Positions 1-64,000 of a stretch of 64,000 nt of DNA are shown piece by piece; within the stretch, counting starts at the first letter, position 1, and the number at the start of each line of letters is the position of its first letter. This DNA is from Prauserella marina. Its GTDB lineage: Bacteria; Actinomycetota; Actinomycetes; Mycobacteriales; Pseudonocardiaceae. The notes beneath the pieces are model-generated. The model saw only the letters and a program-made list of their open reading frames with translations. It was not told the origin of the DNA and searched no databases. The DNA lies in the NCBI RefSeq assembly GCF_002240355.1, contig NZ_CP016353.1, positions 1,538,501 to 1,602,500 on the forward strand, in the 5' to 3' direction. Made by a program: the position numbers and the translations under genes.

Positions 1-18
1 ACAGGAGTACCCACACCC

Positions 19-483
19 GTGGCCGTCAAGATCAAGCTGCAGCGCCTCGGCAAGATCCGCGCGCCCTACTACCGGATCATCGTCGCGGACGCGCGTACCC
101 GCCGCGATGGCAGGGCCATCGAGACGATCGGTAAGTACCACCCCAAGGAAGAGCCGAGCTTCATCGAGGTCGACTCCGAGCGGGCCCAGCACTGGCTGAA
201 GGTCGGCGCGCAGCCGACGGAGCCCGTGCAGCGCATCCTTGAGGTGACCGGCGACTGGCAGAAGTTCAAGGGCCTCCCCGGCGCCGAGGGCACTCTGAAG
301 GCCGCCGAGCCCAAGCCCTCAAAGCAGGACCTCTTCAACGCGGCGCTGGCCGCTGCCGGTGAGGAGCCCGCTGGCGAGGCCACCACGCCGAAGAAGAAGG
401 CCCCCAAGAAGGCCGAGGCCGACAAGGCTGAGAAGGCCGACAAGGCCGAAGCCGAGACCGAGAAGAAGGCCGACGAGGCGTGA
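19..483 (+). CDS. rpsP: 30S ribosomal protein S16
   Basis: Small-subunit ribosomal protein that binds 16S rRNA early in 30S assembly. The first ~80 residues are a standard S16, with motifs [19 protein letters not shown] and GKYHP. After about residue 95 it runs into a Lys/Ala/Glu-rich tail, giving 154 aa against roughly 80-90 in E. coli; such tails are common in actinobacterial S16. The GTG start follows AGGAG at 4-8. It is the first gene of a tight run (S16, KH protein, rimM, trmD), and its TGA overlaps the next start as GTGA. The gene before it, normally ffh, lies outside the window. Confidence 0.97.
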
Positions 484-719
484 GCTTCCTCGCCGATTCG
501 CTCGAACACCTCGTGCGCGGCATCGTCGACAACCCTGACGACGTCAGGGTCGAGCTGATCACCACCCGCCGCGGACGCACCCTTGAGGTGCACGTCCACC
601 CCGATGACCTCGGCAAGGTCATCGGGCGCGGCGGGCGCACGGCAACCGCCCTGCGCACCGTGATGGGCTCCATCGGCGGCAGGGGCGTTCGCGTCGACGT
701 CATCGACACCGACCGCTGA
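480..719 (+). CDS. khpA: KH-domain RNA-binding protein (KhpA type)
   Basis: A 79-residue protein that is almost entirely one KH domain. The RNA-gripping loop is seen as [11 protein letters not shown], with GRGG as the GxxG motif. KhpA proteins bind RNA as dimers, often with KhpB/Jag, and the position between rpsP and rimM is conserved in Gram-positive bacteria, which suggests a role in ribosome assembly or RNA metabolism. The GTG start overlaps the rpsP stop by 4 nt, implying translational coupling, and the next gene starts 9 nt later. The assignment rests on motif, size and position; the exact RNA targets cannot be read from sequence. Confidence 0.9.
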
Positions 720-728
720 GGCGCTCGC

Positions 729-1238
729 GTGCAGGTCGCCGTTGGCCGGATCGCGAAACCTCACGGCATTCGCGGTGAGCTTGCCGTCGATGTCCGCACC
801 GACTCGCCGGACGAGCGGTTCATCGTGGGAACGGTGCTGACAGGGCAAGCCCGCAACGGCGATACGACCCGGCTCACCGTGGCAGCCGCCCGCTGGCACA
901 GCGGGCGGCTGCTCATGCGGTTCGCCGAGGTGCCCGATCGCACCATCGCCGAGGAACTGCGGGGCGTGATCCTGCTCGGCGACACCGGTGATCTGCCTCC
1001 GATCGAGGATCCCGACGAGTTCTACGACCACGAGCTGGAGGGCCTGCGGGCCGAACTGGCCGACGGCACCCTCGTCGGAACGGTGCGGGAGATCGTCCAT
1101 TCGCCAGGCGGCGAACTCCTCGCGATCGACCGCGAAGGCGGAGAGGCGCTCGTCCCCTTCGTGAAGGCCATCGTTCCCGAGGTCGACGTCACGGCAGGCA
1201 AGGTCGTCATCGACCCTCCCGAGGGCCTGCTGGACTGA
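729..1238 (+). CDS. rimM: Ribosome maturation factor RimM
   Basis: 16S rRNA processing factor that binds S19 and helps mature the 30S head. At 169 aa it has the normal family length. The N-terminal RimM domain begins [15 protein letters not shown], and the C-terminal PRC-barrel contains YDHELEGL and ends IDPPEGLLD. The start is GTG at 729. It sits between the KH gene (9 nt upstream) and trmD (2 nt downstream), the classic rpsP-rimM-trmD arrangement. Nothing is missing or unusual. Confidence 0.96.
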
Positions 1239-1240
1239 CC

Positions 1241-1990
1241 ATGCGTATCGATGTCGTCACCATCTTTCCCGAGTATCTTCAGCCGTTGCGTGCCGCGCTG
1301 CTCGGAAGAGCCATCGAGCGCGGCCTCATCGACATCGGCGTTCACGACCTGCGCGACTGGACCCACGACGTGCATCGCGCCGTTGACGACTCCCCCTACG
1401 GTGGCGGACCGGGCATGGTCATGAAACCGCAGGTGTGGGGTCCCGCGCTCGACGAAGTGTGTGGTGAGGACACCCGGCTCGTCGTACCGACACCGGCCGG
1501 TAAACCGTTCACCCAGCAGCTCGCGCACGCCTACGCGGCGGAGCAGCACCTGGTGTTCGCCTGTGGTCGCTACGAGGGCATCGACCAGCGGGTCGTCGAC
1601 GACGCGGCGGAACGCATGCCGGTCGACGAGATCTCCATCGGCGACTACGTGCTGGTCGGTGGCGAGGCGGCCGTGCTGGTGATGGTCGAAGCCGTCGTCA
1701 GGCTGTTGCCCGGGGTGCTCGGCAACCCGGTGTCGGCCGAGCAGGACTCGTTCTCCGACGGCTTGCTCGAAGGGCCCTCCTACACCAGGCCAGAGGTGTG
1801 GCGGGAACGGGCGGTGCCCGACGTACTGAGATCTGGCAACCACGCGCTGATCGAAAGGTGGCGCCGTGATCAGGCACTGGCCAGAACCTTCGATCGCAGG
1901 CCGGACCTGCTGGAAAGGCTGCCGGAGGAGCACCTGGACAAGCACGATCGAGCCGTGCTCGACCGGCTTCGCGGGGAGCCCGGTGCATAG
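1241..1990 (+). CDS. trmD: tRNA (guanine-N1)-methyltransferase TrmD
   Basis: Transfers a methyl group from S-adenosylmethionine to N1 of G37 in tRNAs, preventing +1 frameshifts; essential in most bacteria. The 249-residue protein has the SPOUT trefoil-knot motifs: [11 protein letters not shown] near residue 50, [10 protein letters not shown] near 110, and the cofactor loop DYVLVGGE near 135. The C-terminal domain is complete. ATG start 2 nt after the rimM stop. A 130-nt spacer follows before rplS, so L19 may have its own promoter or leader. Confidence 0.97.
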
Positions 1991-2120
1991 ACGTCGACGA
2001 CGTCTGTAATACTTGACCGGATGGCGTGATCGCATGCCGCCTAAACTCCCGGGCCGCCTGTCAGGAAGACGCGCGCCCGCAGGAATGCCGAAGCCGCATC
2101 AAGACGAGGACGGATCACCG

Positions 2121-2480
2121 ATGAACACCCTGGACGCATTGGACGCGCAGTCGCTGCGTTCCGACATCCCGCACTTCCGCCCCGGCGACACGCTGAAGGT
2201 GCATGTCCGAGTTATCGAGGGCAACCGCGAGCGTAACCAGGTCTTCCAGGGCGTCGTCATCCGCAGGCAGAACGGCGGCATTCGCGAGACCTTCACGGTC
2301 CGCAAGGTCTCTTTCGGGGTAGGTGTGGAGCGGACGTTCCCCATCCACTCGCCCAACATCGCCAAGATCGAGGTCGAGAAGCGCGGTGACGTTCGCCGGG
2401 CGAAGCTCTACTACCTGCGCGAACTGCGCGGCAAGGCCGCCAAGATCAAGGAACGCCGCGAAGCCCCCTCTGCCTCCTGA
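2121..2480 (+). CDS. rplS: 50S ribosomal protein L19
   Basis: Large-subunit protein located at the 30S-50S interface. The 119-residue product starts [17 protein letters not shown] and carries the family blocks [32 protein letters not shown] and [16 protein letters not shown]. The frame stays open upstream to 2013, but those extra 36 residues do not resemble L19, and the length from 2121 fits the family, so the ATG at 2121 is chosen. It lies between trmD and lepB as in other actinobacteria. Confidence 0.96.
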
Positions 2481-2511
2481 GTAATCAGGTGGCTACCGTA
2501 GCCTGACCATC

Positions 2512-3468
2512 GTGGTCGAGCCTGTGCCTTCAAACGCTGCGGAAGACGAACCGGACCGTCCGGAAGAAGACGATCGTCGAGGTCGTCACGAAGCCGAATC
2601 CGAGTCCGGTGCCGAGGAAACCCAGCCTCGTTCGAAGCGGAAGCAGAAGAAGCCGCGCTCGTTCTGGAAAGAACTGCCGATCCTGATCGTGATCGCGTTG
2701 GTACTCGCGTTCGTGATCCAGCAGTTCCTCGCCAGGGTCTACATGATCCCGTCGGGCTCGATGGAAGAAACGCTGCACGGCTGCGCCGGTTGCACTCCGG
2801 ATCGCATTCTCGTCGACAAGATCACCTACGACTTCAGCGATCCGGAGCCCGGCGACGTCGTGGTCTTCCGAGGGCCGCAGGCGTGGATCGAGAACGACGC
2901 GCCCGTCCAGGAATCCAGCAATGCGGTGGTGCGGTTCTTCCAGAGCATCGGCTCCGTGTTCGGCCTCGCGCCGCCCGACGAGCGGGACTTCGTCAAGCGG
3001 ATCATCGCGACCGGCGGTCAGACCGTCGAGTGCTGCGACGACGAGAACAGAGTCCTGGTCGACGGCAGGCCGCTCGACGAGCCCTACATCCACTGGGAAG
3101 GCCAGCCGGTCCAGCGCGACTTCCCCGCGGTGAAGATTCCCGAAGGCGCCGTGTGGGTCATGGGGGACAACCGCAACAACTCGGCCGACTCCCGCATCCA
3201 GGGTGGCGGGGGGCTGCGCGGTGTCGTCCCCGTCGACAACATCATCGGCAAGGCACGCCTCATCGTTCTGCCGCCCTCCCGCTGGGGAGTGGTGAGCGAC
3301 CACAATCCGCAGGAAGCCGCCAACGCCTCAGCGCAGGGCCTCAGTGCCCCGGAATGGCAACAGGGGGTGCCGCTGGGGGCCGGTTTGCTGGCAGCATGGC
3401 CGACCTTGGCTCTCGGTCGCCGTATCGGCACGGCGGTCAGTGGGAAGGTCGGCAGACGAGGACGGTAA
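2512..3468 (+). CDS. lepB: Signal peptidase I
   Basis: Membrane-anchored protease that removes Sec and Tat signal peptides. A charged ~50-residue cytoplasmic N-terminus is followed by one membrane segment (about residues 54-73) and the extracytoplasmic catalytic domain. The catalytic serine is S83 in [10 protein letters not shown] and the general-base lysine is K162 in [11 protein letters not shown]; the later box [11 protein letters not shown] is present. A CAGC pair just after the serine box is typical of actinobacterial enzymes. At 318 aa it is longer than minimal SPases because of the N-terminal and C-terminal extensions. GTG start. Its TAA shares one base with the rnhB ATG (TAATG). Confidence 0.95.
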
Positions 3469-4277
3469 TGGGAGTGAGCGCTCGACCCGCAGCGGTGCTG
3501 CGCCCGCCCCGTGCCGTGGTTCGCGGCGAGACGTCGTGGGCGTTGCAGGCCGCACTCGACCGGCGAGGACTCGGTCCCGTCGCGGGAGTCGACGAGGCGG
3601 GCCGAGGTGCCTGTGCGGGCCCGCTCGTCGTCGCCGCCTGCATCCTGCGCCCCGGCGACGGAGCCAGGCTGCCCGAACTCACCGATTCGAAACTGCTCAC
3701 CGCCGCCGCGAGGGAGCGCGTCTACGCGCAGGTCGTGCGCAGGGCCGTCGATTACTCGATCGTGATCATCCCGCCCTCCGAGGTCGACGCGCTGGGCATC
3801 CACGTCACGAACATCGAGGGGATGCGGCGCGCGGTGGCCGGACTGGCGACCTCGCCCGGCTACGTACTGATCGACGGCTTCCGGGTTCCCGGCCTGCCCG
3901 CTCCGAGTGTTCCCGTCATCAAGGGCGACCGGGTCGTCGCGTGTGTCGCGGCGGCATCCGTACTGGCCAAGGTCACGAGGGACCGGATCATGGCGGGGCT
4001 GCACGACGAGCATCCGCAGTACGGATTCGACGTGCACAAGGGCTACACCACGACGGAGCACGGTGAAGCGTTGACGACACACGGTCCGAGCGAGGTCCAT
4101 CGCTGGTCGTACACGAACGTCGCGCTCGCGGCGCAAGCCCACGGCAGGCGGCCACCACACAAGGTGATGTTGACGGCCGCCGCGTTGCAGGCACGTGCGC
4201 CGGTGCGTGCCGCCGATGACGACGTGAGTCAGAATGGAGCTTCCGCGGACGAGCTTGCGAGGAGGGGCGCGGACTAG
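3468..4277 (+). CDS. rnhB: Ribonuclease HII
   Basis: Cuts the RNA strand of RNA-DNA hybrids and removes single ribonucleotides misincorporated in DNA. The 269-aa protein has the diagnostic [17 protein letters not shown] box with acidic residues D and E, later DSKLL, and a DGF motif ([10 protein letters not shown]). The frame is open further upstream, but that part is a shadow of lepB; the ATG at 3468 overlaps the lepB stop by one base. It is followed without a gap by the DUF2469 gene, the same order as in mycobacteria (lepB-rnhB-DUF2469). Confidence 0.95.
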
Positions 4278-4601
4278 ATGAGCGCAGAGGATCTGGAGAA
4301 GTACGAGACCGAGATGGAGCTCTCGCTGTACCGCGAGTACCGCGACATCGTCGGGCAGTTCTCCTATGTCGTGGAGACCGAACGGCGGTTTTACCTGGCC
4401 AATGCGGTCGATGTCCAGGTGCGCGACGGAGGCGGTGAGGTGTACTTCGAGGTGCGCATGTCCGACGCGTGGGTCTGGGACATGTACCGGCCCGCACGGT
4501 TCGTCAAGAATGTCCGGGTCATCACCTTCAAGGATGTCAACGTCGAAGAACTCGACAAGCCCGAGCTGCGGCTGCCCGAGGACGGTCCGTTCGGCGGCTG
4601 A
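4278..4601 (+). CDS. DUF2469 family protein
   Basis: Conserved actinobacterial protein of unknown function, 107 aa, recognisable by its opening MSAEDLEKYETEMELSLYRE and by the DAWVWDMYRPARFVKNVRV block. It starts directly after the rnhB stop, so it is probably the last cistron of the rplS-lepB-rnhB transcript. The protein is acidic with no signal peptide or membrane segment, so it is cytoplasmic. The neighbourhood (rnhB, YraN) is conserved across the phylum but does not itself show the function. Confidence 0.92.
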   Translation: MSAEDLEKYETEMELSLYREYRDIVGQFSYVVETERRFYLANAVDVQVRDGGGEVYFEVRMSDAWVWDMYRPARFVKNVRVITFKDVNVEELDKPELRLPEDGPFGG

Positions 4602-4686
4602 ACCGCTGACCTCGCGAGTACGCGGGGTAGCCCTCTTCCCCTGGCGATCGCCGCGCCTGTTTACCGGAGCGGCGTCGTTCGATGCC

Positions 4687-4706
4687 GCGCGTCGTCACGC
4701 GCTTTT
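4687..4706 (+). terminator. Possible terminator after the DUF2469 operon
   Basis: GCGCG (4687-4691), 6-nt loop, CGCGC (4698-4702), then TTTT (4703-4706). The stem is short but GC-only and the T-run is rare in this genome. It lies 85 nt after the DUF2469 stop. Confidence 0.4.
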
Positions 4707-4779
4707 CTCGCCCGCCGCGGTCGGCCCCTAGCACAGGGCTCCGACAACGTACTGCCGCGCGGCGCCGCTGATCAGGAGT

Positions 4780-4806
4780 TTGTCCACAGGGCCCCGGTTG
4801 TCCACA
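4780..4806 (+). promoter_or_regulatory. Two DnaA-box-like 9-mers
   Basis: TTGTCCACA occurs exactly at 4780-4788 and 4798-4806, 18 bp apart start to start. This matches the DnaA box consensus preferred in high-GC actinomycetes. The pair lies upstream of the YraN-comM-dprA operon. Binding by DnaA is inference. Confidence 0.45.
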
Positions 4807-4902
4807 GATTTGCGAATTCGCTCTGTGAGGCGCAGCGGTGGTGAGGCAACGTCGGAGGGGAGCGACCGGCGAGGGGCCGGGCAGATCTTGGGGGAGTGCA
4901 GC

Positions 4903-5295
4903 GTGAGTGTCGCGATGGCGCCGCAACGCGGGAAAACAGGGGATCCGAGAAAAGCGCTGGGCAGGAGGGGTGAGGAGCTCGCGGCCGAACACCTCCGTGA
5001 GCAGGGGCTCGTGATCCTGAGCCGAAACTGGCGGTGCGGGGAGGGCGAGCTCGACATCGTGGCGACGGACCGGAAACGGCTGATCGTGTGCGAGGTGAAG
5101 ACCCGGTCGGGCGAGGGGTACGGCACTCCGGCCGAGTCGGTGACCGACGACAAGGCCGCCAGAATCAGGCGGCTCGCGACCAGGTGGCTCATCGAGTTCA
5201 AGGTCGCCTGGTGTCCGGTGCGATTCGATGTCGTCGCCGTCGAGTGCGTCGCGGAGGAGAAGCCGCGGATCCGGCATTTCCGGGGTGCGTTCTGA
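4903..5295 (+). CDS. YraN family protein (UPF0102)
   Basis: Small protein with a restriction-endonuclease-like fold, probably acting on DNA; the cellular role is unsettled. The 130-residue product has the family signature LGRRGEELAAEHLREQG, then NWRCGEGELDIVATD and CEVKTRSGEGYG, which together supply the E...D...ExK catalytic-type pattern. The GTG start at 4903 is preceded by GGGGGAG at 4889-4895; an in-frame ATG at 4915 is the alternative. Its TGA shares a base with the comM ATG. The order YraN-comM-dprA is conserved in actinobacteria and suggests a shared role in DNA uptake or recombination. Confidence 0.9.
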   Translation: MSVAMAPQRGKTGDPRKALGRRGEELAAEHLREQGLVILSRNWRCGEGELDIVATDRKRLIVCEVKTRSGEGYGTPAESVTDDKAARIRRLATRWLIEFKVAWCPVRFDVVAVECVAEEKPRIRHFRGAF

Positions 5296-6824
5296 TGAGG
5301 CTGGCGCGCACCTGGTCAGTCGCCCTGCTCGGGCTGGAAGGGCGGCTCGTCGAGATCGAGGCCGACATCGGCGCCGGATTGCCGGGCACCAAACTGGTCG
5401 GTCTGCCCGACCCCGGATTGCGCGAGGCGAAGGACAGGGTGAAAGCCGCTGTCCGCAACAGTGGTCAGCGCTGGCCCGACACGAGCGTCACGCTGGGACT
5501 GTCACCGGCCAACCTGCCGAAGGTCGGCTCGGGCTACGACCTCGGCATCGCCGTCGCCGTTCTCGCCGCTTCGGGTTCGGTACCGGCCACGAAGTTGCTC
5601 GGCACCGTGCTGCTGGGCGAACTCGCCCTCGACGGCAGGGTACGGCCGGTGCGCGGAGTGCTGCCCGCGCTGCTGGCCGCGCGGGGCGTCGGCTACCGGC
5701 GGGCCGTCGTTCCCCTTGAGTCGCTGTTCGAGGGGGCGCTCGTGGACGGCATCGAGGTCGCCGGCGCGTCCCGGTTGTCGGAGGTCGTCGACTGGCTGAG
5801 GGACGAACACCAGCTCAGCCCACCGGAGGACGATCCGAGGCGGAGCCGGGATCCCGGCGCTCCTTCCGCCGGTCTCGCCGATCTCGCCGACATCGTCGGT
5901 CAGCCGGAGGCGCGCTGGGCGCTGGAAGTCGCCGCCGCCGGCGGGCACCACCTGCTGATGACGGGACCGCCAGGGGTCGGCAAGACCATGCTGGCCGAAC
6001 GACTTCCCGGCTTGCTGCCTCCGCTTTCGGACGAGGAGGCACTGGAGGTCACGGCGGTGCATTCCGTCGACGGCTCCATCGAGCCGGACGCGCCGCTCGT
6101 GCGGGTGCCGCCGTTCGTGTCGCCGCATCACTCGATCTCGATGGCGGCGCTGATCGGCGGCGGAACGGGGCTGGCCATGCCCGGTGCGATCAGCAAAGCG
6201 CACAGGGGTGTCCTGTTTCTCGACGAGGCCACCGAGTACGGAGGAGACCGGCTCGACTCGCTGCGTACCGTGCTCGAACAGGGCGAGGTCCGCATCGCGA
6301 GGGCGCGCGGCGTCGTGCGTTATCCGGCCCGGTTCCAGCTCGTGATGGCGGCCAATCCGTGCGCGTGCGCGCCACCGAGGGAGGTCGACTGCTGCTGTAC
6401 GCCCACCGCGCGGCGGCGTTATGCGAGCCGGTTCTCCGGCCCGCTGCTCGACCGGGTCGACCTGCGGGTGCGGATGCGGCCGATCACCGCGATGAGCACC
6501 ACGCTCGCCGACGAGGCGGAGTCGACCGCTCGAGTGAAAAGCAGGGTGCTGAGTGCTCGCGACCGAGCTGTCGCGCGGTGGGCGGCGCGTGGCTGGTCGA
6601 CGAACGCGGAGGTGCCCGGCGCGGTGTTGCGCAAGGAATTCGCGCTTCCGGCGCGGTCCACCGCGTTGCTCGACAAGGGACTCGACAGTGGTGCCATCAC
6701 GGCACGGGGCGCCGATCGCTGTCTGCGGGTGGCCTGGACACTGGCCGACCTCGAAGGCGCCGACCTGCCCTGTGGCGACCACGTGGCCGCTGCGCTGGAG
6801 TTCCGTGATCGGAGAGCGGCATGA
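5295..6824 (+). CDS. comM: YifB/ComM family Mg-chelatase-like ATPase
   Basis: AAA+ protein of the ComM family. In Vibrio, ComM is a hexameric helicase that promotes branch migration during natural transformation; the actinobacterial role is inferred. The 509-aa product has an N-terminal LonC-like domain (about residues 10-130; GLPGTKLVGLPDPGLREAKD), a Walker A GPPGVGKTM from about residue 224, Walker B VLFLDEA, and a C-terminal Mg-chelatase domain with the Cys-rich stretch NPCACAPP/CCCTP. The ATG overlaps the YraN stop, and its own stop overlaps the dprA start (ATGA). The long upstream extension of this frame is a shadow of the YraN gene. Confidence 0.93.
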   Translation: MRLARTWSVALLGLEGRLVEIEADIGAGLPGTKLVGLPDPGLREAKDRVKAAVRNSGQRWPDTSVTLGLSPANLPKVGSGYDLGIAVAVLAASGSVPATKLLGTVLLGELALDGRVRPVRGVLPALLAARGVGYRRAVVPLESLFEGALVDGIEVAGASRLSEVVDWLRDEHQLSPPEDDPRRSRDPGAPSAGLADLADIVGQPEARWALEVAAAGGHHLLMTGPPGVGKTMLAERLPGLLPPLSDEEALEVTAVHSVDGSIEPDAPLVRVPPFVSPHHSISMAALIGGGTGLAMPGAISKAHRGVLFLDEATEYGGDRLDSLRTVLEQGEVRIARARGVVRYPARFQLVMAANPCACAPPREVDCCCTPTARRRYASRFSGPLLDRVDLRVRMRPITAMSTTLADEAESTARVKSRVLSARDRAVARWAARGWSTNAEVPGAVLRKEFALPARSTALLDKGLDSGAITARGADRCLRVAWTLADLEGADLPCGDHVAAALEFRDRRAA

Positions 6825-7996
6825 TCTCGTCGGAGCGGCTCGCGCGTGCCTACCTGTCCAGAGTCGCCGAGCCACCGGCGCCTGCCCTGGTCAATTTCAT
6901 CGCGGGACACGGCCCCGTCGAGGCGGCGGAGCTGATCCGCGAAGGCAGGGCCACCGATGCCGTGCTGAAGGAAACGTCGGCCCGCCGCTGCCTCGACCGG
7001 GCGCGACAGGATCTGGACGAGGCGGCGGCGATGGGCGCGCGCCTGGTGACTCCGGAGGACGACGAGTGGCCCGCGTGGCCGTTGTTGTCGCTTGAGGTGG
7101 CCACCGGACGGGGAGCCGACGGCGTTGCCGCGCCCATCGCTTTGTGGGTGCGGGGCGAGGTGCGGCTCGACGAGGCGGCGTGCGACGGGGTGGCGATCGT
7201 CGGCGCTCGCGCGGCCTCCGCGTACGGCGAGCACACGGCGGCGGAGTTCGGGCACGCGCTGGCGGGCCGTGGGATGGCGGTGTTCTCCGGTGCTGCTTAC
7301 GGGATCGACGGTGCCGCGCACAGGGGTGCTCTCGCTTCGGGAGGTGGGAGCACGGTCGCCGCGCTCGGATGCGCGCTCGACGTCGGCTACCCAGCGGGGC
7401 ACGCGGCACTGCTCAACCGGATCGCCGGACGGGGAGCCGTCATCAGCGAATATCCGCCTGGCACGCAACCCGCCAAGCACCGGTTCCTCGTGCGCAACCG
7501 GCTCATCGCCGCGCTGACCTCGGGAACGGTGGTGGTCGAGGCGGGATCGCGCAGTGGTGCCAGGAACACCGCGACGACGGCGGGAGTGCTCGGCAAGGTC
7601 GTGATGGCCGTTCCCGGCCCGATCGGCTCCGTCACGTCGGTCGGCTGTCATCAGCTCATCAGGGAAGCGCACGCCACCTTGGTCGCCTCGGCCGACGAGG
7701 TGCTGGAGACGGTCGGCCGGTTCGGAGTGAGCATGCCTGCTGCCGGGTCGGCGCGCCGCAGGCGCACCGACGGCCTCGCGCCGCAGGCGTTACGGGTGCA
7801 TGAGGCGCTGGCCGAACGCAGGGGCAGATCGCCGGACGACATCGCCACCGAGTCGGGCGTCCCCTTGCCGCGCGTGCGGGCTCTGTTGCCCGAACTGGAG
7901 CTGGCGGGCCTCAGCGAACGGTGCGAAACCGGTTGGCGCCGCACGAGGAACGCTGTTCCGAACCATGCGGCGGAAAGGCCACCGCCGCGGGAATGA
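6821..7996 (+). CDS. dprA: DNA-processing protein DprA (Smf)
   Basis: Loads RecA onto incoming single-stranded DNA in naturally competent bacteria; widely kept in species not known to be competent. The Rossmann-like core carries VAIVGARAASAYG, FSGAAYGIDGAAHRGAL and the later VVVEAGSRSGARNTA motif, all diagnostic. A C-terminal winged-helix part (about residues 320-375) contains LPRVRALLPELELAG. The protein is 391 aa, normal for actinobacteria. The start overlaps the comM stop by 4 nt. An 820-bp stretch without genes follows. Confidence 0.94.
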   Translation: MISSERLARAYLSRVAEPPAPALVNFIAGHGPVEAAELIREGRATDAVLKETSARRCLDRARQDLDEAAAMGARLVTPEDDEWPAWPLLSLEVATGRGADGVAAPIALWVRGEVRLDEAACDGVAIVGARAASAYGEHTAAEFGHALAGRGMAVFSGAAYGIDGAAHRGALASGGGSTVAALGCALDVGYPAGHAALLNRIAGRGAVISEYPPGTQPAKHRFLVRNRLIAALTSGTVVVEAGSRSGARNTATTAGVLGKVVMAVPGPIGSVTSVGCHQLIREAHATLVASADEVLETVGRFGVSMPAAGSARRRRTDGLAPQALRVHEALAERRGRSPDDIATESGVPLPRVRALLPELELAGLSERCETGWRRTRNAVPNHAAERPPPRE

Positions 7997-8817
7997 CCCG
8001 GCGCGAGGGGAGGTTCACAGGCGGCACATCGGACAGGCGGGGGCATCACCGATCCGGCTCGCGGGACCGGTCGGCTGTCTGCTGGCCGGATCTCCTGTTC
8101 GCACCTCGTGTCGGCCTCCGCCGAACTCGCCGTCGTCCAGGGCTTACCCGTCGACGGCCACGCCATCGCTCGGCCCTCGGCGATGTCCACGGGCTACGGT
8201 GACGTCGACCCGGGCCTCCGGCATGGCGTCGGGCCACGAATGACGACCCGGGCCTCCCGCATGGCGTCGGGCCACGAATGACGACCCGGGCTATGGGCGA
8301 CGGCCACGGACTACGGTCACCGCCCATGGGCCATTGCTCTGGCCTGCCCGGCCGGTCCACGACTTCTCGGCTTCTTTCCGGTCACCTCCTACGACCGCTG
8401 CGCAAGCCCTCTGAAGCGAGATGTCTGTTCGCGCCTCGTATTGCCCCGGCGTGTTAGCGCCGTGGACCGACCTCGGTGTCGCCGGGGCGGGCCAAGGCCG
8501 CAAACCCTTGCCGCGGCAGACTCTGCCGCGCCGAACTTTGCCGCTGTTGAACTTTGCTGCCGCACCCTTGTCAGTGCACTTGTGCCGCGATCGCGAACCG
8601 CGATTTTCACAGCATCGACAGCGGCCACAAATGACCGGAAAACTCACGAAGTGGTTGGCGACTCACGGAATTCGGGCTCACGGCCGTCGATCCGTGAACC
8701 CATACCCGAGAATTTCGGTTCATTCAGGAGGCCGTTCAAGAAACACCATGGTCTCGGCTTGATCATCTGGCGTGGCGATACTTGACCATCGGCGCCACGT
8801 AGCGCAGCGTCGATGAC
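7997..8817. other. Gene-poor region between dprA and xerC
   Basis: About 820 bp with no ORF that looks real: open frames here have atypical codon use, no homology I recognise and no ribosome binding site. It contains a 38-bp tandem repeat (8206-8292) and an AT-richer patch around 8580-8720. The AT-richer part may hold the xerC promoter. It could be a decayed gene or a non-coding element. Confidence 0.6.
8206..8292. repeat. 38-bp tandem repeat, about 2.3 copies
   Basis: Copies begin at 8206, 8244 and 8282 with the shared start CGACCCGGGC and internal CATGGCGTCGGGCCACGAA. The first two are identical except for one base; the third is cut off after about 11 nt. It lies in the non-coding dprA-xerC gap. 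Confidence 0.85.
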
Positions 8818-9867
8818 ATGGCGTCATGCTCTGCTCGCGGAACGACAACACGGGGGTCGGCTTCGGCGCCAGGTCGCATCGACCTGGCGCGAGTCCGGGC
8901 CGCGTTGCCGCCCGCGGCGGCGGGGTTGCTCGACAGGTACGAACGCCATCTCGGCGTCGAGCGCGGCCTTTCCTCGCACACGGTGCGCGCCTATGTCGGC
9001 GACGTGACCTCGCTGCTCGGCTTCCTGCACGACGTGGACTCCGACGCTGACTCGCCCGAGCAGCGGTCGCGCGGTGCCGGCGACCGGGCGGGCGCGACCG
9101 AAGGATTGGACGTGTCCGTGCTGAGAGCCTGGCTTGCCACTCAGCGTGCCGAGGGCAGGAGCCGCACCACCCTCGCTCGCAGGGCCGCCTCGGCGAGGAC
9201 GTTCACCGCCTGGGCCCAGCGGGAGGGCGCGCTCGCGGCTGACGCGGGTGCCAGACTTGCCGCGCCGAAACCGCACCGCACCTTGCCCGATGTCCTCCGC
9301 CCCGACCAAGCGGGGGACGTGATGCGCAATTCCGGTATCGGAGCGGCCGAAGAGGACCCGGTTGCCGTGCGCGACCACGCGATGGTCGAGATGCTTTACG
9401 CGACCGGAGTCCGGGTATCAGAACTGTGCGGGCTCGATCTTGCCGACATCGAATTCGACCGAAGGGTCGCCCGCGTACTAGGGAAGGGAAACAAGGAACG
9501 AATGGTGCCCTTCGGGCAGCCCGCCGATCACGCGCTCCGTACCTGGCTGGAACGGGCGCGCCCCTCACTGGCGAACGGGACATCGGGCACGGCCCTCTTC
9601 CTCGGTGCCAGAGGCAGGAGGGTCGACCCGAGAACCGTGCGGCGTGTGGTGCACGACGCCGTGGACACCGTTCCCGGAGCCGGTCGACTAGGCCCACATG
9701 GACTGCGCCATTCGGCTGCCACGCACCTGCTGGAAGGCGGCGCGGACCTTCGCAGCGTTCAGGAACTGCTCGGTCACGCTACGCTTGCCACGACCCAGCT
9801 CTATACCCACGTGACCGTCGAGCGGTTAAAGGCGATCCATGACCGAACCCACCCCCGTGCCCAATGA
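8818..9867 (+). CDS. xerC: Tyrosine recombinase XerC
   Basis: Site-specific recombinase that with XerD resolves chromosome dimers at dif. The N-terminal SAM-like DNA-binding domain holds [19 protein letters not shown], and the catalytic domain supplies the RKHRHY set: R in [13 protein letters not shown]-x-x-R in [16 protein letters not shown] in [11 protein letters not shown] and the nucleophile tyrosine in LYTHV. It is 349 aa, about 50 longer than E. coli XerC because of ~35 extra N-terminal residues and an acidic insert near residues 75-100. The ATG at 8818 is used; a somewhat later start is possible. The 3' end overlaps the sigma-factor start by 29 nt. Confidence 0.92.
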
Positions 9868-11395
9868 CCTTGGTGGAGATTCGGCTGATGAGGCACGTTC
9901 CGCGGGACAGTGCGACGACGTTGACGTCCGCGATGCCAACGGCGGGCCTCCCGTGAACGCCCGGCTCGCGGCGGGCGCCAACGGATACTCGGGTCCCGGC
10001 CGTGACGCGCGGACCGGTGAAACCCCGCGACGTCCCGGTAGTGGCGACGCTCCGGCCACCGGCGCCACGAGTGCCGCGGACGTCGCGGGTGCCGCGTACG
10101 CCACGGATGCCCAGAACGACATGGCCGCCACGGACACCGCTGACGCCGGGAACGATCCGGCCGCTACGGGGAACACGGACGTCGCGGACGCCATGGGCGA
10201 CCTGGGTGACACGGACGTCGGGCAGGCATCCGGCGTCACACCGGTCGCGGCCGGTGACGTCGCGTCCGGATCCGGCCATGGCGGCGCGACCGATCGCACC
10301 GCTCCGACCACCACCGGCACGGCCGATGGCACCTCGCCGCCGGACGGCCCGCCGAGCGACCGCGGTGCGGCAATGGCCAACGGCGTCCCCGGGACCGACG
10401 GCACTTTCGGCGCCAACGGCGTCCCAGGAACCGGCGACGCCCCCGGAATCGGAGACACGCCAGGGACCGGCGGCGTCTCCGGAGACGAGGCCCCCCGGGA
10501 CGGCGCCGGTCCCAAGCGTGCCCCTGGGGCCGGTGCCCCTCAGGACGGCGGCACCCTCGCGGTCGGCGGCGCGCGGAAGACCGGTGACCCGCCACGGGGC
10601 GAGAGCACGCCGCCCCGGGCCGAGGCCGCCCAGAAGGACGAGAGTGCCATCCACGCCCTGTGGCGTGAGTTCGCGGGCGAACCGAGTCAGCGCATCCGGG
10701 ACCGGCTTGTGCTGCACTACGCGCCGCTGGTCAAGTACGTCGCTGGCAGGGTCGGCACCGGGCTGCCCACCCACGTCGATGTCGCCGACCTGATCCAGTC
10801 CGGCATCTTCGGGCTCGTCGACGCCATCGAGAAATTCGATCCCGACCGAGGGCTGCGGTTCGAGACGTACGCCATGCAGCGCATCCGGGGTGCCATCCTC
10901 GACGATCTGCGCTCCCAGGACTGGGTGCCAAGGGTGATCCGCAGCCGCGCCCGCGAGGTCGAGCGCGCGCTCGACCGGCTGGGTGCCAAGTTGCGGCGCA
11001 CGCCCACCGATGCCGAACTCGCCGCCGAGCTCGGCATCACGCTCGACGAACTTCGTGACCTTTACGGGCAGCTACGGCTGACCAGCGTCGTCGCGCTCGA
11101 AGACCTGGTGTCGGCCGGGCGCGACAGCGGATCCCTCGTGGACTCGCTGCCGGACGAGGACGCCGTCGACCCCGCGGCTGTCCTCGTCGACATGGACAAC
11201 CGGAGGCAGCTCGCCGAAGCCATCGCCCAGCTGACCGAACGTGACCGGGTCGTGGTGAGCCTCTACTACTTCGAAAGTCTCACCCTGGCCGAGATCGGCA
11301 AGGTCCTCGGCGTGACCGAGTCGAGGGTGAGCCAGTTGCACACGCGAGCGGTGTTGCGGTTGCGGGCCAAGCTGGTCGAGCAGGCGGGTGTCTGA
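9839..11395 (+). CDS. whiG: WhiG/FliA-type sigma factor with a ~265-residue low-complexity N-terminal extension
   Basis: The C-terminal ~250 residues are a complete sigma-28 family factor: region 2 ([50 protein letters not shown]), region 3 and region 4 helix-turn-helix ([20 protein letters not shown]). In streptomycetes WhiG starts sporulation of aerial hyphae, and its place between xerC and rpsB is conserved. Residues 1 to ~266 are unusual: Gly/Ala/Asp/Thr/Pro-rich, without predicted fold, including a run of Gly-X-Y triplets near residue 182. The frame is open throughout with strong GC in third positions, and the ATG at 9839 follows AAAGG, so the extension is probably translated. A shorter product from an internal start cannot be excluded. 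Confidence 0.88.
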
Positions 11396-11600
11396 CCAGG
11401 CCCCGCCCCGCTGCTTGCCGCACCGGCGTTCCGGGCACGAGGCTCCCGCTGCCTTGTCCCTCGGAACGCTCTCGGCGCACTGCTCGATGCCGTCCATGGC
11501 GATGGCCCATGTGCTCGGCGCCGTCGACGTCAGTGCTCACAGCGCCCGCGTGCTCGCCGCCAACGCCCCCCGCCAACGCCCGGTGTCAGCGTGAACGGTG

Positions 11601-12182
11601 TCAAGGTTCCCCGGCATCAACTCCCGCCCACGGTTTGAGCCGCAGAGCGGTGCCGGTGCGCACCAGCCGCAGCGGGTCGAGGTATTCGGTGACACGGCGG
11701 ACACCCCAGTGCAGGCACACGGCCGTGGCGCACCCCGCGTGCCCCGCGACGACCGTGCCGATCACCTGCCCCTGGTGAACCTGGTCGCCGACGGCGACCC
11801 GCGGTGAAACGGGTTCGTAGGTGGTGCGCAGTCCGCCGTCGTGCTCGATGGACACCACCCCTCTGCCGGCGAGGTCGCCCGCGTACAGGACGAGCCCGGC
11901 GCCGGCGGCCAGCACCTCCTGGTTCTCCTTCGCCGCGAGATCGACTCCCCGGTGGCCCGGCCCGTACGCGTGGCCTGGCGGGTCGAAGGGGCGGCTCACT
12001 ACGGGCGACGGTGACAGAGGCCAGGAAAACCGGGGATCGGCGACGGGGCGCCCTGGCTGCCCCGCACCCGCGGGGGCGAGGACGGCCGGGGTGAACACCA
12101 CCGCCAGTGCCGCCAGCACGGTCAGCGTGGCGGCGGTCAGCGGTGTCGGAGCGCGGCGGCGTTTGGGGTGGGTGGTGTTCAC
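11601..12182 (-). CDS. M23 family peptidase (LytM-like), exported
   Basis: Probable cell-wall peptidase or LytM-type activator of other hydrolases. The 193-aa product begins with a basic stretch (HPKRRR) and a hydrophobic segment at about residues 15-40, consistent with a signal peptide or anchor. The M23 core shows GPGHRGVDLAA (zinc ligands H and D) and ends with CLHWGVR. The usual HxH is CLH here, so the first histidine of that pair is replaced by cysteine and catalytic activity is uncertain. It runs divergently from rpsB, the same arrangement seen in mycobacteria beside rpsB. Confidence 0.87.
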   Translation of the reverse strand: MNTTHPKRRRAPTPLTAATLTVLAALAVVFTPAVLAPAGAGQPGRPVADPRFSWPLSPSPVVSRPFDPPGHAYGPGHRGVDLAAKENQEVLAAGAGLVLYAGDLAGRGVVSIEHDGGLRTTYEPVSPRVAVGDQVHQGQVIGTVVAGHAGCATAVCLHWGVRRVTEYLDPLRLVRTGTALRLKPWAGVDAGEP

Positions 12183-12234
12183 GGATTCAGCGTGGCGGGC
12201 GGACAGGCGGGGCGGGAGGGGGCAAAGGGAAATC

Positions 12235-12261
12235 TGTGGACAACGGGGTGGCTGTGGATAA
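12235..12261 (-). promoter_or_regulatory. Two DnaA-box-like 9-mers
   Basis: TGTGGACAA at 12235-12243 (reverse complement TTGTCCACA) and TGTGGATAA at 12253-12261 (reverse complement TTATCCACA, the classical DnaA box). They are 18 bp apart start to start, the same spacing as the pair at 4780-4806. DnaA binding is inference. Confidence 0.45.
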
Positions 12262-12310
12262 CCGGGGAGCGACAGCGGTTACCGGTTAGAACGGCGTCGG
12301 AGGTTCGGCG

Positions 12311-12316
12311 TACAAT
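12311..12316 (+). promoter_or_regulatory. Possible -10 element of rpsB promoter
   Basis: TACAAT, inside an AT-rich patch (TACAATATTC) that stands out in this GC-rich DNA. TTAGAA lies about 19 nt upstream as a weak -35 candidate. The rpsB start is 230 nt downstream. Confidence 0.4.
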
Positions 12317-12545
12317 ATTCGGCGCGGTCTGTGTAAGCGCAGGCTGACTTCGCGTGCATGTGCGAATCCGCCCGACCTGGTCGAAAGCGGAACAAACGAT
12401 GCCCGGCGGTCTCCGAGGTTCATCCGACGAGTCCGGGCACCGGCACGGCACCAGGGCGATCGGTCACCCGGCCGACCGCGACAACCGAACCGCATGCCGA
12501 GCCTAGGCCCGGCGTGCTCAACACAGAAGAGGTGCGAATCCGGCC

Positions 12546-13379
12546 ATGGCCGTCGTCACCATGAAGCAGCTCCTCGATTCCGGCGTGCACTTCGGGCATC
12601 AGACCCGTCGCTGGAATCCGAAGATGAAGCGCTACATCCTCACCGAGCGCAACGGCATCTACATCATCGACTTGCAGCAGACGCTGACGTACATCGACCG
12701 CGCGTTCGAGTTCGTCAAGGAGACGGTCGCCCACGGCGGCACGATCCTCTTCGTCGGCACCAAGAAGCAGGCGCAGGAGGCCATCGCCAACGAGGCGCTT
12801 CGCGTGGGCATGCCGTTCGTCAACCAGCGCTGGCTCGGCGGGATGCTGACCAACTTCCAGACTGTTCACAAGCGTCTTCAGCGCCTCAAGGAGCTGGAGT
12901 CGCAGGAGCAGACCGGTGGTTTCCAGGGCCTGACCAAGCGCGAGATCCTGACGCTGACCCGCGAGAAGGACAAGCTGGAGAAGACCCTCGGCGGTATCCG
13001 CGACATGGCCAAGGTGCCGAGCGCGGTCTGGATCGTCGACACCAAGAAGGAGCACATCGCCGTCGGCGAGGCTCGCAAGCTCAACATCCCGGTCGTCGCG
13101 ATCCTGGACACCAACTGCGACCCCGACGAGGTCGACTTCCCGATCCCGGGTAACGACGACGCCATCCGTTCGGCCGCGCTGCTCACCAAGGTCGTCGCCG
13201 CCGCCGTCGCGGCGGGCCTGATGGCGCGCTCCGGCCGCAACGGTTCGGCCCCGGAGGGACAGGACAAGCCGGAGGCCGGTGTTGCCGCCGACGAGCCGCT
13301 TGCCGAGTGGGAGCTGGAGCAGCTCGCCGGTGCCGACGCCGCCGAGCGTTCGGCCGCCGAGCAGACCACCGCCTCCTGA
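12546..13379 (+). CDS. rpsB: 30S ribosomal protein S2
   Basis: Small-subunit protein that joins late in assembly and is needed for S1 binding. The 277-aa product has all family blocks: [46 protein letters not shown] and [20 protein letters not shown]. The C-terminal ~50 residues form an acidic Ala/Glu-rich tail typical of actinobacteria. ATG at 12546 is preceded by AGAGG (AGAAGAGGTG). It is followed 45 nt later by tsf, the near-universal rpsB-tsf pair. Confidence 0.97.
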
Positions 13380-13424
13380 TCTGACCAGCTGCGCATACCG
13401 CGAAAAAGGAACGGACAACGCACG

Positions 13425-14240
13425 ATGGCGAACTACACCGCGGCTGACGTGAAGCGTCTCCGCGATCTCACCGGCGCCGGAATGATGGACTGCAAGAAGG
13501 CGCTCGACGAGAGCGACGGCGATTTCGACAAGGCCGTCGAGTACCTGCGCATCAAGGGCGCCAAGGACGTGGGCAAGCGCGCGGAGCGCGCCACGGCCGA
13601 GGGGCTTGTCGCGGGTGACGGCGGCGTTCTCGTCGAGCTGAACTCGGAAACCGACTTCGTCGCCAAGAACGACGAGTTCCAGCAGTTGGCCGAGACGGTC
13701 GTCGAGGCGGCCAAGAAGCTGCGCACCAACGACGTCGAGCAGCTCAAGGGTGCCGACGCGGGCGGCAAGACCGTCGCCGAGGCGATGCAGCAGCTCTCCG
13801 CGAAGATCGGGGAGAAGCTGGAGCTGCGCAGGGTGGCCGCCTTCGACGGCCAGGTCTCGACCTACCTGCACCGCCGTGGCGCGGGCCTGCCGCCTGCCGT
13901 CGGCGTGCTCGTCGAGTACACCGGAGACAACGCCGAGGCGGCCAAGGCCGCGGCGTTGCAGGTGGCCGCGCTCAAGCCGAAGTACCTGACGAGGGAAGAG
14001 GTACCGGCCGAGCTCGTCGAGAACGAGCGGCGTATCGCCGAGCAGACCGCCCGCGAGGAAGGCAAGCCGGAGCAGGCGCTGCCGAAGATCATCGAGGGCA
14101 AGGTCAACGCGTTCTACAAGGACGTCGTGCTGCTCGACCAGCCGTCTGTCACGGACAACAAGAAGAGCGTCAAGGCCCTGCTCGACGAGGGAGGGGTCAC
14201 CGTGACCCGCTTCGCCCGCTTCGAGGTCGGCCAGCCGTAA
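13425..14240 (+). CDS. tsf: Elongation factor Ts
   Basis: Nucleotide exchange factor that recharges EF-Tu with GTP. The 271-aa protein has the N-terminal UBA-like domain with [19 protein letters not shown], then [15 protein letters not shown], which contacts EF-Tu, and the C-terminal dimerisation part ending in [11 protein letters not shown] start 45 nt after rpsB with an AAAGGA ribosome binding site. A strong hairpin follows at 14257. Confidence 0.97.
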
Positions 14241-14256
14241 TCGCATGACCCGGCGA

Positions 14257-14296
14257 CTGTGCCCCGTCTCCCGCCAGCATCGGAGGCGGGGCACAG
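14257..14296 (+). terminator. Hairpin terminator after rpsB-tsf
   Basis: CTGTGCCCCGTCTCC (14257-14271) pairs with GGAGGCGGGGCACAG (14282-14296) over 15 bp with one G-T wobble, around a 10-nt loop. It begins 16 nt after the tsf stop. The trailing T-run is weak (TTGT), as is usual in actinomycetes. Confidence 0.8.
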
Positions 14297-14343
14297 TTGT
14301 GAGAAAGCGCGACAGTGACAGCACCTGAACGGGCGGAGGCGAC

Positions 14344-15093
14344 ATGAACGAGGACGACACCGACAGGCCGACCGAGAGCTACCGGAGGGTGCTGCTCAAA
14401 CTTGGCGGTGAGATGTTCGGCGGCGGGTCCGTCGGTGTCGACCCCGATGTCGTGCACTCGGTGGCCGTGCAGATCGCCGACGTCGTTCGGACCGGCACGC
14501 AGATGGCGGTGGTCATCGGCGGCGGAAACTACTTCCGCGGTGCCGAGTTGTCCCAGCGCGGCATGGACAGGGACAGGGCCGACTACATGGCCATGCTCGG
14601 TACCGTGATGAACTCGCTCGCCCTGCAGGACTTCCTTGAGAAGGAAGGAGTGCCGACCAGGGTGCAGACGGCGATCACGATGGGCCAGGTCGCCGAGACC
14701 TACATCCCGCGCCGCGCGGAGCGGCATCTCGAAAAGGGCAGGGTCGTCATCTTCGGGGCCGGAACCGGGATGCCGTATTTCTCGACCGACACCGCCGCGG
14801 CGCAGCGTGCGCTGGAGATCGGGTGTGAGGCCGTGCTGATGGCCAAGGCCGTCGACGGTGTCTACACGGCCGACCCGAAGAGTGATCCCGATGCCAAACT
14901 CTTCGACGAGATCACTCACCGTGAGGTGCTGGAGCGCGATCTCAAGGTCGCCGACGCCACGGCGTTCAGCCTGTGCATGGACAACAACATGCCGATCATC
15001 GTTTTCAACCTTCTCACCGAGGGGAACATCGCTCGTGCGGTGAGTGGTGAGAGGATCGGAACACTGGTCAGTACCCCGACACACCTGGAGTAG
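14344..15093 (+). CDS. pyrH: UMP kinase
   Basis: Phosphorylates UMP to UDP in pyrimidine nucleotide synthesis; hexameric and allosterically controlled by GTP and UTP in bacteria. The 249-aa protein of the amino-acid-kinase fold shows [37 protein letters not shown] and [14 protein letters not shown]. It has normal family length. The ATG is preceded by GGCGGAGGCG. It starts the pyrH-frr-cdsA run, with frr 2 nt downstream. Confidence 0.97.
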
Positions 15094-15095
15094 TC

Positions 15096-15653
15096 GTGAT
15101 CGACGAAGCCCTCTTCGATGCCGAGGAGAAGATGGAAAAAGCGGTGTCAGTGGCGAAGGAGGATCTGTCGTCGGTGCGAACCGGCAGGGCTACGCCCTCC
15201 ATGTTCTCCCGCATCGTCGTCGAGTACTACGGAGCGCCGACCCCGCTGAACCAACTGGCCGCCGTGAACATCCCGGAGGCCAGGATGGCGATCGTCAAGC
15301 CTTACGACGCCTCGCTGCTCAGCGCGATCGAGAAGGCGATCAGGGACTCCGACCTCGGGGTCAACCCGAGCAACGACGGCTCGATCATCCGCATCGTCAT
15401 CCCGCAGCTCACCGAGGAGCGGCGCAAGGAGATGGTGAAGGTCGCCAAGAGCAAGGGCGAGGACGCGCGGGTCTCGATCCGCAGTGTGCGGCGCAAGGTC
15501 AAGGAAGAACTCGACCGGATCGGCAAGGACGGCGAAGCGGGTGAAGACGAGGTCGCCCGTGCCGAGAAGGAACTCCAGAATCTGACCGACAAGTACGTTC
15601 ATCAGGTCGAGGAACTGGTCAAGCACAAGGAAGCCGAGCTTCTCGAAGTCTGA
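15096..15653 (+). CDS. frr: Ribosome recycling factor
   Basis: Splits the post-termination ribosome together with EF-G. The 185-residue protein has the expected coiled three-helix bundle and the family blocks [30 protein letters not shown]-like [15 protein letters not shown] and [23 protein letters not shown] start 2 nt after pyrH, and its TGA shares a base with the cdsA ATG. Standard pyrH-frr pairing. Confidence 0.97.
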
Positions 15654-16537
15654 TGACGAAGGTGAGCGACGACCAGGAGGAACGCGAGGGCGCGGCCGAC
15701 CCTGGGCAAGTACGGGAACCGGTTAAGCCCTCGCGGGCGGGCCGGGATCTGCCCGCCGCCATCGCGGTGGGGGTGGTGCTGGGAGCGGCGATCCTAACTT
15801 CGCTGTTCACCGTCCGGTACCTGTTCATCGGCATTGTCGCGATCGCGATCGCGATCGGGACCGTCGAGCTGGCCACCGCGTTCCGCAAGGCCGCCGACAT
15901 CCGGATCGCGCTGGTGCCCGTGCTGGTCGGCGGCCAGGCGATGATCTGGCTGGCCTGGCCGTTCGGCCGCGAAGGCGCGGTGACCGCTTTCGTGCTGACC
16001 GTGCTGGTGTGTTTGCTGTGGCGGCTGCCGGGGGGAGCCGAGGGCTACGTTCGCGATGTCGGGGCTTCCGTCTTCGCGGCCGCCTACCTGCCGTTGTTCG
16101 CCTCGTTCGCGGCGATGCTCGTCACGGCCGAGGACGGCGTCGGCAGGGTGCTCGCGTTCATGATCGTCGTGGTGGCGTCGGACACCGGTGGTTACGCGGC
16201 AGGGGTGCTGTGTGGCAAACATCCGATGGCGCCTTCGATCAGCCCCAAGAAGACGTGGGAGGGTTTCGCGGGCTCGCTCACGACCGGTGTGGTCGCCGGT
16301 GCGCTGAGCCTGTCGCTGCTGCTGGAAGGGCAGGCATGGCAGGGCGTGTTGTTCGGTGCGGCGATCGTGCTGACGGCCACCCTTGGCGACCTGATGGAGT
16401 CCCTGATCAAGCGAGATCTGGGAATCAAGGACATGGGCACGATCCTGCCCGGCCACGGCGGGCTCATGGACCGGCTCGATTCGCTGTTGCCTTCGGCGGT
16501 GGTCTCGTGGCTGCTGCTGAGCGCTTTCGTCGTCTGA
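15653..16537 (+). CDS. cdsA: Phosphatidate cytidylyltransferase
   Basis: Makes CDP-diacylglycerol from phosphatidic acid and CTP, the branch point for phospholipids. The 294-aa integral membrane protein has a charged N-terminus and about seven to eight hydrophobic segments. The C-terminal CdsA signature is intact: GDLMESLIKRDLGIKDMG followed by LPGHGGLMDRLDSLL. It overlaps frr by one base and is the last gene of the pyrH-frr-cdsA operon. It converges on a minus-strand VOC gene 49 nt away. Confidence 0.95.
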   Translation: MTKVSDDQEEREGAADPGQVREPVKPSRAGRDLPAAIAVGVVLGAAILTSLFTVRYLFIGIVAIAIAIGTVELATAFRKAADIRIALVPVLVGGQAMIWLAWPFGREGAVTAFVLTVLVCLLWRLPGGAEGYVRDVGASVFAAAYLPLFASFAAMLVTAEDGVGRVLAFMIVVVASDTGGYAAGVLCGKHPMAPSISPKKTWEGFAGSLTTGVVAGALSLSLLLEGQAWQGVLFGAAIVLTATLGDLMESLIKRDLGIKDMGTILPGHGGLMDRLDSLLPSAVVSWLLLSAFVV

Positions 16538-16586
16538 CCGCTCGCCCGTTCCGCGCGGCCCGGTGGGCTCGGCCGGTTCAGCCGGC

Positions 16587-17432
16587 TCAGTCGTCGTAGG
16601 GGTCGTCGACCTCGGCGCGTCCCGCTCCGGTGTCGACCGGTCGGGAATGGTCGATGATCGAGAAGATCGAGCCACCGGGGTCGGCGAGCACCGCCGTGCG
16701 GCCGAACGGGGTGTCGAACGGCGGGGTGACCACCTCGCCGCCGAGCATGATCGCCTGACCCGCGATGCCGTCGGCGCCCCTGCCTGGATCGGCCGAGAAG
16801 TACACCATCCAATGTGGAGCGAGTGTTTCGCGGTAACTCGCGTCCATCACGTACCGGTACAGCACCGGTTCGTGCTCAAGCCGCCATTCCGCGTAGTCGA
16901 TGCCGTCGGTGCCGATCTGCTCGCTGGTGTAGTTGAACAGCCGCGAGTAGAAGTAGTCGGCGCTCTTGCCGTCGTGGGTGTTGAGGTCGGCGCCGCTGAA
17001 CGCACCGGGCACCGAGCTGGCGAACGACCAGTTCCACGGTGGCTGCCAGAAGACGACGGGTGCGCCGCTGGGGTCGATGGCGTGCACGATGCTTCCCCTG
17101 TCGGGGATGTCGAGCGGGCCGAGGGTGACACTGCCACCGAGGTGTTCGGTCCATTCCGCCGCGCTGGCGGTGCTCAGCACCGCCAGGTGCACCGCCCAGC
17201 CCGTCGGTTGCGCCCGGCTCGCCTGATAGACCCCGCCCGCCTGCATGCCGTCCAGCACCCCGATCGCGTACCGCCGGGTCGCGGTGGCCGGGTCCCTTTT
17301 GACGTGGAAGTCCCAGCCGAACAGCGTGCTGTAGAACTTTCTGGCGACGGTTTCGTCGTGCGCGGCCAGCTCCACCCAGCACGGGCTCCCCGAGGGGAGA
17401 ACCGGGGCGTGTGCTGGCATACCGGCCGACAT
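16587..17432 (-). CDS. Two-domain VOC (glyoxalase/dioxygenase-fold) protein
   Basis: 281 aa made of two tandem vicinal-oxygen-chelate domains. The first begins PCWVELAAHDETVARKFYST and the second near residue 150 (GADLNTHDGKSADYFYSRLF); both have the FY..LFGW/FY..LFNY helix typical of the fold. The family includes glyoxalases, dioxygenases and antibiotic-binding proteins, and the substrate cannot be read here. The ATG at 17432 has an AAGGAG box just upstream. It is transcribed away from the methyltransferase gene, with a 90-bp shared upstream region. Confidence 0.82.
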   Translation of the reverse strand: MSAGMPAHAPVLPSGSPCWVELAAHDETVARKFYSTLFGWDFHVKRDPATATRRYAIGVLDGMQAGGVYQASRAQPTGWAVHLAVLSTASAAEWTEHLGGSVTLGPLDIPDRGSIVHAIDPSGAPVVFWQPPWNWSFASSVPGAFSGADLNTHDGKSADYFYSRLFNYTSEQIGTDGIDYAEWRLEHEPVLYRYVMDASYRETLAPHWMVYFSADPGRGADGIAGQAIMLGGEVVTPPFDTPFGRTAVLADPGGSIFSIIDHSRPVDTGAGRAEVDDPYDD

Positions 17433-17522
17433 AGCAAAAACTCCTTAGCGAGATCGCTTGATTGCGCTGCGTGCGGTATTGGTGATGGTACGTCGAAACC
17501 CGCTGCGGATACGCTGAAATGC

Positions 17523-18302
17523 GTGAAAAGGTTTGTACGCAAGGTGGAAGTCGTCCCCAGCCCCAATATCTGGTACTACCCGGACGCGTACGAACGGGAG
17601 AACAAGGCGCAGGACGTCGAAGGGGACATCTGGGCAGTACTTGCCGAAAACGTGCCCATGGCGGGCAAAGACGTCGTCGACGTCGGCTGTGGAGCCGGAT
17701 TTCACCTCGAAAGGCTCGCCGCGACCGCGAGTTCGGTGACCGGCGTCGAGCCGCATCCGCCGCTGGTGCGGAGAGCGGGTCGCCGGATGGCGGGCAATCC
17801 GAAGGTCACCGTGCGGAAGGGGACCGCTCAGCGGCTGCCGCTCGCCGACGCGAGTGTCGACGTGGTGCATGCCCGCACGGCTTACTTTTTCGGCCCCGGT
17901 TGTGATCCCGGCCTTCGTGAGGCAGACAGGGTGCTGCGGCGGGGTGGCACGCTCGTGATCGTCGACCTCGACACGCGTCATCGTCCCTACGGCGACTGGA
18001 TGCTGGCCGACCTACCCCATTACGACCCGGACGAAGTGGACGAATTCTTCGCGGCGGAGGGTTTTCGCTGTCACCGGGTGCGGACCCGGTGGCGGTTCGA
18101 CGACCCTGCCGCGATGGAATCGGTGCTGCGCATCGAGTTCAGCGCCGGGGTCGCGCGGCGAGCCGTCGCGGAGACGTTGCGGATCAACGCGGGCCGCGAC
18201 GGCTCGGACTTGTTTCTTCCCGTCGGCTACCGCGTTCTGGTGCGGGACAAGCCGGCCGGACTCATTCATTCCTCTGTGGACGGTTCGCCGAGGATGCCGT
18301 AG
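17523..18302 (+). CDS. Class I SAM-dependent methyltransferase
   Basis: 259-aa methyltransferase with the SAM-binding motif DVVDVGCGAGFHLERLA (about residues 51-67), the acidic GVEPHPPLVRRA strand, and the LPLADASVDVVHARTAYFF segment of Methyltransf_11/25 proteins. The substrate is unknown. The GTG at 17523 is chosen because upstream residues belong to a shadow frame of the VOC gene. Its last 37 nt overlap the 3' end of the convergent PadR gene. No biosynthetic partner lies next to it. Confidence 0.85.
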   Translation: MKRFVRKVEVVPSPNIWYYPDAYERENKAQDVEGDIWAVLAENVPMAGKDVVDVGCGAGFHLERLAATASSVTGVEPHPPLVRRAGRRMAGNPKVTVRKGTAQRLPLADASVDVVHARTAYFFGPGCDPGLREADRVLRRGGTLVIVDLDTRHRPYGDWMLADLPHYDPDEVDEFFAAEGFRCHRVRTRWRFDDPAAMESVLRIEFSAGVARRAVAETLRINAGRDGSDLFLPVGYRVLVRDKPAGLIHSSVDGSPRMP

Positions 18303-18865
18303 AGCGAACGGCGCGCCTCGTCGATCACCTCGATGGCCCTTGTCTTCTGGGCATCGGTGCCCACGCCGGCGACCTGTCGCATCGCGCCCATGAGCGCGAA
18401 GGCGGAGTCGCGCAGCGCGATCTCGCCGGGGTCGACGTCCCGGGTGAAGTGTTCCCACGGGGGAGTGCCGTCCAGTCGTTCCGCTGCCGCGCGGCCCTCT
18501 TCGGTCAGCTCGAACAGGCGCTTTCCGCCGTCCTCGCTGCTGCTGACAAGGCCTTCGTCGGCGAGTAGTTGCAGGGTCGGGTAGACCGACCCCGGGCTGG
18601 GCCGCCAGAAACCGCCACTGCGATCGGCGATCTCGCCGATGATCTCGTAGCCGTGTCGTGGCTGCTCGCCGAGCAGCGTGAGGATCGCGGCGCGGACGTC
18701 GCCGCGCCGTCCCCTCCTGCCGCCGTGACCGCCGGGGCCATGGCCCGGTCTGCCACCTCGCCTGCCGGGGCCTGGAGGTCCCCAGCCGGGGAAGTCGCCG
18801 AAACCGCCTCGTCCCCGTGGGCCGAACGCGCGCCTGCCGAACTCGTGTGCGAAGGGAGGTCTCAT
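18266..18865 (-). CDS. PadR family transcriptional regulator
   Basis: 199-aa regulator. The N-terminal ~60 residues are Gly/Arg/Pro-rich ([16 protein letters not shown], then [18 protein letters not shown]), followed by the PadR winged helix: [36 protein letters not shown] and [19 protein letters not shown]. PadR proteins usually repress nearby transporters or detoxification genes and themselves. The target here is not obvious; the divergent gene is rlmN, 87 bp away. ATG at 18865 with AAAGGAT upstream. The Gly/Arg-rich leader is common among actinobacterial PadR proteins. Confidence 0.9.
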
Positions 18866-18905
18866 GATGTAGATCCTTTCTTTGAGATGTATCCCGACTC
18901 GTTCA

Positions 18906-18915
18906 CGATATATCG
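18906..18915. promoter_or_regulatory. AT-rich palindrome between PadR and rlmN
   Basis: CGATATATCG is a perfect 10-bp palindrome in an AT-rich patch (GATGTATCC.. to ..CGATATATCG). It could be a PadR operator with autoregulation or part of a promoter. Inference from position and symmetry only. Confidence 0.35.
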
Positions 18916-18952
18916 GAAACAGTCGGATGGCAACCCGAGAGGCCATGGGACA

Positions 18953-20086
18953 ATGGCGAGTGCTATGACTGCCCTCCCTCTTGTTTTCGACGCGCCTCGC
19001 CGTGGCCTCCCGCAGCGGCACCTCGCCGACCTCTCTCCCGAGGAACGGTCCGAAGCCGTCGTCGCCCTCGGCGAGCGGGCATTTCGCGCCAAGCAGCTCT
19101 CGAATCACTACTTCGCGCGACTGACCGTCGACCCCGAGTCGATGACCGACATCCCGGCCGCGTCGAGGCAACGCCTCGTCGACGAGCTGATGCCGACCTT
19201 GCTCACCGAGGTGAGGGCGGTGGCCTGCGACGAGGGCACTACGCGGAAAACGCTGTGGCGCGCGCACGACGGCACGATGCTGGAAAGCGTCCTGATGCGC
19301 TATCCGGACAGGGCGACGCTGTGCATCTCCAGCCAGGCCGGTTGCGGGATGGCCTGCCCGTTCTGCGCGACCGGGCAGGGCGGCCTCGACCGCAACCTCT
19401 CGACGGCCGAGATCGTCGACCAGGTGCGCTCGGCCGCCGCCGTCATGCGCGACGGCCTGCTGCCCGGCCCAGGCGGCGGCCCGAGCCCCGGACGGCTGTC
19501 CAACATCGTTTTCATGGGCATGGGCGAGCCGCTGGCGAACTACAAGCGGGTGGTTGCCGCGGTCAGACGGATCACCGAGCCCGCACCGGCCGGGCTTGGC
19601 ATCTCTCAGCGTTCGGTGACGGTGTCGACCGTGGGGCTCGCTCCTGCGATCCGCAAGCTCGCCGACGAGAAGATGCAGGTGCGGCTCGCGGTGTCGTTGC
19701 ACACGCCCGACGACGAACTGCGGGACACCCTGGTGCCGGTGAACAACAGGTGGGCGGTGGACGAGGTGCTGTCGGCCGCCCGGTACTACGCCGACACCTC
19801 CGGCAGGCGGGTGTCGATCGAGTACGCGCTGATCCGCGATGTGAACGATCAGCCGTGGCGCGCCGAGCTACTGGCCAAGCGGTTGCGGGAACATCTCGGT
19901 CATCTGGTGCACGTGAACGTGATCCCGTTGAACCCGACCCCCGGCAGTAAGTGGGACGCGTCGCCGAAGCCGGTGGAACGCGAGTTCGTGCGCCTGGTCA
20001 ACGCGGGGGGAGTGGCCTGCACGGTGCGGGACACCCGTGGTCAGGAGATCGCCGCCGCGTGCGGTCAGCTCGCGGCCGAAGGCTGA
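18953..20086 (+). CDS. rlmN: 23S rRNA (adenine-2503-C2)-methyltransferase RlmN
   Basis: Radical-SAM enzyme that methylates C2 of A2503 in 23S rRNA and A37 of some tRNAs. The 377-aa protein has the 4Fe-4S motif [11 protein letters not shown] (CxxxCxxC), the SAM-binding GMGEPLANY block, and a C-terminal [11 protein letters not shown] containing the catalytic cysteine. The start is taken at ATG 18953 with GAGAGG upstream; a second ATG at 18965 is equally plausible. The long upstream extension is a shadow of the PadR gene. In mycobacteria rlmN also lies downstream of cdsA. Confidence 0.95.
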
Positions 20087-20104
20087 GCCTCGCGCCGCCA
20101 CCGG

Positions 20105-20479
20105 TCAGGCGACGCCGAACAGCAGTGCCGCGGCGACCGCCTCGACCCAGAAGTAGAACCAGATGGGGTAGAACGCGGTCGGCTTGTCGAGCAACCGGGA
20201 CACGAGCCTTCCAGCGGCCATGCCGCCGAGCGCCGAGGCCACCGTGACGAGGACACCCGGCCGGATGCTCCCGATGTCGGCGGCGGCCAGGCCGAGCACC
20301 ACGGCGACGGCGATGCCGAAACCGCCGTAGACCGCGCGGATCTCCGACCTGCTCTCCGGAGCGTCGACGACGATGCGGAACGGCTTGCTCAGCGCGGAGG
20401 GAGCGGCGAGAGCGAACACGCCCATCCCGAGGAAGAACGTGCCGACGATGATGATCACGACCATCACGATGATGTCCAC
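20105..20479 (-). CDS. DUF4345-type small membrane protein
   Basis: 124 aa with about four hydrophobic segments (residues 2-24, 44-64, 68-88, 104-122). The block SEIRAVYGGFGIAVAVVLG matches DUF4345 proteins, which have no known function. The start is the GTG at 20479, with GGAGGAG 6 nt upstream; the longer frame is a shadow of the divergent AraC gene. It shares a 36-bp upstream region with that AraC regulator, which suggests the regulator may control it. Confidence 0.8.
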   Translation of the reverse strand: MDIIVMVVIIIVGTFFLGMGVFALAAPSALSKPFRIVVDAPESRSEIRAVYGGFGIAVAVVLGLAAADIGSIRPGVLVTVASALGGMAAGRLVSRLLDKPTAFYPIWFYFWVEAVAAALLFGVA

Positions 20480-20515
20480 CCTGTGCTCCTCCACGCTCGC
20501 GACGAGGCACCAAGG

Positions 20516-21322
20516 ATGACTCCCGGTCCCGCGGTCGCGCTTCCGGAAACGTGCTGCGCCACGTTGTGGCTCGGTCCGGGCCACGCGATCTACGCCGGTC
20601 CCTCGCTGGAGCTGGAGCCGCACTCGGGTTCGGTGACCTGCCTCGCGATCGGCGTCGACGGCCCGTTCACCGTGCGGACAGCCGAATCGGCGGGCCGCGT
20701 GGCGCGGAGCGCGCTCATCCCGCCGCGCGTGAGGCACCAACTGGTGGCTTCGGGGCGGCACATGGTTTTCTGCTACCTGGATGCCACGTCGGAGAGGGAG
20801 AAGGCATGCCGTCAGTGCATGACGAGCGCCGGCGGGCAGTCGTACCACGACCACGTCGACACCGGCCGTCTCGCCGAGCTGGGGGCCGAGCTGATCGCCT
20901 CAGGCTCACGGGAGGTCGCGCTGCGCTGGCTGCGCGTCGCCGCGCCTTCGGCTCCAGCCGGGCTGGACCCCCGGATCGCCCGCGCCGCGCGATTCTTGCG
21001 CGAACATCCCGATCCTGCTCCCACCGCCGAGGAGCTGGCGGTGCGATGCGGAGTGTCGGTCTCCCGATTCCTGCACCTGTTCCGCGCGCACACCGGCACC
21101 AGCTTCCGCAGGTACCGGCTGTGGGCTCGCATGCTGCGCACGGCGGGGCTGCTGTCGGCCGAGGGCGGTCACGTCAGCCTGACGACCGCGGCCGTCGCTG
21201 CCGGTTTTGCCAGCCCCTCGCATTTCAGCGACAGCTTCCACGCGATGTTCGGATCGCGGCCGAGCAGGGTGCTGACCGGTACCCGGATCGCTTTTCTGTC
21301 CACGACGGACGGTCCGGGGTGA
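20516..21322 (+). CDS. AraC family transcriptional regulator
   Basis: 268-aa regulator. The C-terminal ~100 residues are an AraC/XylS double helix-turn-helix: PTAEELAVRCGVSVSRFLHLFRAHTG in two parts, then TTAAVAAGFASPSHFSDSFHAMFGSRPSRV. The N-terminal ~165 residues are a probable cupin-like ligand domain containing a CRQC pair near residue 100. It is transcribed away from the DUF4345 gene with only 36 bp between, making that gene the likeliest target. It converges on the DinB gene. Confidence 0.88.
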   Translation: MTPGPAVALPETCCATLWLGPGHAIYAGPSLELEPHSGSVTCLAIGVDGPFTVRTAESAGRVARSALIPPRVRHQLVASGRHMVFCYLDATSEREKACRQCMTSAGGQSYHDHVDTGRLAELGAELIASGSREVALRWLRVAAPSAPAGLDPRIARAARFLREHPDPAPTAEELAVRCGVSVSRFLHLFRAHTGTSFRRYRLWARMLRTAGLLSAEGGHVSLTTAAVAAGFASPSHFSDSFHAMFGSRPSRVLTGTRIAFLSTTDGPG

Positions 21323-21342
21323 CCCCGTCACCGTCAGGCAGG

Positions 21343-21852
21343 TCAGGCTCCGGTCTCGCCGTCGATGCTTTCCCTGATGAGATCGGCATGCCCGCAGTGC
21401 CTCGCGTATTCGGCGATCATGTGCGAGTAGATCCACCGCAGGGACACCTCGGCACCCGCGAACGGGCTCAGGTGGTCGAGGGCGCGCTCGGCGCAGTTGG
21501 TCTTCGACACCGCGACTTCCGCTTCCCAGGTGGCTTTCGCCGCGTCGAACGTCACGTCGCCGAGGTCGAAACCACCGTCCGTTCCGTCGGGATCGGCGGC
21601 CGGATCGTAGATCGGCGCCGCCCGTTCTCCCGTGAGCACCCTGCGAAACCAGTTGCGCTCGACCTCGGCCGCGTGCTGGACGAGTCCCAGCAACGTCAAT
21701 GTGGACGGTGAGACGGCCGCGGTGCGCAGTTGCGGTTCGGTCAGGCCGGCGCACTTGACGGCGAGTGTGGCGCGGTAGAAGTCGAGCCAGCTTTCCAGCG
21801 TGGTGCGTTCGTCGGCGTTCAGTGGTGGCATCGCGCGATCAGTTGTGGACAC
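21343..21852 (-). CDS. DinB family protein (DUF664-like)
   Basis: 169-aa four-helix-bundle protein of the DinB superfamily. Recognisable parts are LLGLVQHAAEVERNWFRRVL, with a metal-ligand histidine, and SLRWIYSHMIAEYARHCGHADLIRE with further histidines. Actinobacterial relatives include mycothiol-dependent enzymes and many uncharacterised proteins; which type this is cannot be decided. GTG at 21852 is used; ATG at 21831 is an alternative. It lies just downstream of the large LuxR-type regulator on the same strand, 73 bp apart, so the two may be cotranscribed. Confidence 0.82.
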   Translation of the reverse strand: MSTTDRAMPPLNADERTTLESWLDFYRATLAVKCAGLTEPQLRTAAVSPSTLTLLGLVQHAAEVERNWFRRVLTGERAAPIYDPAADPDGTDGGFDLGDVTFDAAKATWEAEVAVSKTNCAERALDHLSPFAGAEVSLRWIYSHMIAEYARHCGHADLIRESIDGETGA

Positions 21853-21925
21853 GGCCGCGATTGTGCCACCGGGGTCCGACAGTGTCGCTGTGTCGCGGTG
21901 CGGGCCATGGCGAATCACACCGGGT

Positions 21926-24640
21926 CTACCGTGGATCTTCCGGTGCCAGCGGGGTTTGCCGCAATTGGGCCCTCGTGGTGATTCCCAGTTTCGGAAAGAT
22001 CTTGTGCAGGTGATAGCCAACCGTGCGGTGGCTGAGGTAGAGCTTGGCGCCGATTTCCCTGTTGCTGAGCCCCAGCGCGGCCAATTCGGCGACCCGGGTT
22101 TCCTGTTCGGTGAGTTCTTCCTTCGGCCAGGAGGAGGCGTTGGCCACCCCACCGCTTCGCGCGCCGCAGGCCCGAAGCTCACCGCCCGCGCGTTCGGCCC
22201 ACGACCGGGCACCGAGATCGGTGAACAGATTCGTCGCCGTCCGCAACGGTTCCGTGGCCTCGGTGATCCTCCGCTGTCTGCGCAGCCACTCGCCGTAGCG
22301 CAGCGACAGCCTGGCTACCTCGAACGGCGTGCTGTCGGCGCTCACGCTCGCGAGCGCCGACTGGTGGAGTTTGTCGGCGAGCCCCGCGCTTCCGGTTTCC
22401 CCTTCGGCCAGCAGGGCCGCGCAGCCGTGCAGATGCGCCCGTACCCAGCCCGGCCGGTCTCCCGCCCAGTGGGTGAACCGGTTCACCATGCCGGTCGCGG
22501 TTTCGGTGTCGCCGGCGCGCAGGTGCGCCTCGACCGTGTCGGGCAGCGCCAGCCTCGCGATGTGCTCGTGGCACTGCGGCACACCACGCGTGCCGAGCGT
22601 GGCGAGCAGCGCGCACGCCGTGTCGTGCTCGCCTCTGGCGAGTGCGAGTGAGCCGAGCGCCCACGTCGCGCGTGCCGAGGCGAGCCGGTTGCCCGTCCGG
22701 TGCGCGAGGTCCTTCGCGGTACCCGCGTGCTCTCTCGTCTCCGCGGCGTCTCCCTGGATGGCGGCCACGGTCGCCAGCAGCGCGTGGAAGTCGGCGATCC
22801 TCGGCGGCTGCCCTACGTCGGTCGCGAGCCGGAGCCCTTCCTTCGCGTGCGCGCTCGCCTCGGTCAGCATGCCGAGCCGGATCTCCACCTCGGTGAGCCA
22901 GGAAAGCGGCATCGGCAGCAACGCGAGCATTCCGGTCGCGGTCAGGTCGGCGTACGCGGCGATGGCGAGGTCGTGGGTTTCCCTGACGTGCTCACCGCGC
23001 ATCGCGATCACCATCGGGAACAACCAGCGGTGGGCGCCTGACTTCGCGATGGCTCGCGGGGCGTCGTCCATGAGCCGCCACGGTCGCGGGCCGGGCTCGG
23101 CCCTGTCGTCCAGCGCGGCGGCGAGCCACCTGCCGTAGCGCCGGTAGGCGGGGTCGTCGTGCTCGTCCGCGATTCGTTCCGCGAGTTCGACTGCTTCGCC
23201 GAGCCTGCCCGAGTACAGGGCGGCGCCGGTAGCCATGAAGCGCAGGTCCGCGGCGGCGTCGGCTCCCCCTGTGCCCTCAGCTTCGTCGGCGCACCTGCTC
23301 AGGTATCCGAACGCGACGTTCTGCTCGCCGCTGAACAGTTCGAACAACGCCCTTACCGGGCGCTGTCCCGGCACCGGCGTGTCGCCGCCTTCGGTGAGCA
23401 GCCGCCGCGCCAGTGCTGCCTCGCCCGACTTCCACGCGTAGTGGGCCGCCATGGTCAACCGGCGGGCACCCTCGGCAGGCAGCGGGCTCAGCCCCGCCGA
23501 CCGCCGCATCACGACCGCGGCCGAGGCCATCCCGCCTCGCCGCTCGGCAGCGGAGGCACTGCTCTCCAGTTCGGCGGCGAGCGCTTCGTCGGGCTCGCTC
23601 GCCGCGAGCGCGCGGTGCCACGTCGCGCGCGAGGTCTCGCCGATGGCGGCCCATTCCTCCGCGAGCGCGGCGTGAGCCTCCCGGAGGCCTGCCGGTTCGG
23701 CGAGGCCGCTCGCCGAGCGCAGCAACGGGTGCGCGAACGCGATGCGCTCGCGCGTGTCCAGCAGCGAGGTGAGGCGCTCCGAGCCCCAGATGTCGCGCGG
23801 CAGGCCGAGCCGCTCACCGGCTCGCGTGATGACATCGGCTCGTCCCGTGCCGTCGGCGGCGACGACACGTAGCGCGGTCCGTTCGGCCGGCGACAACGCG
23901 GCGAGCCTGGCTCCGAAAAGGTGATCGAGCGCGGATCCCGCGTTCAGTGCCGCGACGTCGAGGGCACGCGCTGTGTTGTGCCGCGCCAGTTCGCCGAGTA
24001 CGAGCGGGTTGCCCCTGGCCGCTTCGACGAGCGCGGTCGCCGCCTCCCCGCGTGGCCATCCGTGCCGGGCCAGCAGCGTGGTGGCGGCTTCGGCGCCGAG
24101 ACCGGCCAGCACGAGGCAGGGAAGATCTTCGCCGAGTTGCGGCTCGCCGGGACGCGCGAGCGTGGTCAGCAGGAAGCCGATGCCGCCTTCGACGCGGCGA
24201 CAGCAGAAGAACACGACGCGCAGGGATGCCGCGTCGAGATGGTGGACGTCGTCGATGGTCAACAGCACGGGCCGTCGCGCCGCGGCCACGCGCAGCAGCG
24301 CCAGCGTGGCCGCGCACACCGCGAGGTCGGTCGTGCTTCCCTCGGCGAGGCCGAGCGCGACGCGCACGGCTCGTGCCTGTTCGCCGGGGATCCCGCCGAG
24401 CAGCGGGAGGAACGGTTCGACGAGCTGGTGCAGACCGGCGAACGCGAGGTCGGCTTCCGACGCGAACCCTCGGATCCCCACGACGGTGACGCCATCGTGG
24501 TCCGGGGTGTTTTCGCTCAGCAGCGCGCTTTTCCCGATGCCGGGTTCGCCCCGGATGATCAGTACCCTGCCCTCGCCGTTCGCCACGGCGGCGCACAGGT
24601 CCTGGATGTGCCGCGACTCGTCCTCCCTGCCGGCCAGCAC
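21926..24640 (-). CDS. LAL-type (large ATP-binding LuxR) transcriptional regulator
   Basis: 904-aa regulator. Residues 31-39 form the Walker A loop (GEPGIGKSA), a Walker B strand LLTIDDVHHLD follows near residue 125, and a long helical-repeat middle region (TPR-like, Ala/Glu-rich) leads to the C-terminal LuxR helix-turn-helix (LTEQETRVAELAALG, SNREIGAKLYLSHRTVGYHL). LAL proteins respond to small ligands and ATP and often activate sugar-uptake or secondary-metabolite genes. No such cluster lies beside it; the divergent SDR gene 135 bp away and the DinB gene downstream are the only candidates in view. Confidence 0.92.
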   Translation of the reverse strand: MLAGREDESRHIQDLCAAVANGEGRVLIIRGEPGIGKSALLSENTPDHDGVTVVGIRGFASEADLAFAGLHQLVEPFLPLLGGIPGEQARAVRVALGLAEGSTTDLAVCAATLALLRVAAARRPVLLTIDDVHHLDAASLRVVFFCCRRVEGGIGFLLTTLARPGEPQLGEDLPCLVLAGLGAEAATTLLARHGWPRGEAATALVEAARGNPLVLGELARHNTARALDVAALNAGSALDHLFGARLAALSPAERTALRVVAADGTGRADVITRAGERLGLPRDIWGSERLTSLLDTRERIAFAHPLLRSASGLAEPAGLREAHAALAEEWAAIGETSRATWHRALAASEPDEALAAELESSASAAERRGGMASAAVVMRRSAGLSPLPAEGARRLTMAAHYAWKSGEAALARRLLTEGGDTPVPGQRPVRALFELFSGEQNVAFGYLSRCADEAEGTGGADAAADLRFMATGAALYSGRLGEAVELAERIADEHDDPAYRRYGRWLAAALDDRAEPGPRPWRLMDDAPRAIAKSGAHRWLFPMVIAMRGEHVRETHDLAIAAYADLTATGMLALLPMPLSWLTEVEIRLGMLTEASAHAKEGLRLATDVGQPPRIADFHALLATVAAIQGDAAETREHAGTAKDLAHRTGNRLASARATWALGSLALARGEHDTACALLATLGTRGVPQCHEHIARLALPDTVEAHLRAGDTETATGMVNRFTHWAGDRPGWVRAHLHGCAALLAEGETGSAGLADKLHQSALASVSADSTPFEVARLSLRYGEWLRRQRRITEATEPLRTATNLFTDLGARSWAERAGGELRACGARSGGVANASSWPKEELTEQETRVAELAALGLSNREIGAKLYLSHRTVGYHLHKIFPKLGITTRAQLRQTPLAPEDPR

Positions 24641-24775
24641 CCGCGGAGTTTACCGCCGGTGCCGGCGAGAACCCGCTGAGGTCCGGCGACCGGTCATCGT
24701 GACAGATGCCCGCGCGCCGGGGGCCGGGTGAAGCTGCATCCCAGGAATCCGGGCACCGGTGCGAAGGGGACAGAC

Positions 24776-25777
24776 ATGAGCGACGACATGAAGGACGACG
24801 ACACCAAGGCCGGGGGGAAGGCCGAGGAGGGGGCCGCCGACGAGGCGGTGCCGCCGAAAAAGACCTACAGCCGCCGCAGGCTGATCACGACGGGGACGGT
24901 GGCGGCGGGTGCGGCGGCGGTCGCGGGAGCGGTGGGCGGCGTCGCGCTCGTGAGCGGTGGTCAGCCGACCCCGGTGATCGAACCCTCCGGTGCGACCAGG
25001 TTCACGGACAAGGTCGTCCTCATCACAGGAGCCACCTCGGGCATCGGAAGGGCCGCCGCGATCCGGTTCGCGCGTGAAGGCGCCATGGTGGGCTTCTGCG
25101 GGCGGCGAGAGGAACTGGGCCGCGAGGTCGAAAGAGAGATCAAGGCCGAGGGCGGTGAGGCCACCTACATCCGTGCCGACGTTCGTGAGGCAGCCGAGGT
25201 GAAGGCCTTCGTCGACCGGATCGCGGGGAAGTACGGCGGGCTCGACGCCTGCTTCAACAACGCGGGCATCACCGTCCAAAAGCCACTGCACGAGTACACC
25301 GAGGACGAGTGGGACGACGTCGTCGGCACCGACCTGCGCGGTGCCTTCCTTTCGCTGAAGTACGAGATTCCGCATCTCGTCGAGCGGGGAGGCGGTGTCG
25401 TGCTCGTGACGTCCTCGACGGTGGGAATTTCGGCCTCCGGTGGCCAGAGTGCCTACGCCGCCGCGAAGGCGGGCGTGCTCGGGATGGTGAAATCAGCCTC
25501 GCTCGACTACGCGGCCGACGGGATCCGGATCAACGCTCTGCTGCCGGGCACGACGAACACCGACTTCGTCCGCGGCACCGCGGGCGCGCTCGACCTTCCG
25601 GACGCGGTGTGGGACACGATGGCGAAGACGTGGGCGAAGTCCAACGTCCCCGGAATGCGGCGGATGGCCACGGCCGACGAGGTCGCCGCGTTCGCCGTCA
25701 CTCTCACCTCGACGGACTTTCCGTTCCTGACCGGCTCGCAGCTGTCGCTCGCCGGCGGCATCAACGCCTACGGCTGA
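24776..25777 (+). CDS. SDR-family oxidoreductase with a twin-arginine-like N-terminus
   Basis: 333 aa. Residues 1-30 are acidic and polar, then TYSRRRLITTG (arginines 33-35) followed by a small-residue hydrophobic stretch to about residue 60, which looks like a Tat signal. After that comes a full classical short-chain dehydrogenase: GATSGIG nucleotide loop, NNAG, catalytic S in VTSST and YAAAK. SDRs are normally cytoplasmic, so an exported or membrane-tethered form that folds with its cofactor before Tat transport is plausible but unproven. ATG at 24776 has AAGGGGA upstream. A strong bidirectional hairpin follows. Confidence 0.85.
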   Translation: MSDDMKDDDTKAGGKAEEGAADEAVPPKKTYSRRRLITTGTVAAGAAAVAGAVGGVALVSGGQPTPVIEPSGATRFTDKVVLITGATSGIGRAAAIRFAREGAMVGFCGRREELGREVEREIKAEGGEATYIRADVREAAEVKAFVDRIAGKYGGLDACFNNAGITVQKPLHEYTEDEWDDVVGTDLRGAFLSLKYEIPHLVERGGGVVLVTSSTVGISASGGQSAYAAAKAGVLGMVKSASLDYAADGIRINALLPGTTNTDFVRGTAGALDLPDAVWDTMAKTWAKSNVPGMRRMATADEVAAFAVTLTSTDFPFLTGSQLSLAGGINAYG

Positions 25778-25803
25778 GCCGCCGTGCGCCGGCCGGGCCC
25801 GCG

Positions 25804-25839
25804 ACGAAGAACGGCCACCCGAGGGTGGCCGTTCTTCGT
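25804..25839. terminator. Bidirectional hairpin terminator
   Basis: Two perfect 17-bp arms, 25804-25820 and 25823-25839 (arm sequence ACGAAGAACGGCCACCC), with almost no loop, sit between the convergent SDR and DUF2631 genes. The stem ends in TTCTTCGTGTTCTC on the plus strand and the matching run on the minus strand, so it can serve both genes. Confidence 0.9.
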
Positions 25840-25847
25840 GTTCTCGC

Positions 25848-26108
25848 TCAGCGCCGCCAGGAAAGGCGCCTGCGCCGGATGTCGAAGATGAGGCCGATGG
25901 CCAGCAGCACGGCGGTGCCGATCAGCCAGGTGTCCTCCGTCTTGTTCTCGTGGTTGCCGATCAACATGATCAGCAGCGCGAACACGGTGAACCAGCCCGC
26001 GATCTGGGTGGCCTTCGGGAAGGTACCGTGCCAGCCCCACTCCGCCGAGGGCTCGTCGCGAGGGTCGACCTCGGTACCAGCGCGCTTCTCGACCGCCTTG
26101 CCAGCCAC
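25848..26108 (-). CDS. DUF2631 family membrane protein
   Basis: 86-aa protein with two hydrophobic segments (about residues 35-53 and 60-76) separated by a short [10 protein letters not shown] loop. The SAEWGWHG motif before the first segment marks DUF2631, an actinobacterial family of unknown function found near dxr. The GTG at 26108 has AAGGAG upstream; the longer frame is not supported. It is divergent from dxr with a 152-bp shared upstream region. Confidence 0.85.
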
Positions 26109-26260
26109 GATCACTCCTTGTCTCAGGGTCAGCACCGTCTCCGTGCCCGCACGGCGAGGGACCGGGGTCCTTCCCGCCGCCACCTGCGGTCATGTGCCTT
26201 TCGCATGATCCCACATGCCTGTGGCGCGGGCGCGAGTGCCGTCCGCGACAATGGTCACCG

Positions 26261-27466
26261 ATGAACACACCACGCACCGTGCTCGTGCTCGGCTCGACGG
26301 GCTCGATCGGCACGCAGGCGCTCGACGTCGTGACGCGAAATCCGGACCTGTTCCGGATCGCCGGTCTCGCCGCGGGCGGCTCCGATCCGAGGTCGCTCGC
26401 GGAGCAGGCCATCGCGCACGGGGTGGACGCGGTCGCCGTGACGAAGGCGACCGCCGTCGAGGATGTTCAGCTCGCGCTGTACGCGGAAGCGCAGCGCCGG
26501 GGGTACTCGCGGGGCGAGTACCGGTTGCCGAGAATCTTCGCGGGCGTCGAAGCCACCGCCGAATTGATCTCGGCGGTACCGGTCGACGTCGTGCTCAACG
26601 GCATTCCCGGTTCGCGGGGTCTCGTGCCGACGCTGCGGGCGCTGGAGACCGGCGCCTCGCTCGCGCTTGCCAACAAGGAATCGCTCATCGCTGGCGGGCC
26701 GCTCGTGCTGGCCGCCGCGAAACCGGGACAGCTCGTTCCCGTCGACTCCGAGCACTCCGCGCTGGCGCAGGCACTGCGCGGTGGGGACGCCGACGAGGTC
26801 GACCGGCTCGTGCTCACCGCGTCCGGCGGGCCGTTTCGCGGTCGCTCGCGCGAGGAGATGAGCGACGTCACTCCCGCCGACGCGCTCGCGCACCCCACCT
26901 GGGCGATGGGCCCGCTCGTCACGATCAACTCGGCGACACTCGTCAACAAGGGCCTCGAACTCATCGAGGCACACCTGCTGTTCGGGATTGCCTGTGACCG
27001 GATCGACGTCGCCGTGCACCCTCAGTCGATCGTGCATTCGATGGTGACCTTCGTCGACGGCGCGACGATCGCGCAGGCCAGCCCGCCCGACATGCGGCTG
27101 CCGATCGCGCTCGCGTTGAACTGGCCGCGCAGGGTTCCCGGCGCGACGGCGCCGTGTAGCTGGGCCGAAGCGTCGTCGTGGACCTTCGAACCACTCGACG
27201 ACACCGCGTTTCCCGCCGTCGAACTCGCGAGGCACGCTGGAACGGCGGGCGGTTGCCTTCCGGCGGTCTTCAACGCGGCGAACGAGGAACTCGTCGGCGG
27301 GTTCCTGGCACAGAACACCCGCTTCACGTCCATCGTGGACACTGTGCAGAAGGTGGTCGAGGCCGCCGACCAGTGGCGTCGTGCACCACGCGATGTCGAG
27401 GACGTCTTCGCCGCGGAACAATGGGCGCGCGAGCGCGCCGTCGCCATCAGCACTGGAGGGAAGTAG
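26261..27466 (+). CDS. dxr: 1-deoxy-D-xylulose 5-phosphate reductoisomerase
   Basis: Second enzyme of the MEP isoprenoid pathway, converting DXP to MEP with NADPH; the target of fosmidomycin. The 401-aa protein has the NADPH loop GSTGSIGTQ, the NKESLI motif, acidic metal ligands in PVDSEHSAL, and [10 protein letters not shown]. The ATG at 26261 gives the normal length; upstream codons do not resemble Dxr. It is followed 3 nt later by the site-2 protease gene and then by ispG, the same MEP/protease cluster as in mycobacteria. Confidence 0.97.
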
Positions 27467-27469
27467 CGC

Positions 27470-28675
27470 GTGCTCGTCTACATCCTGGGAGTCGTGCTCT
27501 TCGCACTCGGGATCTGCGTGTCCGTCGCGCTGCACGAGGCCGGGCACATGCTCACCGCGAAGGCCTTCGGCATGAAGGTCAGGCGGTATTTCGTCGGCTT
27601 CGGGCCCACGATCTTCTCGTTCCGCCGAGGTGAGACCGAGTACGGCCTCAAGGCCATCCCGCTCGGTGGTTTCTGCGACATCGCGGGAATGACGGCTCTC
27701 GACGAGGTGACGCCGGACGAGGCGCCGAGGGCGATGTACCGCTACAAGACGTGGAAGCGGACCGTCGTGCTCTCGGCGGGCTCGGTGACCCATTTCATCC
27801 TCGGGTTCATCGTGCTGTACCTGATGGCGATCACCATGGGGCTGCCGAACCTCACCAGCAAGCCGGTGGTCTCCGAGGTCTCCGAGTGTGTCAGGGGCGG
27901 TGCCACCGCCGCCGAGGTCAACGACCCGGTGTGCCAGCCAGGCGACCCCGCTCCCGCGAAGGTGGCCGGTCTGCTCGCCGGTGACGAGGTCGTCGCGGTC
28001 GGCGGCCAGAACATCACGTCGTGGAGCCAGCTGCTCGTGGCCGTGCAGAACTCCTCCGGCCCCACCGACATCACCGTGCTCAGGGACGGGCAGCGTACGA
28101 CGCTGAACGTCGACGTACCGCAGGTGACCAGGCCGGTCCAGGGCGGTGGAACCGAGCAGGTCGGCGCCATCGGCGTCGCCCCGGCGAGCCTGCTGCCCTA
28201 CGGGCCGGTCGCCGCGCTCGGCGGTACCGCGGTCTTCACCGGCGACCTGCTTGCCGAGACGTGGCAGCGGCTGCTCGAATTCCCCGAGCGGATCCCCGCC
28301 GTCGTGGAGTCGATCTTCGGTGCGGAGCGCGATCCGAACACGCCGGTCAGTGTCGTCGGTGCGAGCCGGATCGGTGGCGAGGCCGTCGAGCAGGGCCTGT
28401 GGGAAGTGTTCCTGTTCCTGCTGGCCAGCCTTAACTTCTTCATCGGCATCTTCAACCTGCTGCCGCTGTTGCCGCTCGACGGCGGGCACATCGCGGTGAC
28501 CTGGTACGAGCGGGTCAGGGACTGGCTCCGCAAGCTGCGGGGCAAGGTGCCTGGAGGACCGGTCGACTACTCGAAACTCAACGCGGTGACGGCAGTCATC
28601 GTCGTCATCGGCGGAGCGGTTGTACTACTCACCGTGACTGCCGATATCGTCAATCCCATTCGACTCGCGCCCTGA
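27470..28675 (+). CDS. rip1: Site-2 zinc metalloprotease (Rip1/RseP family)
   Basis: Intramembrane protease that cuts anti-sigma factors and other membrane proteins; Rip1 controls envelope stress and lipid genes in mycobacteria. The 401-aa protein has the zinc motif HEAGH at residues 22-26 in the first membrane segment, a PDZ-like domain (about 140-225, around GLLAGDEVVAVGGQNI), and the C-terminal zinc-ligand motif LPLDGGH. About four membrane segments are present. GTG start 3 nt after dxr, implying cotranscription. Confidence 0.94.
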   Translation: MLVYILGVVLFALGICVSVALHEAGHMLTAKAFGMKVRRYFVGFGPTIFSFRRGETEYGLKAIPLGGFCDIAGMTALDEVTPDEAPRAMYRYKTWKRTVVLSAGSVTHFILGFIVLYLMAITMGLPNLTSKPVVSEVSECVRGGATAAEVNDPVCQPGDPAPAKVAGLLAGDEVVAVGGQNITSWSQLLVAVQNSSGPTDITVLRDGQRTTLNVDVPQVTRPVQGGGTEQVGAIGVAPASLLPYGPVAALGGTAVFTGDLLAETWQRLLEFPERIPAVVESIFGAERDPNTPVSVVGASRIGGEAVEQGLWEVFLFLLASLNFFIGIFNLLPLLPLDGGHIAVTWYERVRDWLRKLRGKVPGGPVDYSKLNAVTAVIVVIGGAVVLLTVTADIVNPIRLAP

Positions 28676-28828
28676 CGGCGCAGCCGATCCATGTTCGCGT
28701 GCCGTTCCGGTCATTGACGACGCTGTCATGTTGCTCACCGTAACGGCGCACCGTGTTCACCCCATTCCGCAGTAGCGCTGACGTATCGTTGGTGCTGACG
28801 CGTTCGCAGACCGTTTGCAGAGGATTCG

Positions 28829-29971
28829 ATGACCGTCGATTTGGGTTTGCCGGCCACTCCGCCCCCCGTACTCTCCGAACGCCGAAAGACCCGCCAGCTC
28901 CAGGTTGGCCAGGTCGGCGTCGGAAGCGACCATCCGATCTCCGTACAGTCGATGACCACCACCGTCACCGCTGACATCAACGCCACCCTGCAACAGATCG
29001 CCGAACTGACGGCGGCGGGTTGCGACATCGTCAGGGTCGCCTGCCCCAGTGCCGACGACGCCGAGGCGCTGCCGGCGATCGCCCGTAAGTCGAAGATTCC
29101 CGTCATCGCCGACATCCACTTCCAGCCGAGGTACGTCTTCGCCGCCATCGAGGCGGGTTGCGCCGCGGTGCGGGTCAATCCGGGCAATATCAAGAAGTTC
29201 GACGACAAGGTCGCCGAGATCGCCAAGGCCGCCGGCGAGCACGGCACCCCGATTCGCATCGGGGTCAACGCCGGTTCGCTCGACAAGCGGCTGATGGAGA
29301 AGTACGGCAAGGCCACTCCAGAGGCGCTGGCCGAGTCCGCGCTGTGGGAGGCGTCGCTGTTCGCCGAACACGACTTCCACGACCTCAAGATCTCGGTCAA
29401 GCACAACGATCCCGTCGTGATGGTGCGGGCCTACGAGTTGCTCGCCGAGCAGTGCGACTATCCGCTGCACCTCGGCGTCACCGAGGCGGGCCCCGCGTTC
29501 CAGGGCACGATCAAGTCCGCCGTCGCCTTCGGCGCGCTGCTGCGCCAGGGCATCGGCGACACGATCAGGGTGTCGCTTTCGGCCCCTCCCGTCGAAGAGG
29601 TCAAGGTCGGCACGCAGATCTTGCAGTCGCTGAACCTGCGGCCCCGCAAGCTGGAGATCGTGTCCTGTCCCTCGTGCGGCAGGGCGCAGGTCGACGTCTA
29701 CAAGCTGGCCGACGAGGTCACCGCTGGGCTGGAGGGCATGGAGGTTCCGCTGCGCGTCGCTGTCATGGGCTGTGTCGTGAACGGGCCGGGCGAGGCGAGG
29801 GAAGCGGATCTCGGTGTCGCCTCCGGCAACGGAAAGGGCCAGATCTTCGTCAAGGGCGAGGTGATCAAGACGGTGCCGGAGCACCAGATCGTCGAAACCC
29901 TCATCGAGGAAGCCATGCGCATCGCCGAGGAGTCCGGCGAGCAGGGTGAGCCGGTCGTCACGGTCGGTTGA
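28829..29971 (+). CDS. ispG: 4-hydroxy-3-methylbut-2-enyl diphosphate synthase
   Basis: Iron-sulfur enzyme of the MEP pathway (GcpE), which makes HMBPP from MEcPP. The 380-aa protein starts with a TIM-barrel domain ([25 protein letters not shown]) and ends with the 4Fe-4S domain whose cysteines are seen in SCPSCGR and [11 protein letters not shown]. It is 153 bp downstream of rip1, so it may have its own promoter. dxr and ispG together give two of the seven MEP steps in this cluster. Confidence 0.97.
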
Positions 29972-30011
29972 GTCACTTGCCCGGCGCGGCGAAAGCGCAC
30001 ACGCTGGGGTG

Positions 30012-30866
30012 ATGGCGGGCGACGAGTGGGCTGTGCGGGAGCCGCACCCCGAGCTGCGCCGTCATGTCTCCCGCTACATCGGTTACACCCAGAGCGGGAA
30101 TCTGCCTTCCGTGCACCGCGGCCTGCCGAGCAGGCACGTCACCGTGAGCATCAGTCTCGCCGCGCCCATTCGCGTGCTCGCCCTGCCGGACGGCACGGGA
30201 AAGCCGTCGAGCCTCACCGGACTCGTCGGCGGAATACACGTGGGGCCCGCTTTGATCGCCCAGGACGCGTTCCAGAGTGGAATCCAGCTCGAACTGAACC
30301 CGCTCGGCACGGCGGCCCTGCTCGGAGTCTCCTCGGCCGAACTGGCAGGCGACATCGTCGACCTCGCCGACTTCGGCTCGCCAGCGCTCGCGTCGCTGGC
30401 GGCAAGGCTCGCGGAGACACCGACCTGGCGGGGCCGGTTCGCCGTACTCGACGCGGTGCTCAGAGCGCAGCTCGCGGAAAGCGGCGGCGTGCCTGCCGAG
30501 ATCGAGTGGGCGTGGCGGCGGCTGACGGGTGCCGCTGGGGCACTCAGGGTCGCCGATCTCGCGAGCGAGGTCGGCTGGAGCCGCAGGCATTTCGGGGAAC
30601 GATTCCGGCGCGAGCTGGGGCTTTCACCGAAGCAGGCGAGCAGGGTGCTGCGCTTCGAGCGCGCAAACACCCTGCTGCGCGGCGAGCCGACGGCAACGAG
30701 GGGAGGGCTGGCGGAACTCGCCGTGCTGTGCGGGTACTACGACCAGGCCCACCTGACCAACGAGTGGCAGGCCCTCGCGGGCTGTAGCCCCGGTGCCTGG
30801 ATCGCCGAAGAGCTCCCATTTCTGCAAGCCGGGGCCGAAGGCGAGCGGTCAGACTCCTTCGCATGA
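30012..30866 (+). CDS. AraC family transcriptional regulator
   Basis: 284-aa regulator with a C-terminal AraC helix-turn-helix (LRVADLASEVGWSRRHFGER, then LAELAVLCGYYDQAHLTNEW). The N-terminal ~170 residues resemble the DUF6597-type ligand domain (ELRRHVSRYIGYTQS, PSRHVTVSISLAAP). ATG at 30012 is chosen; the upstream residues overlap ispG. Its stop overlaps the start of the following VOC gene (ATGA), so the two are translationally coupled and probably work together. Confidence 0.87.
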   Translation: MAGDEWAVREPHPELRRHVSRYIGYTQSGNLPSVHRGLPSRHVTVSISLAAPIRVLALPDGTGKPSSLTGLVGGIHVGPALIAQDAFQSGIQLELNPLGTAALLGVSSAELAGDIVDLADFGSPALASLAARLAETPTWRGRFAVLDAVLRAQLAESGGVPAEIEWAWRRLTGAAGALRVADLASEVGWSRRHFGERFRRELGLSPKQASRVLRFERANTLLRGEPTATRGGLAELAVLCGYYDQAHLTNEWQALAGCSPGAWIAEELPFLQAGAEGERSDSFA

Positions 30867-31270
30867 ACAATCCAGGAGTATGGCCGTCCCTGCTGTACCG
30901 GGACGCGGAGGCCGCGCGAACGTTTCTCACCGAGGTCTTCGGGTTCACCGAGACCCTGACCGTGCGCGCCGAGGACGGAGTCGCGATCGCGCACGGCGAG
31001 CTGGTGTGGCCGGAGGGCGGCGGGATCATGTACGGCTCGCGTTCGGAGTGCGGGCACGACCTGCCGAAGCCGGAGTCGCCACAGTGGATCTACGTCGTCG
31101 CCGACGATCCGGACGCCGTGTATGGCAGGGCACTCGCCGCGGGTGCCACGATCGCGGAGAAGCCGTATGACACCGACTACGGCTCCCGCAACGTCGGTAT
31201 CGCCGACACCGAGGGCAACGTGTGGACGTTCGGCACCTACCCGGGTACTACCTCACCGGCGACTGGTTGA
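30863..31270 (+). CDS. VOC family protein
   Basis: 135-aa single vicinal-oxygen-chelate domain with SLLYRDAEAARTFLTEVFGF at the start and GIADTEGNVWTFGTY at the end. Relatives include glyoxalases, bleomycin-binding proteins and PhnB-like proteins; the substrate is unknown. The ATG lies within the stop of the AraC gene, and this regulator-VOC pairing is common in actinobacteria. Its last 23 nt overlap the convergent SDR gene. Confidence 0.85.
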   Translation: MNNPGVWPSLLYRDAEAARTFLTEVFGFTETLTVRAEDGVAIAHGELVWPEGGGIMYGSRSECGHDLPKPESPQWIYVVADDPDAVYGRALAAGATIAEKPYDTDYGSRNVGIADTEGNVWTFGTYPGTTSPATG

Positions 31271-32102
31271 CCCCCGGCAGCAGCAGGTGTCCGGCCTCGA
31301 CCGGGATGGTCACTCCGGTGACCGCCTCGGCGAGGTCGGAATTGAGATAGAGCGCCGCGTTCGCGACGGCCCGGGGATCGAGGAACGTCGTGCCTTTCAG
31401 CGCGCCGTAGTGGTATCCGGCCGTGCGGAAGTCGGCCTCGGTTCCGCCCTCGTGCCCAGCGAACATGTTCCACGCGCGCTGGTGGTTGATCATCGGGGTG
31501 TCGATGGCGCCGGGGCTGATCGCGTTGCAGCGCACCCCGTGCGGTGCCAGTTCGAGCGCGATGCTCTTCATCAGGCCGATGACGCCGTGTTTGGCCGAGA
31601 CGTAGGCGGCGTAGCCGGGACCGGGTTCGAGGCCGTTCACCGACGAGGTGATCACGATCGATCCGCTCCCGCGCTCGATCATGTGCGGGGCCACGGCTTT
31701 CGCCGATTTCCACACCCCGGTGAGGTTGGTGCCGATCATCTCGTCCCACGACACTTCGGTCAGTTCCCAGAACGAGCCGCCGGTCCAGATGCCCGCGTTG
31801 GCGATCAGGATGTCGATCCGGCCGAACTCGGCGATGCCGAGTGCGACGGCGTCGTCGAGCGCGGCCTGGTCCCTGACGTCGGCCTGGACCCCGATCGCCC
31901 TCCTGTCCAGTGCCTCGACGAGCGTCACCGTTTCCGCGAGATCATCCGGTTCCGCCATCGGGTAGTCCACAGTGGAGAGTTGGCTCGCGATGTCGGCGAC
32001 GATGATGTCGGCGCCCTCCTTCGCGCAGGTCACCGCGTGCGCCCTGCCCTGGCCTCGCGCGCCACCGGTGATGAGGGCGACCTTGCCGTCGAGCAGGCCC
32101 AT
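31248..32102 (-). CDS. Mycofactocin-type SDR oxidoreductase
   Basis: 284-aa short-chain dehydrogenase with NAD loop GGARGQGRAHA, NANAG-like ILIANAGIWTG, catalytic S (VITSSVNG) and YVSAKHG. The G-ARGQGR-HA loop and an insert around residues 35-55 (ASQLSTVDYPMAEPDDLAET) mark the mycofactocin-coupled SDR group, whose bound NAD is re-oxidised by the peptide cofactor mycofactocin instead of exchanging. The substrate is probably an alcohol or ketone. ATG at 32102 with GGGAGG upstream. It lies 29 bp downstream of a sister gene on the same strand. Confidence 0.88.
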   Translation of the reverse strand: MGLLDGKVALITGGARGQGRAHAVTCAKEGADIIVADIASQLSTVDYPMAEPDDLAETVTLVEALDRRAIGVQADVRDQAALDDAVALGIAEFGRIDILIANAGIWTGGSFWELTEVSWDEMIGTNLTGVWKSAKAVAPHMIERGSGSIVITSSVNGLEPGPGYAAYVSAKHGVIGLMKSIALELAPHGVRCNAISPGAIDTPMINHQRAWNMFAGHEGGTEADFRTAGYHYGALKGTTFLDPRAVANAALYLNSDLAEAVTGVTIPVEAGHLLLPGVNQSPVR

Positions 32103-32131
32103 GCCGGTCCTCCCGGGGTTTCCTTGCCTGG

Positions 32132-32959
32132 TCAGAGAGCACCACCGGCGTCGACGACGTGGGTCGTGCCGGTGACGTAGCGACCCTGGTCGGAAACGAG
32201 GTAGAGGATCGCGTTGGTGATGTCCTCCGGTTCGAGCGCTGCCACCGGCAGCCTGTTCAGCGTGCGGGCGGCTTCCTCGAACTCGGCGCGGCCGGGGTTC
32301 TCGACGTCGGGCCGGAAAAGGCGGTAGGTCGCCTCGTTGAGGATCATGTCGGTGGCCACCGTCGTCGGATGCACCGTGTTGACCCTGATGTCGTGCGGGG
32401 CGAGTTCCTTTGCCATGACCTTCATGAGCATGACGAGACCTGCCTTGGCCGCGGAGTAGTGCGCGGTGTTCTCGTTGGCGTAGATCGCGGCGAGAGAACT
32501 GGTGATGACGACGGAACCGCCGCGCCCGCCGGACACGATGTGCGGGACCGACACCTTGAGCGACTTCCACACGCCCGTCAGGTTGATGTCGATCATGTCC
32601 TGCCAGGTCTGATCGCTCATCTCCAGTGTCGGTGCCGGTGACGAGATGCCCGCGTTGGCGAGCACGATGTCGAGCCTGCCCAGTTCGGCGACTCCCTGCT
32701 CGACGACCTTGGCGAGTGCCGAGGTGTCGCGGACGTCGGCGTCGGCCGCGACGATCCTGCGATCGAGTGCTTCGACCTGGCGGACGGTCTCCGCGAGATC
32801 GTCCGCCGTCGCCAGCGGATAGGGGACACTCCCGACGGTGGCGGTCGTGTCGATCGCGATGATGTCGGCGCCTTCCTCGGCGAGCTTCACGGCATGACTG
32901 CGCCCTTGCCCGCGTGCGGCACCCGTGATGAAAGCGACCTTGCCAGCTAACCGCCCCAT
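32132..32959 (-). CDS. Mycofactocin-type SDR oxidoreductase
   Basis: 275-aa short-chain dehydrogenase of the same group as its downstream neighbour: TGAARGQGRSHAV loop, IVLANAGISSP, VITSSLAAIY and YSAAKAG. The insert after the second strand (TTATVGSVPYPLATADDLAE) is again of the mycofactocin-coupled type. ATG at 32959 has GGAGGCGCTT upstream. The two SDRs are clearly related but not near-identical, suggesting an old duplication. No mycofactocin biosynthesis gene lies in the window. Confidence 0.88.
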   Translation of the reverse strand: MGRLAGKVAFITGAARGQGRSHAVKLAEEGADIIAIDTTATVGSVPYPLATADDLAETVRQVEALDRRIVAADADVRDTSALAKVVEQGVAELGRLDIVLANAGISSPAPTLEMSDQTWQDMIDINLTGVWKSLKVSVPHIVSGGRGGSVVITSSLAAIYANENTAHYSAAKAGLVMLMKVMAKELAPHDIRVNTVHPTTVATDMILNEATYRLFRPDVENPGRAEFEEAARTLNRLPVAALEPEDITNAILYLVSDQGRYVTGTTHVVDAGGAL

Positions 32960-33182
32960 GAAGCGCCTCCGTGACGTCGACTGTGACACCGGTACTCGTT
33001 GCTTGCGGAGATTATGACACGCGGTGACATAAGTAAAGTGCTTTCGTCGGCGCCGTCTGTGCTGTCCACGATCGACAGTGCGGCGGCCCCGATGCCGGGA
33101 TCCGGTGGGCTTCACGCGTCCGACCGTGTTGTCCGGCGGTTATTTTTTCCGTAACCCGGCATCTTCTGGCAGGCTTGTCGAC

Positions 33183-34037
33183 GTGTTGCGGCTTGCAGGA
33201 GCGCGGCTGCTCGACGACAAGGATTACCCGGCGGTTCGCGCGGCGCTCGCCGCGGACCCGGTGGGCGCCTGCATGGTGTCCGCACGCATCGAGATCGCCG
33301 GGCTCGATCCATGGCGGCTGGGCGGCGAACTGTGGGGGACCGAAGGCAGGCCCTCGCGTGGTGGTGGCCTGCAAGGTTTGTGCTTTTCCGGCCCCAACAT
33401 GATCCCGTTGCGCGGCACCCCTGCCGCGCTGCGTTCCTTCGCCGACCGCGCGCTGCGGCGGCAGCGCACCTGCTCCTCGCTGGTCGGGCCCTCCGAGCAG
33501 GTACTCGGCCTGTGGGACGAGCTGACGACGGAGTGGGGGCCGGCAAGGGAGGTCCGGCACGACCAGCCGCTGATGGCCCTCGACGGCAGGCCGAGGACGA
33601 AGGGCGATCCGCGCGTGCGCGCGGTGCGCGTCGAGGAACTGGAGCGCTACCTTCCCGCCGCCATCGCCATGTTCATCGAAGAGGTCGGGGTCGATCCGAG
33701 GGCTGGAGACGGCGGAGCGAGCTACCGGGCGAGGGTCGCGGAGCTGATCTCAAGTGGAAGGGCCTTCGCGAGGTTCGACGACGGCGAAGTGGTGTTCAAG
33801 GCCGAGATCGGCGCGCTGTCGCGTGGCGTCGGCCAGATCCAGGGCGTGTGGGTGCACCCCGACCGGCGAGGGCAGGGGCTCGGCGTAGCCGGAACCGCCG
33901 CCGTCGCCGAGCGGCTCGTCACCGGGATGGGCCGCACCGCGAGCCTTTACGTGAACAGCTACAACGCTCCCGCGCTCTCGGTGTACCGCAAGATCGGCTT
34001 CCGTCAGGTCGGCCGGTACGCCACCGTACTGTTCTGA
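33183..34037 (+). CDS. GNAT acetyltransferase with N-terminal DUF4081 domain
   Basis: 284 aa in two halves. Residues 1-130 (LRLAGARLLDDKDYPAVRAA, GLCFSGPNMIPLRG) resemble DUF4081, and residues 140-280 form a GNAT domain with the acetyl-CoA loop VWVHPDRRGQGLGVAGTAA and NSYNAPALSVYRKIGF. The acceptor is unknown. The GTG at 33183 is chosen over the longer frame because similarity begins there. A gene of this type lies next to ispG in mycobacteria too, so the link to the ispG-pbp-map region is conserved. Confidence 0.88.
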   Translation: MLRLAGARLLDDKDYPAVRAALAADPVGACMVSARIEIAGLDPWRLGGELWGTEGRPSRGGGLQGLCFSGPNMIPLRGTPAALRSFADRALRRQRTCSSLVGPSEQVLGLWDELTTEWGPAREVRHDQPLMALDGRPRTKGDPRVRAVRVEELERYLPAAIAMFIEEVGVDPRAGDGGASYRARVAELISSGRAFARFDDGEVVFKAEIGALSRGVGQIQGVWVHPDRRGQGLGVAGTAAVAERLVTGMGRTASLYVNSYNAPALSVYRKIGFRQVGRYATVLF

Positions 34038-34104
34038 GCCGTTCGGCCCGCCGCCTGGACACGCCGGTGCGGCCGATGTCGGTGGCGCGCAATACCCTGC
34101 TTGC

Positions 34105-35946
34105 GTGCAACGGAGACGTGGCGTGGCCCACCGGGCCGCGAGGGGTGGCAGGGTCGGTGCCGTACTTGTGACCGTGGCGCTCGTCGTGGCCGGATGCGGC
34201 GTGTTCGGCGGGAACGGCCCCCAGGAGGTCACCGAGGAGTTCCTCGGCGCGTTCGCCGCTGGCGACACCGCGGCCGCCGCCGCGCTGACCGATTCGCCGA
34301 AGTCCGCGAAAGCGGTACTCGACCAGGCTCGCTCGGCGCTGAAGCCGCGCTCGGTCAAGGGCACCGTGCACGAGGCCAAGGAGACGGGGGAGAACTCGGG
34401 GGCGGCCGAGGCGAGCGCCGAGTACTCGCTCGCATGGCGGCTCGGCAACGGAGGGCGCTGGGACTACCCCGCGACCGCGAAGCTGCGCACCATCGACGGC
34501 GAGTGGAAGCTGCGCTGGTCACCCTCGCTCGTCCACCCCGAACTCGGCGCGCAGCAGACCATCGCGCTGCGCACGCAACCCGCTCCGCTCGCGCCCGTGC
34601 TCGACAGGGACGGCGCTCCGCTGCTGCAAACCGACACCGTGGTGAGCGTGCTGGTGGATCCGGAGGAAGCGGGGGAGGAACTGGATTCGGTCGCCGGCGC
34701 GCTCGGCTCCGCGCTCAACCCGATCGACGATGGCATCACCAAGCGGTCGGTGCTCGAAGGAATCAAGAAGACCGAAAAGGGCAAGCCCTACGTCGTGGCA
34801 GCCCTGCGATCGGCCGACTACCAGCGGGTCAAGCCCGCCATCTACGAGTTGCCCGGCGTACGGTTCACCAGCCAGGAACGCCTGCTCGCCGTCGATAAGG
34901 ACCTCGGAAGCCAGATACTTCCCGCGATCAGGGGAACCGTGCAGGACAAGGCGGCGGGCACCGAGGGCTGGCGGGTCGTGACCGTAAGCGCGACCGGCGC
35001 CGAAGGCGGGGAACTGCACAACGAGCAGCCCAAGCCCGCCGAGGCGTTCACGAGCACGCTCAGTATCGCGGCCCAGACCGCAGCTGAGCGAGCGCTCGAT
35101 GGAGCGGACGGCTCGGCCATGCTCGTCGCGATGGAGGCATCCACCGGCGAACTGCTCGCCGTCGCGCAGAACGCGAAGGCCGACGAACAGGGCGCGGTCG
35201 CGCTCACCGGCCGGTTCCCGCCCGGTTCCACCTTCAAGATCGTCACCGCGGTCGCCGCGCTCACCGCGAACGCGACCACGGCCGACTCCACAGTGGACTG
35301 CCCGGCGACGACGACGATCGGCAACCGGCGCATTCCCAACGACAACGAGTTCGCGCTGGGGAAGGTGCCGCTGCACACGGCATTCGCGAGGTCGTGCAAC
35401 ACCACGTTCTCCCAGCTGGCGGCCGGGCTGCCGGCCGACGCGCTCGGCAAGAGCGCGCAGGATCTGGGCATCGGCGCCGACTTCGTCGTGCCTGGCATCA
35501 CCACCATCACCGGCTCGGCGCCCCGTGCCGAGGATCCGGTGCAGCGGGCCGAGAACGGCATCGGGCAGGGCACGGTGCTGGCGAGCCCGTTCGGGATGGC
35601 GGTCGCCGTCTCGACGGTGGCCACCGGCAAAACGCCGACCCCGAGCCTGGTGAGGGGCATGGCTTCCGAGGCGACCAGGCTGGGCGAGCCGGTCAAGCCC
35701 GAGGTGCTGGACACCGTCAGGACGATGATGCGCGAGGTGGTCACCGACGGCACCGCGCGGGCATTGAACGACCTTCCCGGGGTTGCGGGCAAGACCGGAA
35801 CCGCCCAGTTCGGCGACGGCAAGAACGCGCACGGCTGGTTCGCCGGATACCAGGGCGACATCGCGTTCGCCGTGCTCGTCGAGGGTGCGAACTCGTCCTC
35901 GCCCGCCGTCGACGTGACCCACCGGTTCCTCGCTGACCTGCGATGA
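34105..35946 (+). CDS. Class B penicillin-binding lipoprotein
   Basis: 613-aa transpeptidase. A lipobox VVAGC puts the lipid anchor on C31; an NTF2-like/MecA_N-type domain (about residues 38-150) and a dimerisation-type domain follow, then the penicillin-binding domain with S375-T-F-K, S430-C-N and K563-T-G, all intact. It should crosslink peptidoglycan outside the membrane and bind beta-lactams. The homologous gene in mycobacteria occupies the same place between ispG and map. GTG start at 34105; a GTG at 34120 is an alternative. Confidence 0.92.
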   Translation: MQRRRGVAHRAARGGRVGAVLVTVALVVAGCGVFGGNGPQEVTEEFLGAFAAGDTAAAAALTDSPKSAKAVLDQARSALKPRSVKGTVHEAKETGENSGAAEASAEYSLAWRLGNGGRWDYPATAKLRTIDGEWKLRWSPSLVHPELGAQQTIALRTQPAPLAPVLDRDGAPLLQTDTVVSVLVDPEEAGEELDSVAGALGSALNPIDDGITKRSVLEGIKKTEKGKPYVVAALRSADYQRVKPAIYELPGVRFTSQERLLAVDKDLGSQILPAIRGTVQDKAAGTEGWRVVTVSATGAEGGELHNEQPKPAEAFTSTLSIAAQTAAERALDGADGSAMLVAMEASTGELLAVAQNAKADEQGAVALTGRFPPGSTFKIVTAVAALTANATTADSTVDCPATTTIGNRRIPNDNEFALGKVPLHTAFARSCNTTFSQLAAGLPADALGKSAQDLGIGADFVVPGITTITGSAPRAEDPVQRAENGIGQGTVLASPFGMAVAVSTVATGKTPTPSLVRGMASEATRLGEPVKPEVLDTVRTMMREVVTDGTARALNDLPGVAGKTGTAQFGDGKNAHGWFAGYQGDIAFAVLVEGANSSSPAVDVTHRFLADLR

Positions 35947-36002
35947 AAGCGCGATCGACCAGTCCGGCGATCGGTACGTCGCGCGGGTCGTAGGCTGGTG
36001 GT

Positions 36003-36860
36003 ATGCCCGTTCGTGCCCCATTGCAGTCAGGTGTCCAGGCGCCGCGCCGCGCGGTCCCCGCTTCCATCGCGCGTCCCGAGTACGTCGACAAGCCAGCGCC
36101 CAAACGGGACACCGGCAACGGCGTGCGGACCCCCGAGGTCATAGAGGCCATGCGGATCGCGAGCAAGATCGCGGCGCAGGCGCTGGAAGAGGGTGGCAAG
36201 GCGGTCAAGCCGGGCAACACCACCGACGACATCGACAAGGTCGTCCACGAGTTCCTGATCGATCACGGCGCCTATCCCTCGACGCTGGGCTACCGCAACT
36301 TCCCCAAGTCGTGCTGCACCTCGCTCAACGAGGTGATCTGTCACGGCATCCCCGACTCGACGGTGATCGAGGACGGCGACATCTGCAACATCGACGTCAC
36401 CGCCTACATCGGCGGAGTGCACGGCGACACCAACGCCACCTTCCTCGCCGGTGACGTCTCCGAGGAGGCGAGGCTGCTGGTGGACCGCACCCGCGAGGCA
36501 ACGGCTCGCGCGATCAAGGCGGTGCGTCCAGGCAGGCAGCTCAACGTCATCGGCAGGGTCATCGAGTCCTACGCCAAGCGATTCGGCTACGGCGTGGTGA
36601 GGGACTTCACCGGGCACGGTGTCGGCCCCGCCTTCCACACGGCGCCGACGGTGCTGCACTACGAGGAGCCCTCCGTCGACACGGTGATCGAGCAGGGCAT
36701 GACGTTCACGATCGAGCCGATGATCACGCTGGGGACCATCGACTACGACGTGTGGGCCGACGACTGGACCGTCACCACCAAGGACAAGAAGTGGACGGCC
36801 CAGTTCGAGCACACCATCGTGGTGACCGAGAGCGGGGCTGAGATCCTCACGCTGCCCTGA
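36003..36860 (+). CDS. map: Methionine aminopeptidase, type I with N-terminal extension
   Basis: Removes the initiator methionine from new proteins; cobalt/iron-type metalloenzyme. The 285-aa protein has the five metal ligands: D in [12 protein letters not shown] in GDTNATF, H in FTGHGVG, E in FTIEPM and E in QFEHTI. The ~40-residue Pro-rich N-terminus ([18 protein letters not shown]) matches the MapB type of actinobacteria, which may dock on the ribosome. Only 6 bp separate its stop from a 167-bp palindromic element. Confidence 0.95.
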
Positions 36861-36866
36861 CCTGGG

Positions 36867-37033
36867 CTAGGGCCTGTCTGACAATCCCGTTGCCCGCTGC
36901 GCGGGGTCAGCGTGGCCCCTCGCCGCGTTGTCGGAAAGCCCGAGTACGACCCGGTACGAGGACTTCCCTCCGCCTTGCGAGGAACCACGCTGATCCCCGC
37001 TCGCACGGCAGAGGATTGTCAGCCACGCCCTAG
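36867..37033. mobile_element. MITE-like long imperfect palindrome
   Basis: Terminal inverted repeats 36867-36887 and 37013-37033 match at 19 of 21 positions (CTAGGGC..TGACAATCC). The interior is also an imperfect palindrome, for example GCGGGGTCAGCGTGG near 36900 against CCACGCTGATCCCCGC near 36986. There is no ORF. The ends CTAGGGCCTGTCTGAC resemble termini of IS5-type elements, so a non-autonomous derivative is likely. It fills the gap between the convergent map and GntR genes and its right end supplies the GntR stop codon. It could act as a two-way terminator. Confidence 0.7.
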
Positions 37034-37713
37034 TCGTATTCCTCGCTGCCGCGCGCGAGCAGTTCGTCGAGGAAGCCGCATGCCTCGGCGGCAGCGCGGT
37101 CGGCGTCGCCGTCGATGATCGCGGCGAGCAGGTCGTGGTGCCCGATCGACTCGGTCTCCGCCGGTTCGGTCCGTGTGGTGGCCGCGACGCTCGCCGTCAC
37201 CACCTCGGTCAGCCCCCGGTACAACTCGGCGAGCAGGGTGTTGTGGCTCGCCTCGACGACGGCGAGATGGAAGTCCGCGTCGACGCGCACGTAGGTCTCG
37301 TAGTCCTTCGCCAGCCACGCGTCGTCGCGTTCGCCGAGTAGCCGGGTGAGCTCTCGCACGTCGGCGTCGGTCCGCTGGGTCGCGGCGAGCCTTGCGCCCT
37401 CGGCTTCGAGCGGCTTGCGTACCTGGAGCACTTCCCTCAGTTCCGTCCCGCACATCTTGCGGACCGCGCCGGACACCTCGCTGGTGGCTCTGACATAGGT
37501 GCCGTCGCCCTGCCTCACTTCGAGCAGGCCGCCGTGTGCCAGCGCGCGCACCGCCTCGCGGACGGTGTTGCGGCCGACCTCCAGTTCGGCGACGAGTTCC
37601 GGTTCGGTGGGGATGCGCTCGCCGACCGGCCATTCCCCGGTCCTGATGGCTTCCGTGAGCTGGCCGATGACCTGGTCGACCAGGCCGGATCGACGAGTGC
37701 TCGCCAACGGCAT
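37030..37713 (-). CDS. GntR family regulator (FadR/FCD subfamily)
   Basis: 227-aa regulator with an N-terminal winged helix (IPTEPELVAELEVGRNTVREAVRALAH in two overlapping parts) and a C-terminal all-helical FCD ligand domain with the metal-type residues D and H (YVRVDADFHLAVVEASHN, HHDLLAAI). It is divergent from an MFS transporter gene 50 bp away, which is the obvious target; the regulator probably senses the transported compound. The TAG stop lies inside the inverted repeat of the palindromic element. ATG at 37713. Confidence 0.9.
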   Translation of the reverse strand: MPLASTRRSGLVDQVIGQLTEAIRTGEWPVGERIPTEPELVAELEVGRNTVREAVRALAHGGLLEVRQGDGTYVRATSEVSGAVRKMCGTELREVLQVRKPLEAEGARLAATQRTDADVRELTRLLGERDDAWLAKDYETYVRVDADFHLAVVEASHNTLLAELYRGLTEVVTASVAATTRTEPAETESIGHHDLLAAIIDGDADRAAAEACGFLDELLARGSEEYD

Positions 37714-37738
37714 CTCTACGTCCTCTCAACCGATCATC

Positions 37739-37758
37739 CTACCTTTTTGTTAGGGTAG
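37739..37758. promoter_or_regulatory. Candidate GntR operator
   Basis: CTACC (37739-37743) and GGTAG (37754-37758) form an inverted repeat around an AT-rich 10-bp centre (TTTTTGTTAG) directly before the MFS start. Symmetry and position fit an operator for the divergent GntR regulator, but the arms are only 5 bp. Confidence 0.4.
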
Positions 37759-37763
37759 CCGAC

Positions 37764-39044
37764 GTGGCTGCTGATCGTGGGACATCCGTCGGTGACAACG
37801 TGAGCACGACGCTCACCGATGTCACCGACGCCGACGTCTCCGGCTCCGGGGCCGCTCGTGACACCCGCCTCCGCGGCAGGGCGCTGTTCGGCGGCGGGCT
37901 GCTGCTGGCCGTTGCCGTCGTACTCGCGGCCCTCAACCTCAGGCCCTCGATCACCTCGGTCGGAGCCGTCCTCGACGAGATGCGGCTGACGCTGGGTGCT
38001 CCCGCCGCGTGGGCGAGCGCGCTGACCACGCTGCCCGGCCTCTGTTTCGCCGTCGCCGGTCTCGCCGCTCCCGCGCTGGCAAGGCGGATCGGTCTGAACG
38101 CGGCCATCGGCACGGCGCTGGCCGTGCTCACCGCCGGTCTCGTGCTGCGGGTCGTCAACGGGCCGCTCGTCGTCCTCGGCGGCACACTCGTGGCCAGCGC
38201 GGGTATCGCGCTGGCGAACGTCCTCATCCCGGTCGTGGTCAAGGCGTCCTTCGCCGCGCGCATCGGATTGATGACCGGCATCTACACCGCCGCGCTCCAG
38301 ACCGGCGGCGCGCTCGGTTCCTCGGTCACCCCGCCGGTCGGCGACGCGCTCGGCGGCTGGCGATTCGGGCTCGGCGGCTGGGCGGTGCTTGCCGCCGTCG
38401 CGCTCGTGGTGTGGATCGTGGCGACGAGGACGATCCCGGGACGTCCCAAGCTGTCGTCCGGCTCGGTCACGCGCGGCCGGTCGTTGCTGCGCAGTCCGCT
38501 CGCCTGGATCGTGACCCTGTTCTTCGGCACCCAGGCGTGCTTCGCCTACATCATGATGGGCTGGCTGCCGCAGGTACTGATGGACGCGGGCGTGACAAGG
38601 ACCTCGGCGGGATTCATGATGGGCCTCGTGTCGCTCGTCGGGCTCCCGGTGAGCCTGCTGGTTCCGCCGCTCGCCGCCCGCAGGGGAGGGCAGAGCTGGT
38701 GGATCGTCGTCCTCGGCGCGTTCGGTGTCATCGGTATCACCGGGCTGATGCTGGCGCCCTCGGCTGCGCCGCTGCTGTGGTCGGTGCTCGCCGGTATCGG
38801 CATGAGCGTCTTCTCACTCGCCATCACCACGATCGCGCTGCGGGCCCGCACGAGCGAGGACACGGCGACGTTGTCCGGTATGGCACAGGGCCTCGGCTAC
38901 TTGCTCGCCGCGGCCGGCCCGTTCGCCTTCGGGGTGCTGCGGGACGTCACGGGAGGCTGGACCGCGTCGTTCGCGCTGCTGCTCGTCGTGGTCATCGGCC
39001 AGATGGTGTTCGGCTGGCTGGCCGGCCGCCCCCGCTACGTCTGA
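37764..39044 (+). CDS. MFS transporter, CynX/NimT type
   Basis: 426-aa membrane protein with about 12 hydrophobic segments. LAALNLRPSITSVGAVLDEM and TLPGLCFAVAGLAAPALARR near the N-terminus are typical of the CynX/NimT (cyanate and nitroimidazole-type) group; the substrate is unknown. A ~35-residue hydrophilic N-terminus precedes the first segment. GTG start at 37764, 50 bp from the divergent GntR regulator. The last 10 nt overlap the convergent mtr gene. Confidence 0.88.
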   Translation: MAADRGTSVGDNVSTTLTDVTDADVSGSGAARDTRLRGRALFGGGLLLAVAVVLAALNLRPSITSVGAVLDEMRLTLGAPAAWASALTTLPGLCFAVAGLAAPALARRIGLNAAIGTALAVLTAGLVLRVVNGPLVVLGGTLVASAGIALANVLIPVVVKASFAARIGLMTGIYTAALQTGGALGSSVTPPVGDALGGWRFGLGGWAVLAAVALVVWIVATRTIPGRPKLSSGSVTRGRSLLRSPLAWIVTLFFGTQACFAYIMMGWLPQVLMDAGVTRTSAGFMMGLVSLVGLPVSLLVPPLAARRGGQSWWIVVLGAFGVIGITGLMLAPSAAPLLWSVLAGIGMSVFSLAITTIALRARTSEDTATLSGMAQGLGYLLAAAGPFAFGVLRDVTGGWTASFALLLVVVIGQMVFGWLAGRPRYV

Positions 39045-40444
39045 TCTTCCCGCTCGGTCAGTGGCAGGTTCAGTAGCGCGTTCTCGATGAGCTCCGGCAT
39101 CGCGGGGTGGATCCAGTACTGGCCACGGGCCATCGAGCGCGCGTCGAGCCCGAAACTCATCGCCTGGATCACCGGCTGGATCACCGTCGAAGCCTGCGGG
39201 CCGATGATGTGCGCGCCGAGCAGCAACCCGGTGTCGGGATCGGCGAGCAGTTTCGCGAAGCCCGTCGTGTCCTCCATCGCCCATCCGTAGGCGATCCCGG
39301 CATAGTCCTGGGTCGCCGTGACGTAGCGGATGCCGCGCGCCGCCGCCTCGCGCTCGGTCAGTCCCACCGAGGCGATCTGCGGTGAGGAGAACACCGCGTG
39401 CGGAACGAACTCGTGATTGGCCTTGACCGGCGAGTCCGGATGCAACAGATTGTGCTGGACCACCCTCGCGTCGTGATTGGCCACGTGCTTGAGTTCCTGC
39501 CACGACGAAAGGTCGCCGAGCGCGTAGATGCCCTCCACGGCGGTGCGCTGATACTCGTCGACCTCGACGTGGCCCTTCGCCGACGTCGTCACGCCCGTCT
39601 TCGCGACGTCGAGCAGATCCGAGTTGGGCGTGCGCCCCGTCGCGACCAGCAGCAGGCCCGCCTCGACCGTCTCGGCTCCCTCCGGTCCCTCAAGGTCGAG
39701 TGCCACCCCGTCGCCGGTGGACCGGGCCTTGACGGTCGTGCGGTTGAGCCGCACGTCGAACCGGTCGCTCGCCAGCTCGGTGAACCTGCGGCTGACGTCG
39801 TCGTCCTCGACCCGCAGCAGCGCGCCGGATCGCGCGACGATCGTCACGTCGACGCCGAGCGAGCCGAAGACATGCGCGAACTCGGCACCGACGAAGCCGC
39901 TGCCCAAGATGATCATCCGCTCGGGGAGCCGGTCGATGCGCATCACCGTGTCCGACGTGTAGTACGGCAGGTCGGCCAGCCCTTCGATGTCGGGCACGAC
40001 CGCCCTGCCGCCCGCGGCGAGCACGAACTGGTCGGCCGTCACGACCTCGGTGCTGTCGTCGGCACTGATCACGGTCAATTCCTTGAAACCGGTGAACCGC
40101 GCCGTGGCCTCGTACACCGTGACGTTGGCGTTGTTGGGATGGCGGCGGCGGTAGTCGCGACCTCCCGAGGCGATGGGATCGATTCTGCCGAAGACGCGGT
40201 CCCTGATGTCCCTCCACCGCACGCCGGTCAGTTCCTCGTCGACCCCGAGCCGTGAGCTGACCGACGGCGTCGCCGCCACGTCTGCCGTGTGCACGAACAT
40301 CTTGGTGGGGATGCAGCCGACGTTGAGGCAGGTGCCGCCGAACACACCTTTCTCGACGATCGCGACCTTCTTGTCCGCGAAGCGCTGGTCGAGGATCGAG
40401 TTGCCCGACCCTGTCCCGATGATCACCAAGTCGTAGTGCGGCAC
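39035..40444 (-). CDS. mtr: Mycothione reductase
   Basis: Flavoprotein that reduces mycothione disulfide back to mycothiol with NADPH; mycothiol is the main thiol of actinobacteria. The 469-aa protein has the FAD loop GTGSGNS, redox cysteines C39 and C44 in GGTCLNVGC, the NADP loop GSGFVGAEFAHVFG, and the C-terminal catalytic H-E pair in IHPAMPELIENAL. All catalytic residues are present. It supports the actinobacterial assignment. It is divergent from the CobW gene. Confidence 0.94.
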   Translation of the reverse strand: MPHYDLVIIGTGSGNSILDQRFADKKVAIVEKGVFGGTCLNVGCIPTKMFVHTADVAATPSVSSRLGVDEELTGVRWRDIRDRVFGRIDPIASGGRDYRRRHPNNANVTVYEATARFTGFKELTVISADDSTEVVTADQFVLAAGGRAVVPDIEGLADLPYYTSDTVMRIDRLPERMIILGSGFVGAEFAHVFGSLGVDVTIVARSGALLRVEDDDVSRRFTELASDRFDVRLNRTTVKARSTGDGVALDLEGPEGAETVEAGLLLVATGRTPNSDLLDVAKTGVTTSAKGHVEVDEYQRTAVEGIYALGDLSSWQELKHVANHDARVVQHNLLHPDSPVKANHEFVPHAVFSSPQIASVGLTEREAAARGIRYVTATQDYAGIAYGWAMEDTTGFAKLLADPDTGLLLGAHIIGPQASTVIQPVIQAMSFGLDARSMARGQYWIHPAMPELIENALLNLPLTEREDQT

Positions 40445-40521
40445 GGCGTTACCCTTCAGACGGTGGTCGGCGCTATCCGTCTACACCAACCCTGTTGCCG
40501 GTGGAGTTGTTCCCGAGAGGT

Positions 40522-41547
40522 GTGTCGTTGGCGAAGCAACGCATCCCCGTCGTACTGGTCGCGGGCTTTCTCGGTTCCGGAAAGACCACCCTGCTCAACC
40601 ACCTTCTCAACAACACGAGAGGGACCAGGATCGGGGTGGTGGTCAACGATTTCGGCAGCGTCAACGTCGACGCCATGAGCGTCGCGGGCATGGTCGGCTC
40701 CATGATGTCGCTGGAGAACGGCTGCCTGTGCTGTTCCGTCGACGCGAGTGGTCTCGACGCCGTCTTCGACAAGCTCACCAGGCCGGGTACCGATCTCGAC
40801 CTCATCGTGGTCGAGGCGAGTGGTCTCGCCGAACCGCGCGGCCTCGTGCGGCTCGTGCTCGCCAGCGGCAATCCCCGCATCGAGTACGGCGGCCTGATCG
40901 AGGTCGTCGACGCGGTCGAATTCGAGGCGACGGCACGCAAGCATCCCGAGTTCGCCACGCAGTTGCCGCTCGCGGATCTCGTGCTGCTCAACAAGGTCGA
41001 CCGGCTGCCGGACGCCGAGCACGTGCTCGAAACCGTGCGCGCGCACGCTGGCGCGACTCCCGTGCTGCCCACCGTGAACGCCGCGATCGATCCGGAGCTG
41101 CTTTTCGACACCGGCGGAGTGCGAAAGCACGAGGGGACGGCGCCGCGCCAGTTGTCGTTCGACGATCTGCGCGAGGATGACTGCGGTGAGCATGCCCACG
41201 CGGCATACCAGAGTCTGGTGTTCTCCGTCGATGGCGCCGTGCATCCCCGCCGGTTCGCCGAATTCCTCGAGAACCGGCCGCCCGGCCTCTATCGCATGAA
41301 GGGAACCGTCTATTTCGGAGTCACCGGCTACCGCGACCGGTACCTGCTGCACACGGTCGGCGGTTACGTGCGGTTGACGGCGCGGCGATGGGACGCATCC
41401 GCGCGAAGGGCTACCGAACTGGTGCTCATCGGCGCCGGAATCGACGCGGATGAACTGCGCGAACGGCTCGGCTCGTGCGAGGAGACCGAGCCAGAGGACG
41501 TCGACCCGCAGAACATGCTGCCGGTGCTGCGTTACGCGGAGTCCTGA
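40522..41547 (+). CDS. CobW/ZNG1 family GTP-binding metallochaperone
   Basis: 341-aa P-loop GTPase. Motifs are Walker A GFLGSGKTT, the metal-binding CLCC (NGCLCCSVDAS), ASGLAEP and NKVD, plus a C-terminal CobW domain (GLYRMKGTVYFG). COG0523 proteins deliver zinc or cobalt to client enzymes. The convergent neighbour is cobQ, so a cobalt or cobalamin link is possible but not shown. The start is uncertain: GTG at 40522 gives the usual short lead before the P-loop, with GTG 40501 and TTG 40495 also in frame. Confidence 0.87.
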   Translation: MSLAKQRIPVVLVAGFLGSGKTTLLNHLLNNTRGTRIGVVVNDFGSVNVDAMSVAGMVGSMMSLENGCLCCSVDASGLDAVFDKLTRPGTDLDLIVVEASGLAEPRGLVRLVLASGNPRIEYGGLIEVVDAVEFEATARKHPEFATQLPLADLVLLNKVDRLPDAEHVLETVRAHAGATPVLPTVNAAIDPELLFDTGGVRKHEGTAPRQLSFDDLREDDCGEHAHAAYQSLVFSVDGAVHPRRFAEFLENRPPGLYRMKGTVYFGVTGYRDRYLLHTVGGYVRLTARRWDASARRATELVLIGAGIDADELRERLGSCEETEPEDVDPQNMLPVLRYAES

Positions 41548-43028
41548 CCGAGGCGCAGCCACGGAAGCCCTGGCGGAACGCCGTCCTCGACGAGCCGCAG
41601 CAACGCCGGTACGTCCGCGTGCTGTTCGATGGCGTCGGCGATCCCGTCGAGCATGGCCTGCCTCCTGGCGGCGAAACCGGGGGTGGCGGAGGGTTTCCAC
41701 GCGACGGCGGCCTGCTCGGCGACCTCCGCGAGCCACGCGCGGCGGAAGTGGTCGTGCTCGAAGATGCCGTGCCACATGGTTCCCCACACCGCGTCCCTGC
41801 GAAGGCCGTCGAGGAACGGCTCCGCGCCGCCGGGCACCGGTTCGACGACGCCGTGGTGGATCTCGTAGCCGCCGACCGGATGTCCCCTCCACGAGCCACC
41901 GGGGGTGCCGAGGTTCTTGTCGGCGGTGAACCGCACCGTGCAGGGAAGCAGATCGAGGCCGGTCACCGTCCCGGCGCCGGACTCGACGTCGTCGGTGATG
42001 ACGGAGGCCAGCATCTCGTAGCCGCCACAGATGCCAAGCACGGGACGGCCCAGCGCCGCCCTTTCGGCGACCGCTTTCGCGATTCCCCTTTCCCGTAGCC
42101 AGCGCAGATCGTCCACAGTGGCGCGGGTGCCGGGAAGGACGACGACGTCCGCTGCCGCCACGACGTCGGGATCGGCGGTGACGGTGACCGCGACCCCCGG
42201 TTCGGCGGCGAGCGGATCGAGATCGGTGGCGTTGGAGACCCGGGGAAACCGCACGGCCGCGACCCGCAATGTCGCGCCGGCGCCGCCCTCGCTTCCCGAC
42301 CAGCGGGCGATGGCGAGCGCGTCCTCGGAGTCGAGCCACACGCCGGGAAGCCACGGCAGGACGCCGAGTACCGGCCTGCCGGTCACCTCCGTCAGCGTGT
42401 GGAGTCCTGGAGCCAGCAGGGCGGGGTCGCCTCGGAACTTGTTGACCAGGAAGGCGGCGACGTGAGCCTGGTCGGCCCGGTCGAGGAGCGCGACGGTGCC
42501 GGTCATCGCGGCGAGTACCCCGCCCCTGTCGATGTCGCCGACGACGAGTACGGGCAGTCCAGCCTTCCGGGCGAGGCCCATGTTGACGTAGTCGCCCTCG
42601 CGGAGATTGATCTCGGCAGGGCTTCCGGCGCCCTCGCAGATCACGACGTCGAAGCGGGCCCTCAGTTCGGCGAGTGCTTGGTAGGCGGCGTCCGCGAGCG
42701 CGCGGCGGCCCGTGGCCCATTCGCCGGCGCGCAGTTCGCCCCACGGCGCGCCCCGCAGTACGACGTGGCTGCGCCGGTCGCTGCCCGGCTTGAGCAGTAC
42801 GGGGTTCATGGCCGATTCCGGCTGCACTCCGGCGGCGATGGCCTGCAACCATTGCGCGCGGCCGATCTCCGCGCCGTCAGCGCAGACCATGGAGTTATTC
42901 GACATGTTCTGCGCTTTGAACGGCGCGACGCGGATCCCTTGCCTCGCCAGCAAACGGCACAGTCCGGCGGCGACCGTCGACTTGCCAGCGTCCGACGTCG
43001 TTCCCGCGATGAGCAGCCCGCCTCCCAC
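41532..43028 (-). CDS. cobQ: Cobyric acid synthase
   Basis: Glutamine-dependent amidase that converts adenosylcobyrinic a,c-diamide to cobyric acid in cobalamin synthesis. The N-terminal dethiobiotin-synthetase-like domain has IAGTTSDAGKSTVAAG and FKAQNMSNNS; the C-terminal glutaminase-type domain has VLGICGGYEML with the nucleophile cysteine, and ends with H in GIFEHD. About 498 aa with GTG at 43028; GTG at 43046 is an alternative. No other cobalamin gene is adjacent. It overlaps the convergent CobW gene by 16 bp. Confidence 0.94.
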   Translation of the reverse strand: MGGGLLIAGTTSDAGKSTVAAGLCRLLARQGIRVAPFKAQNMSNNSMVCADGAEIGRAQWLQAIAAGVQPESAMNPVLLKPGSDRRSHVVLRGAPWGELRAGEWATGRRALADAAYQALAELRARFDVVICEGAGSPAEINLREGDYVNMGLARKAGLPVLVVGDIDRGGVLAAMTGTVALLDRADQAHVAAFLVNKFRGDPALLAPGLHTLTEVTGRPVLGVLPWLPGVWLDSEDALAIARWSGSEGGAGATLRVAAVRFPRVSNATDLDPLAAEPGVAVTVTADPDVVAAADVVVLPGTRATVDDLRWLRERGIAKAVAERAALGRPVLGICGGYEMLASVITDDVESGAGTVTGLDLLPCTVRFTADKNLGTPGGSWRGHPVGGYEIHHGVVEPVPGGAEPFLDGLRRDAVWGTMWHGIFEHDHFRRAWLAEVAEQAAVAWKPSATPGFAARRQAMLDGIADAIEQHADVPALLRLVEDGVPPGLPWLRLGQDSA

Positions 43029-43120
43029 GTCATCAACGTAGTCCACCCAATCCAGCGACCCCGGCGACGGGCTGATTCCGCCTAAGGTGAGGCTGATCTT
43101 TCTTGGCAGAGGGGATATGT

Positions 43121-43897
43121 ATGTCGACAAAACTCCGCCGCGGATTCGTTGCGGCCGTTGCCATGCTGGCCGGTCTGGTGTTCGCGCCCGGTGCGTCAGC
43201 CGATCAGCCGAGCGGCATGCAGCCCTACATCGTCGGTGGCGGGGAAGCGTCGGTTACCGACCATCCCTACGCGGTCTTTCTTGTCGACGGCAACGGTAAC
43301 CAGTTCTGCGGCGGCACCCTCGTCGCCGACGACACCGTGCTCACCGCCGCGCACTGCGCGGTGACCGACAGCGCGTCGCAACTCGGGGTCGTCGCGGGAA
43401 GGCAGGACAAGCGCGGCACCGACGGGGTGCAGGTCGGTGTCAGTCGAGTGTGGATCGCGCCCGGTTACGAGGCGCCGACGGGCGGCGGCGACATCGCGGT
43501 GCTGAAGCTCAGCGAAACGGTGCCGTACTCGCCGGCGAAGCTGGCCGACGCCTCCGACAGTGAGCTGTACGCGGCGGGAACGCAGGCGACCGTGCTCGGC
43601 TGGGGAAGGCTGGAAGAGGGCGGCGACAAGTCCGACACGCTGCGCAGCGCGCAGGTGCCCGTTGTCGACGACGCCACGTGCGGCGAGGCGTACACCTCCT
43701 ACGACGCGAAGACGATGTTGTGCGCGGGTTACCCCGAAGGCGGAGTCGACGCCTGCCAAGGAGATTCGGGCGGACCGCTGATGGTCGGCGACACGGTCAT
43801 CGGGGTGGTGTCCTGGGGAGACGGTTGTGCGAAACCGGGCAAGCCCGGTGTGTACACCAGGGTCGCGACCTACGCGGAGGCCGTGTCCCAAGCCTGA
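43121..43897 (+). CDS. Secreted trypsin-like serine protease (S1)
   Basis: 258-aa exported protease. A signal peptide is evident (TKLRRGFVAAVAMLAGLVFA, cleavage near ASA-DQ), followed by a short propeptide and the mature N-terminus IVGG. The catalytic triad is H78 (LTAAHC), D124 (GGGDIAVLKL) and S216 (CQGDSGGP); D at the start of GVDACQGDSGG suggests trypsin-like Arg/Lys specificity. Cysteines are paired as in chymotrypsin-fold enzymes. ATG at 43121 with AGAGGGGA upstream. A long repeat-rich non-coding stretch begins right after the stop. Confidence 0.93.
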   Translation: MSTKLRRGFVAAVAMLAGLVFAPGASADQPSGMQPYIVGGGEASVTDHPYAVFLVDGNGNQFCGGTLVADDTVLTAAHCAVTDSASQLGVVAGRQDKRGTDGVQVGVSRVWIAPGYEAPTGGGDIAVLKLSETVPYSPAKLADASDSELYAAGTQATVLGWGRLEEGGDKSDTLRSAQVPVVDDATCGEAYTSYDAKTMLCAGYPEGGVDACQGDSGGPLMVGDTVIGVVSWGDGCAKPGKPGVYTRVATYAEAVSQA

Positions 43898-43917
43898 CCC
43901 CTGGGCTGTCGGGCTCG

Positions 43918-44055
43918 GCCCGTGGAGCTGAGCAAGGCTGGCCCGTGGGGCTGGGCGGGCTTGGCTCGTGGAGTTGAACGGGCCTGATCCGTGGAGCTGA
44001 GCGGGGCTGACCCGAGGAGCTGGACAGGCCTGACTGGTGGGGCTGGACGGGCTCG
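43918..44055. repeat. 23-bp tandem repeat, six units
   Basis: Units start at 43918, 43941, 43964, 43987, 44010 and 44033; the core is (C)CGTGG(A/G)GCTG(A/G)(G/A)C(G/A)GGCTG. They are imperfect copies. Less regular copies continue downstream. It begins about 20 nt after the protease stop. Confidence 0.85.
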
Positions 44056-44260
44056 GCGAGGCTTGGCGGGACCTGGCTCGGCCCGTGGGGCTGGACGGAC
44101 CTGACTCGGCCCCCGTGGGGCTGGACGGAGCTGACCTGTGGGGCTCCGGCCGGGGCCTGGCCGGTGAGGTCGGGCTCGGCTCGGCGAGGCTTGGTCCGTG
44201 AGGTCGGTGGGTTTGGCCGGTGGGGCCTGGCCCGTGAGGGCGTCGGCTGCCCTGAGCGCG

Positions 44261-44470
44261 CGAGTCCTGCGCCCGGGTCGCCGAGTTCCGCGCCCAGGTC
44301 GGCGAGTTCTGCACTCAGGTCCGCGAGCTCCGCGCCCGCGTCGCCGAGTTCCGCGCCCGGGTTGCCGAGTTCTGCACTCGGGTCGGCGAGTTCCGCGCCC
44401 AGGTCCGCGAGTTCTGCACTCGGGTCGCCGAGATCCGCGCCCGCGCCGCCGAGATCTGCGGGTGGGCGCG
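44261..44470. repeat. 21-bp tandem repeat, ten units
   Basis: Units of CGAGTTCCGCGCCCGGGTCGC type start every 21 bp from 44261; the tenth is degenerate. Reverse complement units of the same family reappear at 45252 and 52144. The period of 21 gives heptad-like peptides in all frames, but there is no start or ribosome binding site to suggest translation. Confidence 0.88.
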
Positions 44471-44623
44471 TCTGGCCGCGGTGGCGAAGGGCACTCCAGG
44501 CCCACGGGCGGGCCCGCCGCCGCGCGGCCGGTAACAGTGGACCGCGCCCAAGCGCGTCAACTCACCGAGCGCGGCTTCGGTGGGGTTGAGGTTGTGGCAC
44601 CACCTGCCCTGCACAATGGCGAG

Positions 44624-45076
44624 GTGGCTGATTTCGTCTCCCGCTCGGGTCCGGAGCTGACGCCTGCCGAGTTGTATGCACTCCTTCGGCTGCGCGTCGA
44701 CGTTTTCGTGGTCGAGCAGAACTGCCCGTACCCCGAGCTCGACGGTAAGGATCTGCTGCCGACCACCCAGCACATCTGGGAGTCTTCGGTCACCGGCGAG
44801 GTGACCGGGTGTCTCAGGGTTCTGGGCCCGCTCAGTGAAGCCCAACCGGTGTGGCGCATCGGCCGGGTATGTACCGCTGACTCCGCACGGGGAACCGGTC
44901 TCGGCGGCAGATTGATGGAAGCCGCCCTGGCTTTCGCTGGGGATGTCGAGTGCGTATTGGACGCCCAAACCTACGCGGAAGGCTTCTACTCCCGGCACGG
45001 TTTCGTGCGCGAGGGTGCCGAATTCGAAGAGGACGGCATCCCGCATGTGACCATGCGCCGCACCCCGTCCCGCTGA
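44624..45076 (+). CDS. GNAT family acetyltransferase (ElaA-like)
   Basis: 150-aa N-acetyltransferase of the ElaA type: LTPAELYALLRLRVDVFVVEQ, CPYPELDGKD, the acetyl-CoA segment RVCTADSARGTGLGGRLMEA and YAEGFYSRHGFVREG. Substrate unknown. The start is uncertain: GTG at 44624 gives the expected length, while GTG 44594 and earlier codons extend into the repeat region. It is boxed in by tandem repeats on both sides, and an 8-bp repeat array begins 8 nt after its stop. Confidence 0.85.
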   Translation: MADFVSRSGPELTPAELYALLRLRVDVFVVEQNCPYPELDGKDLLPTTQHIWESSVTGEVTGCLRVLGPLSEAQPVWRIGRVCTADSARGTGLGGRLMEAALAFAGDVECVLDAQTYAEGFYSRHGFVREGAEFEEDGIPHVTMRRTPSR

Positions 45077-45083
45077 TCCACTC

Positions 45084-45235
45084 GCCTCGCCGCCTCGCCG
45101 CCTCGCCGCCTCGCCGCCTCGCCGCCTCGCCGCCTCGCCGCCTCGCCGCCTCGCCGCCTCGCCGCCTCGCCGCCTCGCCGCCTCGCCGCCTCGCCGCCTC
45201 GCCGCCTCGCCGCCTCGCCGCCTCGCCGCCTCGCC
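45084..45235. repeat. 8-bp tandem array, 19 exact copies of GCCTCGCC
   Basis: The octamer GCCTCGCC is repeated without any mismatch from 45084 to 45235, 152 bp. The period is not a multiple of three, so copy-number change would shift frame if translated. It lies 8 nt past the GNAT stop. Confidence 0.95.
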
Positions 45236-45251
45236 CGGCGTTCGGATGCCG

Positions 45252-45377
45252 AACGCGGATCTCGCCAGCCCGAACGCGGATCTCGCCGACCTGAACGCGG
45301 ATCTCGGCGACCGCAATGCGGATCTCGGCGACCCGAGTGCGGAACTCGGCGACGTGGGCGCGGGACTCGCGCACCGG
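45252..45377. repeat. 21-bp tandem repeat, six units, inverted relative to 44261 array
   Basis: The anchor GCGGATCTCG recurs at 45255, 45276, 45297 and 45318, with variants GCGGAACTCG at 45339 and GCGGGACTCG at 45360, each exactly 21 bp apart. The reverse complement matches the units at 44261-44470. Confidence 0.88.
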
Positions 45378-45380
45378 CCT

Positions 45381-45452
45381 ACCCGCCGCGCCCGGCCCAC
45401 CCGCCGCGCACCGGCCCACCCGCCGCACCGGGCCACCCGCCGCGCCCGGCCC
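45381..45452. repeat. Degenerate 17-19-bp tandem repeat
   Basis: Four loosely spaced units beginning ACCCGCCGC with C/G-only spacers, unit length varying from 17 to 19 bp. Confidence 0.6.
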
Positions 45453-45476
45453 GTACCGGCGCACCCGGGCCACGCG

Positions 45477-46670
45477 TCAGGGGGTCGACCTCGCGCGCGG
45501 AGGGGCCAGCTCGGCGATCACCTTGACCGCCCTGTCCACATCGGACTCAGCGAGATCCGCCCTCGCGGTCAAGCGCAGCCTCGACACTCCGTCCGGAACC
45601 GACGGGGGCCGGAAGCACCCCACCCGGATCCCCTGCTCGGCACAGGCTTCCGCCCACCGTTTCGCATCCTCGGCGCCCGGTGCCCGCACCGAAACCACCG
45701 CACCGGCCGGAGCGCTCACCCGCAACCCGGCTTCGCGCAGGCCCGCGGCCAGACCGTTCGCCGCCGTCAGCACCTTGTCCGGCAGATCCGGTTCCGCTCG
45801 CAGCACTCCGAGTGCCGCGAGCGCCGCCGCCGCGCTCCCCGGCGCCAGCCCGGTGTCGAAGATGAAGCTGCGCGCGGTCTCCACCAGATGCTTGATGACC
45901 CGCCTCGGTCCCAGCACCGCACCGCCCTGCGCCCCGAACGCCTTGGAAAGGGTGACGGTGGTGACCACGTCGGGCTGCCCGGCCAGGCCCGCCTCGTGCA
46001 CGGCACCGCGACCACCTTCGCCGAGCACCCCGAACCCGTGCGCGTCGTCGACGAGCAACGCGGCACCGTGCTCACGGCACACGCCGGACAGTTCGCCGAG
46101 CGGGGCGAGATCACCGTCGACGGAGAACACCGAGTCGGTGACCACCAGCGCGCGTGCTTTGCGGCGGGTCGCCAGCGCGTGTGCCACGGCTGAGGGATCG
46201 CCGTGCGCGACGGCCGCCACGTCCGCCCTCGAAAGGCGGCAGCCTTCGATGAGCGAGGCGTGGATGTACTTGTCGGTGACGATGGCCGATTCACCGCCGG
46301 ACAGCGCGGTCACCGCGCCGAGGTTGGCCGTGAAACCGGAGGAGAACACGAGCGCGGCCTGCACGCCACAGAAGCGGGCCAGTTCGTGTTCGAGTTCGGA
46401 GTGCAGTTCGGTGGAGCCGGTGACCAACCGCGATCCGGTCGATCCCGCGCCCCAGCGCAGGGTCGCGGCCGCGGCGGCTCCCGCGACCCTCTTGTCCCTC
46501 GCGAGCCCGAGGTAGTCGTTGCCCGCGAGGTCCAGTTCGTCACTCGTGGCGCCGCGAGGTCGCAACCGCCTGGTGAGACCGGCTTCGGCGCGGTTGGCCG
46601 CCTCGGTGTCGAGCCAGTCGAAAACCTGGTCGGGCTGTGTGGCGTGGATAGCTGGACCGGGTGCGTTCAC
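45477..46670 (-). CDS. bioF: 8-amino-7-oxononanoate synthase
   Basis: PLP enzyme that condenses pimeloyl-thioester with alanine in biotin synthesis. The 397-aa protein shows NDYLGLARD, GSTGSRLVTGST, DDAHGFGVLGEGGRG and the PLP lysine in TLSKAFGAQGG. The close relative KBL (glycine C-acetyltransferase) is less likely given the overall pattern. GTG start at 46670. No other bio gene is adjacent. It is divergent from the PIG-L gene, 44 bp apart. Confidence 0.92.
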   Translation of the reverse strand: MNAPGPAIHATQPDQVFDWLDTEAANRAEAGLTRRLRPRGATSDELDLAGNDYLGLARDKRVAGAAAAATLRWGAGSTGSRLVTGSTELHSELEHELARFCGVQAALVFSSGFTANLGAVTALSGGESAIVTDKYIHASLIEGCRLSRADVAAVAHGDPSAVAHALATRRKARALVVTDSVFSVDGDLAPLGELSGVCREHGAALLVDDAHGFGVLGEGGRGAVHEAGLAGQPDVVTTVTLSKAFGAQGGAVLGPRRVIKHLVETARSFIFDTGLAPGSAAAALAALGVLRAEPDLPDKVLTAANGLAAGLREAGLRVSAPAGAVVSVRAPGAEDAKRWAEACAEQGIRVGCFRPPSVPDGVSRLRLTARADLAESDVDRAVKVIAELAPPRARSTP

Positions 46671-46714
46671 GCCTGGCAGTCTCGCACCGACCAGGAACCG
46701 AGTGGGGAGTCAGG

Positions 46715-47446
46715 GTGACGGGAAACGAGATGCTTGCGGAGATGCCTGCGGATTGGCGGCGCGCACTGGCTGTCGTCGCACATCCCGACGATCTGGAGTA
46801 CGGGGGTTCCGGCGCGATCGCCCGCTGGACCGACGAGGGTCGTTCGGTGACGTATGTACTGGCCACCCGTGGTGAAGCCGGTATCGACGGGATGGCTCCC
46901 GAGGAGGCGGGCCCGCTGCGCGAGCGCGAGCAAATCGCCAGTGCGGCCGTGGTCGGCGTGCACGACGTGGAATTCCTCGATCATCCCGATGGCGTCGTCG
47001 AGTACGGACTGCCGCTGCGCAAGGACATCGCCGCAGCGATTCGCAGGCACAAACCGGAGCTGGTCGTGATGACCAATCACCACCCGACGTGGGACGGCTC
47101 GTTCCTGAACATGGCCGATCACCGGCATGCCGGACTCGCCACCCTCGACGCGGTCCGTGATGCCGCGAACAGGTGGGTATTCCGGGAGTTGCTCGCCGAT
47201 GGCCTCGAACCGTGGTCGGGCGTGCGGTGGGTCGCCGTGTCCGGTTCGCCTCAGCCGACGCACGCCGTCGACATCACCTCGACCATGGACCGCGCCGTGG
47301 ATTCACTGCGCGAGCACCGCGCCTACCTCGCGGCGCTGGAAGGACCGATGTCCGAACCGGACGGGTTCCTGCGCGAATTCGCCGCCGAAACGGGTAGGCG
47401 TTTCGGCAGCGAATTCGCGTGTTCGTTCGAGCTGATCCCGATGTAG
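46715..47446 (+). CDS. PIG-L family deacetylase
   Basis: 243-aa zinc-dependent deacetylase of the LmbE/PIG-L fold. The metal motif is VVAHPDDLEYGG and the third ligand lies in ADHRHAGLATLDA. The family includes MshB and Mca of mycothiol metabolism as well as N-acetylglucosaminyl-lipid and antibiotic deacetylases. This one has HPDDLE instead of the HPDDE of MshB, so a mycothiol role is not implied. GTG at 46715 preceded by GGGGAG; ATG at 46730 is possible. Confidence 0.87.
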   Translation: MTGNEMLAEMPADWRRALAVVAHPDDLEYGGSGAIARWTDEGRSVTYVLATRGEAGIDGMAPEEAGPLREREQIASAAVVGVHDVEFLDHPDGVVEYGLPLRKDIAAAIRRHKPELVVMTNHHPTWDGSFLNMADHRHAGLATLDAVRDAANRWVFRELLADGLEPWSGVRWVAVSGSPQPTHAVDITSTMDRAVDSLREHRAYLAALEGPMSEPDGFLREFAAETGRRFGSEFACSFELIPM

Positions 47447-47447
47447 A

Positions 47448-48803
47448 TCAGTTGGCCGAGGTGGCCGAGCGCCGCTGCGGGCGTTGTCCCCGGCCGCCCT
47501 TGAACTGTCCCTTGCCGCCGTCGCGGTGGTCCCGCCTGCCGCCGAACGGGGGCCTGCCCCTGCCTGCCGGCGCGCCACGCCTGCCGCCGCCCTGGCCTGG
47601 CGACCGGGAGGGCCGGTGCTGTTCGACGACGGGCACGCCGCTCGGCGTGCGGGCTCCGGTGATCCGGGCCAGTTCGGTGTCGCCGGGGCGCACCTGCGAG
47701 TACTCGGGCCGGACACCGGCCTTGTCGGTCATGCGCCGCACGGCCCTGCGCTGGTCGCGGGTCAGCAGCGTCACGACGGTGCCGGACGCCCCTGCCCGCG
47801 CGGTGCGGCCCGCCCTGTGCAGGTAGTCCTTGTGGTCGGCTGCGGGGTCGACGTGCACGACGAGGCTCACGTCGTCGACGTGGATACCGCGAGCCGCGAC
47901 GTCCGTGGCGACGAGAACGGGGGTCTGGCCTTCTTTGAAGTCGGCGAGAACCCTGTTGCGCTGGCCCTGGGTCTTGCCACCGTGCAGGGCACCCGCCCTG
48001 ACGCCGTTGGCCCTCAGCTTCGTGGTCAGCCTGTCCACGTGGTGCTTCGTGCGCACGAACATGATCGTGCGGCCGTCCCTCGCCCCGATCTCGGTGATGA
48101 CCGCCTGCTTCTCTTCCTTGGCGACCTGGAGCAGGTGGTGGTCCATGGTGGTCACGCTCGCGGTCACCGGGGCGACCGAGTGTGTCACCGGGTTGGTCAG
48201 ATACGCCTTCACCAGGCGCTCGACGTCGCCGTCGAGGGTCGCGGAGAAGAGCAGCCGCTGGCCGTCCTTCGGGGTCAGGTCGAGGATTTCCCTCACCTGG
48301 GGCAGGAAGCCCATGTCGGCCATCTGGTCGGCCTCGTCGAGTGCGACGAACTGCACGGCGCCCAGCGAGCAGGTGCCTTGCCTCACATGGTCGGACAGCC
48401 TGCCGGGAGTGGCGATGAGCAGGTCGATTCCCCTGGCCAGCATGTCGGCCTGGCGGCTGAACGACATGCCGCCGACGGCGGTCCTGCACCAGAGGCCGAG
48501 CGATTTGGCGAGCGGGATGAGCGCGTCGGCCACCTGCATGGCCAGTTCGCGGGTGGGGACGAGCACGAGCGCCCGGGGTTGCTTGGGCCTAGCCTTGCCG
48601 CCGTCGAGCCGGGAAAGCAGGGCGAGGCCGAAGGCCAGTGTCTTGCCAGAGCCGGTCTGCGCGCGGCCGAGTACGTCCCGGCCTGCCAGCGCGTCGGGCA
48701 GGGTCGCCGCCTGGATCGGGAACGCTTCCGTCATTCCGCCCTGCTGCAGCTCACGCAGCAGCGGCTTCGGAAGGTTCAGGTCAGCGAACGATGTTGTTGT
48801 CAC
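47448..48803 (-). CDS. DEAD-box RNA helicase
   Basis: 451-aa ATP-dependent RNA helicase with Q motif (FPIQAATLP), Walker A AQTGSGKT, PTRELA, TPGR, DEAD-box DEADQMADMGF, SAT, and motif VI HRAGRTARAG. The last ~80 residues are Gly/Arg-rich (RSPGQGGGRRGAPAGRGRPP), a disordered RNA-binding tail common in cold-shock and ribosome-biogenesis helicases. GTG at 48803 has GAGAGG upstream. The ~130-nt stretch before it could be a regulatory leader. The RIO kinase gene lies upstream on the same strand. Confidence 0.93.
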   Translation of the reverse strand: MTTTSFADLNLPKPLLRELQQGGMTEAFPIQAATLPDALAGRDVLGRAQTGSGKTLAFGLALLSRLDGGKARPKQPRALVLVPTRELAMQVADALIPLAKSLGLWCRTAVGGMSFSRQADMLARGIDLLIATPGRLSDHVRQGTCSLGAVQFVALDEADQMADMGFLPQVREILDLTPKDGQRLLFSATLDGDVERLVKAYLTNPVTHSVAPVTASVTTMDHHLLQVAKEEKQAVITEIGARDGRTIMFVRTKHHVDRLTTKLRANGVRAGALHGGKTQGQRNRVLADFKEGQTPVLVATDVAARGIHVDDVSLVVHVDPAADHKDYLHRAGRTARAGASGTVVTLLTRDQRRAVRRMTDKAGVRPEYSQVRPGDTELARITGARTPSGVPVVEQHRPSRSPGQGGGRRGAPAGRGRPPFGGRRDHRDGGKGQFKGGRGQRPQRRSATSAN

Positions 48804-48934
48804 GCATTGCCTCTCGGACGTGGTACGTCGCAAGGAGGCCCGGCCGTCCGCTGGGCGGACAGCTCGCGTTGCTTGTGCGAATGGGCGTTCACAAGGACGA
48901 ACCCGGCGCGCGGTATCGCGCGCCAAACTGATGG

Positions 48935-48978
48935 GTGGAGCACCGCGCTAAGAGCCACCTGGCTTGGCGGTGCTCCAC
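48935..48978 (-). terminator. Hairpin downstream of RIO kinase gene
   Basis: Perfect 12-bp arms GTGGAGCACCGC (48935-48946) and GCGGTGCTCCAC (48967-48978) around a 20-nt loop that contains a smaller AGCC/GGCT hairpin. It begins 9 nt beyond the kinase stop on the minus strand, followed by CATCAGTTTGG. Probable terminator. Confidence 0.7.
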
Positions 48979-48987
48979 TACTCTACC

Positions 48988-49989
48988 TCAGGGCAGCAGC
49001 GCGCTCCGGCGCAGGTTCGTGATGAGCGGTGCCGGGTCGCCGATGTCGGGCGGCAGTCCGCGCGCCGCGAACCAGTTCGCGACGTTGTGTACGTCACGCT
49101 CAAGGAACTCGCCCCCGCGCGGATTGCCGGTCAGGTCGACGATCTGCGGCAGATCGATGAGCACGGCCTGTCCATCGTGGACGAGCACGTTGTAGGGGGA
49201 GAGGTCGCCGTGGCAGAGCCCTTCTTCGGCGAGGCGTTCGAGCGCGGAGCCGAGCTGGTGCCACAGGTCACGCAGTTCGTCGCCGCGAGGACGGAGTTCG
49301 GCCAGCCGGGGCGCCGCCGTTCCGTCCGGGGTGCCGAGGAATTCCAGCAGGAGTTCGGTCCCCGTGCGCTGCACCGGGTACGGGACGGGGACCCCGAGTG
49401 TCCACAAACGACTCAGCGCGGAGAACTCGGCGGCTGCCCACTGCTCGGCGATCAGGTTGCGGCCGAACGCGCTGCGCGAGCGCATGGCCCGCATTTCCCG
49501 AGACCGCCGTACTTTGCGGCCTTCGAGGTAACCGGCGTCGCGATGGAAGAGCCGGTGTTCGTCGCCACGGTAGCGTTTCGCGGCGAGCAGACATTCCTTT
49601 GTGCCGTCGGGAAGGCCGCGGCGAAGAAGGTGAACGTCGGCCTCCTTGCCGGTCTTGAGCCTGCCGAGTTCGGTGTCGACGGCGCCGAGTTCGGTGACCA
49701 CCCACCACGGGTGGGGCTCGGGACCGTGCCCGCCCGTGTCCCAGGTCGACCAGCGGTCGGCGCCGCCGGGCAACGCGGTCTCGGTGTAGGCGTCGGCGCG
49801 TAGCGCGGCCAGGCGTGCGCGCTCGTCCTCGGTGAGGCGGCCACGCCGGTTCGGTGCCGGTTCGTCGTCGAAAACGGGTTTGCGTGGTTTCCCGCGGTCG
49901 CGGTACCGCTTGCGTCCGGTGTCGCCGAACTCGGAGAACCGGTCGAACTCAACTGAGTCGTCGAAGTTGCCGAAGCCGCTGTGGGGCAT
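48988..49989 (-). CDS. RIO1-family serine protein kinase
   Basis: 333-aa atypical protein kinase. The N-terminal ~80 residues are charged and probably disordered; the RIO core has the lysine segment LKTGKEADVHLLRRG, ECLLAAKRYRGDEHR, the catalytic loop LCHGDLSPYNVLVHDG and the metal-binding LIDLPQIVD (D replaces the DFG aspartate position). In archaea and eukaryotes RIO kinases mature the small ribosomal subunit; bacterial roles are poorly known. The ATG at 49989 has CTGGAG upstream. A 17-codon ORF in the same frame lies 54 nt before the start. Confidence 0.9.
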   Translation of the reverse strand: MPHSGFGNFDDSVEFDRFSEFGDTGRKRYRDRGKPRKPVFDDEPAPNRRGRLTEDERARLAALRADAYTETALPGGADRWSTWDTGGHGPEPHPWWVVTELGAVDTELGRLKTGKEADVHLLRRGLPDGTKECLLAAKRYRGDEHRLFHRDAGYLEGRKVRRSREMRAMRSRSAFGRNLIAEQWAAAEFSALSRLWTLGVPVPYPVQRTGTELLLEFLGTPDGTAAPRLAELRPRGDELRDLWHQLGSALERLAEEGLCHGDLSPYNVLVHDGQAVLIDLPQIVDLTGNPRGGEFLERDVHNVANWFAARGLPPDIGDPAPLITNLRRSALLP

Positions 49990-50043
49990 GGGGGAAAACT
50001 CCAGGGAGTCGGGCCCCGCCGGATGGATCAGCGCGATACCGGG

Positions 50044-50097
50044 TTACGGCAGGGCAGGAAGGTAGGCGACGGAACCGCCCCTGACAGTGATGGTCAT
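50044..50097 (-). CDS. 17-residue mini-ORF upstream of RIO kinase
   Basis: ATG at 50097 down to TAA at 50046-50044 encodes MTITVRGGSVAYLPALP. The Shine-Dalgarno AAGGAGGT (50110-50103) is a perfect match with ideal 5-nt spacing, better than that of the kinase itself. The ORF is in the same frame as the kinase: its stop and 17 further sense codons precede the kinase ATG. It could be a leader peptide, a small protein, or the remnant 5' end of a longer kinase interrupted by a stop. Confidence 0.5.
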   Translation of the reverse strand: MTITVRGGSVAYLPALP

Positions 50098-50244
50098 GAG
50101 GCACCTCCTTCGTGGTCGCCGACTGCCCGCCGGACCGATCTGCGTTCGGTGACACTGTCGCCGAGGACGGGGAGTGGGCGCAACTCATTTACCGGTCCGT
50201 GGCGCCGGGCGGCCGTGCGCGCGCCGATGGGGCAGGCTGGCGGA

Positions 50245-51360
50245 ATGCGGATCGTCGTCATCGGATCGGGAATCGCGGGAGCCGCGACCGCTTACCAGCT
50301 CGCGCGCCGGGGCGCGGAGGTCGTGGTGGTCGAGGCGGGAAGGGAAGGCGCCGCGACAGCGGCGGGGGCGGGAATCGTCTGTCCGTGGACCTCACGCAAA
50401 CTCGGCGAAGCCGAATTGGAGTTCGCCGCCCGCGCGGCCGCCTACTACCGGTTGCTCGTGGAACAGCTGACCGAGGACGGCGAGGAGGACACGTCGTTCG
50501 AGATCGTCGGCGGCATGGTCGTGTCGGCCGATGAGGCCGAACTCGCCGAGACCAGTTTGCGGGTGAGCGCGCGGGCCGTCGACTGGCCGCAGGCCGGGGT
50601 GGTGCGGCGGCTCGATCCAGCTGAGGCGCGCACGCTGTTCCCTCCGCTCGCGCCGGGTCTGGGCGGCGTGCTGGTGCCGGGCGCGGCGAGGGTGGACGGC
50701 CGGAAGTTGCGCACATGCTTCGTGCGGGCGGCCCAGCGGCACGGCGCGCGGATGGTCAGGGGACAGGCCGCCCTGAGCCTGTCCGGCGGCAAGGTCGGCG
50801 GTGTTCTCGCCGGTACCGAGCTGGTCGAGGCCGACGCGGTCGTCGTGGCGGCGGGGGCGTGGAGCGCCGAACTGCTCGCCCCGCTCGGGATCCGGATCGG
50901 TGTCGTCGCGCAGCGTGGCCAGATCAGCCATGTCGGGCTGCCCGGCACCGACACCTCGGCGTGGCCGGTAGTGCTGCCCGTGTCGAGTCACTACCTGCTT
51001 GCCTTCGGTGATTCCCGCGTCGTCGCCGGTGCGACGAGGGAGGACGGCTCCGGATTCGATCACCGGGTCACCGTCGCCGGTCAGCGAGAGGTGCTCGACG
51101 AGGCGCTGAAGGTCGCGCCGGGGCTCGCGGACGGCACCCTGCTGGAGACGAGGATCGGCTTCCGGCCGGTGAGTCTCGACGGCCGTCCCCTGCTCGGTGC
51201 GGTGCGGGGGCATCCGGAGGTGCTGGTGCTGAGCGGCTTCGGGCCGAGCGGGCTGACGATCGGTCCCTACGCCGCGAGCCTCACGGCCGCGCTTGCCCTC
51301 GGCGAACAGCCGGGGATCGACGTCAGCGCGTTGCGGCCGGACCGGTTCACTCGGCCGTGA
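50245..51360 (+). CDS. FAD-dependent oxidoreductase (D-amino-acid oxidase family)
   Basis: 371-aa flavoprotein of the DAO/GlyOx fold. The dinucleotide loop VVIGSGIAGAATAYQLARRG opens the protein; ADAVVVAAGAWSAELL and the C-terminal TRIGFRPVSLDGRPLLG and GFGPSGLTIGP blocks are typical. It probably oxidises an amino acid or secondary amine with release of H2O2. The substrate is unknown. The ATG at 50245 starts exactly at the FAD domain. It overlaps the convergent yaaA gene by 14 bp. Confidence 0.88.
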   Translation: MRIVVIGSGIAGAATAYQLARRGAEVVVVEAGREGAATAAGAGIVCPWTSRKLGEAELEFAARAAAYYRLLVEQLTEDGEEDTSFEIVGGMVVSADEAELAETSLRVSARAVDWPQAGVVRRLDPAEARTLFPPLAPGLGGVLVPGAARVDGRKLRTCFVRAAQRHGARMVRGQAALSLSGGKVGGVLAGTELVEADAVVVAAGAWSAELLAPLGIRIGVVAQRGQISHVGLPGTDTSAWPVVLPVSSHYLLAFGDSRVVAGATREDGSGFDHRVTVAGQREVLDEALKVAPGLADGTLLETRIGFRPVSLDGRPLLGAVRGHPEVLVLSGFGPSGLTIGPYAASLTAALALGEQPGIDVSALRPDRFTRP

Positions 51361-52096
51361 GCAGTTCCAGTTCCCGCTGGCCCGTGCGCTCGACCGGAAT
51401 ACCGGCCTTGGCCGCGATCCGCGCCAGTCCATCCACAGTGGAGGGTTCGGCTCGGCTCGCGGCCAGTGCGGCGGCGAGCTTTCCCTTGTACGCCTTGTTG
51501 TGGTGACTGACCGTCTTGCGCCGTCCCTGCCGGTCCTCGGTGACCACGCGGACGGTCACGGCGCCGGGGACCTTCGCGAGCGCGGCGTAGGTACCCGAGC
51601 GCAGGTCGACGATCAGCTCGTCCACCTCGGCGAGCGCCGGTTCGAGAACGGGTTTCCACAGTGTTCGCAACGTCGCGAAGCCGGGAAGGTTCGTGTTGCC
51701 GGACAGCCGGTAGGCCGGAATGGAGTCGTCGGCACGGGCGAGACCGAACAACGCCGAGGCGACGACGAGCCGCCGCTGCGCCCTGGCCAGCGCGCCTTTC
51801 GGGAAAGCGGTGATGTCGAGCGCGTCGTAGAGCACGCCGGTGTAGCGGCGCAGCGCGGGTGTCGTGGGTGCGCTCCACAGCCGCGCGTTGCGGGACACCT
51901 CGTCGGTCTGCCGCGGGGAAAGGCCGAGGGCGGCGAGACTCGCTTCCGGATCACCGGCGAGGTCGGTCAGCGCGTCGGCGAGCTTGCGGCGTACCGGGTT
52001 CAGCTCGGGGAACGACAGCCGGTCGAGGTCGAGCGGTGGTCCCTCCCCGCCTTCGGCCTTGGTCTCGGAGGGAGGAAGCAGAACGAGCACGGGCAC
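51347..52096 (-). CDS. yaaA: Peroxide stress protein YaaA (DUF328)
   Basis: 249-aa protein of the YaaA family, which lowers free iron and limits DNA damage under peroxide stress in E. coli. The signature LLPPSETKAEGG is at the start, with YTGVLYDALDI in the middle and SHHNKAYKGKLAAAL near the end. GTG at 52096 is used; TTG 52099 is also in frame. The convergent neighbour may generate H2O2, but any functional link is speculation. Confidence 0.9.
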   Translation of the reverse strand: MPVLVLLPPSETKAEGGEGPPLDLDRLSFPELNPVRRKLADALTDLAGDPEASLAALGLSPRQTDEVSRNARLWSAPTTPALRRYTGVLYDALDITAFPKGALARAQRRLVVASALFGLARADDSIPAYRLSGNTNLPGFATLRTLWKPVLEPALAEVDELIVDLRSGTYAALAKVPGAVTVRVVTEDRQGRRKTVSHHNKAYKGKLAAALAASRAEPSTVDGLARIAAKAGIPVERTGQRELELLTAE

Positions 52097-52143
52097 CAAG
52101 GGTAGCCGCGCCCGCCCTTTTCGGGCATGTCAGGCGCGCGAGT

Positions 52144-52185
52144 GCGGATCTCGCCGTCCTGGACGGGGGACTCGCGGGTCCGGCA
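52144..52185. repeat. Two units of the dispersed 21-bp repeat
   Basis: GCGGATCTCG at 52144 and GGGGGACTCG at 52165, exactly 21 bp apart, match the repeat family at 45252-45377 in the same orientation. They lie in the divergent yaaA-proS gap. Confidence 0.65.
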
Positions 52186-52257
52186 AATACCGGTTGGAGC
52201 AGCTGAGGGGCGGTTGACTACCCTTCGTCCATCGTCTATTTCCACTAGGAGCACACC

Positions 52258-54006
52258 GTGATCACCAGGATGTCGTCGCTGTTCCTGCGCACCCTGCGGG
52301 AAGACCCGGCCGACGCCGAGGTCCCCAGCCACAAACTGCTGGTGAGGGCGGGCTACGTCCGGCGGGTCGCTCCTGGTGGGTACTCCTGGCTGCCGCTGGG
52401 GCTGAAGGTCCTGCGCAGGATCGAGGCGATCGTGCGCGAGGAGATGGAAGCCATCGGCGGTCAGGAGATCCAGTTTCCCGCGCTGCTGCCGAAGGAGCCC
52501 TACGAGACGTCCGGAAGGTGGACCGAGTACGGCCCCAACCTGTTCCGGCTCAAGGACCGCAAGGGCGCCGACTACCTGCTCGGCCCCACGCACGAGGAAC
52601 TGTTCGCGCTCACCGTCAAGGGCGAGTACAACTCCTACAAGGACTACCCGGTGACGCTGTACCAGGTGCAGACGAAGTACCGGGACGAGGCGAGGCCGAG
52701 GGCGGGCGTCCTGCGCGGTCGCGAGTTCGTCATGAAGGACTCCTATTCCTTCGATCTCGACGACGCGGGGCTCGACGCCTCCTACGCGCGGCACAGGGCC
52801 GCCTACATCAGGATCTTCGAACGGCTCGGGCTCGACTACGTGGTCGTGTCGGCGACCTCGGGTGCCATGGGCGGCTCGGCGTCGGAGGAGTTCCTCGCCG
52901 TCGCCGACACCGGTGAGGACACCTACGTGCGCAGCACGGAGTCCGGGTACGCGGCCAACGTCGAAGCGGTCGTGACGCCGGCGCCGCCGGAGCGGGCGGT
53001 GGAGGGCAGGCCGGAAGCACAGGTGCACTACACGCCCGGTACCCCGACGATCGAGACCCTGGTCGATTTCCTGAACGGGGCGGGGCTCGGCCGTACGTTC
53101 ACCGCGGCCGACACGCTCAAGAACGTGCTCGTCAAGCTCCGTGAGCCGGGCGAGAAGGAGTGGAAGCTGCTCGGCATCGGCCTTCCAGGGGACAGGGAGG
53201 TCGACCTCAAACGCCTTGAGGCCGCTGTGGAACCCGCCGAGGTCGCACTGCTGGACGAGGCCGACTTCGCGGCGAACAAGTTCCTCGTCAAGGGCTACAT
53301 CGGCCCGGGAGCGCTCGCGGCGGCCGGTGTGCGCTACCTCGTGGATCCCAGGGTGGTGAAGGGCACCGCGTGGGTCACCGGTGCCGACAAGGCCGACCAC
53401 CACGTCGTCGATCTGTTGTGTGGCAGGGACTTCATGCCCGATGGCACCATCGAGGCCGCTGAGGTGAAGGAGGGTGACGCCTCGCCGGACGGGCAGGGTA
53501 CGCTCGTGGCCGCCCGCGGCATCGAGATCGGCCACATCTTCCAGCTCGGCCGCAAGTACACCGACGCGTTCCAGGTGGACGCGCTCGGACCCGATTCGAA
53601 GCCCGTCCGGATCACCATGGGCTCCTACGGCATCGGCATCTCGCGGCTGGTCGCCGTGATCGCCGAGCAGCACCACGACGAACTCGGCCTGGTGTGGCCG
53701 CGCGCGGTGGCACCGGCCGACGTGCACATCGTGATCGCGGGCAAGGACGAGACGGTCGCCGAAGGCGGCGAGCGGATCGCCTCGGAACTGTCGGACCGAG
53801 GCGCGCGCGTGCTGCTCGACGACCGCAAGGCGAGCCCTGGCGTGAAATTCGCCGACGCGGAACTGGTGGGTGTTCCCACGATCCTCGTCGTCGGAAGGGG
53901 GCTCGCGAACGGCGTGGTCGAGGTCAAGGACCGGGGCAGCGGGGAGAGGGTCGAGGTCCCTGTCGACGGCGTCGTCGACCACCTGCTCGGCTTGCTGGGC
54001 AAGTAA
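52258..54006 (+). CDS. proS: Prolyl-tRNA synthetase
   Basis: Class II aminoacyl-tRNA synthetase, bacterial type. The 582-aa protein has motif 1 with [20 protein letters not shown], motif 2 in [18 protein letters not shown], the TYYGPTHEE-like [10 protein letters not shown], an editing (YbaK-like INS) domain at about residues 225-385, motif 3 in [14 protein letters not shown], and the C-terminal anticodon-binding domain. GTG at 52258 with TAGGAG upstream. The next gene starts 9 nt after its stop. Confidence 0.97.
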
Positions 54007-54015
54007 GGCCGGGCG

Positions 54016-55005
54016 GTGAGCTGGTTCCGAGGGAAGAAGGACCCGGGCAACGGTTACGGCTACGAGGACAGGGCCGCGCTCAAGGGCGTCGGCGGCTACG
54101 AACCCGCCGATCCGGCCGACGCGACACCGCGGTCCGTCACGTCGGCGCCGAGGTCGACCGGTACTTCCTCGCCGGACGCGGGAGGACTGCCGCCCGCCCC
54201 TCCGCCCCGCCCCGGACTCCAGCCGTCGCTCTCCGGTGCCCGGCGGGGCAGGAAAAGCGGCACCGCCGGTGCGATCACCGCGGGCGTGGTCGCCGTCGTC
54301 GCCGTGTTCGGCGGTGTCGTCATGTCGGTGGGCGCGAAGGACTCCTCCGAAAAGGCCCAGTCCGAAAGCGAGCGATCCAGCGAGGCGCCGTATTCGCCTC
54401 CGCCCGTGATCGAGGTGCCTGCCGCCGTACCCGGCTGGCAGCCCGTCGTCGGCCGTGACGGCAGCTACGCCTACGACGTCCCTCCGGAGTGGACACCCGA
54501 GCCCGGGGTGACGCACGGCTGGGAGAGCGGCCCCGGAATCTCGTTGTCCACCAGTGCTTTCCTCGACCCGGGCTACTGCGGGGGCGACGACCCGAGCCGG
54601 AGGGCGGGTAGCGGGCTGACGATCGTGGAGGACACGTCCGTTCGCGCGGCGGCGGAGGAAACGGTGCGGGTCGTCGCGATGTCGGGTTTCCGGACCGATG
54701 CCGGGGAGCTGCCCGCCGTTGCTCCTGACCCGTCGGTACCGGTCGAGTTGTCCTTCGACGGCCAGGCGGTGGAGGCGATGGTGGCGGTGGCCACCGTGTG
54801 GGTCGCCGAGCACGCCGAACCCTGCCTCGCGTCGAGTGTTCTCGTCGGCGCCGTCGCGGTGCCGACCCAGGGCGGGGACTCGATTGTCCTGGTCGCCTAC
54901 GCCGACGAGGACAAATCGGACGCCGACGAGCTGACCAGGGTGCTGACGAGCCTGCGTACCGTCGCCGAGGAGGACAGGACGACGGTGCCCGGGCCGACGG
55001 CCTGA
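54016..55005 (+). CDS. Single-pass membrane protein of unknown function
   Basis: 329 aa. A ~75-residue Gly/Pro-rich cytoplasmic part (starts MSWFRGKKDPGNGYGYEDRA) is followed by one membrane segment (about residues 82-103), a Ser/Glu-rich linker and an extracytoplasmic domain with motifs VPGWQPVVGRDGSYAYDVPP and ECW-like cysteines (GYCGG, EPCLASS) that could form a disulfide. It resembles actinobacterial conserved hypotheticals of the LpqN/DUF type only in layout. GTG start 9 nt after proS, so it is probably cotranscribed. Confidence 0.8.
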   Translation: MSWFRGKKDPGNGYGYEDRAALKGVGGYEPADPADATPRSVTSAPRSTGTSSPDAGGLPPAPPPRPGLQPSLSGARRGRKSGTAGAITAGVVAVVAVFGGVVMSVGAKDSSEKAQSESERSSEAPYSPPPVIEVPAAVPGWQPVVGRDGSYAYDVPPEWTPEPGVTHGWESGPGISLSTSAFLDPGYCGGDDPSRRAGSGLTIVEDTSVRAAAEETVRVVAMSGFRTDAGELPAVAPDPSVPVELSFDGQAVEAMVAVATVWVAEHAEPCLASSVLVGAVAVPTQGGDSIVLVAYADEDKSDADELTRVLTSLRTVAEEDRTTVPGPTA

Positions 55006-55016
55006 CCCGGCGCGGG

Positions 55017-55745
55017 TCAGACCTCGGCGTTCAGAATCGCCTTGAGCACGGCTTGGGTGTCGGAGAGGTTTTCGAACACGAGATGGGCGCCGGACTCGCG
55101 AAGTTCGCCAGCGCTGTTGCGGCCGGTCGCGACCCCGACGGCCAGCGCGCCGTGGTCGAGGGCAGCCGCCACGTCGTGCGGGGTGTCGCCGATGATCACG
55201 ACCGATTCGGGAGCGAACGGGGCGCCGTGTTTGCCGCTTGCTTGCTCGACGGCGTGGGAGACCAGGTCGGCCCTGTGCGCCGAGATCGTGCCGTAGCCGC
55301 CGATGTCGAAGTCGATGTGCGTGCCGAGCGCGAACGCGTCGAGCTTGTGCCGGGCGACCTCGGGCAGGTTGCCGGTGACGAGTGACTGGACGACGCCGTT
55401 CTTACCAGCGAAGGCGTCGAGCGCCGCCGCCGCTCCGGGCAGCGCGTGCCCGTGCTCGGTGAGCGTCGGGAACGATTTCGCGGACTGGGTGACGAGCTCG
55501 GCCCATACCTTGTTGATCAGTTCCTCCGTCGGCTCGACGCCGTGTGCGGTGAGCAGTTCGACGGTGATGGCCCGCTCCGTCCTGCCAGGGAAGGACGGCA
55601 ACTCGGTCAGTGCGATACCCGCGACGGCGGTCAGCGCCTCGGCGTACCAGGTGCCGCCGAGCCCCCGCAGGTCGACGAGGGTCAGATCGATGTCCCACAG
55701 CAGCAGCTTCGGTGTCGTGTCCAACTGATCGCTCACGCGGGCCAC
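55017..55745 (-). CDS. HAD family hydrolase (phosphatase-like)
   Basis: 242-aa haloacid-dehalogenase-fold hydrolase. Motif I is LLLWDIDLTLVDL (DxDxT nucleophile), motif II is SLVTGN, the lysine comes in the middle region, and motif IV is VVIGDTPHDVAAA. The alpha-helical cap between motifs I and II places it with phosphoglycolate-phosphatase-like enzymes. The substrate is unknown. TTG/GTG-type starts near 55745 are less certain than the core. Converges on the proS-linked membrane gene. Confidence 0.87.
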   Translation of the reverse strand: MARVSDQLDTTPKLLLWDIDLTLVDLRGLGGTWYAEALTAVAGIALTELPSFPGRTERAITVELLTAHGVEPTEELINKVWAELVTQSAKSFPTLTEHGHALPGAAAALDAFAGKNGVVQSLVTGNLPEVARHKLDAFALGTHIDFDIGGYGTISAHRADLVSHAVEQASGKHGAPFAPESVVIIGDTPHDVAAALDHGALAVGVATGRNSAGELRESGAHLVFENLSDTQAVLKAILNAEV

Positions 55746-55858
55746 GGTACCCGTCGCGAGAGAACGCGGATTTATTCAACGCGCGTTGACGTGATGGCGT
55801 CCTCGGGTCTAGCGTGGACCCATAATTCAACGGTTGGGGAAATTTGGAGGGCAGCAAC

Positions 55859-56995
55859 ATGACGGGTCCGACTCGGCGGAAGGCGGGGCCTCTCGTCGTG
55901 CTGGCAGCGCTCGTCGGAACGGTGGCCGCGGTCGTGCTCGGCTTCCTCACCTTCGGCGCGCAGACGACGGCGCAGCCGAAGGAGGTCCCCGTCGCGGTGT
56001 CCGCGCCGGAGGGGACGCCGCTTCGGCAGGCCGCCGAACGGGTCGCCGGGCAAGGGGGCGAGGCGCTGCGATGGCAGGTCACGACGCCCGAACAGGGGCG
56101 GCAGCTTCTGGAGGACAAGGACGTATACGGCGTCCTCGAACTCACGGCGGGACAGGCGGGGCCCTCGGCGAAGGTCGTGGTGTCCGGTGCGGTCAACCCG
56201 ACCGGAACCCAGGTCGCGCAGCAGGCGCTGACCGGTGCGGGACAGGCGTTGACCGCGGCGCTCGCCCAGGCCAATCCCGGTGCTGTCGCGGCGCCGGTCC
56301 AGGTGGAGACCATTCACGAGACGGGGACGGCCGGCCGGGTCGCTCCACTCGGCGTCAGCGCGCTGGCCTGGGTCGGCGGGCTCGCGGCGGGCGCGGTCCT
56401 CGTACTGCTCGCCGCCCGTTCCGGAACGGTCCCCGGACCGCTCGCCAGGCTGGGGCACGTCGCGCTGACGAGCGTGCTGGTGACGGCGGTGCTCACCGGC
56501 CTGCTCGCGTTGTGGGATTCCTCGCTCGACCTTGGCTGGTCGACGATCGGCTTCCTGTGGCTCAGTTCGGCGGCGTTCGCCGCGGTGCAGGGTGGTTTGC
56601 TCCGGTTGCTCGGGATCAGGGCGATGGCGATTCTCGGCCCGCTCTACCTGCTGGCACCGTCGGTCGCCAGCCAGGTCCCCGAGATGCTGAACCCCGTCTA
56701 CCAGAACCTGTTGTGGTCGTGGACGCCGTTCCGGTTCTCGACGGAGGGGCTGCGCAGCCTGCTGGTCGGCGCGCCGGAAGCCCCCGATGTGAGCGCGGGC
56801 GTGTGGGTACTCGGCGCGATGCTCGTCGTGGGACTGATCGTGGTCGCGTGGCCGAGGCGGCGTTCAGCCGGCCAGGAAGCTGAACCGCAGTCGCCGGACG
56901 GTGTTGTCGATGTTGGTGTCGACGAGGCAGACCGACTGCCAGGTGCCGAGGGCAAGCACGCCGCCGAGCACGGGAACGCTGGCATACGGCGGTAG
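55859..56995 (+). CDS. Polytopic membrane protein (YhgE/Pip-like layout)
   Basis: 378 aa. One N-terminal membrane segment (about residues 12-34), an extracytoplasmic domain of ~130 residues with sub-unit-like EVPVAVSAPEGTPL and YGVLELTAGQ, then about five membrane segments ending near residue 335 (WVLGAMLVVGLIVVAWPRRR). This layout resembles the N- and C-terminal parts of YhgE/Pip ABC-2-type proteins. The ATG at 55859 has GGAGG 8 nt upstream. The last ~43 residues are read through the 3' end of the convergent yjbQ gene: a 132-bp overlap. Confidence 0.8.
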   Translation: MTGPTRRKAGPLVVLAALVGTVAAVVLGFLTFGAQTTAQPKEVPVAVSAPEGTPLRQAAERVAGQGGEALRWQVTTPEQGRQLLEDKDVYGVLELTAGQAGPSAKVVVSGAVNPTGTQVAQQALTGAGQALTAALAQANPGAVAAPVQVETIHETGTAGRVAPLGVSALAWVGGLAAGAVLVLLAARSGTVPGPLARLGHVALTSVLVTAVLTGLLALWDSSLDLGWSTIGFLWLSSAAFAAVQGGLLRLLGIRAMAILGPLYLLAPSVASQVPEMLNPVYQNLLWSWTPFRFSTEGLRSLLVGAPEAPDVSAGVWVLGAMLVVGLIVVAWPRRRSAGQEAEPQSPDGVVDVGVDEADRLPGAEGKHAAEHGNAGIRR

Positions 56996-57274
56996 GAAAG
57001 CGGGCAGCACGTGGTCCCGCCCGTGGCCACGGCTGCCGTGCTGATGCCGCCAGCGGTCGTCCCTCGGCAGCAACTGGTCGATCGCCGCGAGCAGATCGTC
57101 GTCGCTGCCCGCTCCGGTCTCCAGTATCGCGAGACCGGCGGTGGCGTGAGGAACCCAGACGTGCAGGAGTCCTTCGTCGGCTCCCGCTTCGCCGAGGAAG
57201 CGTTCCGCGTCCTTCGTGAGGTCGAGCACGACGGCGTCACCGCCGGTGCGCACCTCGATCTCGGTCGAGTACAT
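56864..57274 (-). CDS. YjbQ family protein (secondary thiamine-phosphate synthase type)
   Basis: 136-aa protein of the UPF0047/YjbQ family; members have weak thiamine-phosphate synthase activity, and the true role is unknown. Signature elements are GLLHVWVPHATAGLAI, ETGAGSDDDLLAAI and GTWQSVCLVDTN; the invariant histidines are present. The ATG at 57274 gives the usual family length. Its 3' 132 bp overlap the opposing membrane-protein gene, and its 5' side faces the pnt operon. Confidence 0.9.
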   Translation of the reverse strand: MYSTEIEVRTGGDAVVLDLTKDAERFLGEAGADEGLLHVWVPHATAGLAILETGAGSDDDLLAAIDQLLPRDDRWRHQHGSRGHGRDHVLPAFLPPYASVPVLGGVLALGTWQSVCLVDTNIDNTVRRLRFSFLAG

Positions 57275-57328
57275 ACGCGCAACCGTAGTCGCGTCGGAGA
57301 TCGGCGCGACAGAAGCGGTAGGCGCAGT

Positions 57329-57349
57329 GCATACAGTATGCAATACTGT
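57329..57349. promoter_or_regulatory. Nested palindromes upstream of pntAA
   Basis: GCATACAGTATGC (57329-57341, 6-bp arms) overlaps ACAGTATGCAATACTGT (57333-57349, 7-bp arms). This AT-rich double palindrome stands out in the yjbQ-pntAA gap and looks like a repressor operator, for instance of the GntR class. Confidence 0.5.
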
Positions 57350-57395
57350 TCGGCGATGACGGCGCCGACGCGGAAGGCGACCTTCGTCACGTGAT

Positions 57396-57416
57396 CTGGA
57401 TAACGTTGTCATCCAG
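57396..57416. promoter_or_regulatory. Inverted repeat near pntAA start
   Basis: CTGGAT (57396-57401) and ATCCAG (57411-57416) flank AACGTTGTC. CAGTAT follows, echoing the core of the palindromes at 57329-57349. Second candidate operator, 43 nt before the pntAA start. Confidence 0.45.
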
Positions 57417-57458
57417 TATGGTCTCCACCGCCGCACCGCAGGCCGAGGAGGACGCGAA

Positions 57459-58565
57459 GTGCCCGACCCCGAATCGCCGCTGACAGTCGGCGTGGTCAAG
57501 GAAACCAAACCGGGTGAGCGCAGAGTCGCGCTCGTGCCCACACTCGTCGGCCGCCTCGCCAGGCGCGGGCTGCGGGTGGTGATCGAGTCCGGAGCGGGCG
57601 AGGGAGCGCGACTCGCCGACGAGGTGTTCGAGGAAGCGGGAGCGGAGATCGGAGACGCGTGGGCCGCCGACATCGTGCTCACCGTGTCCCCGCCCTCCGT
57701 TGCCGACATCGGCAAGCTCGGTGAATCGGCCGTACTCGCCGGGTTCCTCGCCCCGCTGACCAACACCGAGGAACTGGCCGCCATGAAAAAGGCGGGGATC
57801 AGGGCTTTCGCCGTCGAGTCGATTCCCAGGATCTCCCGCGCACAGGCCATGGACGCCCTTTCCTCACAGGCAGGCGTCGCCGGATACCGCGCCGTGCTGC
57901 TGGCGGCGCAGCGCCTCCCGAAGTTCTTCCCCATGCTCACCACGGCGGCGGGCACGGTGCCGCCCGCGAAGGTGCTCGTGCTGGGAGCCGGAGTCGCCGG
58001 GTTGCAGGCGCTGGCGACGGCGAAACGGCTCGGCGCGCAGGCCACCGGTTACGACGTGCGGCCAGAAGTCGCCGAACAGGTTCGCTCCGTCGGCGCGAGC
58101 TGGCTCGATCTCGGCATCGAGGCGGTGGGGGAGGGCGGCTACGCCCGCGAACTGACCGAGGCCGAACGCGAGGAGCAGCAGCGGCGGCTGACCGAGGCCA
58201 CCACCGGATTCGACGTCGTCATCACCACCGCGCTCGTTCCGGGGCGTACCGCGCCGACCCTCGTCACGGCCGAGGCCGTCAGGGGAATGCGGGCGGGCAG
58301 CGTCATCGTCGACATGGCGGGAGAGACGGGAGGCAACTGCGAACTGACCGAACCCGGCAAGGAGATCGTCGCGCACGACGTCACGATCTGCTCACCGCTC
58401 AACCTTCCGGCCGAAATGCCGGTGCACGCGAGCGAACTGTACGGCCGGAACCTCACCGAATTGCTGGAGTTGCTGGTGAACGCCGAAGGCGAACTCGTGC
58501 TCGATTTCTCCGATCCGATCGTGTCCGGCGCGTGTGTCGCCGGCGCCGACGAGGAGGTGCGGTGA
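57459..58565 (+). CDS. pntAA: NAD(P) transhydrogenase subunit alpha part 1
   Basis: NAD(H)-binding dI component of the proton-translocating transhydrogenase, which uses the proton gradient to move hydride from NADH to NADP+. The 368-aa soluble protein has GVVKETKPGERRVALVP, VSPPS, SIPRISRAQAMDALSSQA (in parts) and the dinucleotide loop LVLGAGVAGLQALATAKRLG. It lacks the C-terminal membrane part, as in three-subunit enzymes. GTG start at 57459. It shares one base with pntAB. Candidate operators lie just upstream. Confidence 0.95.
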   Translation: MPDPESPLTVGVVKETKPGERRVALVPTLVGRLARRGLRVVIESGAGEGARLADEVFEEAGAEIGDAWAADIVLTVSPPSVADIGKLGESAVLAGFLAPLTNTEELAAMKKAGIRAFAVESIPRISRAQAMDALSSQAGVAGYRAVLLAAQRLPKFFPMLTTAAGTVPPAKVLVLGAGVAGLQALATAKRLGAQATGYDVRPEVAEQVRSVGASWLDLGIEAVGEGGYARELTEAEREEQQRRLTEATTGFDVVITTALVPGRTAPTLVTAEAVRGMRAGSVIVDMAGETGGNCELTEPGKEIVAHDVTICSPLNLPAEMPVHASELYGRNLTELLELLVNAEGELVLDFSDPIVSGACVAGADEEVR

Positions 58566-58873
58566 TGCTCGTCGAAAGTCTCGCGGTGCTCGTGCTCGCC
58601 GGTTTCGTGGGTTTCGCGGTGATCTCCAAGGTGCCCAACACCCTGCACACGCCGCTGATGTCGGGCACCAACGCCATTCACGGCATCGTGCTGCTCGGCG
58701 GGCTGATCGTGCTCGGGCACGGTGCCGACGGCGTGCTGAACAAGATCCTGCTGGTGATCGCGATCGCGTTCGGCACGATCAACGTCGTCGGCGGTTTCCT
58801 GGTGACCGACCGGATGCTGGGCATGTTCAAGGAGAAGCCCAAGCAGGACGCGGCCAAGGAGGACGGCAAGTGA
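58565..58873 (+). CDS. pntAB: NAD(P) transhydrogenase subunit alpha part 2
   Basis: 102-aa membrane component of the transhydrogenase with three hydrophobic segments (about residues 5-22, 38-55, 62-82) and the SKVPNTLHTPLMSGTNAIHG motif conserved in dII. The ATG overlaps the pntAA stop (TGATG) and its stop overlaps the pntB start (GTGA), so the three genes are tightly coupled. The longer frame upstream is a shadow of pntAA. Confidence 0.94.
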   Translation: MLVESLAVLVLAGFVGFAVISKVPNTLHTPLMSGTNAIHGIVLLGGLIVLGHGADGVLNKILLVIAIAFGTINVVGGFLVTDRMLGMFKEKPKQDAAKEDGK

Positions 58874-60258
58874 CGACCCTCATCGCCGTCCTCTACATCA
58901 TCTCCTTCTCCCTCTTCATCTACGGCCTGATGGGGCTGACCGGGCCACGCACGGCGGTGCGCGGCAACTGGATCGCCGCGACCGGGATGGGCCTCGCCGT
59001 CGTCGCCACCTTGCTGCAACCCGGCATGGGCAACTGGTGGTTGATCGCGCTGGGCGTCGTGCTCGGTACCGTCATCGGCGTTCCGGCGGCCCGCAAGGTC
59101 AAGATGACCGCGATGCCACAGATGGTGGCGTTGTTCAACGGCGTGGGCGGCGGCGCGGTCGCGCTCATCGCGTGGGTCGAATTCCGTACGACCGAAGGTT
59201 TTCAGCACGAACCGTTGTACGTCGCGATCGCCTCGCTGTTCGCGGCGATCATCGGCTCGGTGTCGTTCTGGGGTTCCAACGTCGCGTTCGGGAAACTCCA
59301 GGAACTGCTCCCCGGCAAGCCGATCACCATCGGCAAGCTCCAGCAGCCGCTGAACGCCGTGGTGCTACTCGCCGCGGTGGTCTGCGCGATCGTGATCGCG
59401 GCCGGAGGATCGTCGGAGTGGCTGATCATCGGCGTTCTCGTGGCCGCCGCGCTGATCGGTGTCATGGTGGTGCTTCCGATCGGCGGCGCCGACATGCCCG
59501 TTGTGATCTCGTTGCTCAATGCGCTCACCGGGCTTTCGGCGGCGGCGATGGGCCTCGCGCTGGACAACACGGCGCTCATCGTCGCGGGCATGATCGTCGG
59601 TGCGTCCGGTTCGATCCTGACCAACCTGATGGCCAAGGCGATGAACCGGTCGATTCCGGCGATCGTCGCGGGAGGATTCGGTGGCGGTTCGGCCGCGGCG
59701 GTGGCGAGCGGCGGTGGCGAGGACCGTCCCGTTCGCAGCACGAGCGCGGGCGATGCCGCCATCCAGATGGCCTACGCGAGCAGGGTGATGGTGGTTCCCG
59801 GCTACGGCATGGCCGTCGCGCAGGCGCAGCACGCGGTGCGGGAGATGGCGGACCTGCTTGAGAGCAAGGGAATCGAGGTGCTCTACGCCATCCATCCCGT
59901 CGCGGGCCGGATGCCGGGCCACATGAACGTGCTGCTGGCCGAGGCCGACGTCGCCTACGAATCGCTCAAGGAGATGGACGAAAGCAACTCGCAGTTCCCG
60001 CAAACCGATGTCGCGCTGGTGATCGGAGCCAACGACGTCACCAACCCCGCCGCGCAGTCCGATCCGAACTCGCCGATTTACGGCATGCCGATCCTGCACG
60101 TCAACGCCAGCCGTTCGGTGATCGTGCTGAAACGCTCGATGAGTTCGGGCTTCGCCGGTATCGACAACGCCCTGTTCTACGACCCGAAGACCGCGATGCT
60201 GTTCGGGGACGCCAAGTCTTCGGTCGCCGGGATCGTGGAGGAGCTGAAAGCGCTGTAG
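58870..60258 (+). CDS. pntB: NAD(P) transhydrogenase subunit beta
   Basis: 462-aa subunit that combines the remaining proton-channel helices (nine or so segments up to about residue 270) with the C-terminal NADP(H)-binding dIII domain: VPGYGMAVAQAQHAVREM, HPVAGRMPGHMNVLLAEA, GANDVTNPAAQ and LKRSMSSGFAGIDN. GTG start within the pntAB stop. With PntAA and PntAB it gives a complete Rhodospirillum-type enzyme supplying NADPH for biosynthesis and mycothiol recycling. Confidence 0.95.
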   Translation: MTTLIAVLYIISFSLFIYGLMGLTGPRTAVRGNWIAATGMGLAVVATLLQPGMGNWWLIALGVVLGTVIGVPAARKVKMTAMPQMVALFNGVGGGAVALIAWVEFRTTEGFQHEPLYVAIASLFAAIIGSVSFWGSNVAFGKLQELLPGKPITIGKLQQPLNAVVLLAAVVCAIVIAAGGSSEWLIIGVLVAAALIGVMVVLPIGGADMPVVISLLNALTGLSAAAMGLALDNTALIVAGMIVGASGSILTNLMAKAMNRSIPAIVAGGFGGGSAAAVASGGGEDRPVRSTSAGDAAIQMAYASRVMVVPGYGMAVAQAQHAVREMADLLESKGIEVLYAIHPVAGRMPGHMNVLLAEADVAYESLKEMDESNSQFPQTDVALVIGANDVTNPAAQSDPNSPIYGMPILHVNASRSVIVLKRSMSSGFAGIDNALFYDPKTAMLFGDAKSSVAGIVEELKAL

Positions 60259-60268
60259 CGGCAGGGGC

Positions 60269-61063
60269 TCAGTTGTTGCCCTTGGCCGAGGAGAAGGTCA
60301 CCTGCGGAACGTTGGCCTTGCTCGCCGGTTTGCGCTGGGATTGCTGAGCCTGCGGTGCCGACGAGGTCTGCGATGCCTGCGGTGCGGCCTTCTTCACGGG
60401 CTTGGTTGTGGCGGCCTTCGCGGGCTTGGCCGCGGGCTTGGCGTTCTTGCTCGGCTTCGTGGTACCAGCCGTCTTGCTCTTGCCCGCGACGGTGGCGCGC
60501 GTGGTCGGCTTGGCCGTCCGCGACGTGGTGCGGGAAGCCGCCTTCTTGGCCGCGTCCTTCGTGGCCGCCGACGCCGTCTTCGTGGATTTCGCCGAGGCGG
60601 GCGTCTTGGCGGTCGCGGCGGATTTGGTGGACCTGGTGGTCTTCGCGGTCTTGGGGGCGCTCTTCGCCGCTGCCGGTTTGGCCTTCTTCGCCGACGCCGC
60701 CGGTTTCCCCGCCGCTGTCTTGGCGGCTGCCGCTTTCTTCGCGGGCGCCTTGCCCGTTGTCTTCGTTGCCGCCGCGCCCGTCTTCTTCGCCTTTGTGGCG
60801 GTGCCGCTCGCCGAGGAGGCGCGGCCCGCGATCTTCCGGGTACCACGGCGCTTGCGCTTGCCGATGATGCGCGGCGGACGCTTGCGCCCTCCGGTGCGGC
60901 GACCGCCCGCGACGTACCGGTCGAGAAGGTCGCGCAGAGTGTCCGCGTTGTCGCCGGAGAGGTCGATGTCGTACTCGACGCCATCGAGAGCGAACCGCAC
61001 CGTTTCCTCGGCGGGCTCGCCGTTGATGTCGTCGAGCAACTCGACCGCAGTACTCCTGGCCAT
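60269..61063 (-). CDS. Lsr2 N-terminal domain fused to a Lys/Ala-rich histone-like tail
   Basis: 264 aa. Residues 1-60 match the Lsr2 dimerisation domain (VELLDDINGEPAEETVRFAL, then DGVEYDIDLSGDNADTLRDL, YVAGGRRTGG). A basic patch follows (GGRKRPPRIIGKRKRRGTRK), then ~165 residues of Ala/Lys/Thr/Ser with repeated AKK, PAKK, KTA and TKS units, and a Gln/Ser-rich end. The normal Lsr2 C-terminal DNA-binding domain with its RGR AT-hook is absent. It therefore looks like a nucleoid protein in which an H1/HupB-like tail replaces sequence-selective binding. ATG at 61063 with GGGGAGG upstream. It converges on pntB. Confidence 0.85.
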   Translation of the reverse strand: MARSTAVELLDDINGEPAEETVRFALDGVEYDIDLSGDNADTLRDLLDRYVAGGRRTGGRKRPPRIIGKRKRRGTRKIAGRASSASGTATKAKKTGAAATKTTGKAPAKKAAAAKTAAGKPAASAKKAKPAAAKSAPKTAKTTRSTKSAATAKTPASAKSTKTASAATKDAAKKAASRTTSRTAKPTTRATVAGKSKTAGTTKPSKNAKPAAKPAKAATTKPVKKAAPQASQTSSAPQAQQSQRKPASKANVPQVTFSSAKGNN

Positions 61064-61173
61064 GAATGACCTCCCCGTTCTTGCAAGTGTTCGCGGCAAG
61101 GATAGCGCCCGAGCCGTTTTCCTTGCGGGGCGCCCAGGTTGCGCGCGAAGCTTGAGTGGTGTGCGCTCAGAAG

Positions 61174-62565
61174 ATGGCGGAGCAGACTTTCGATGTTGTG
61201 GTCATCGGTGCGGGCCCGGTGGGGGAGAACGCGGCCTCGCGGGCGGTCGAAGGCGGGTTGACGGCCGCGCTCGTGGAGCACGAGCGATTCGGCGGTGAGT
61301 GTTCCTACTGGGCCTGTATCCCGAGCAAAGCCCTGCTGCGGCCGGGAAATCTGCTCGCGGCCGTTCGCAGGATGCCCGGGATCGAGGCGGCGGAGCGGCT
61401 CGACCCGCTGGCGGTGTTCGCTCGTCGTGACGCGTTCACGTCGAACGGGGACGACACCGGTCAGGTCGACTGGGCGAAGAGCGCGAAAATCGAACCGGTT
61501 CGCGGGCACGCGAGGATCACGGGTGAGCGCGAGGTCACACTGGACGATGGCACGGTACTGCTCGCCCGGCGCGCGGTCGTGGTGTGCACGGGAAGCGTGC
61601 CGGTGACGCCGCCGATCGACGGGATCGGCGAGATACCCGTGTGGACGTCGCGCGACGCGACGTCGGCGTCGGAGGTGCCCGCGCGGCTCGCCGTCATCGG
61701 TGGTGGTGTCGTCGGCGTCGAGATGTCACAGGCGTGGGCGCGGCTGGGGTCGAGTGTGGACCTCATCGCGACGGGGGAGCGGTTGCTGCCCAGGATGCCC
61801 GCGTTCGCCGGTGACGCGGTCGCCGAGGGGCTGAGGGCCGACGGGGTACGGGTTCACCTGAGGGCACGGGCCGACCGGGTGTCTACTGTGGATGGGTCGA
61901 CGCGCGTCGAGCTGGCCGACGGCGGCTATGTGGACGCGGACAAGGTGCTGCTCGCGACGGGAAGGAAACCGGCGACGGCCGACCTCGGCGTCGATGTGGT
62001 GGGGCTCACGCCAGGATCGCCGCTGACCGTCGACGACACCGGGCTGGTGTCCGGAGTGGACGGTGAATGGCTTTACGCGGCGGGCGACGTCACCGGGAGG
62101 GCGCCGCTGACCCATCAGGGCAAGTACGCCGCCCGTGCCGTCGGTGACGTGATCTCGGCCAAGGCGCGAGGCGAAACGGTCGATGCCGTGCCGTGGAGCC
62201 GGTTCACGGCAACCGCCGATCATCACGCCGTCCCGCAGGTGATCTTCACCGATCCCGAGGTGGCTTCCGTCGGGCTGGCCGACGCCGAGAACGACCGGCA
62301 GCGGGTGGTCGATCTGGACATCGCGGTCGCCGGTTCGGCGCTGACCGCCGACGGCTACACCGGCAAGGCACGCATCGTCGTCGACACGGAGCGGGAAGTC
62401 CTGCTCGGCGTCACCTTCGTCGGCCAGGACGTCGGCGAGATGCTGCACGCCGCGACCATCGCGGTCGTCGGTGAGGTGCCGTTGCGCAGGCTGTGGCACG
62501 CGGTGCCCGCCTTCCCCACGATCAGTGAGGTGTGGTTGCGGTTGCTGGAGACCTACGGTCTCTGA
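61174..62565 (+). CDS. NAD(P)/FAD pyridine nucleotide-disulfide oxidoreductase family protein
   Basis: 463-aa flavoprotein related to dihydrolipoyl dehydrogenase and mercuric reductase. It has the FAD loop VVVIGAGPVGENAASRA, redox-type cysteines C43 and C48 in GGECSYWACIPSKALL, NAD loop VIGGGVVGVEMSQAWARLG and YAAGDVTG. At the C-terminus the usual AHPTxSE catalytic histidine is replaced by phenylalanine (AFPTISE, F447), so ordinary disulfide reduction is doubtful; quinone or small-molecule reduction is an option. ATG at 61174. It is divergent from the Lsr2-like gene and converges on the next gene 2 bp away. Confidence 0.87.
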   Translation: MAEQTFDVVVIGAGPVGENAASRAVEGGLTAALVEHERFGGECSYWACIPSKALLRPGNLLAAVRRMPGIEAAERLDPLAVFARRDAFTSNGDDTGQVDWAKSAKIEPVRGHARITGEREVTLDDGTVLLARRAVVVCTGSVPVTPPIDGIGEIPVWTSRDATSASEVPARLAVIGGGVVGVEMSQAWARLGSSVDLIATGERLLPRMPAFAGDAVAEGLRADGVRVHLRARADRVSTVDGSTRVELADGGYVDADKVLLATGRKPATADLGVDVVGLTPGSPLTVDDTGLVSGVDGEWLYAAGDVTGRAPLTHQGKYAARAVGDVISAKARGETVDAVPWSRFTATADHHAVPQVIFTDPEVASVGLADAENDRQRVVDLDIAVAGSALTADGYTGKARIVVDTEREVLLGVTFVGQDVGEMLHAATIAVVGEVPLRRLWHAVPAFPTISEVWLRLLETYGL

Positions 62566-62566
62566 G

Positions 62567-63982
62567 CTACTGCGACAGCGGGATTTCCAGCGCGGCCGTC
62601 GCGGCCGCCGTCAACGCCGGATCGCCGGGTTCGGATTCGCCTTCGAGCCAGCCGGCCAGCACGAGCCGTACCGTGCTGCCTCCTGCCGAACCGACGTAGG
62701 CGGCCCCGGCGAAATCGGGCGGCCCTGTTTCGCTGTCCGGCCACAGCCCCTTGTCGGTGGCGACGTCGTCGACGGTGCCGCTGCCAGGGGTGTCGGCGAG
62801 TTCGAGAAACCGGGCAGCCTGCTCGCTGTCGGCGAAGGAGAGCGCGGCGACCGAAACCGCGACCTCACGTCCCTCGACAGTGGTTTCGAAGCTGCCCCTG
62901 CGGAGTCCGGTGCAGGTCTGCTCGGCCAGTGACACCTGGAGGTCGCCTCCGGCGTGTGCGGCGCAGTCGGTACCGGCTTCCGTCGCGTATTCGGTGAAGG
63001 AGATGCCGCCGGCGGCGACCGTGGGGGCGACGGGCTGGCGCAGCGCGATCGGGCGTTCCCCTTCGTCGTCACCGCTCGCCGCGATGGTGACGGTGGCCGC
63101 GGCGACGGCGACCAGCAGCGCACCGGCTGCCCATGGATGCCAGCGGGCGCTCAGCGTCACGGCGCGCCGTGACCGGCCCGGGAATGGGGGCGGTTGGGGC
63201 CGGGGTACCGGAGAGGGCAGTGGGGACACCAGCGGAGCGGGCCGCGCGGGTTGCGTGGTCACCGCGGGCGCCACCGGTACCGCCGGTGCTGTCGTGGCGC
63301 TCGGTTCGGTGGAAGGGGGAGGCGAGGGACGGGCCGGGTAGTCGATCGGCACGGTCTCTGCTGGCTCGGCGAGCGGGTGCTCTTCGGTGCCGAAACCCTC
63401 GGCTGCCAGCGCTGTGTCGTCGATGTCGCCGGAGTCACCGATGCCTTCGGTGTCGCCGGAGACCGTGGCGGAGGGGGCGAACGCCCTGATCAGGCTCCTT
63501 GCCTGGGCGGCGGTCAGCGGTTCTTCGCCCGACGAGAGTGAAACGGCGGCCGTCAGCAGGCTCGTCGCCGTCGGGTACACCACCCTGACCTCGCCGGTCA
63601 GGTCGGCCGCCGGTTGTTCGACTGCTTCAACGAAGGGGCCGACCGCGATGATCGTGCCGACGGGGCAGGCCGGTGCCAGTTCCCTGACCCGCTCGCCGAG
63701 CGTGTTTGCCATGGCGAGTACGTCGACCGCGGGATGGATGGCCTCGCCCCTGACGAGTGGCCAGCCGTCGGCTTTCCACTGTCCGGCCAGTGGGGCTTCC
63801 AGCCGCATGGCCGGGTCGGGAAGGTCGACGCCGCCGATGACGACGACCCCGCGCGGCATGATCATGATCGCGTCGACGGGACCGGAAACGCCGGGTGGTT
63901 CGGCTCCGACGAGCGCGATCCCGCCGATGATGTTGGGTCCTCGGCCGAGTGAGGCGAGCGCGGCACGTACGTCGTCGGACAC
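62567..63982 (-). CDS. Large membrane-anchored protein of unknown function, possibly 5'-truncated by the window edge
   Basis: 471 aa from a GTG at 63982; the frame stays open to the window end, so the true start may lie beyond it. The N-terminal ~150 residues form a folded domain (GRGPNIIGGIALVGAEPPGV, MIMPRGVVVIGGVD, LAGQWKADGWPLV), then a Pro/Thr/Ala-rich linker (about 215-290), one membrane segment (WHPWAAGALLVAVAAATVTI) and an extracytoplasmic ~150-residue domain with two cysteines (TDCAAH, EQTCTG) likely to pair. I do not recognise the family. A sensor or secretion-accessory role is conceivable from the layout only. Confidence 0.75.
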   Translation of the reverse strand: MSDDVRAALASLGRGPNIIGGIALVGAEPPGVSGPVDAIMIMPRGVVVIGGVDLPDPAMRLEAPLAGQWKADGWPLVRGEAIHPAVDVLAMANTLGERVRELAPACPVGTIIAVGPFVEAVEQPAADLTGEVRVVYPTATSLLTAAVSLSSGEEPLTAAQARSLIRAFAPSATVSGDTEGIGDSGDIDDTALAAEGFGTEEHPLAEPAETVPIDYPARPSPPPSTEPSATTAPAVPVAPAVTTQPARPAPLVSPLPSPVPRPQPPPFPGRSRRAVTLSARWHPWAAGALLVAVAAATVTIAASGDDEGERPIALRQPVAPTVAAGGISFTEYATEAGTDCAAHAGGDLQVSLAEQTCTGLRRGSFETTVEGREVAVSVAALSFADSEQAARFLELADTPGSGTVDDVATDKGLWPDSETGPPDFAGAAYVGSAGGSTVRLVLAGWLEGESEPGDPALTAAATAALEIPLSQ

Positions 63983-64000
63983 GCGCGCGGCCTGCCCTGG

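Follow-up and report, generated by a model that had tools for sequence, protein, structure and literature searches.

A hairpin core common to MITEs with unlike ends, and the likely IS5-type insertion of one such element at the gntR stop codon of Prauserella marina

IS5-group elements are said often to have characteristic ends and to insert at TA or CTAG sites. The pneumococcal BOX, RUP and SPRITE elements are small repeats that are over-represented between convergent genes, and BOX forms the 3'-end stop codon of 36 coding sequences with no strong evidence of truncation in the part of the source study on which we draw (PMC3049150). BOX is thus a clear precedent for stop codons supplied without truncation, so that this part alone of what we describe below is not new. 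For prokaryotic MITEs in general, the sections used of a review name short length, terminal inverted repeats, multiple copies, lack of coding capacity and a mostly intergenic position as shared traits, and its main text holds 0 occurrences of Streptomyces or actinobacteria (PMC10969869). A search of the literature that covered PMC3049150, PMC9208149, PMC3119063 and PMC10969869 in the parts used, and that had the IS database and most subscription papers outside its scope, gave no description of a MITE family with the core described here.

The window (the whole stretch of DNA that was analysed, 64,000 nucleotides of the Prauserella marina chromosome) contains a palindrome between the convergent genes map and gntR that the first-pass annotation had read as MITE-like (Table 1). 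Its description held in detail: the 21-nt ends (36867-36887 and 37013-37033) match at 19/21 positions, i.e. with 90% complementarity, and carry CTAG on both sides, while the interior is itself palindromic with an inner inverted repeat (36903-36923 and 36977-36997) that is 86% complementary. The distance to map and the location of the gntR stop codon inside the right CTAG were likewise correct (map TGA at 36858-36860; gntR TAG on the minus strand at 37032-37030). The element is as short as expected of a MITE and encodes no ORF of at least 80 aa; it has no transposase of its own because 161 bp cannot hold one. Model R1 of the hairpin core found a single place in the window, with a weak opposite-strand echo of 26 bits at the same spot.

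Table 1. Parts of the MITE copy between map and gntR and the two flanking genes (positions within the window).
Feature	Position	Strand	Remarks
MITE copy as first delimited, CTAG at both ends included	36867..37033	.	167 bp
Element proper	36870..37030	.	161 bp between two TA dinucleotides; putative borders, from copies with differing outer four bases (CTAG/CTAA) and constant TA
Left TA	36868..36869	.	Putative target duplication
Right TA	37031..37032	.	Putative target duplication and two bases of the gntR stop codon
Left terminal inverted repeat	36870..36887	+	Family form GGGCGTGTCTGACAA, as at the ends of the IS in L363
Right terminal inverted repeat	37013..37030	-	From inverted-repeat search
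Asymmetric hairpin core	36907..36996	+	Conserved, common to elements with other ends; model R1 109 bits; alignment A1
map (methionine aminopeptidase)	36003..36860	+	Name from first-pass annotation; stop TGA 6 bp before element; 80 relatives at 75-93% identity
gntR-family regulator gene	37030..37713	-	Name from first-pass annotation; stop TAG putatively target TA plus terminal base of the element

The element belongs to a multi-copy family. A BLAST search of the host genome for other copies gave 29 matches (E<=0.001), far beyond chance, 12 of which cover 150 or more of the 167 bases at 77-100% identity, and the end pattern TARGNCGTGTCTGAYRA occurs 44 times with at most one mismatch as compared to 1 occurrence of a reversed control. 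Among 100 genomes searched (the host included), 23 are matched by the window MITE, and 65 of 81 copies with defined edges are 165-170 bp long. None of the 80 map loci of other genomes carries a copy by BLAST (best E 0.23), so the palindrome is neither without other copies nor present at this place in all relatives. The host also has several shortened copies, about 40-84 bp long, that kept the ends and miss the core (L141, L144, L146 and L150), which shows that the core is dispensable for the persistence of a copy, be it lost before or after insertion.

Some loci of the host depart from this general picture. At L143 (G000:C1:5699970-5699986), a single family end, with an incoming gene's stop codon at its edge, lies beside a different hairpin (GGCCCACGTAC...GTACGTGGGCC), possibly as a recombinant or decayed copy. 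L120 has its edge on the stop codon that ends an IS481-type transposase gene, and the last flanking stretch of L145 is nearly identical to that of L120; we view these two as nested mobile elements. A phage origin of the MITE was rejected on the grounds that two different family members gave no match in 50,697 phage records and that the strict core pattern occurs in none of the viral contigs, despite one viral contig with a full Streptomyces-type copy (L265).

A full insertion sequence (IS) with the same ends was found in a genus mate and, with the transposase queries used, not in the host. On contig C35 of genome G003, two TAGGGCGTGTCTGACAA copies, identical to the ends of the window MITE family, face each other across a span of 946 bp (L363) and enclose an IS4/5-type transposase encoded in two overlapping reading frames, with matches to PF13340 (5.4e-25), PF01609 (1.6e-17) and PF13586. 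The earlier proposal that the element is non-autonomous, of IS5 type and targeted to CTAG is borne out by the many copies, the shared ends and this PF13340 plus PF01609 IS. Streptomyces copies end in TAAGGGCTGTCCCGTAA and have a partner of a different IS5-family kind, 873 bp long (L271), with the domains PF13613, PF13359 and PF01609 and a match to NF033581 below its cut-off. A partner transposase inside the host itself was searched for and not found, neither with the profiles PF13340, PF01609 and PF13359 nor with the Streptomyces IS5-type transposase protein as query, which has matches in 41 of the 100 genomes searched. Ten of 50 loci with related transposases (L275-L282, L285 and L286) have ends of the MITE-family kind in CTAG, and the others have mostly different ends or none. 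The hairpin core gave no significant match in 16 IS-bearing loci (best E 1.4), and we rejected it as a part of the partner ISs. We take the ends and target of the MITE to fit a DDE element, having also considered a REP/RAYT system with its Y1 (RAYT) transposase.

The target could be reconstructed for 53 copies selected for TA at both edges and reads CTAG in 40, TTAG in 6, CTAA in 3 and otherwise in 4 cases. At 125 TA-edged ends, the first base of the element is G (84) or A (41) and nothing else, so TA followed by this base makes TAG or TAA. Where a copy is bordered by CTAG on one side and by CTAA on the other, a duplication of four bases is excluded for that copy and one of TA fits; only TA appears to be duplicated upon insertion. 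The G of the gntR TAG would then be the element's own terminal base, i.e. the stop codon was probably rebuilt by the insertion. In the stretches compared of the genus mates, gntR is not beside map, and the exact empty site of the window copy was not encountered. In Amycolatopsis jejuensis (L053), one of the 80 relatives, one CTAG contains the overlapping stop codons of map and gntR, a site of precisely the sort that the MITE prefers.

With a probability of about 0.88, we read the palindrome as a non-autonomous IS5-type MITE that was put into the CTAG holding the gntR stop codon by the transposase, acting in trans, of an IS with the same ends. This transposase would come from an IS of the kind seen in the genus mate, and insertion into the CTAG would have duplicated TA alone, after which the terminal A or G of the element together with TA would make TAG or TAA again; the order of these events is part of the proposal. 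At a CTAG common to two convergent genes, both stop codons could be rebuilt in this way. An insertion that rebuilds the stop codon would cost the gene nothing, and since CTAG is rare in high-GC genomes, surviving chromosomal copies would be expected to gather at the 3' ends of genes.

When the chromosomal sets are pooled, an incoming gene has its stop codon exactly at one or both edges in 59 of 92 scorable copies, with genes called by GC-frame and not by a trained gene finder. These comprise 13/23 hand-edged host copies (5 at both edges; one edge codon is TGA), 16/27 copies of relatives and 30/42 copies of the class (7 at both edges). As a control, 155 CTAG sites in 605 kb of DNA (the 80 map loci and the window minus the element, mostly from other genomes than those of the copies) lie at stops in 37 cases, inside genes in 54 and between genes in 64, so the fraction to compare is 37/101 sites outside gene interiors (p about 2e-7). 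Taken alone, the host set (13/23 against an expected 0.37 at CTAG sites outside gene interiors) falls short of significance (p 0.08). The chromosomal excess at stops may come from target choice, survival or both. No excess was seen for plasmid and viral copies, with 2/16 on stops by GC-frame gene calls and some edges mis-called, nor did annotated plasmid copies exceed the background with 3/18 by the deposited, incomplete annotation (NZ_CP108024.1 near 617173 and 610094; NZ_CP109189.1 at 245583). The edges of the ISs at L269 and L271 coincide with annotated CDS ends.

How edges were set differed between these sets. The 23 host copies with hand-set edges are 20 loci minus the degenerate L133 and L134 plus five further copies, and the host count leaves out the remaining weak BLAST matches. 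The automatic edge finder, which needs TA at the edge, kept 8/16 host loci (5 with an edge on a stop), 27/40 loci of relatives (16), 29/60 of the class (20) and 17/21 from plasmids and viruses (16 with a TAR edge, 2 on a stop, at least 4 copies with mis-called inner edges). The class count of 30/42 comes from a different edge finding that gave 43/60 loci with a TAR edge, of which L375 was dropped for visibly mis-called edges. There are a number of flanking sides without any incoming gene in the host and class sets. A high-confidence incoming gene at L162 of the host reads 11 bases beyond an altered edge, and the sets of relatives and of plasmids each have one such gene that continues beyond the element's edge.

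What sets the family apart is its middle. Elements of other genera align to the window copy chiefly across a core of about 90 bp, an asymmetric hairpin that is common to elements with unlike ends. A model built from alignment A1 (model R1) detects it in 91 of 394 genomes and 29 of 138 genera of the class, the host among them, in a search that scored at most 11 candidates per genome under stricter filters, so that copy numbers there are lower bounds. The 42 cores of A1 share the near-invariant blocks GCGTTG-CGG and CCGCCTTGC, which are not mirror images of each other. Class copies whose ends are less than 45% identical have cores of 73% identity on average (154 pairs among 28 copies). For example, between the window copy and a genus mate's L190 identity is 0.56/0.63 in the ends, 0.46/0.60 in the arms and 0.89 in the core, and between L376 and L381 it is 0.39/0.33 in the ends and 0.76-0.79 in the interior; these two pairs were drawn from ten, and the cores of the other eight have identities of 0.45-0.84, the two lowest involving L391 (in opposite orientation) and 0.64 being the value of two pairs with L186, a copy that contains an insertion. 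With L376 as query against plasmids, 18/30 of the matches listed stop at positions 21 and 141-142 of its 173, directly inward of the ends.

Such a core under changing ends is odd because the needs of a transposase alone would conserve the ends and leave the middle free. We tentatively suggest, at somewhat less than even odds, that one asymmetric DNA-hairpin core has spread across Actinomycetes under many different IS5-type end pairs as a modular MITE superfamily. The core itself would be what is recognised or selected, in the form of a cruciform or a single-strand hairpin, and it would have gained new ends repeatedly for mobilisability, with insertion rebuilding the stop codons of one or both neighbours. 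Clear separate classes of ends were rejected, since single-linkage clustering at 75% identity joined 39 of 57 scored copies in one continuum; some of the end diversity may hence be gradual. A gradual divergence of ends around a constrained core is therefore an equal candidate to a swapping of ends.

Could the palindrome instead have been domesticated as a bidirectional terminator of map and gntR and be selected for that role, as the first-pass annotation had proposed? The fold check on both strands gave very stable hairpins (-99.9 kcal/mol, z -8.9, and -117.2 kcal/mol, z -10.4), with 0/200 shuffles folding as well on either strand; the two genes are convergent, and unrelated long palindromes in the same gap of several Amycolatopsis species hint that a hairpin is frequent there. 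However, the element also sits at many other loci of the genome, several flanking sides have no incoming gene, and no T-run terminator was found: a consensus scan for a GC-rich hairpin followed by a T run, with loops of 3-8 only, gave 0 sites in 36700-37200. No sigma-70 promoter was found in 36700-37200 either, and we rejected a reading of the element as a promoter or T-run terminator. Selection for termination is possible, and we would sooner bet against it; a damping effect of the hairpin on read-through between the two genes is a guess.

The map-gntR region of relatives holds repeats of its own. The long palindrome in the gap of the Amycolatopsis loci L043-L046 is of the GAAGGCCCCCTTCC...GGAAGGGGGCCTTC kind and looks like a further repeat family, and in Prauserella halophila (L062) a CAACACGGCCCCTGGAAT-like unit is repeated in tandem downstream of gntR.

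The core might also be read as a structured RNA or small-RNA module for which the ends are merely the vehicle. Its helices covary, with 125 two-sided changes in A1 against 31 in shuffles and 94.7% of cells paired; 60 further copies (49 distinct) aligned to the model (A2) gave 148 against 48.5, a covariation that leans towards the model to which these copies were fitted. The letters of its internal loop are conserved, and some inner pairs contain G-U (a constant U-G in 40/42, one pair with 13 G-U and one with 9). Helices of RNA are expected to show more G-U than the two outer ones do, where it fills 1 cell in 9 pairs x 42 sequences of A1 and 3 cells in 9 pairs x 49 of A2. Rfam 15 gave a single match in 36000-38000, below its cut-off and inside map, and none at the element. 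Given the rarity of G-U in the outer helices and the lack of an Rfam match, we set structured RNA aside as first choice and consider it unlikely. Outer helices almost without G-U point to pairing as DNA rather than RNA, and the core is under some constraint of its own, probably as a DNA hairpin.

The insertion was also said to have possibly changed the C-terminus of GntR, and this claim fails because gntR is not truncated. The window protein has 227 aa; in G002 and G003, the orthologues agree with it as far as residue 227 and have one more residue after it, and 16/16 Amycolatopsis orthologues stop within about 5 residues of the same position. Only the third genus mate G001 differs, with an orthologue that continues for 44 residues after its match. 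Among incoming proteins compared with Pfam, 15/20 reach to within 3 positions of the profile end (e.g., CorA 292/292, TetR_C_11 113/113, MFS_1 347/347 and DegT 360/360), while five (from L121, L124 and L432, the TPR protein of L126 and one protein of L427) lack such support for an intact end. NCBIfam models on the first 10 proteins gave PseI 327/327, PseC 379/380 and IS481 284/284, and PseI and PseC flank a single copy, one at each end. At 49 high-confidence sides of the class set, no incoming gene continues beyond the edge. Truncation of genes by insertion, with new stop codons including that of gntR, is very improbable: the stop codon does come from the element's edge and the G001 orthologue is longer, yet the lengths of GntR, the profile ends, the 49 class sides and the 5/23 host copies on which two convergent genes end (which thus are not halves of one gene) all speak against it. 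Genes at the edges of the element are mostly full-length.

The event at this locus, an IS5-type MITE on a stop codon, is ordinary. The family is not, given its class-wide spread, its conserved core and its changeable ends. It shows how a mobile repeat can spread in dense GC-rich genomes at almost no cost: genes seldom contain its target, and on a stop codon its ends bring back TAG or TAA. For annotators, it means that the stop codons of many actinobacterial genes derive from repeats, and model R1 is a means of finding such elements.

Among known systems, the IS5-family ISs of both types (PF13340 plus PF01609; PF13613 plus PF13359 plus PF01609) have ends in common with the MITEs, namely TAGGGCGTGTCTGACAA for the window family and TAAGGGCTGTCCCGTAA for the Streptomyces copies, and lie in the same CTAG context; the MITE differs from them in lacking a transposase and in its core, to which the IS-bearing loci have no significant match. 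The BOX, RUP and SPRITE repeats belong to another host group and are set apart by description, since a CTAG target with regenerated TAR stops does not feature in the part of the study used (PMC3049150). With prokaryotic MITEs in general, as characterised in the sections used of the review (PMC10969869), the window MITE shares its short length, multiple copies, inverted repeats, lack of coding capacity and mostly intergenic position, and it differs in that a core of about 90 bp is conserved over many genera while the ends change.

Follow-up and report, generated by a model that had tools for sequence, protein, structure and literature searches.

A gene in a 64,000-nucleotide stretch of the Prauserella marina genome (the window) encodes a 264-residue protein that joins the dimerization domain of the nucleoid protein Lsr2 to a long basic disordered tail and lacks the Lsr2 DNA-binding domain (Table 1). 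What is new here concerns the tails of 42 proteins of this type (41 orthologs and the P. marina protein): they comprise 50–334 residues and cannot be aligned, but the motif P-x-V-x-F-S adjoins the C-terminus in every one of the 42. The protein is probably a clade-specific nucleoid protein that would dimerize like Lsr2, may co-assemble with Lsr2, would bind DNA by charge, and carries a putative docking peptide at its end. Full-text searches of open-licence papers turned up no account of the architecture, and the protein is not covered by any NCBIfam model; it therefore appears to be previously undescribed.

Table 1. Features of the lsr2-like locus (positions within the window).
Feature	Position	Strand	Evidence
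Protein of 264 aa, Lsr2 domain plus histone-like tail	60269..61063	−	ORF, translation; 41 orthologs of same architecture
Lsr2 dimerization domain, residues 1–58	60890..61063	−	PF11774; PDB 4e1p by sequence; AF2 hairpin and helix
A/K/T-rich basic disordered tail, residues 59–250	60314..60889	−	Composition, charge; AF2 pLDDT about 50
Conserved C-terminal peptide NVPQVTFSSA, residues 251–260 (P-x-V-x-F-S core)	60284..60313	−	Ortholog conservation, codons, pLDDT
Intergenic region of divergent genes	61064..61173	.	Recurrent upstream sequence in orthologs, read by eye
Pyridine nucleotide-disulphide oxidoreductase, divergent	61174..62565	+	Pfam/NCBIfam; syntenic at 39/41 loci
pntAA-pntAB-pntB, proton-translocating NAD(P) transhydrogenase, convergent	57459..60258	+	NCBIfam; pntB at 37/41 loci

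Domain organization

The open reading frame begins with ATG. Pfam assigns the N-terminal domain to PF11774 (E = 7e-24; 83.6 bits against a cut-off of 29.6), which makes the protein a member of the Lsr2 family, and the only PDB matches found by phmmer are 4e1p and 4e1r, the dimerization domain of M. tuberculosis Lsr2 (best E = 2e-12). In the AF2 model this domain contains a hairpin (residues 21–34) and a helix (residues 38–57). Over its full length the model has low confidence (mean pLDDT 55, pTM 0.23), and a Foldseek search with it recovered 4e1p at E = 0.09 only.

The Lsr2 domain is followed by 206 basic, disordered residues. In the Pfam search PF23359, the Lsr2 DNA-binding domain, had no match in the protein even at E ≤ 10; the same library detects it in one canonical Lsr2 of the host genome (E = 5e-20). 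The tripeptide RGR occurs nowhere in the protein, which is thus not a canonical xenogeneic silencer, the type with a C-terminal, RGR-containing PF23359 domain. By Pfam the pairing domain is there and the DNA-binding domain is missing, a layout that would be compatible with an H-NST-like antagonist. Of the two features of HupB/MDP1-type proteins, the HU fold (PF00216) was not found in the Pfam scan and the A/K-rich basic disordered tail is present (composition, AF2 disorder). An NCBIfam match to PRK07003 (E = 0.32) was dismissed as low-complexity noise.

The host genome (6.99 Mb, two contigs) holds four further Lsr2-domain genes. All four are canonical and encode a C-terminus with RGR. One of these genes lies on the 134-kb contig; the end of its product is somewhat diverged, and this copy is possibly plasmid-borne. 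The 264-residue protein is identical to the host's canonical Lsr2s at 33–37 of the first 60 positions. HupB is the sole HU protein encoded; it has an A/K/T-rich tail and ends in ARKKK. The original prediction of a hybrid, with Lsr2-like N-terminal residues and a HupB-like tail in place of the RGR-bearing Lsr2 C-terminal domain, agrees with these results, among them the canonical Lsr2 genes elsewhere in the genome. The functions proposed with it, namely Lsr2-like oligomerization, non-specific coating of DNA or RNA and heterodimers with canonical Lsr2, would be in keeping with published precedents. In another genome of the same bacterial family (G159), an Lsr2-domain query gave ten matches, several within about 8 kb.

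The basic tail

From residue 71 onward (194 residues) the tail has a net charge of +46 and consists to 91% of K, R, A, T, P, S and G, and in the AF2 model it is without secondary structure. The N-terminal domain carries a charge of −10 against +53 for residues 54–250, in agreement with the asymmetric charge layout known for H-NS and Lsr2 (PMC6936261). The composition (A 0.30, K 0.21, T 0.16) is close to that of the host's HupB tail (A 0.30, K 0.18, T 0.30). Richness in Lys, Ala and Thr had been predicted correctly; the PAKK/AKK repeats predicted with it are scarce (AKK four times, PAK twice), so that the tail is better named A/K/T-rich. Across the 42 proteins its net charge ranges from +11 to +57 and is positive in every one.

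Such basic tails bind polyanions promiscuously; the ligand here could be RNA, ribosomes or polyphosphate rather than DNA. We regard a non-nucleoid protein of this kind as improbable, because the Lsr2 domain is familiar from proteins that bridge DNA and because actinobacterial tailed HU proteins act on DNA (PMC5974015).

The conserved C-terminal peptide

The last ~12 residues of the tail, far from being low-complexity, form a conserved peptide that the original prediction overlooked. P, V, F and S of the core are invariant in 42/42 proteins, mostly with R-K before the core and A-A plus a few residues after it; the Amycolatopsis arida ortholog has a longer extension beyond it. The P, V and S codons differ between species, and this synonymous variation indicates that selection acts on the peptide. 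The invariance implies that the protein does something specific besides coating nucleic acid non-specifically, and on sequence grounds the motif is most likely a short site at which either a protein partner or the Lsr2 domain itself docks. The pLDDT climbs locally to 70 at residues 251–260 against about 50 around them, a rise that may reflect conservation alone; intramolecular docking of the peptide was considered, and the AF2 model has no strand at these residues. A degenerate GC-rich DNA pattern for the peptide occurs once in the host genome, within the lsr2-like gene; this pattern spans not all codons, so further carriers of the motif in that genome are possible. The beta-clamp binding motif, QL[SD]LF, was rejected as the identity of the C-terminus because its spacing is missing.

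Orthologs and genomic context

When 84,980 species genomes were scanned, 42 loci emerged, of which 41 (L037–L077, in Amycolatopsis, Prauserella and Qaidamihabitans; A. arida is L076) share the architecture and the remaining one, in Sinomonas (L078), encodes a canonical Lsr2. The same protein type is present in two more genera of the bacterial family (L013, L021). A class-wide profile search of 297 genomes found a full-length match in the host genome only; the other matches lie mainly in the N-domain, and none exceeds 110 bits. Because the genomes sampled came from across the class, this result speaks only for genera outside the clade. Phage Lsr2-like proteins were considered as a source and rejected: among the matches listed they cover approximately residues 1–51 only, none spanning 80% of the query. 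The protein appears, from sequence, to be Lsr2-derived and vertically inherited in the Amycolatopsis/Prauserella clade.

All 41 loci retain the divergent oxidoreductase gene (39) and/or pntB (37). In other genera the oxidoreductase gene is present without an lsr2-like gene, and in one genome (L125) pntB and the oxidoreductase gene lie about 100 bp apart with no gene between them. By eye, the divergent intergenic region contains a -10-like element (TATCCT/TATTCT) and, just upstream of the lsr2-like gene, a Shine-Dalgarno-like GGGAGG; a CGCAACC-like element also recurs there across orthologs. The neighbor at 62567–63982 (−), kept at most ortholog loci, encodes 471 residues with one likely membrane segment and a P-rich middle and has no match in Pfam or NCBIfam.

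The shared architecture and locus show that the gene is not the product of a frameshift, the one circumstance in which the original prediction allowed that a normal Lsr2 C-terminus might be hidden. The C-terminal motif is in frame throughout with synonymous variation, and GC3 of the tail-coding part is high (0.88). We found nothing in favor of an assembly frameshift or a decayed lsr2 pseudogene, and its probability is negligible.

The ortholog N-domains form one clade (support 100/99) set apart from canonical Lsr2 in an alignment of only 70 columns; the branch leading to the clade measures 0.72 changes per column. This separation, the HupB-like tail, and the location of the M. smegmatis paralogue MSMEG_1060 over the nucleoid, unlike Lsr2 (PMC8125055), would fit a homodimer that compacts DNA in the manner of H1 or HU, without involvement of Lsr2, and for which the Lsr2 domain is only a dimerizer. 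Canonical Lsr2 nevertheless still shares over half of the N-domain positions, and a specific partner is suggested by the conserved C-terminal peptide, so that Lsr2-independent compaction is possible but on the unlikely side.

Another Lsr2-domain family that lacks the DNA-binding domain

A second type of protein (29 proteins, L079–L106 and L110; for example L079:1501–1983, + strand) is encoded in other genera of this bacterial family. Here the Lsr2 N-domain precedes a helical tail that is acidic or charged (net charge −12 to +4), and the Lsr2 DNA-binding domain is likewise missing. These proteins form a separate clade (support 100/98), and at the loci read a canonical lsr2 gene lies on the opposite strand, divergent from the second-family gene. 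Their C-terminus follows V-S-[LM]-P-x-F-S-[SA]-A (e.g. VSLPQFSSA; L079 reads FLSA). Both clades end in a short conserved peptide centered on P, hydrophobic residues and F-S-[AS]; the two peptides are alike, although their registers do not match exactly. The second family is a candidate Lsr2 modulator, and one may guess at a common partner of the two C-termini. A broader proposal, that the end peptides of these two DNA-binding-domain-less clades dock onto a common nucleoid partner or onto the Lsr2 domain itself and so form an undescribed regulatory layer over Lsr2, is speculative and rather doubtful.

Proposed function

The reading as a clade-specific nucleoid protein draws on the Lsr2 domain without PF23359, its identity to the host's canonical Lsr2s, the presence of these and of HupB, the charge asymmetry, the HupB-like tail composition, the invariant motif and published precedents. 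MSMEG_1060, an Lsr2 paralogue without Q/RGR and with a short basic tail that exists alongside canonical Lsr2, bound the two DNA fragments with which it was tested, of 50% and 70% GC, and is spread over the entire nucleoid (PMC8125055). According to PMC6936261, citing Datta 2019, the (P)AKKA tail of HU is a binding partner of the N-domain of M. tuberculosis Lsr2, and the two together assemble into thick linear filaments rather than bridges; the lsr2-like protein therefore joins in one chain two modules that interact in trans. Nucleoid compaction by the MDP1 tail is IDR-dependent (PMC5974015).

By analogy, the acidic N-terminal domain would dimerize and may co-assemble with the cell's four canonical Lsr2 proteins. 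The basic tail stands in for the AT-hook-like DNA-binding domain; much as the mycobacterial HupB/MDP1 tail does, it would hold DNA through electrostatic contacts that depend little on sequence. P-x-V-x-F-S would most likely dock a protein partner or the Lsr2 domain itself. Mixed assemblies could alter Lsr2-DNA complexes, for instance toward linear filaments or wider nucleoid coverage; the protein would not itself silence AT-rich genes. The weak AF2 model, the poor Foldseek match and the wide range of tail length and charge count against this explanation.

From sequence the effect could have either sign, co-silencing or antagonism. H-NST antagonizes H-NS, and the CGP3 prophage is derepressed when CgpS truncated to its N-terminal part is overexpressed (PMC7074111); with a conserved pairing domain and no DNA-binding domain, the protein could in the same manner be a dominant-negative anti-silencer that pairs with canonical Lsr2 and removes or weakens its AT-specific binding. 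A pure antagonist would not need a basic tail, yet positive charge is retained in all orthologs, and the separate N-domain clade may reflect self-pairing; we consider this alternative unlikely.

Lsr2 in actinobacteria silences foreign genes and antibiotic-cluster genes, and Amycolatopsis is a producer of rifamycin and vancomycin-type drugs. The protein, which dozens of species of Amycolatopsis and Prauserella have in common, may alter gene silencing by Lsr2. If it does pair as Lsr2 does and bind DNA by charge, it would offer a handle on silencing in drug-producing Amycolatopsis and a natural one-chain test of cooperation between an HU tail and an Lsr2 domain; its terminal peptide is a directly testable candidate docking site.

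Comparison with known systems

M. tuberculosis Lsr2 and Streptomyces Lsr2/LsrL share with the protein an acidic N-terminal dimerization domain followed by a basic region; the protein differs from them in lacking the PF23359/RGR domain, in its far longer tail and in its conserved P-x-V-x-F-S C-terminus. MSMEG_1060 likewise lacks Q/RGR, has a basic C-terminal tail and coexists with canonical Lsr2; by its published description it has a 20-residue extra tail and a diverged C-terminal domain, in place of which the protein here has a tail of ~200 residues alone. HupB/MDP1 is alike in carrying an A/K-rich disordered basic tail on a small dimerizing nucleoid domain, but that domain has the HU fold, and the host's HupB lacks the terminal peptide. 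H-NST and truncated CgpS are silencer pairing domains without a DNA-binding domain, the former encoded on a genomic island and the latter engineered (PMC7074111); unlike the protein described here, both lack a long basic tail.
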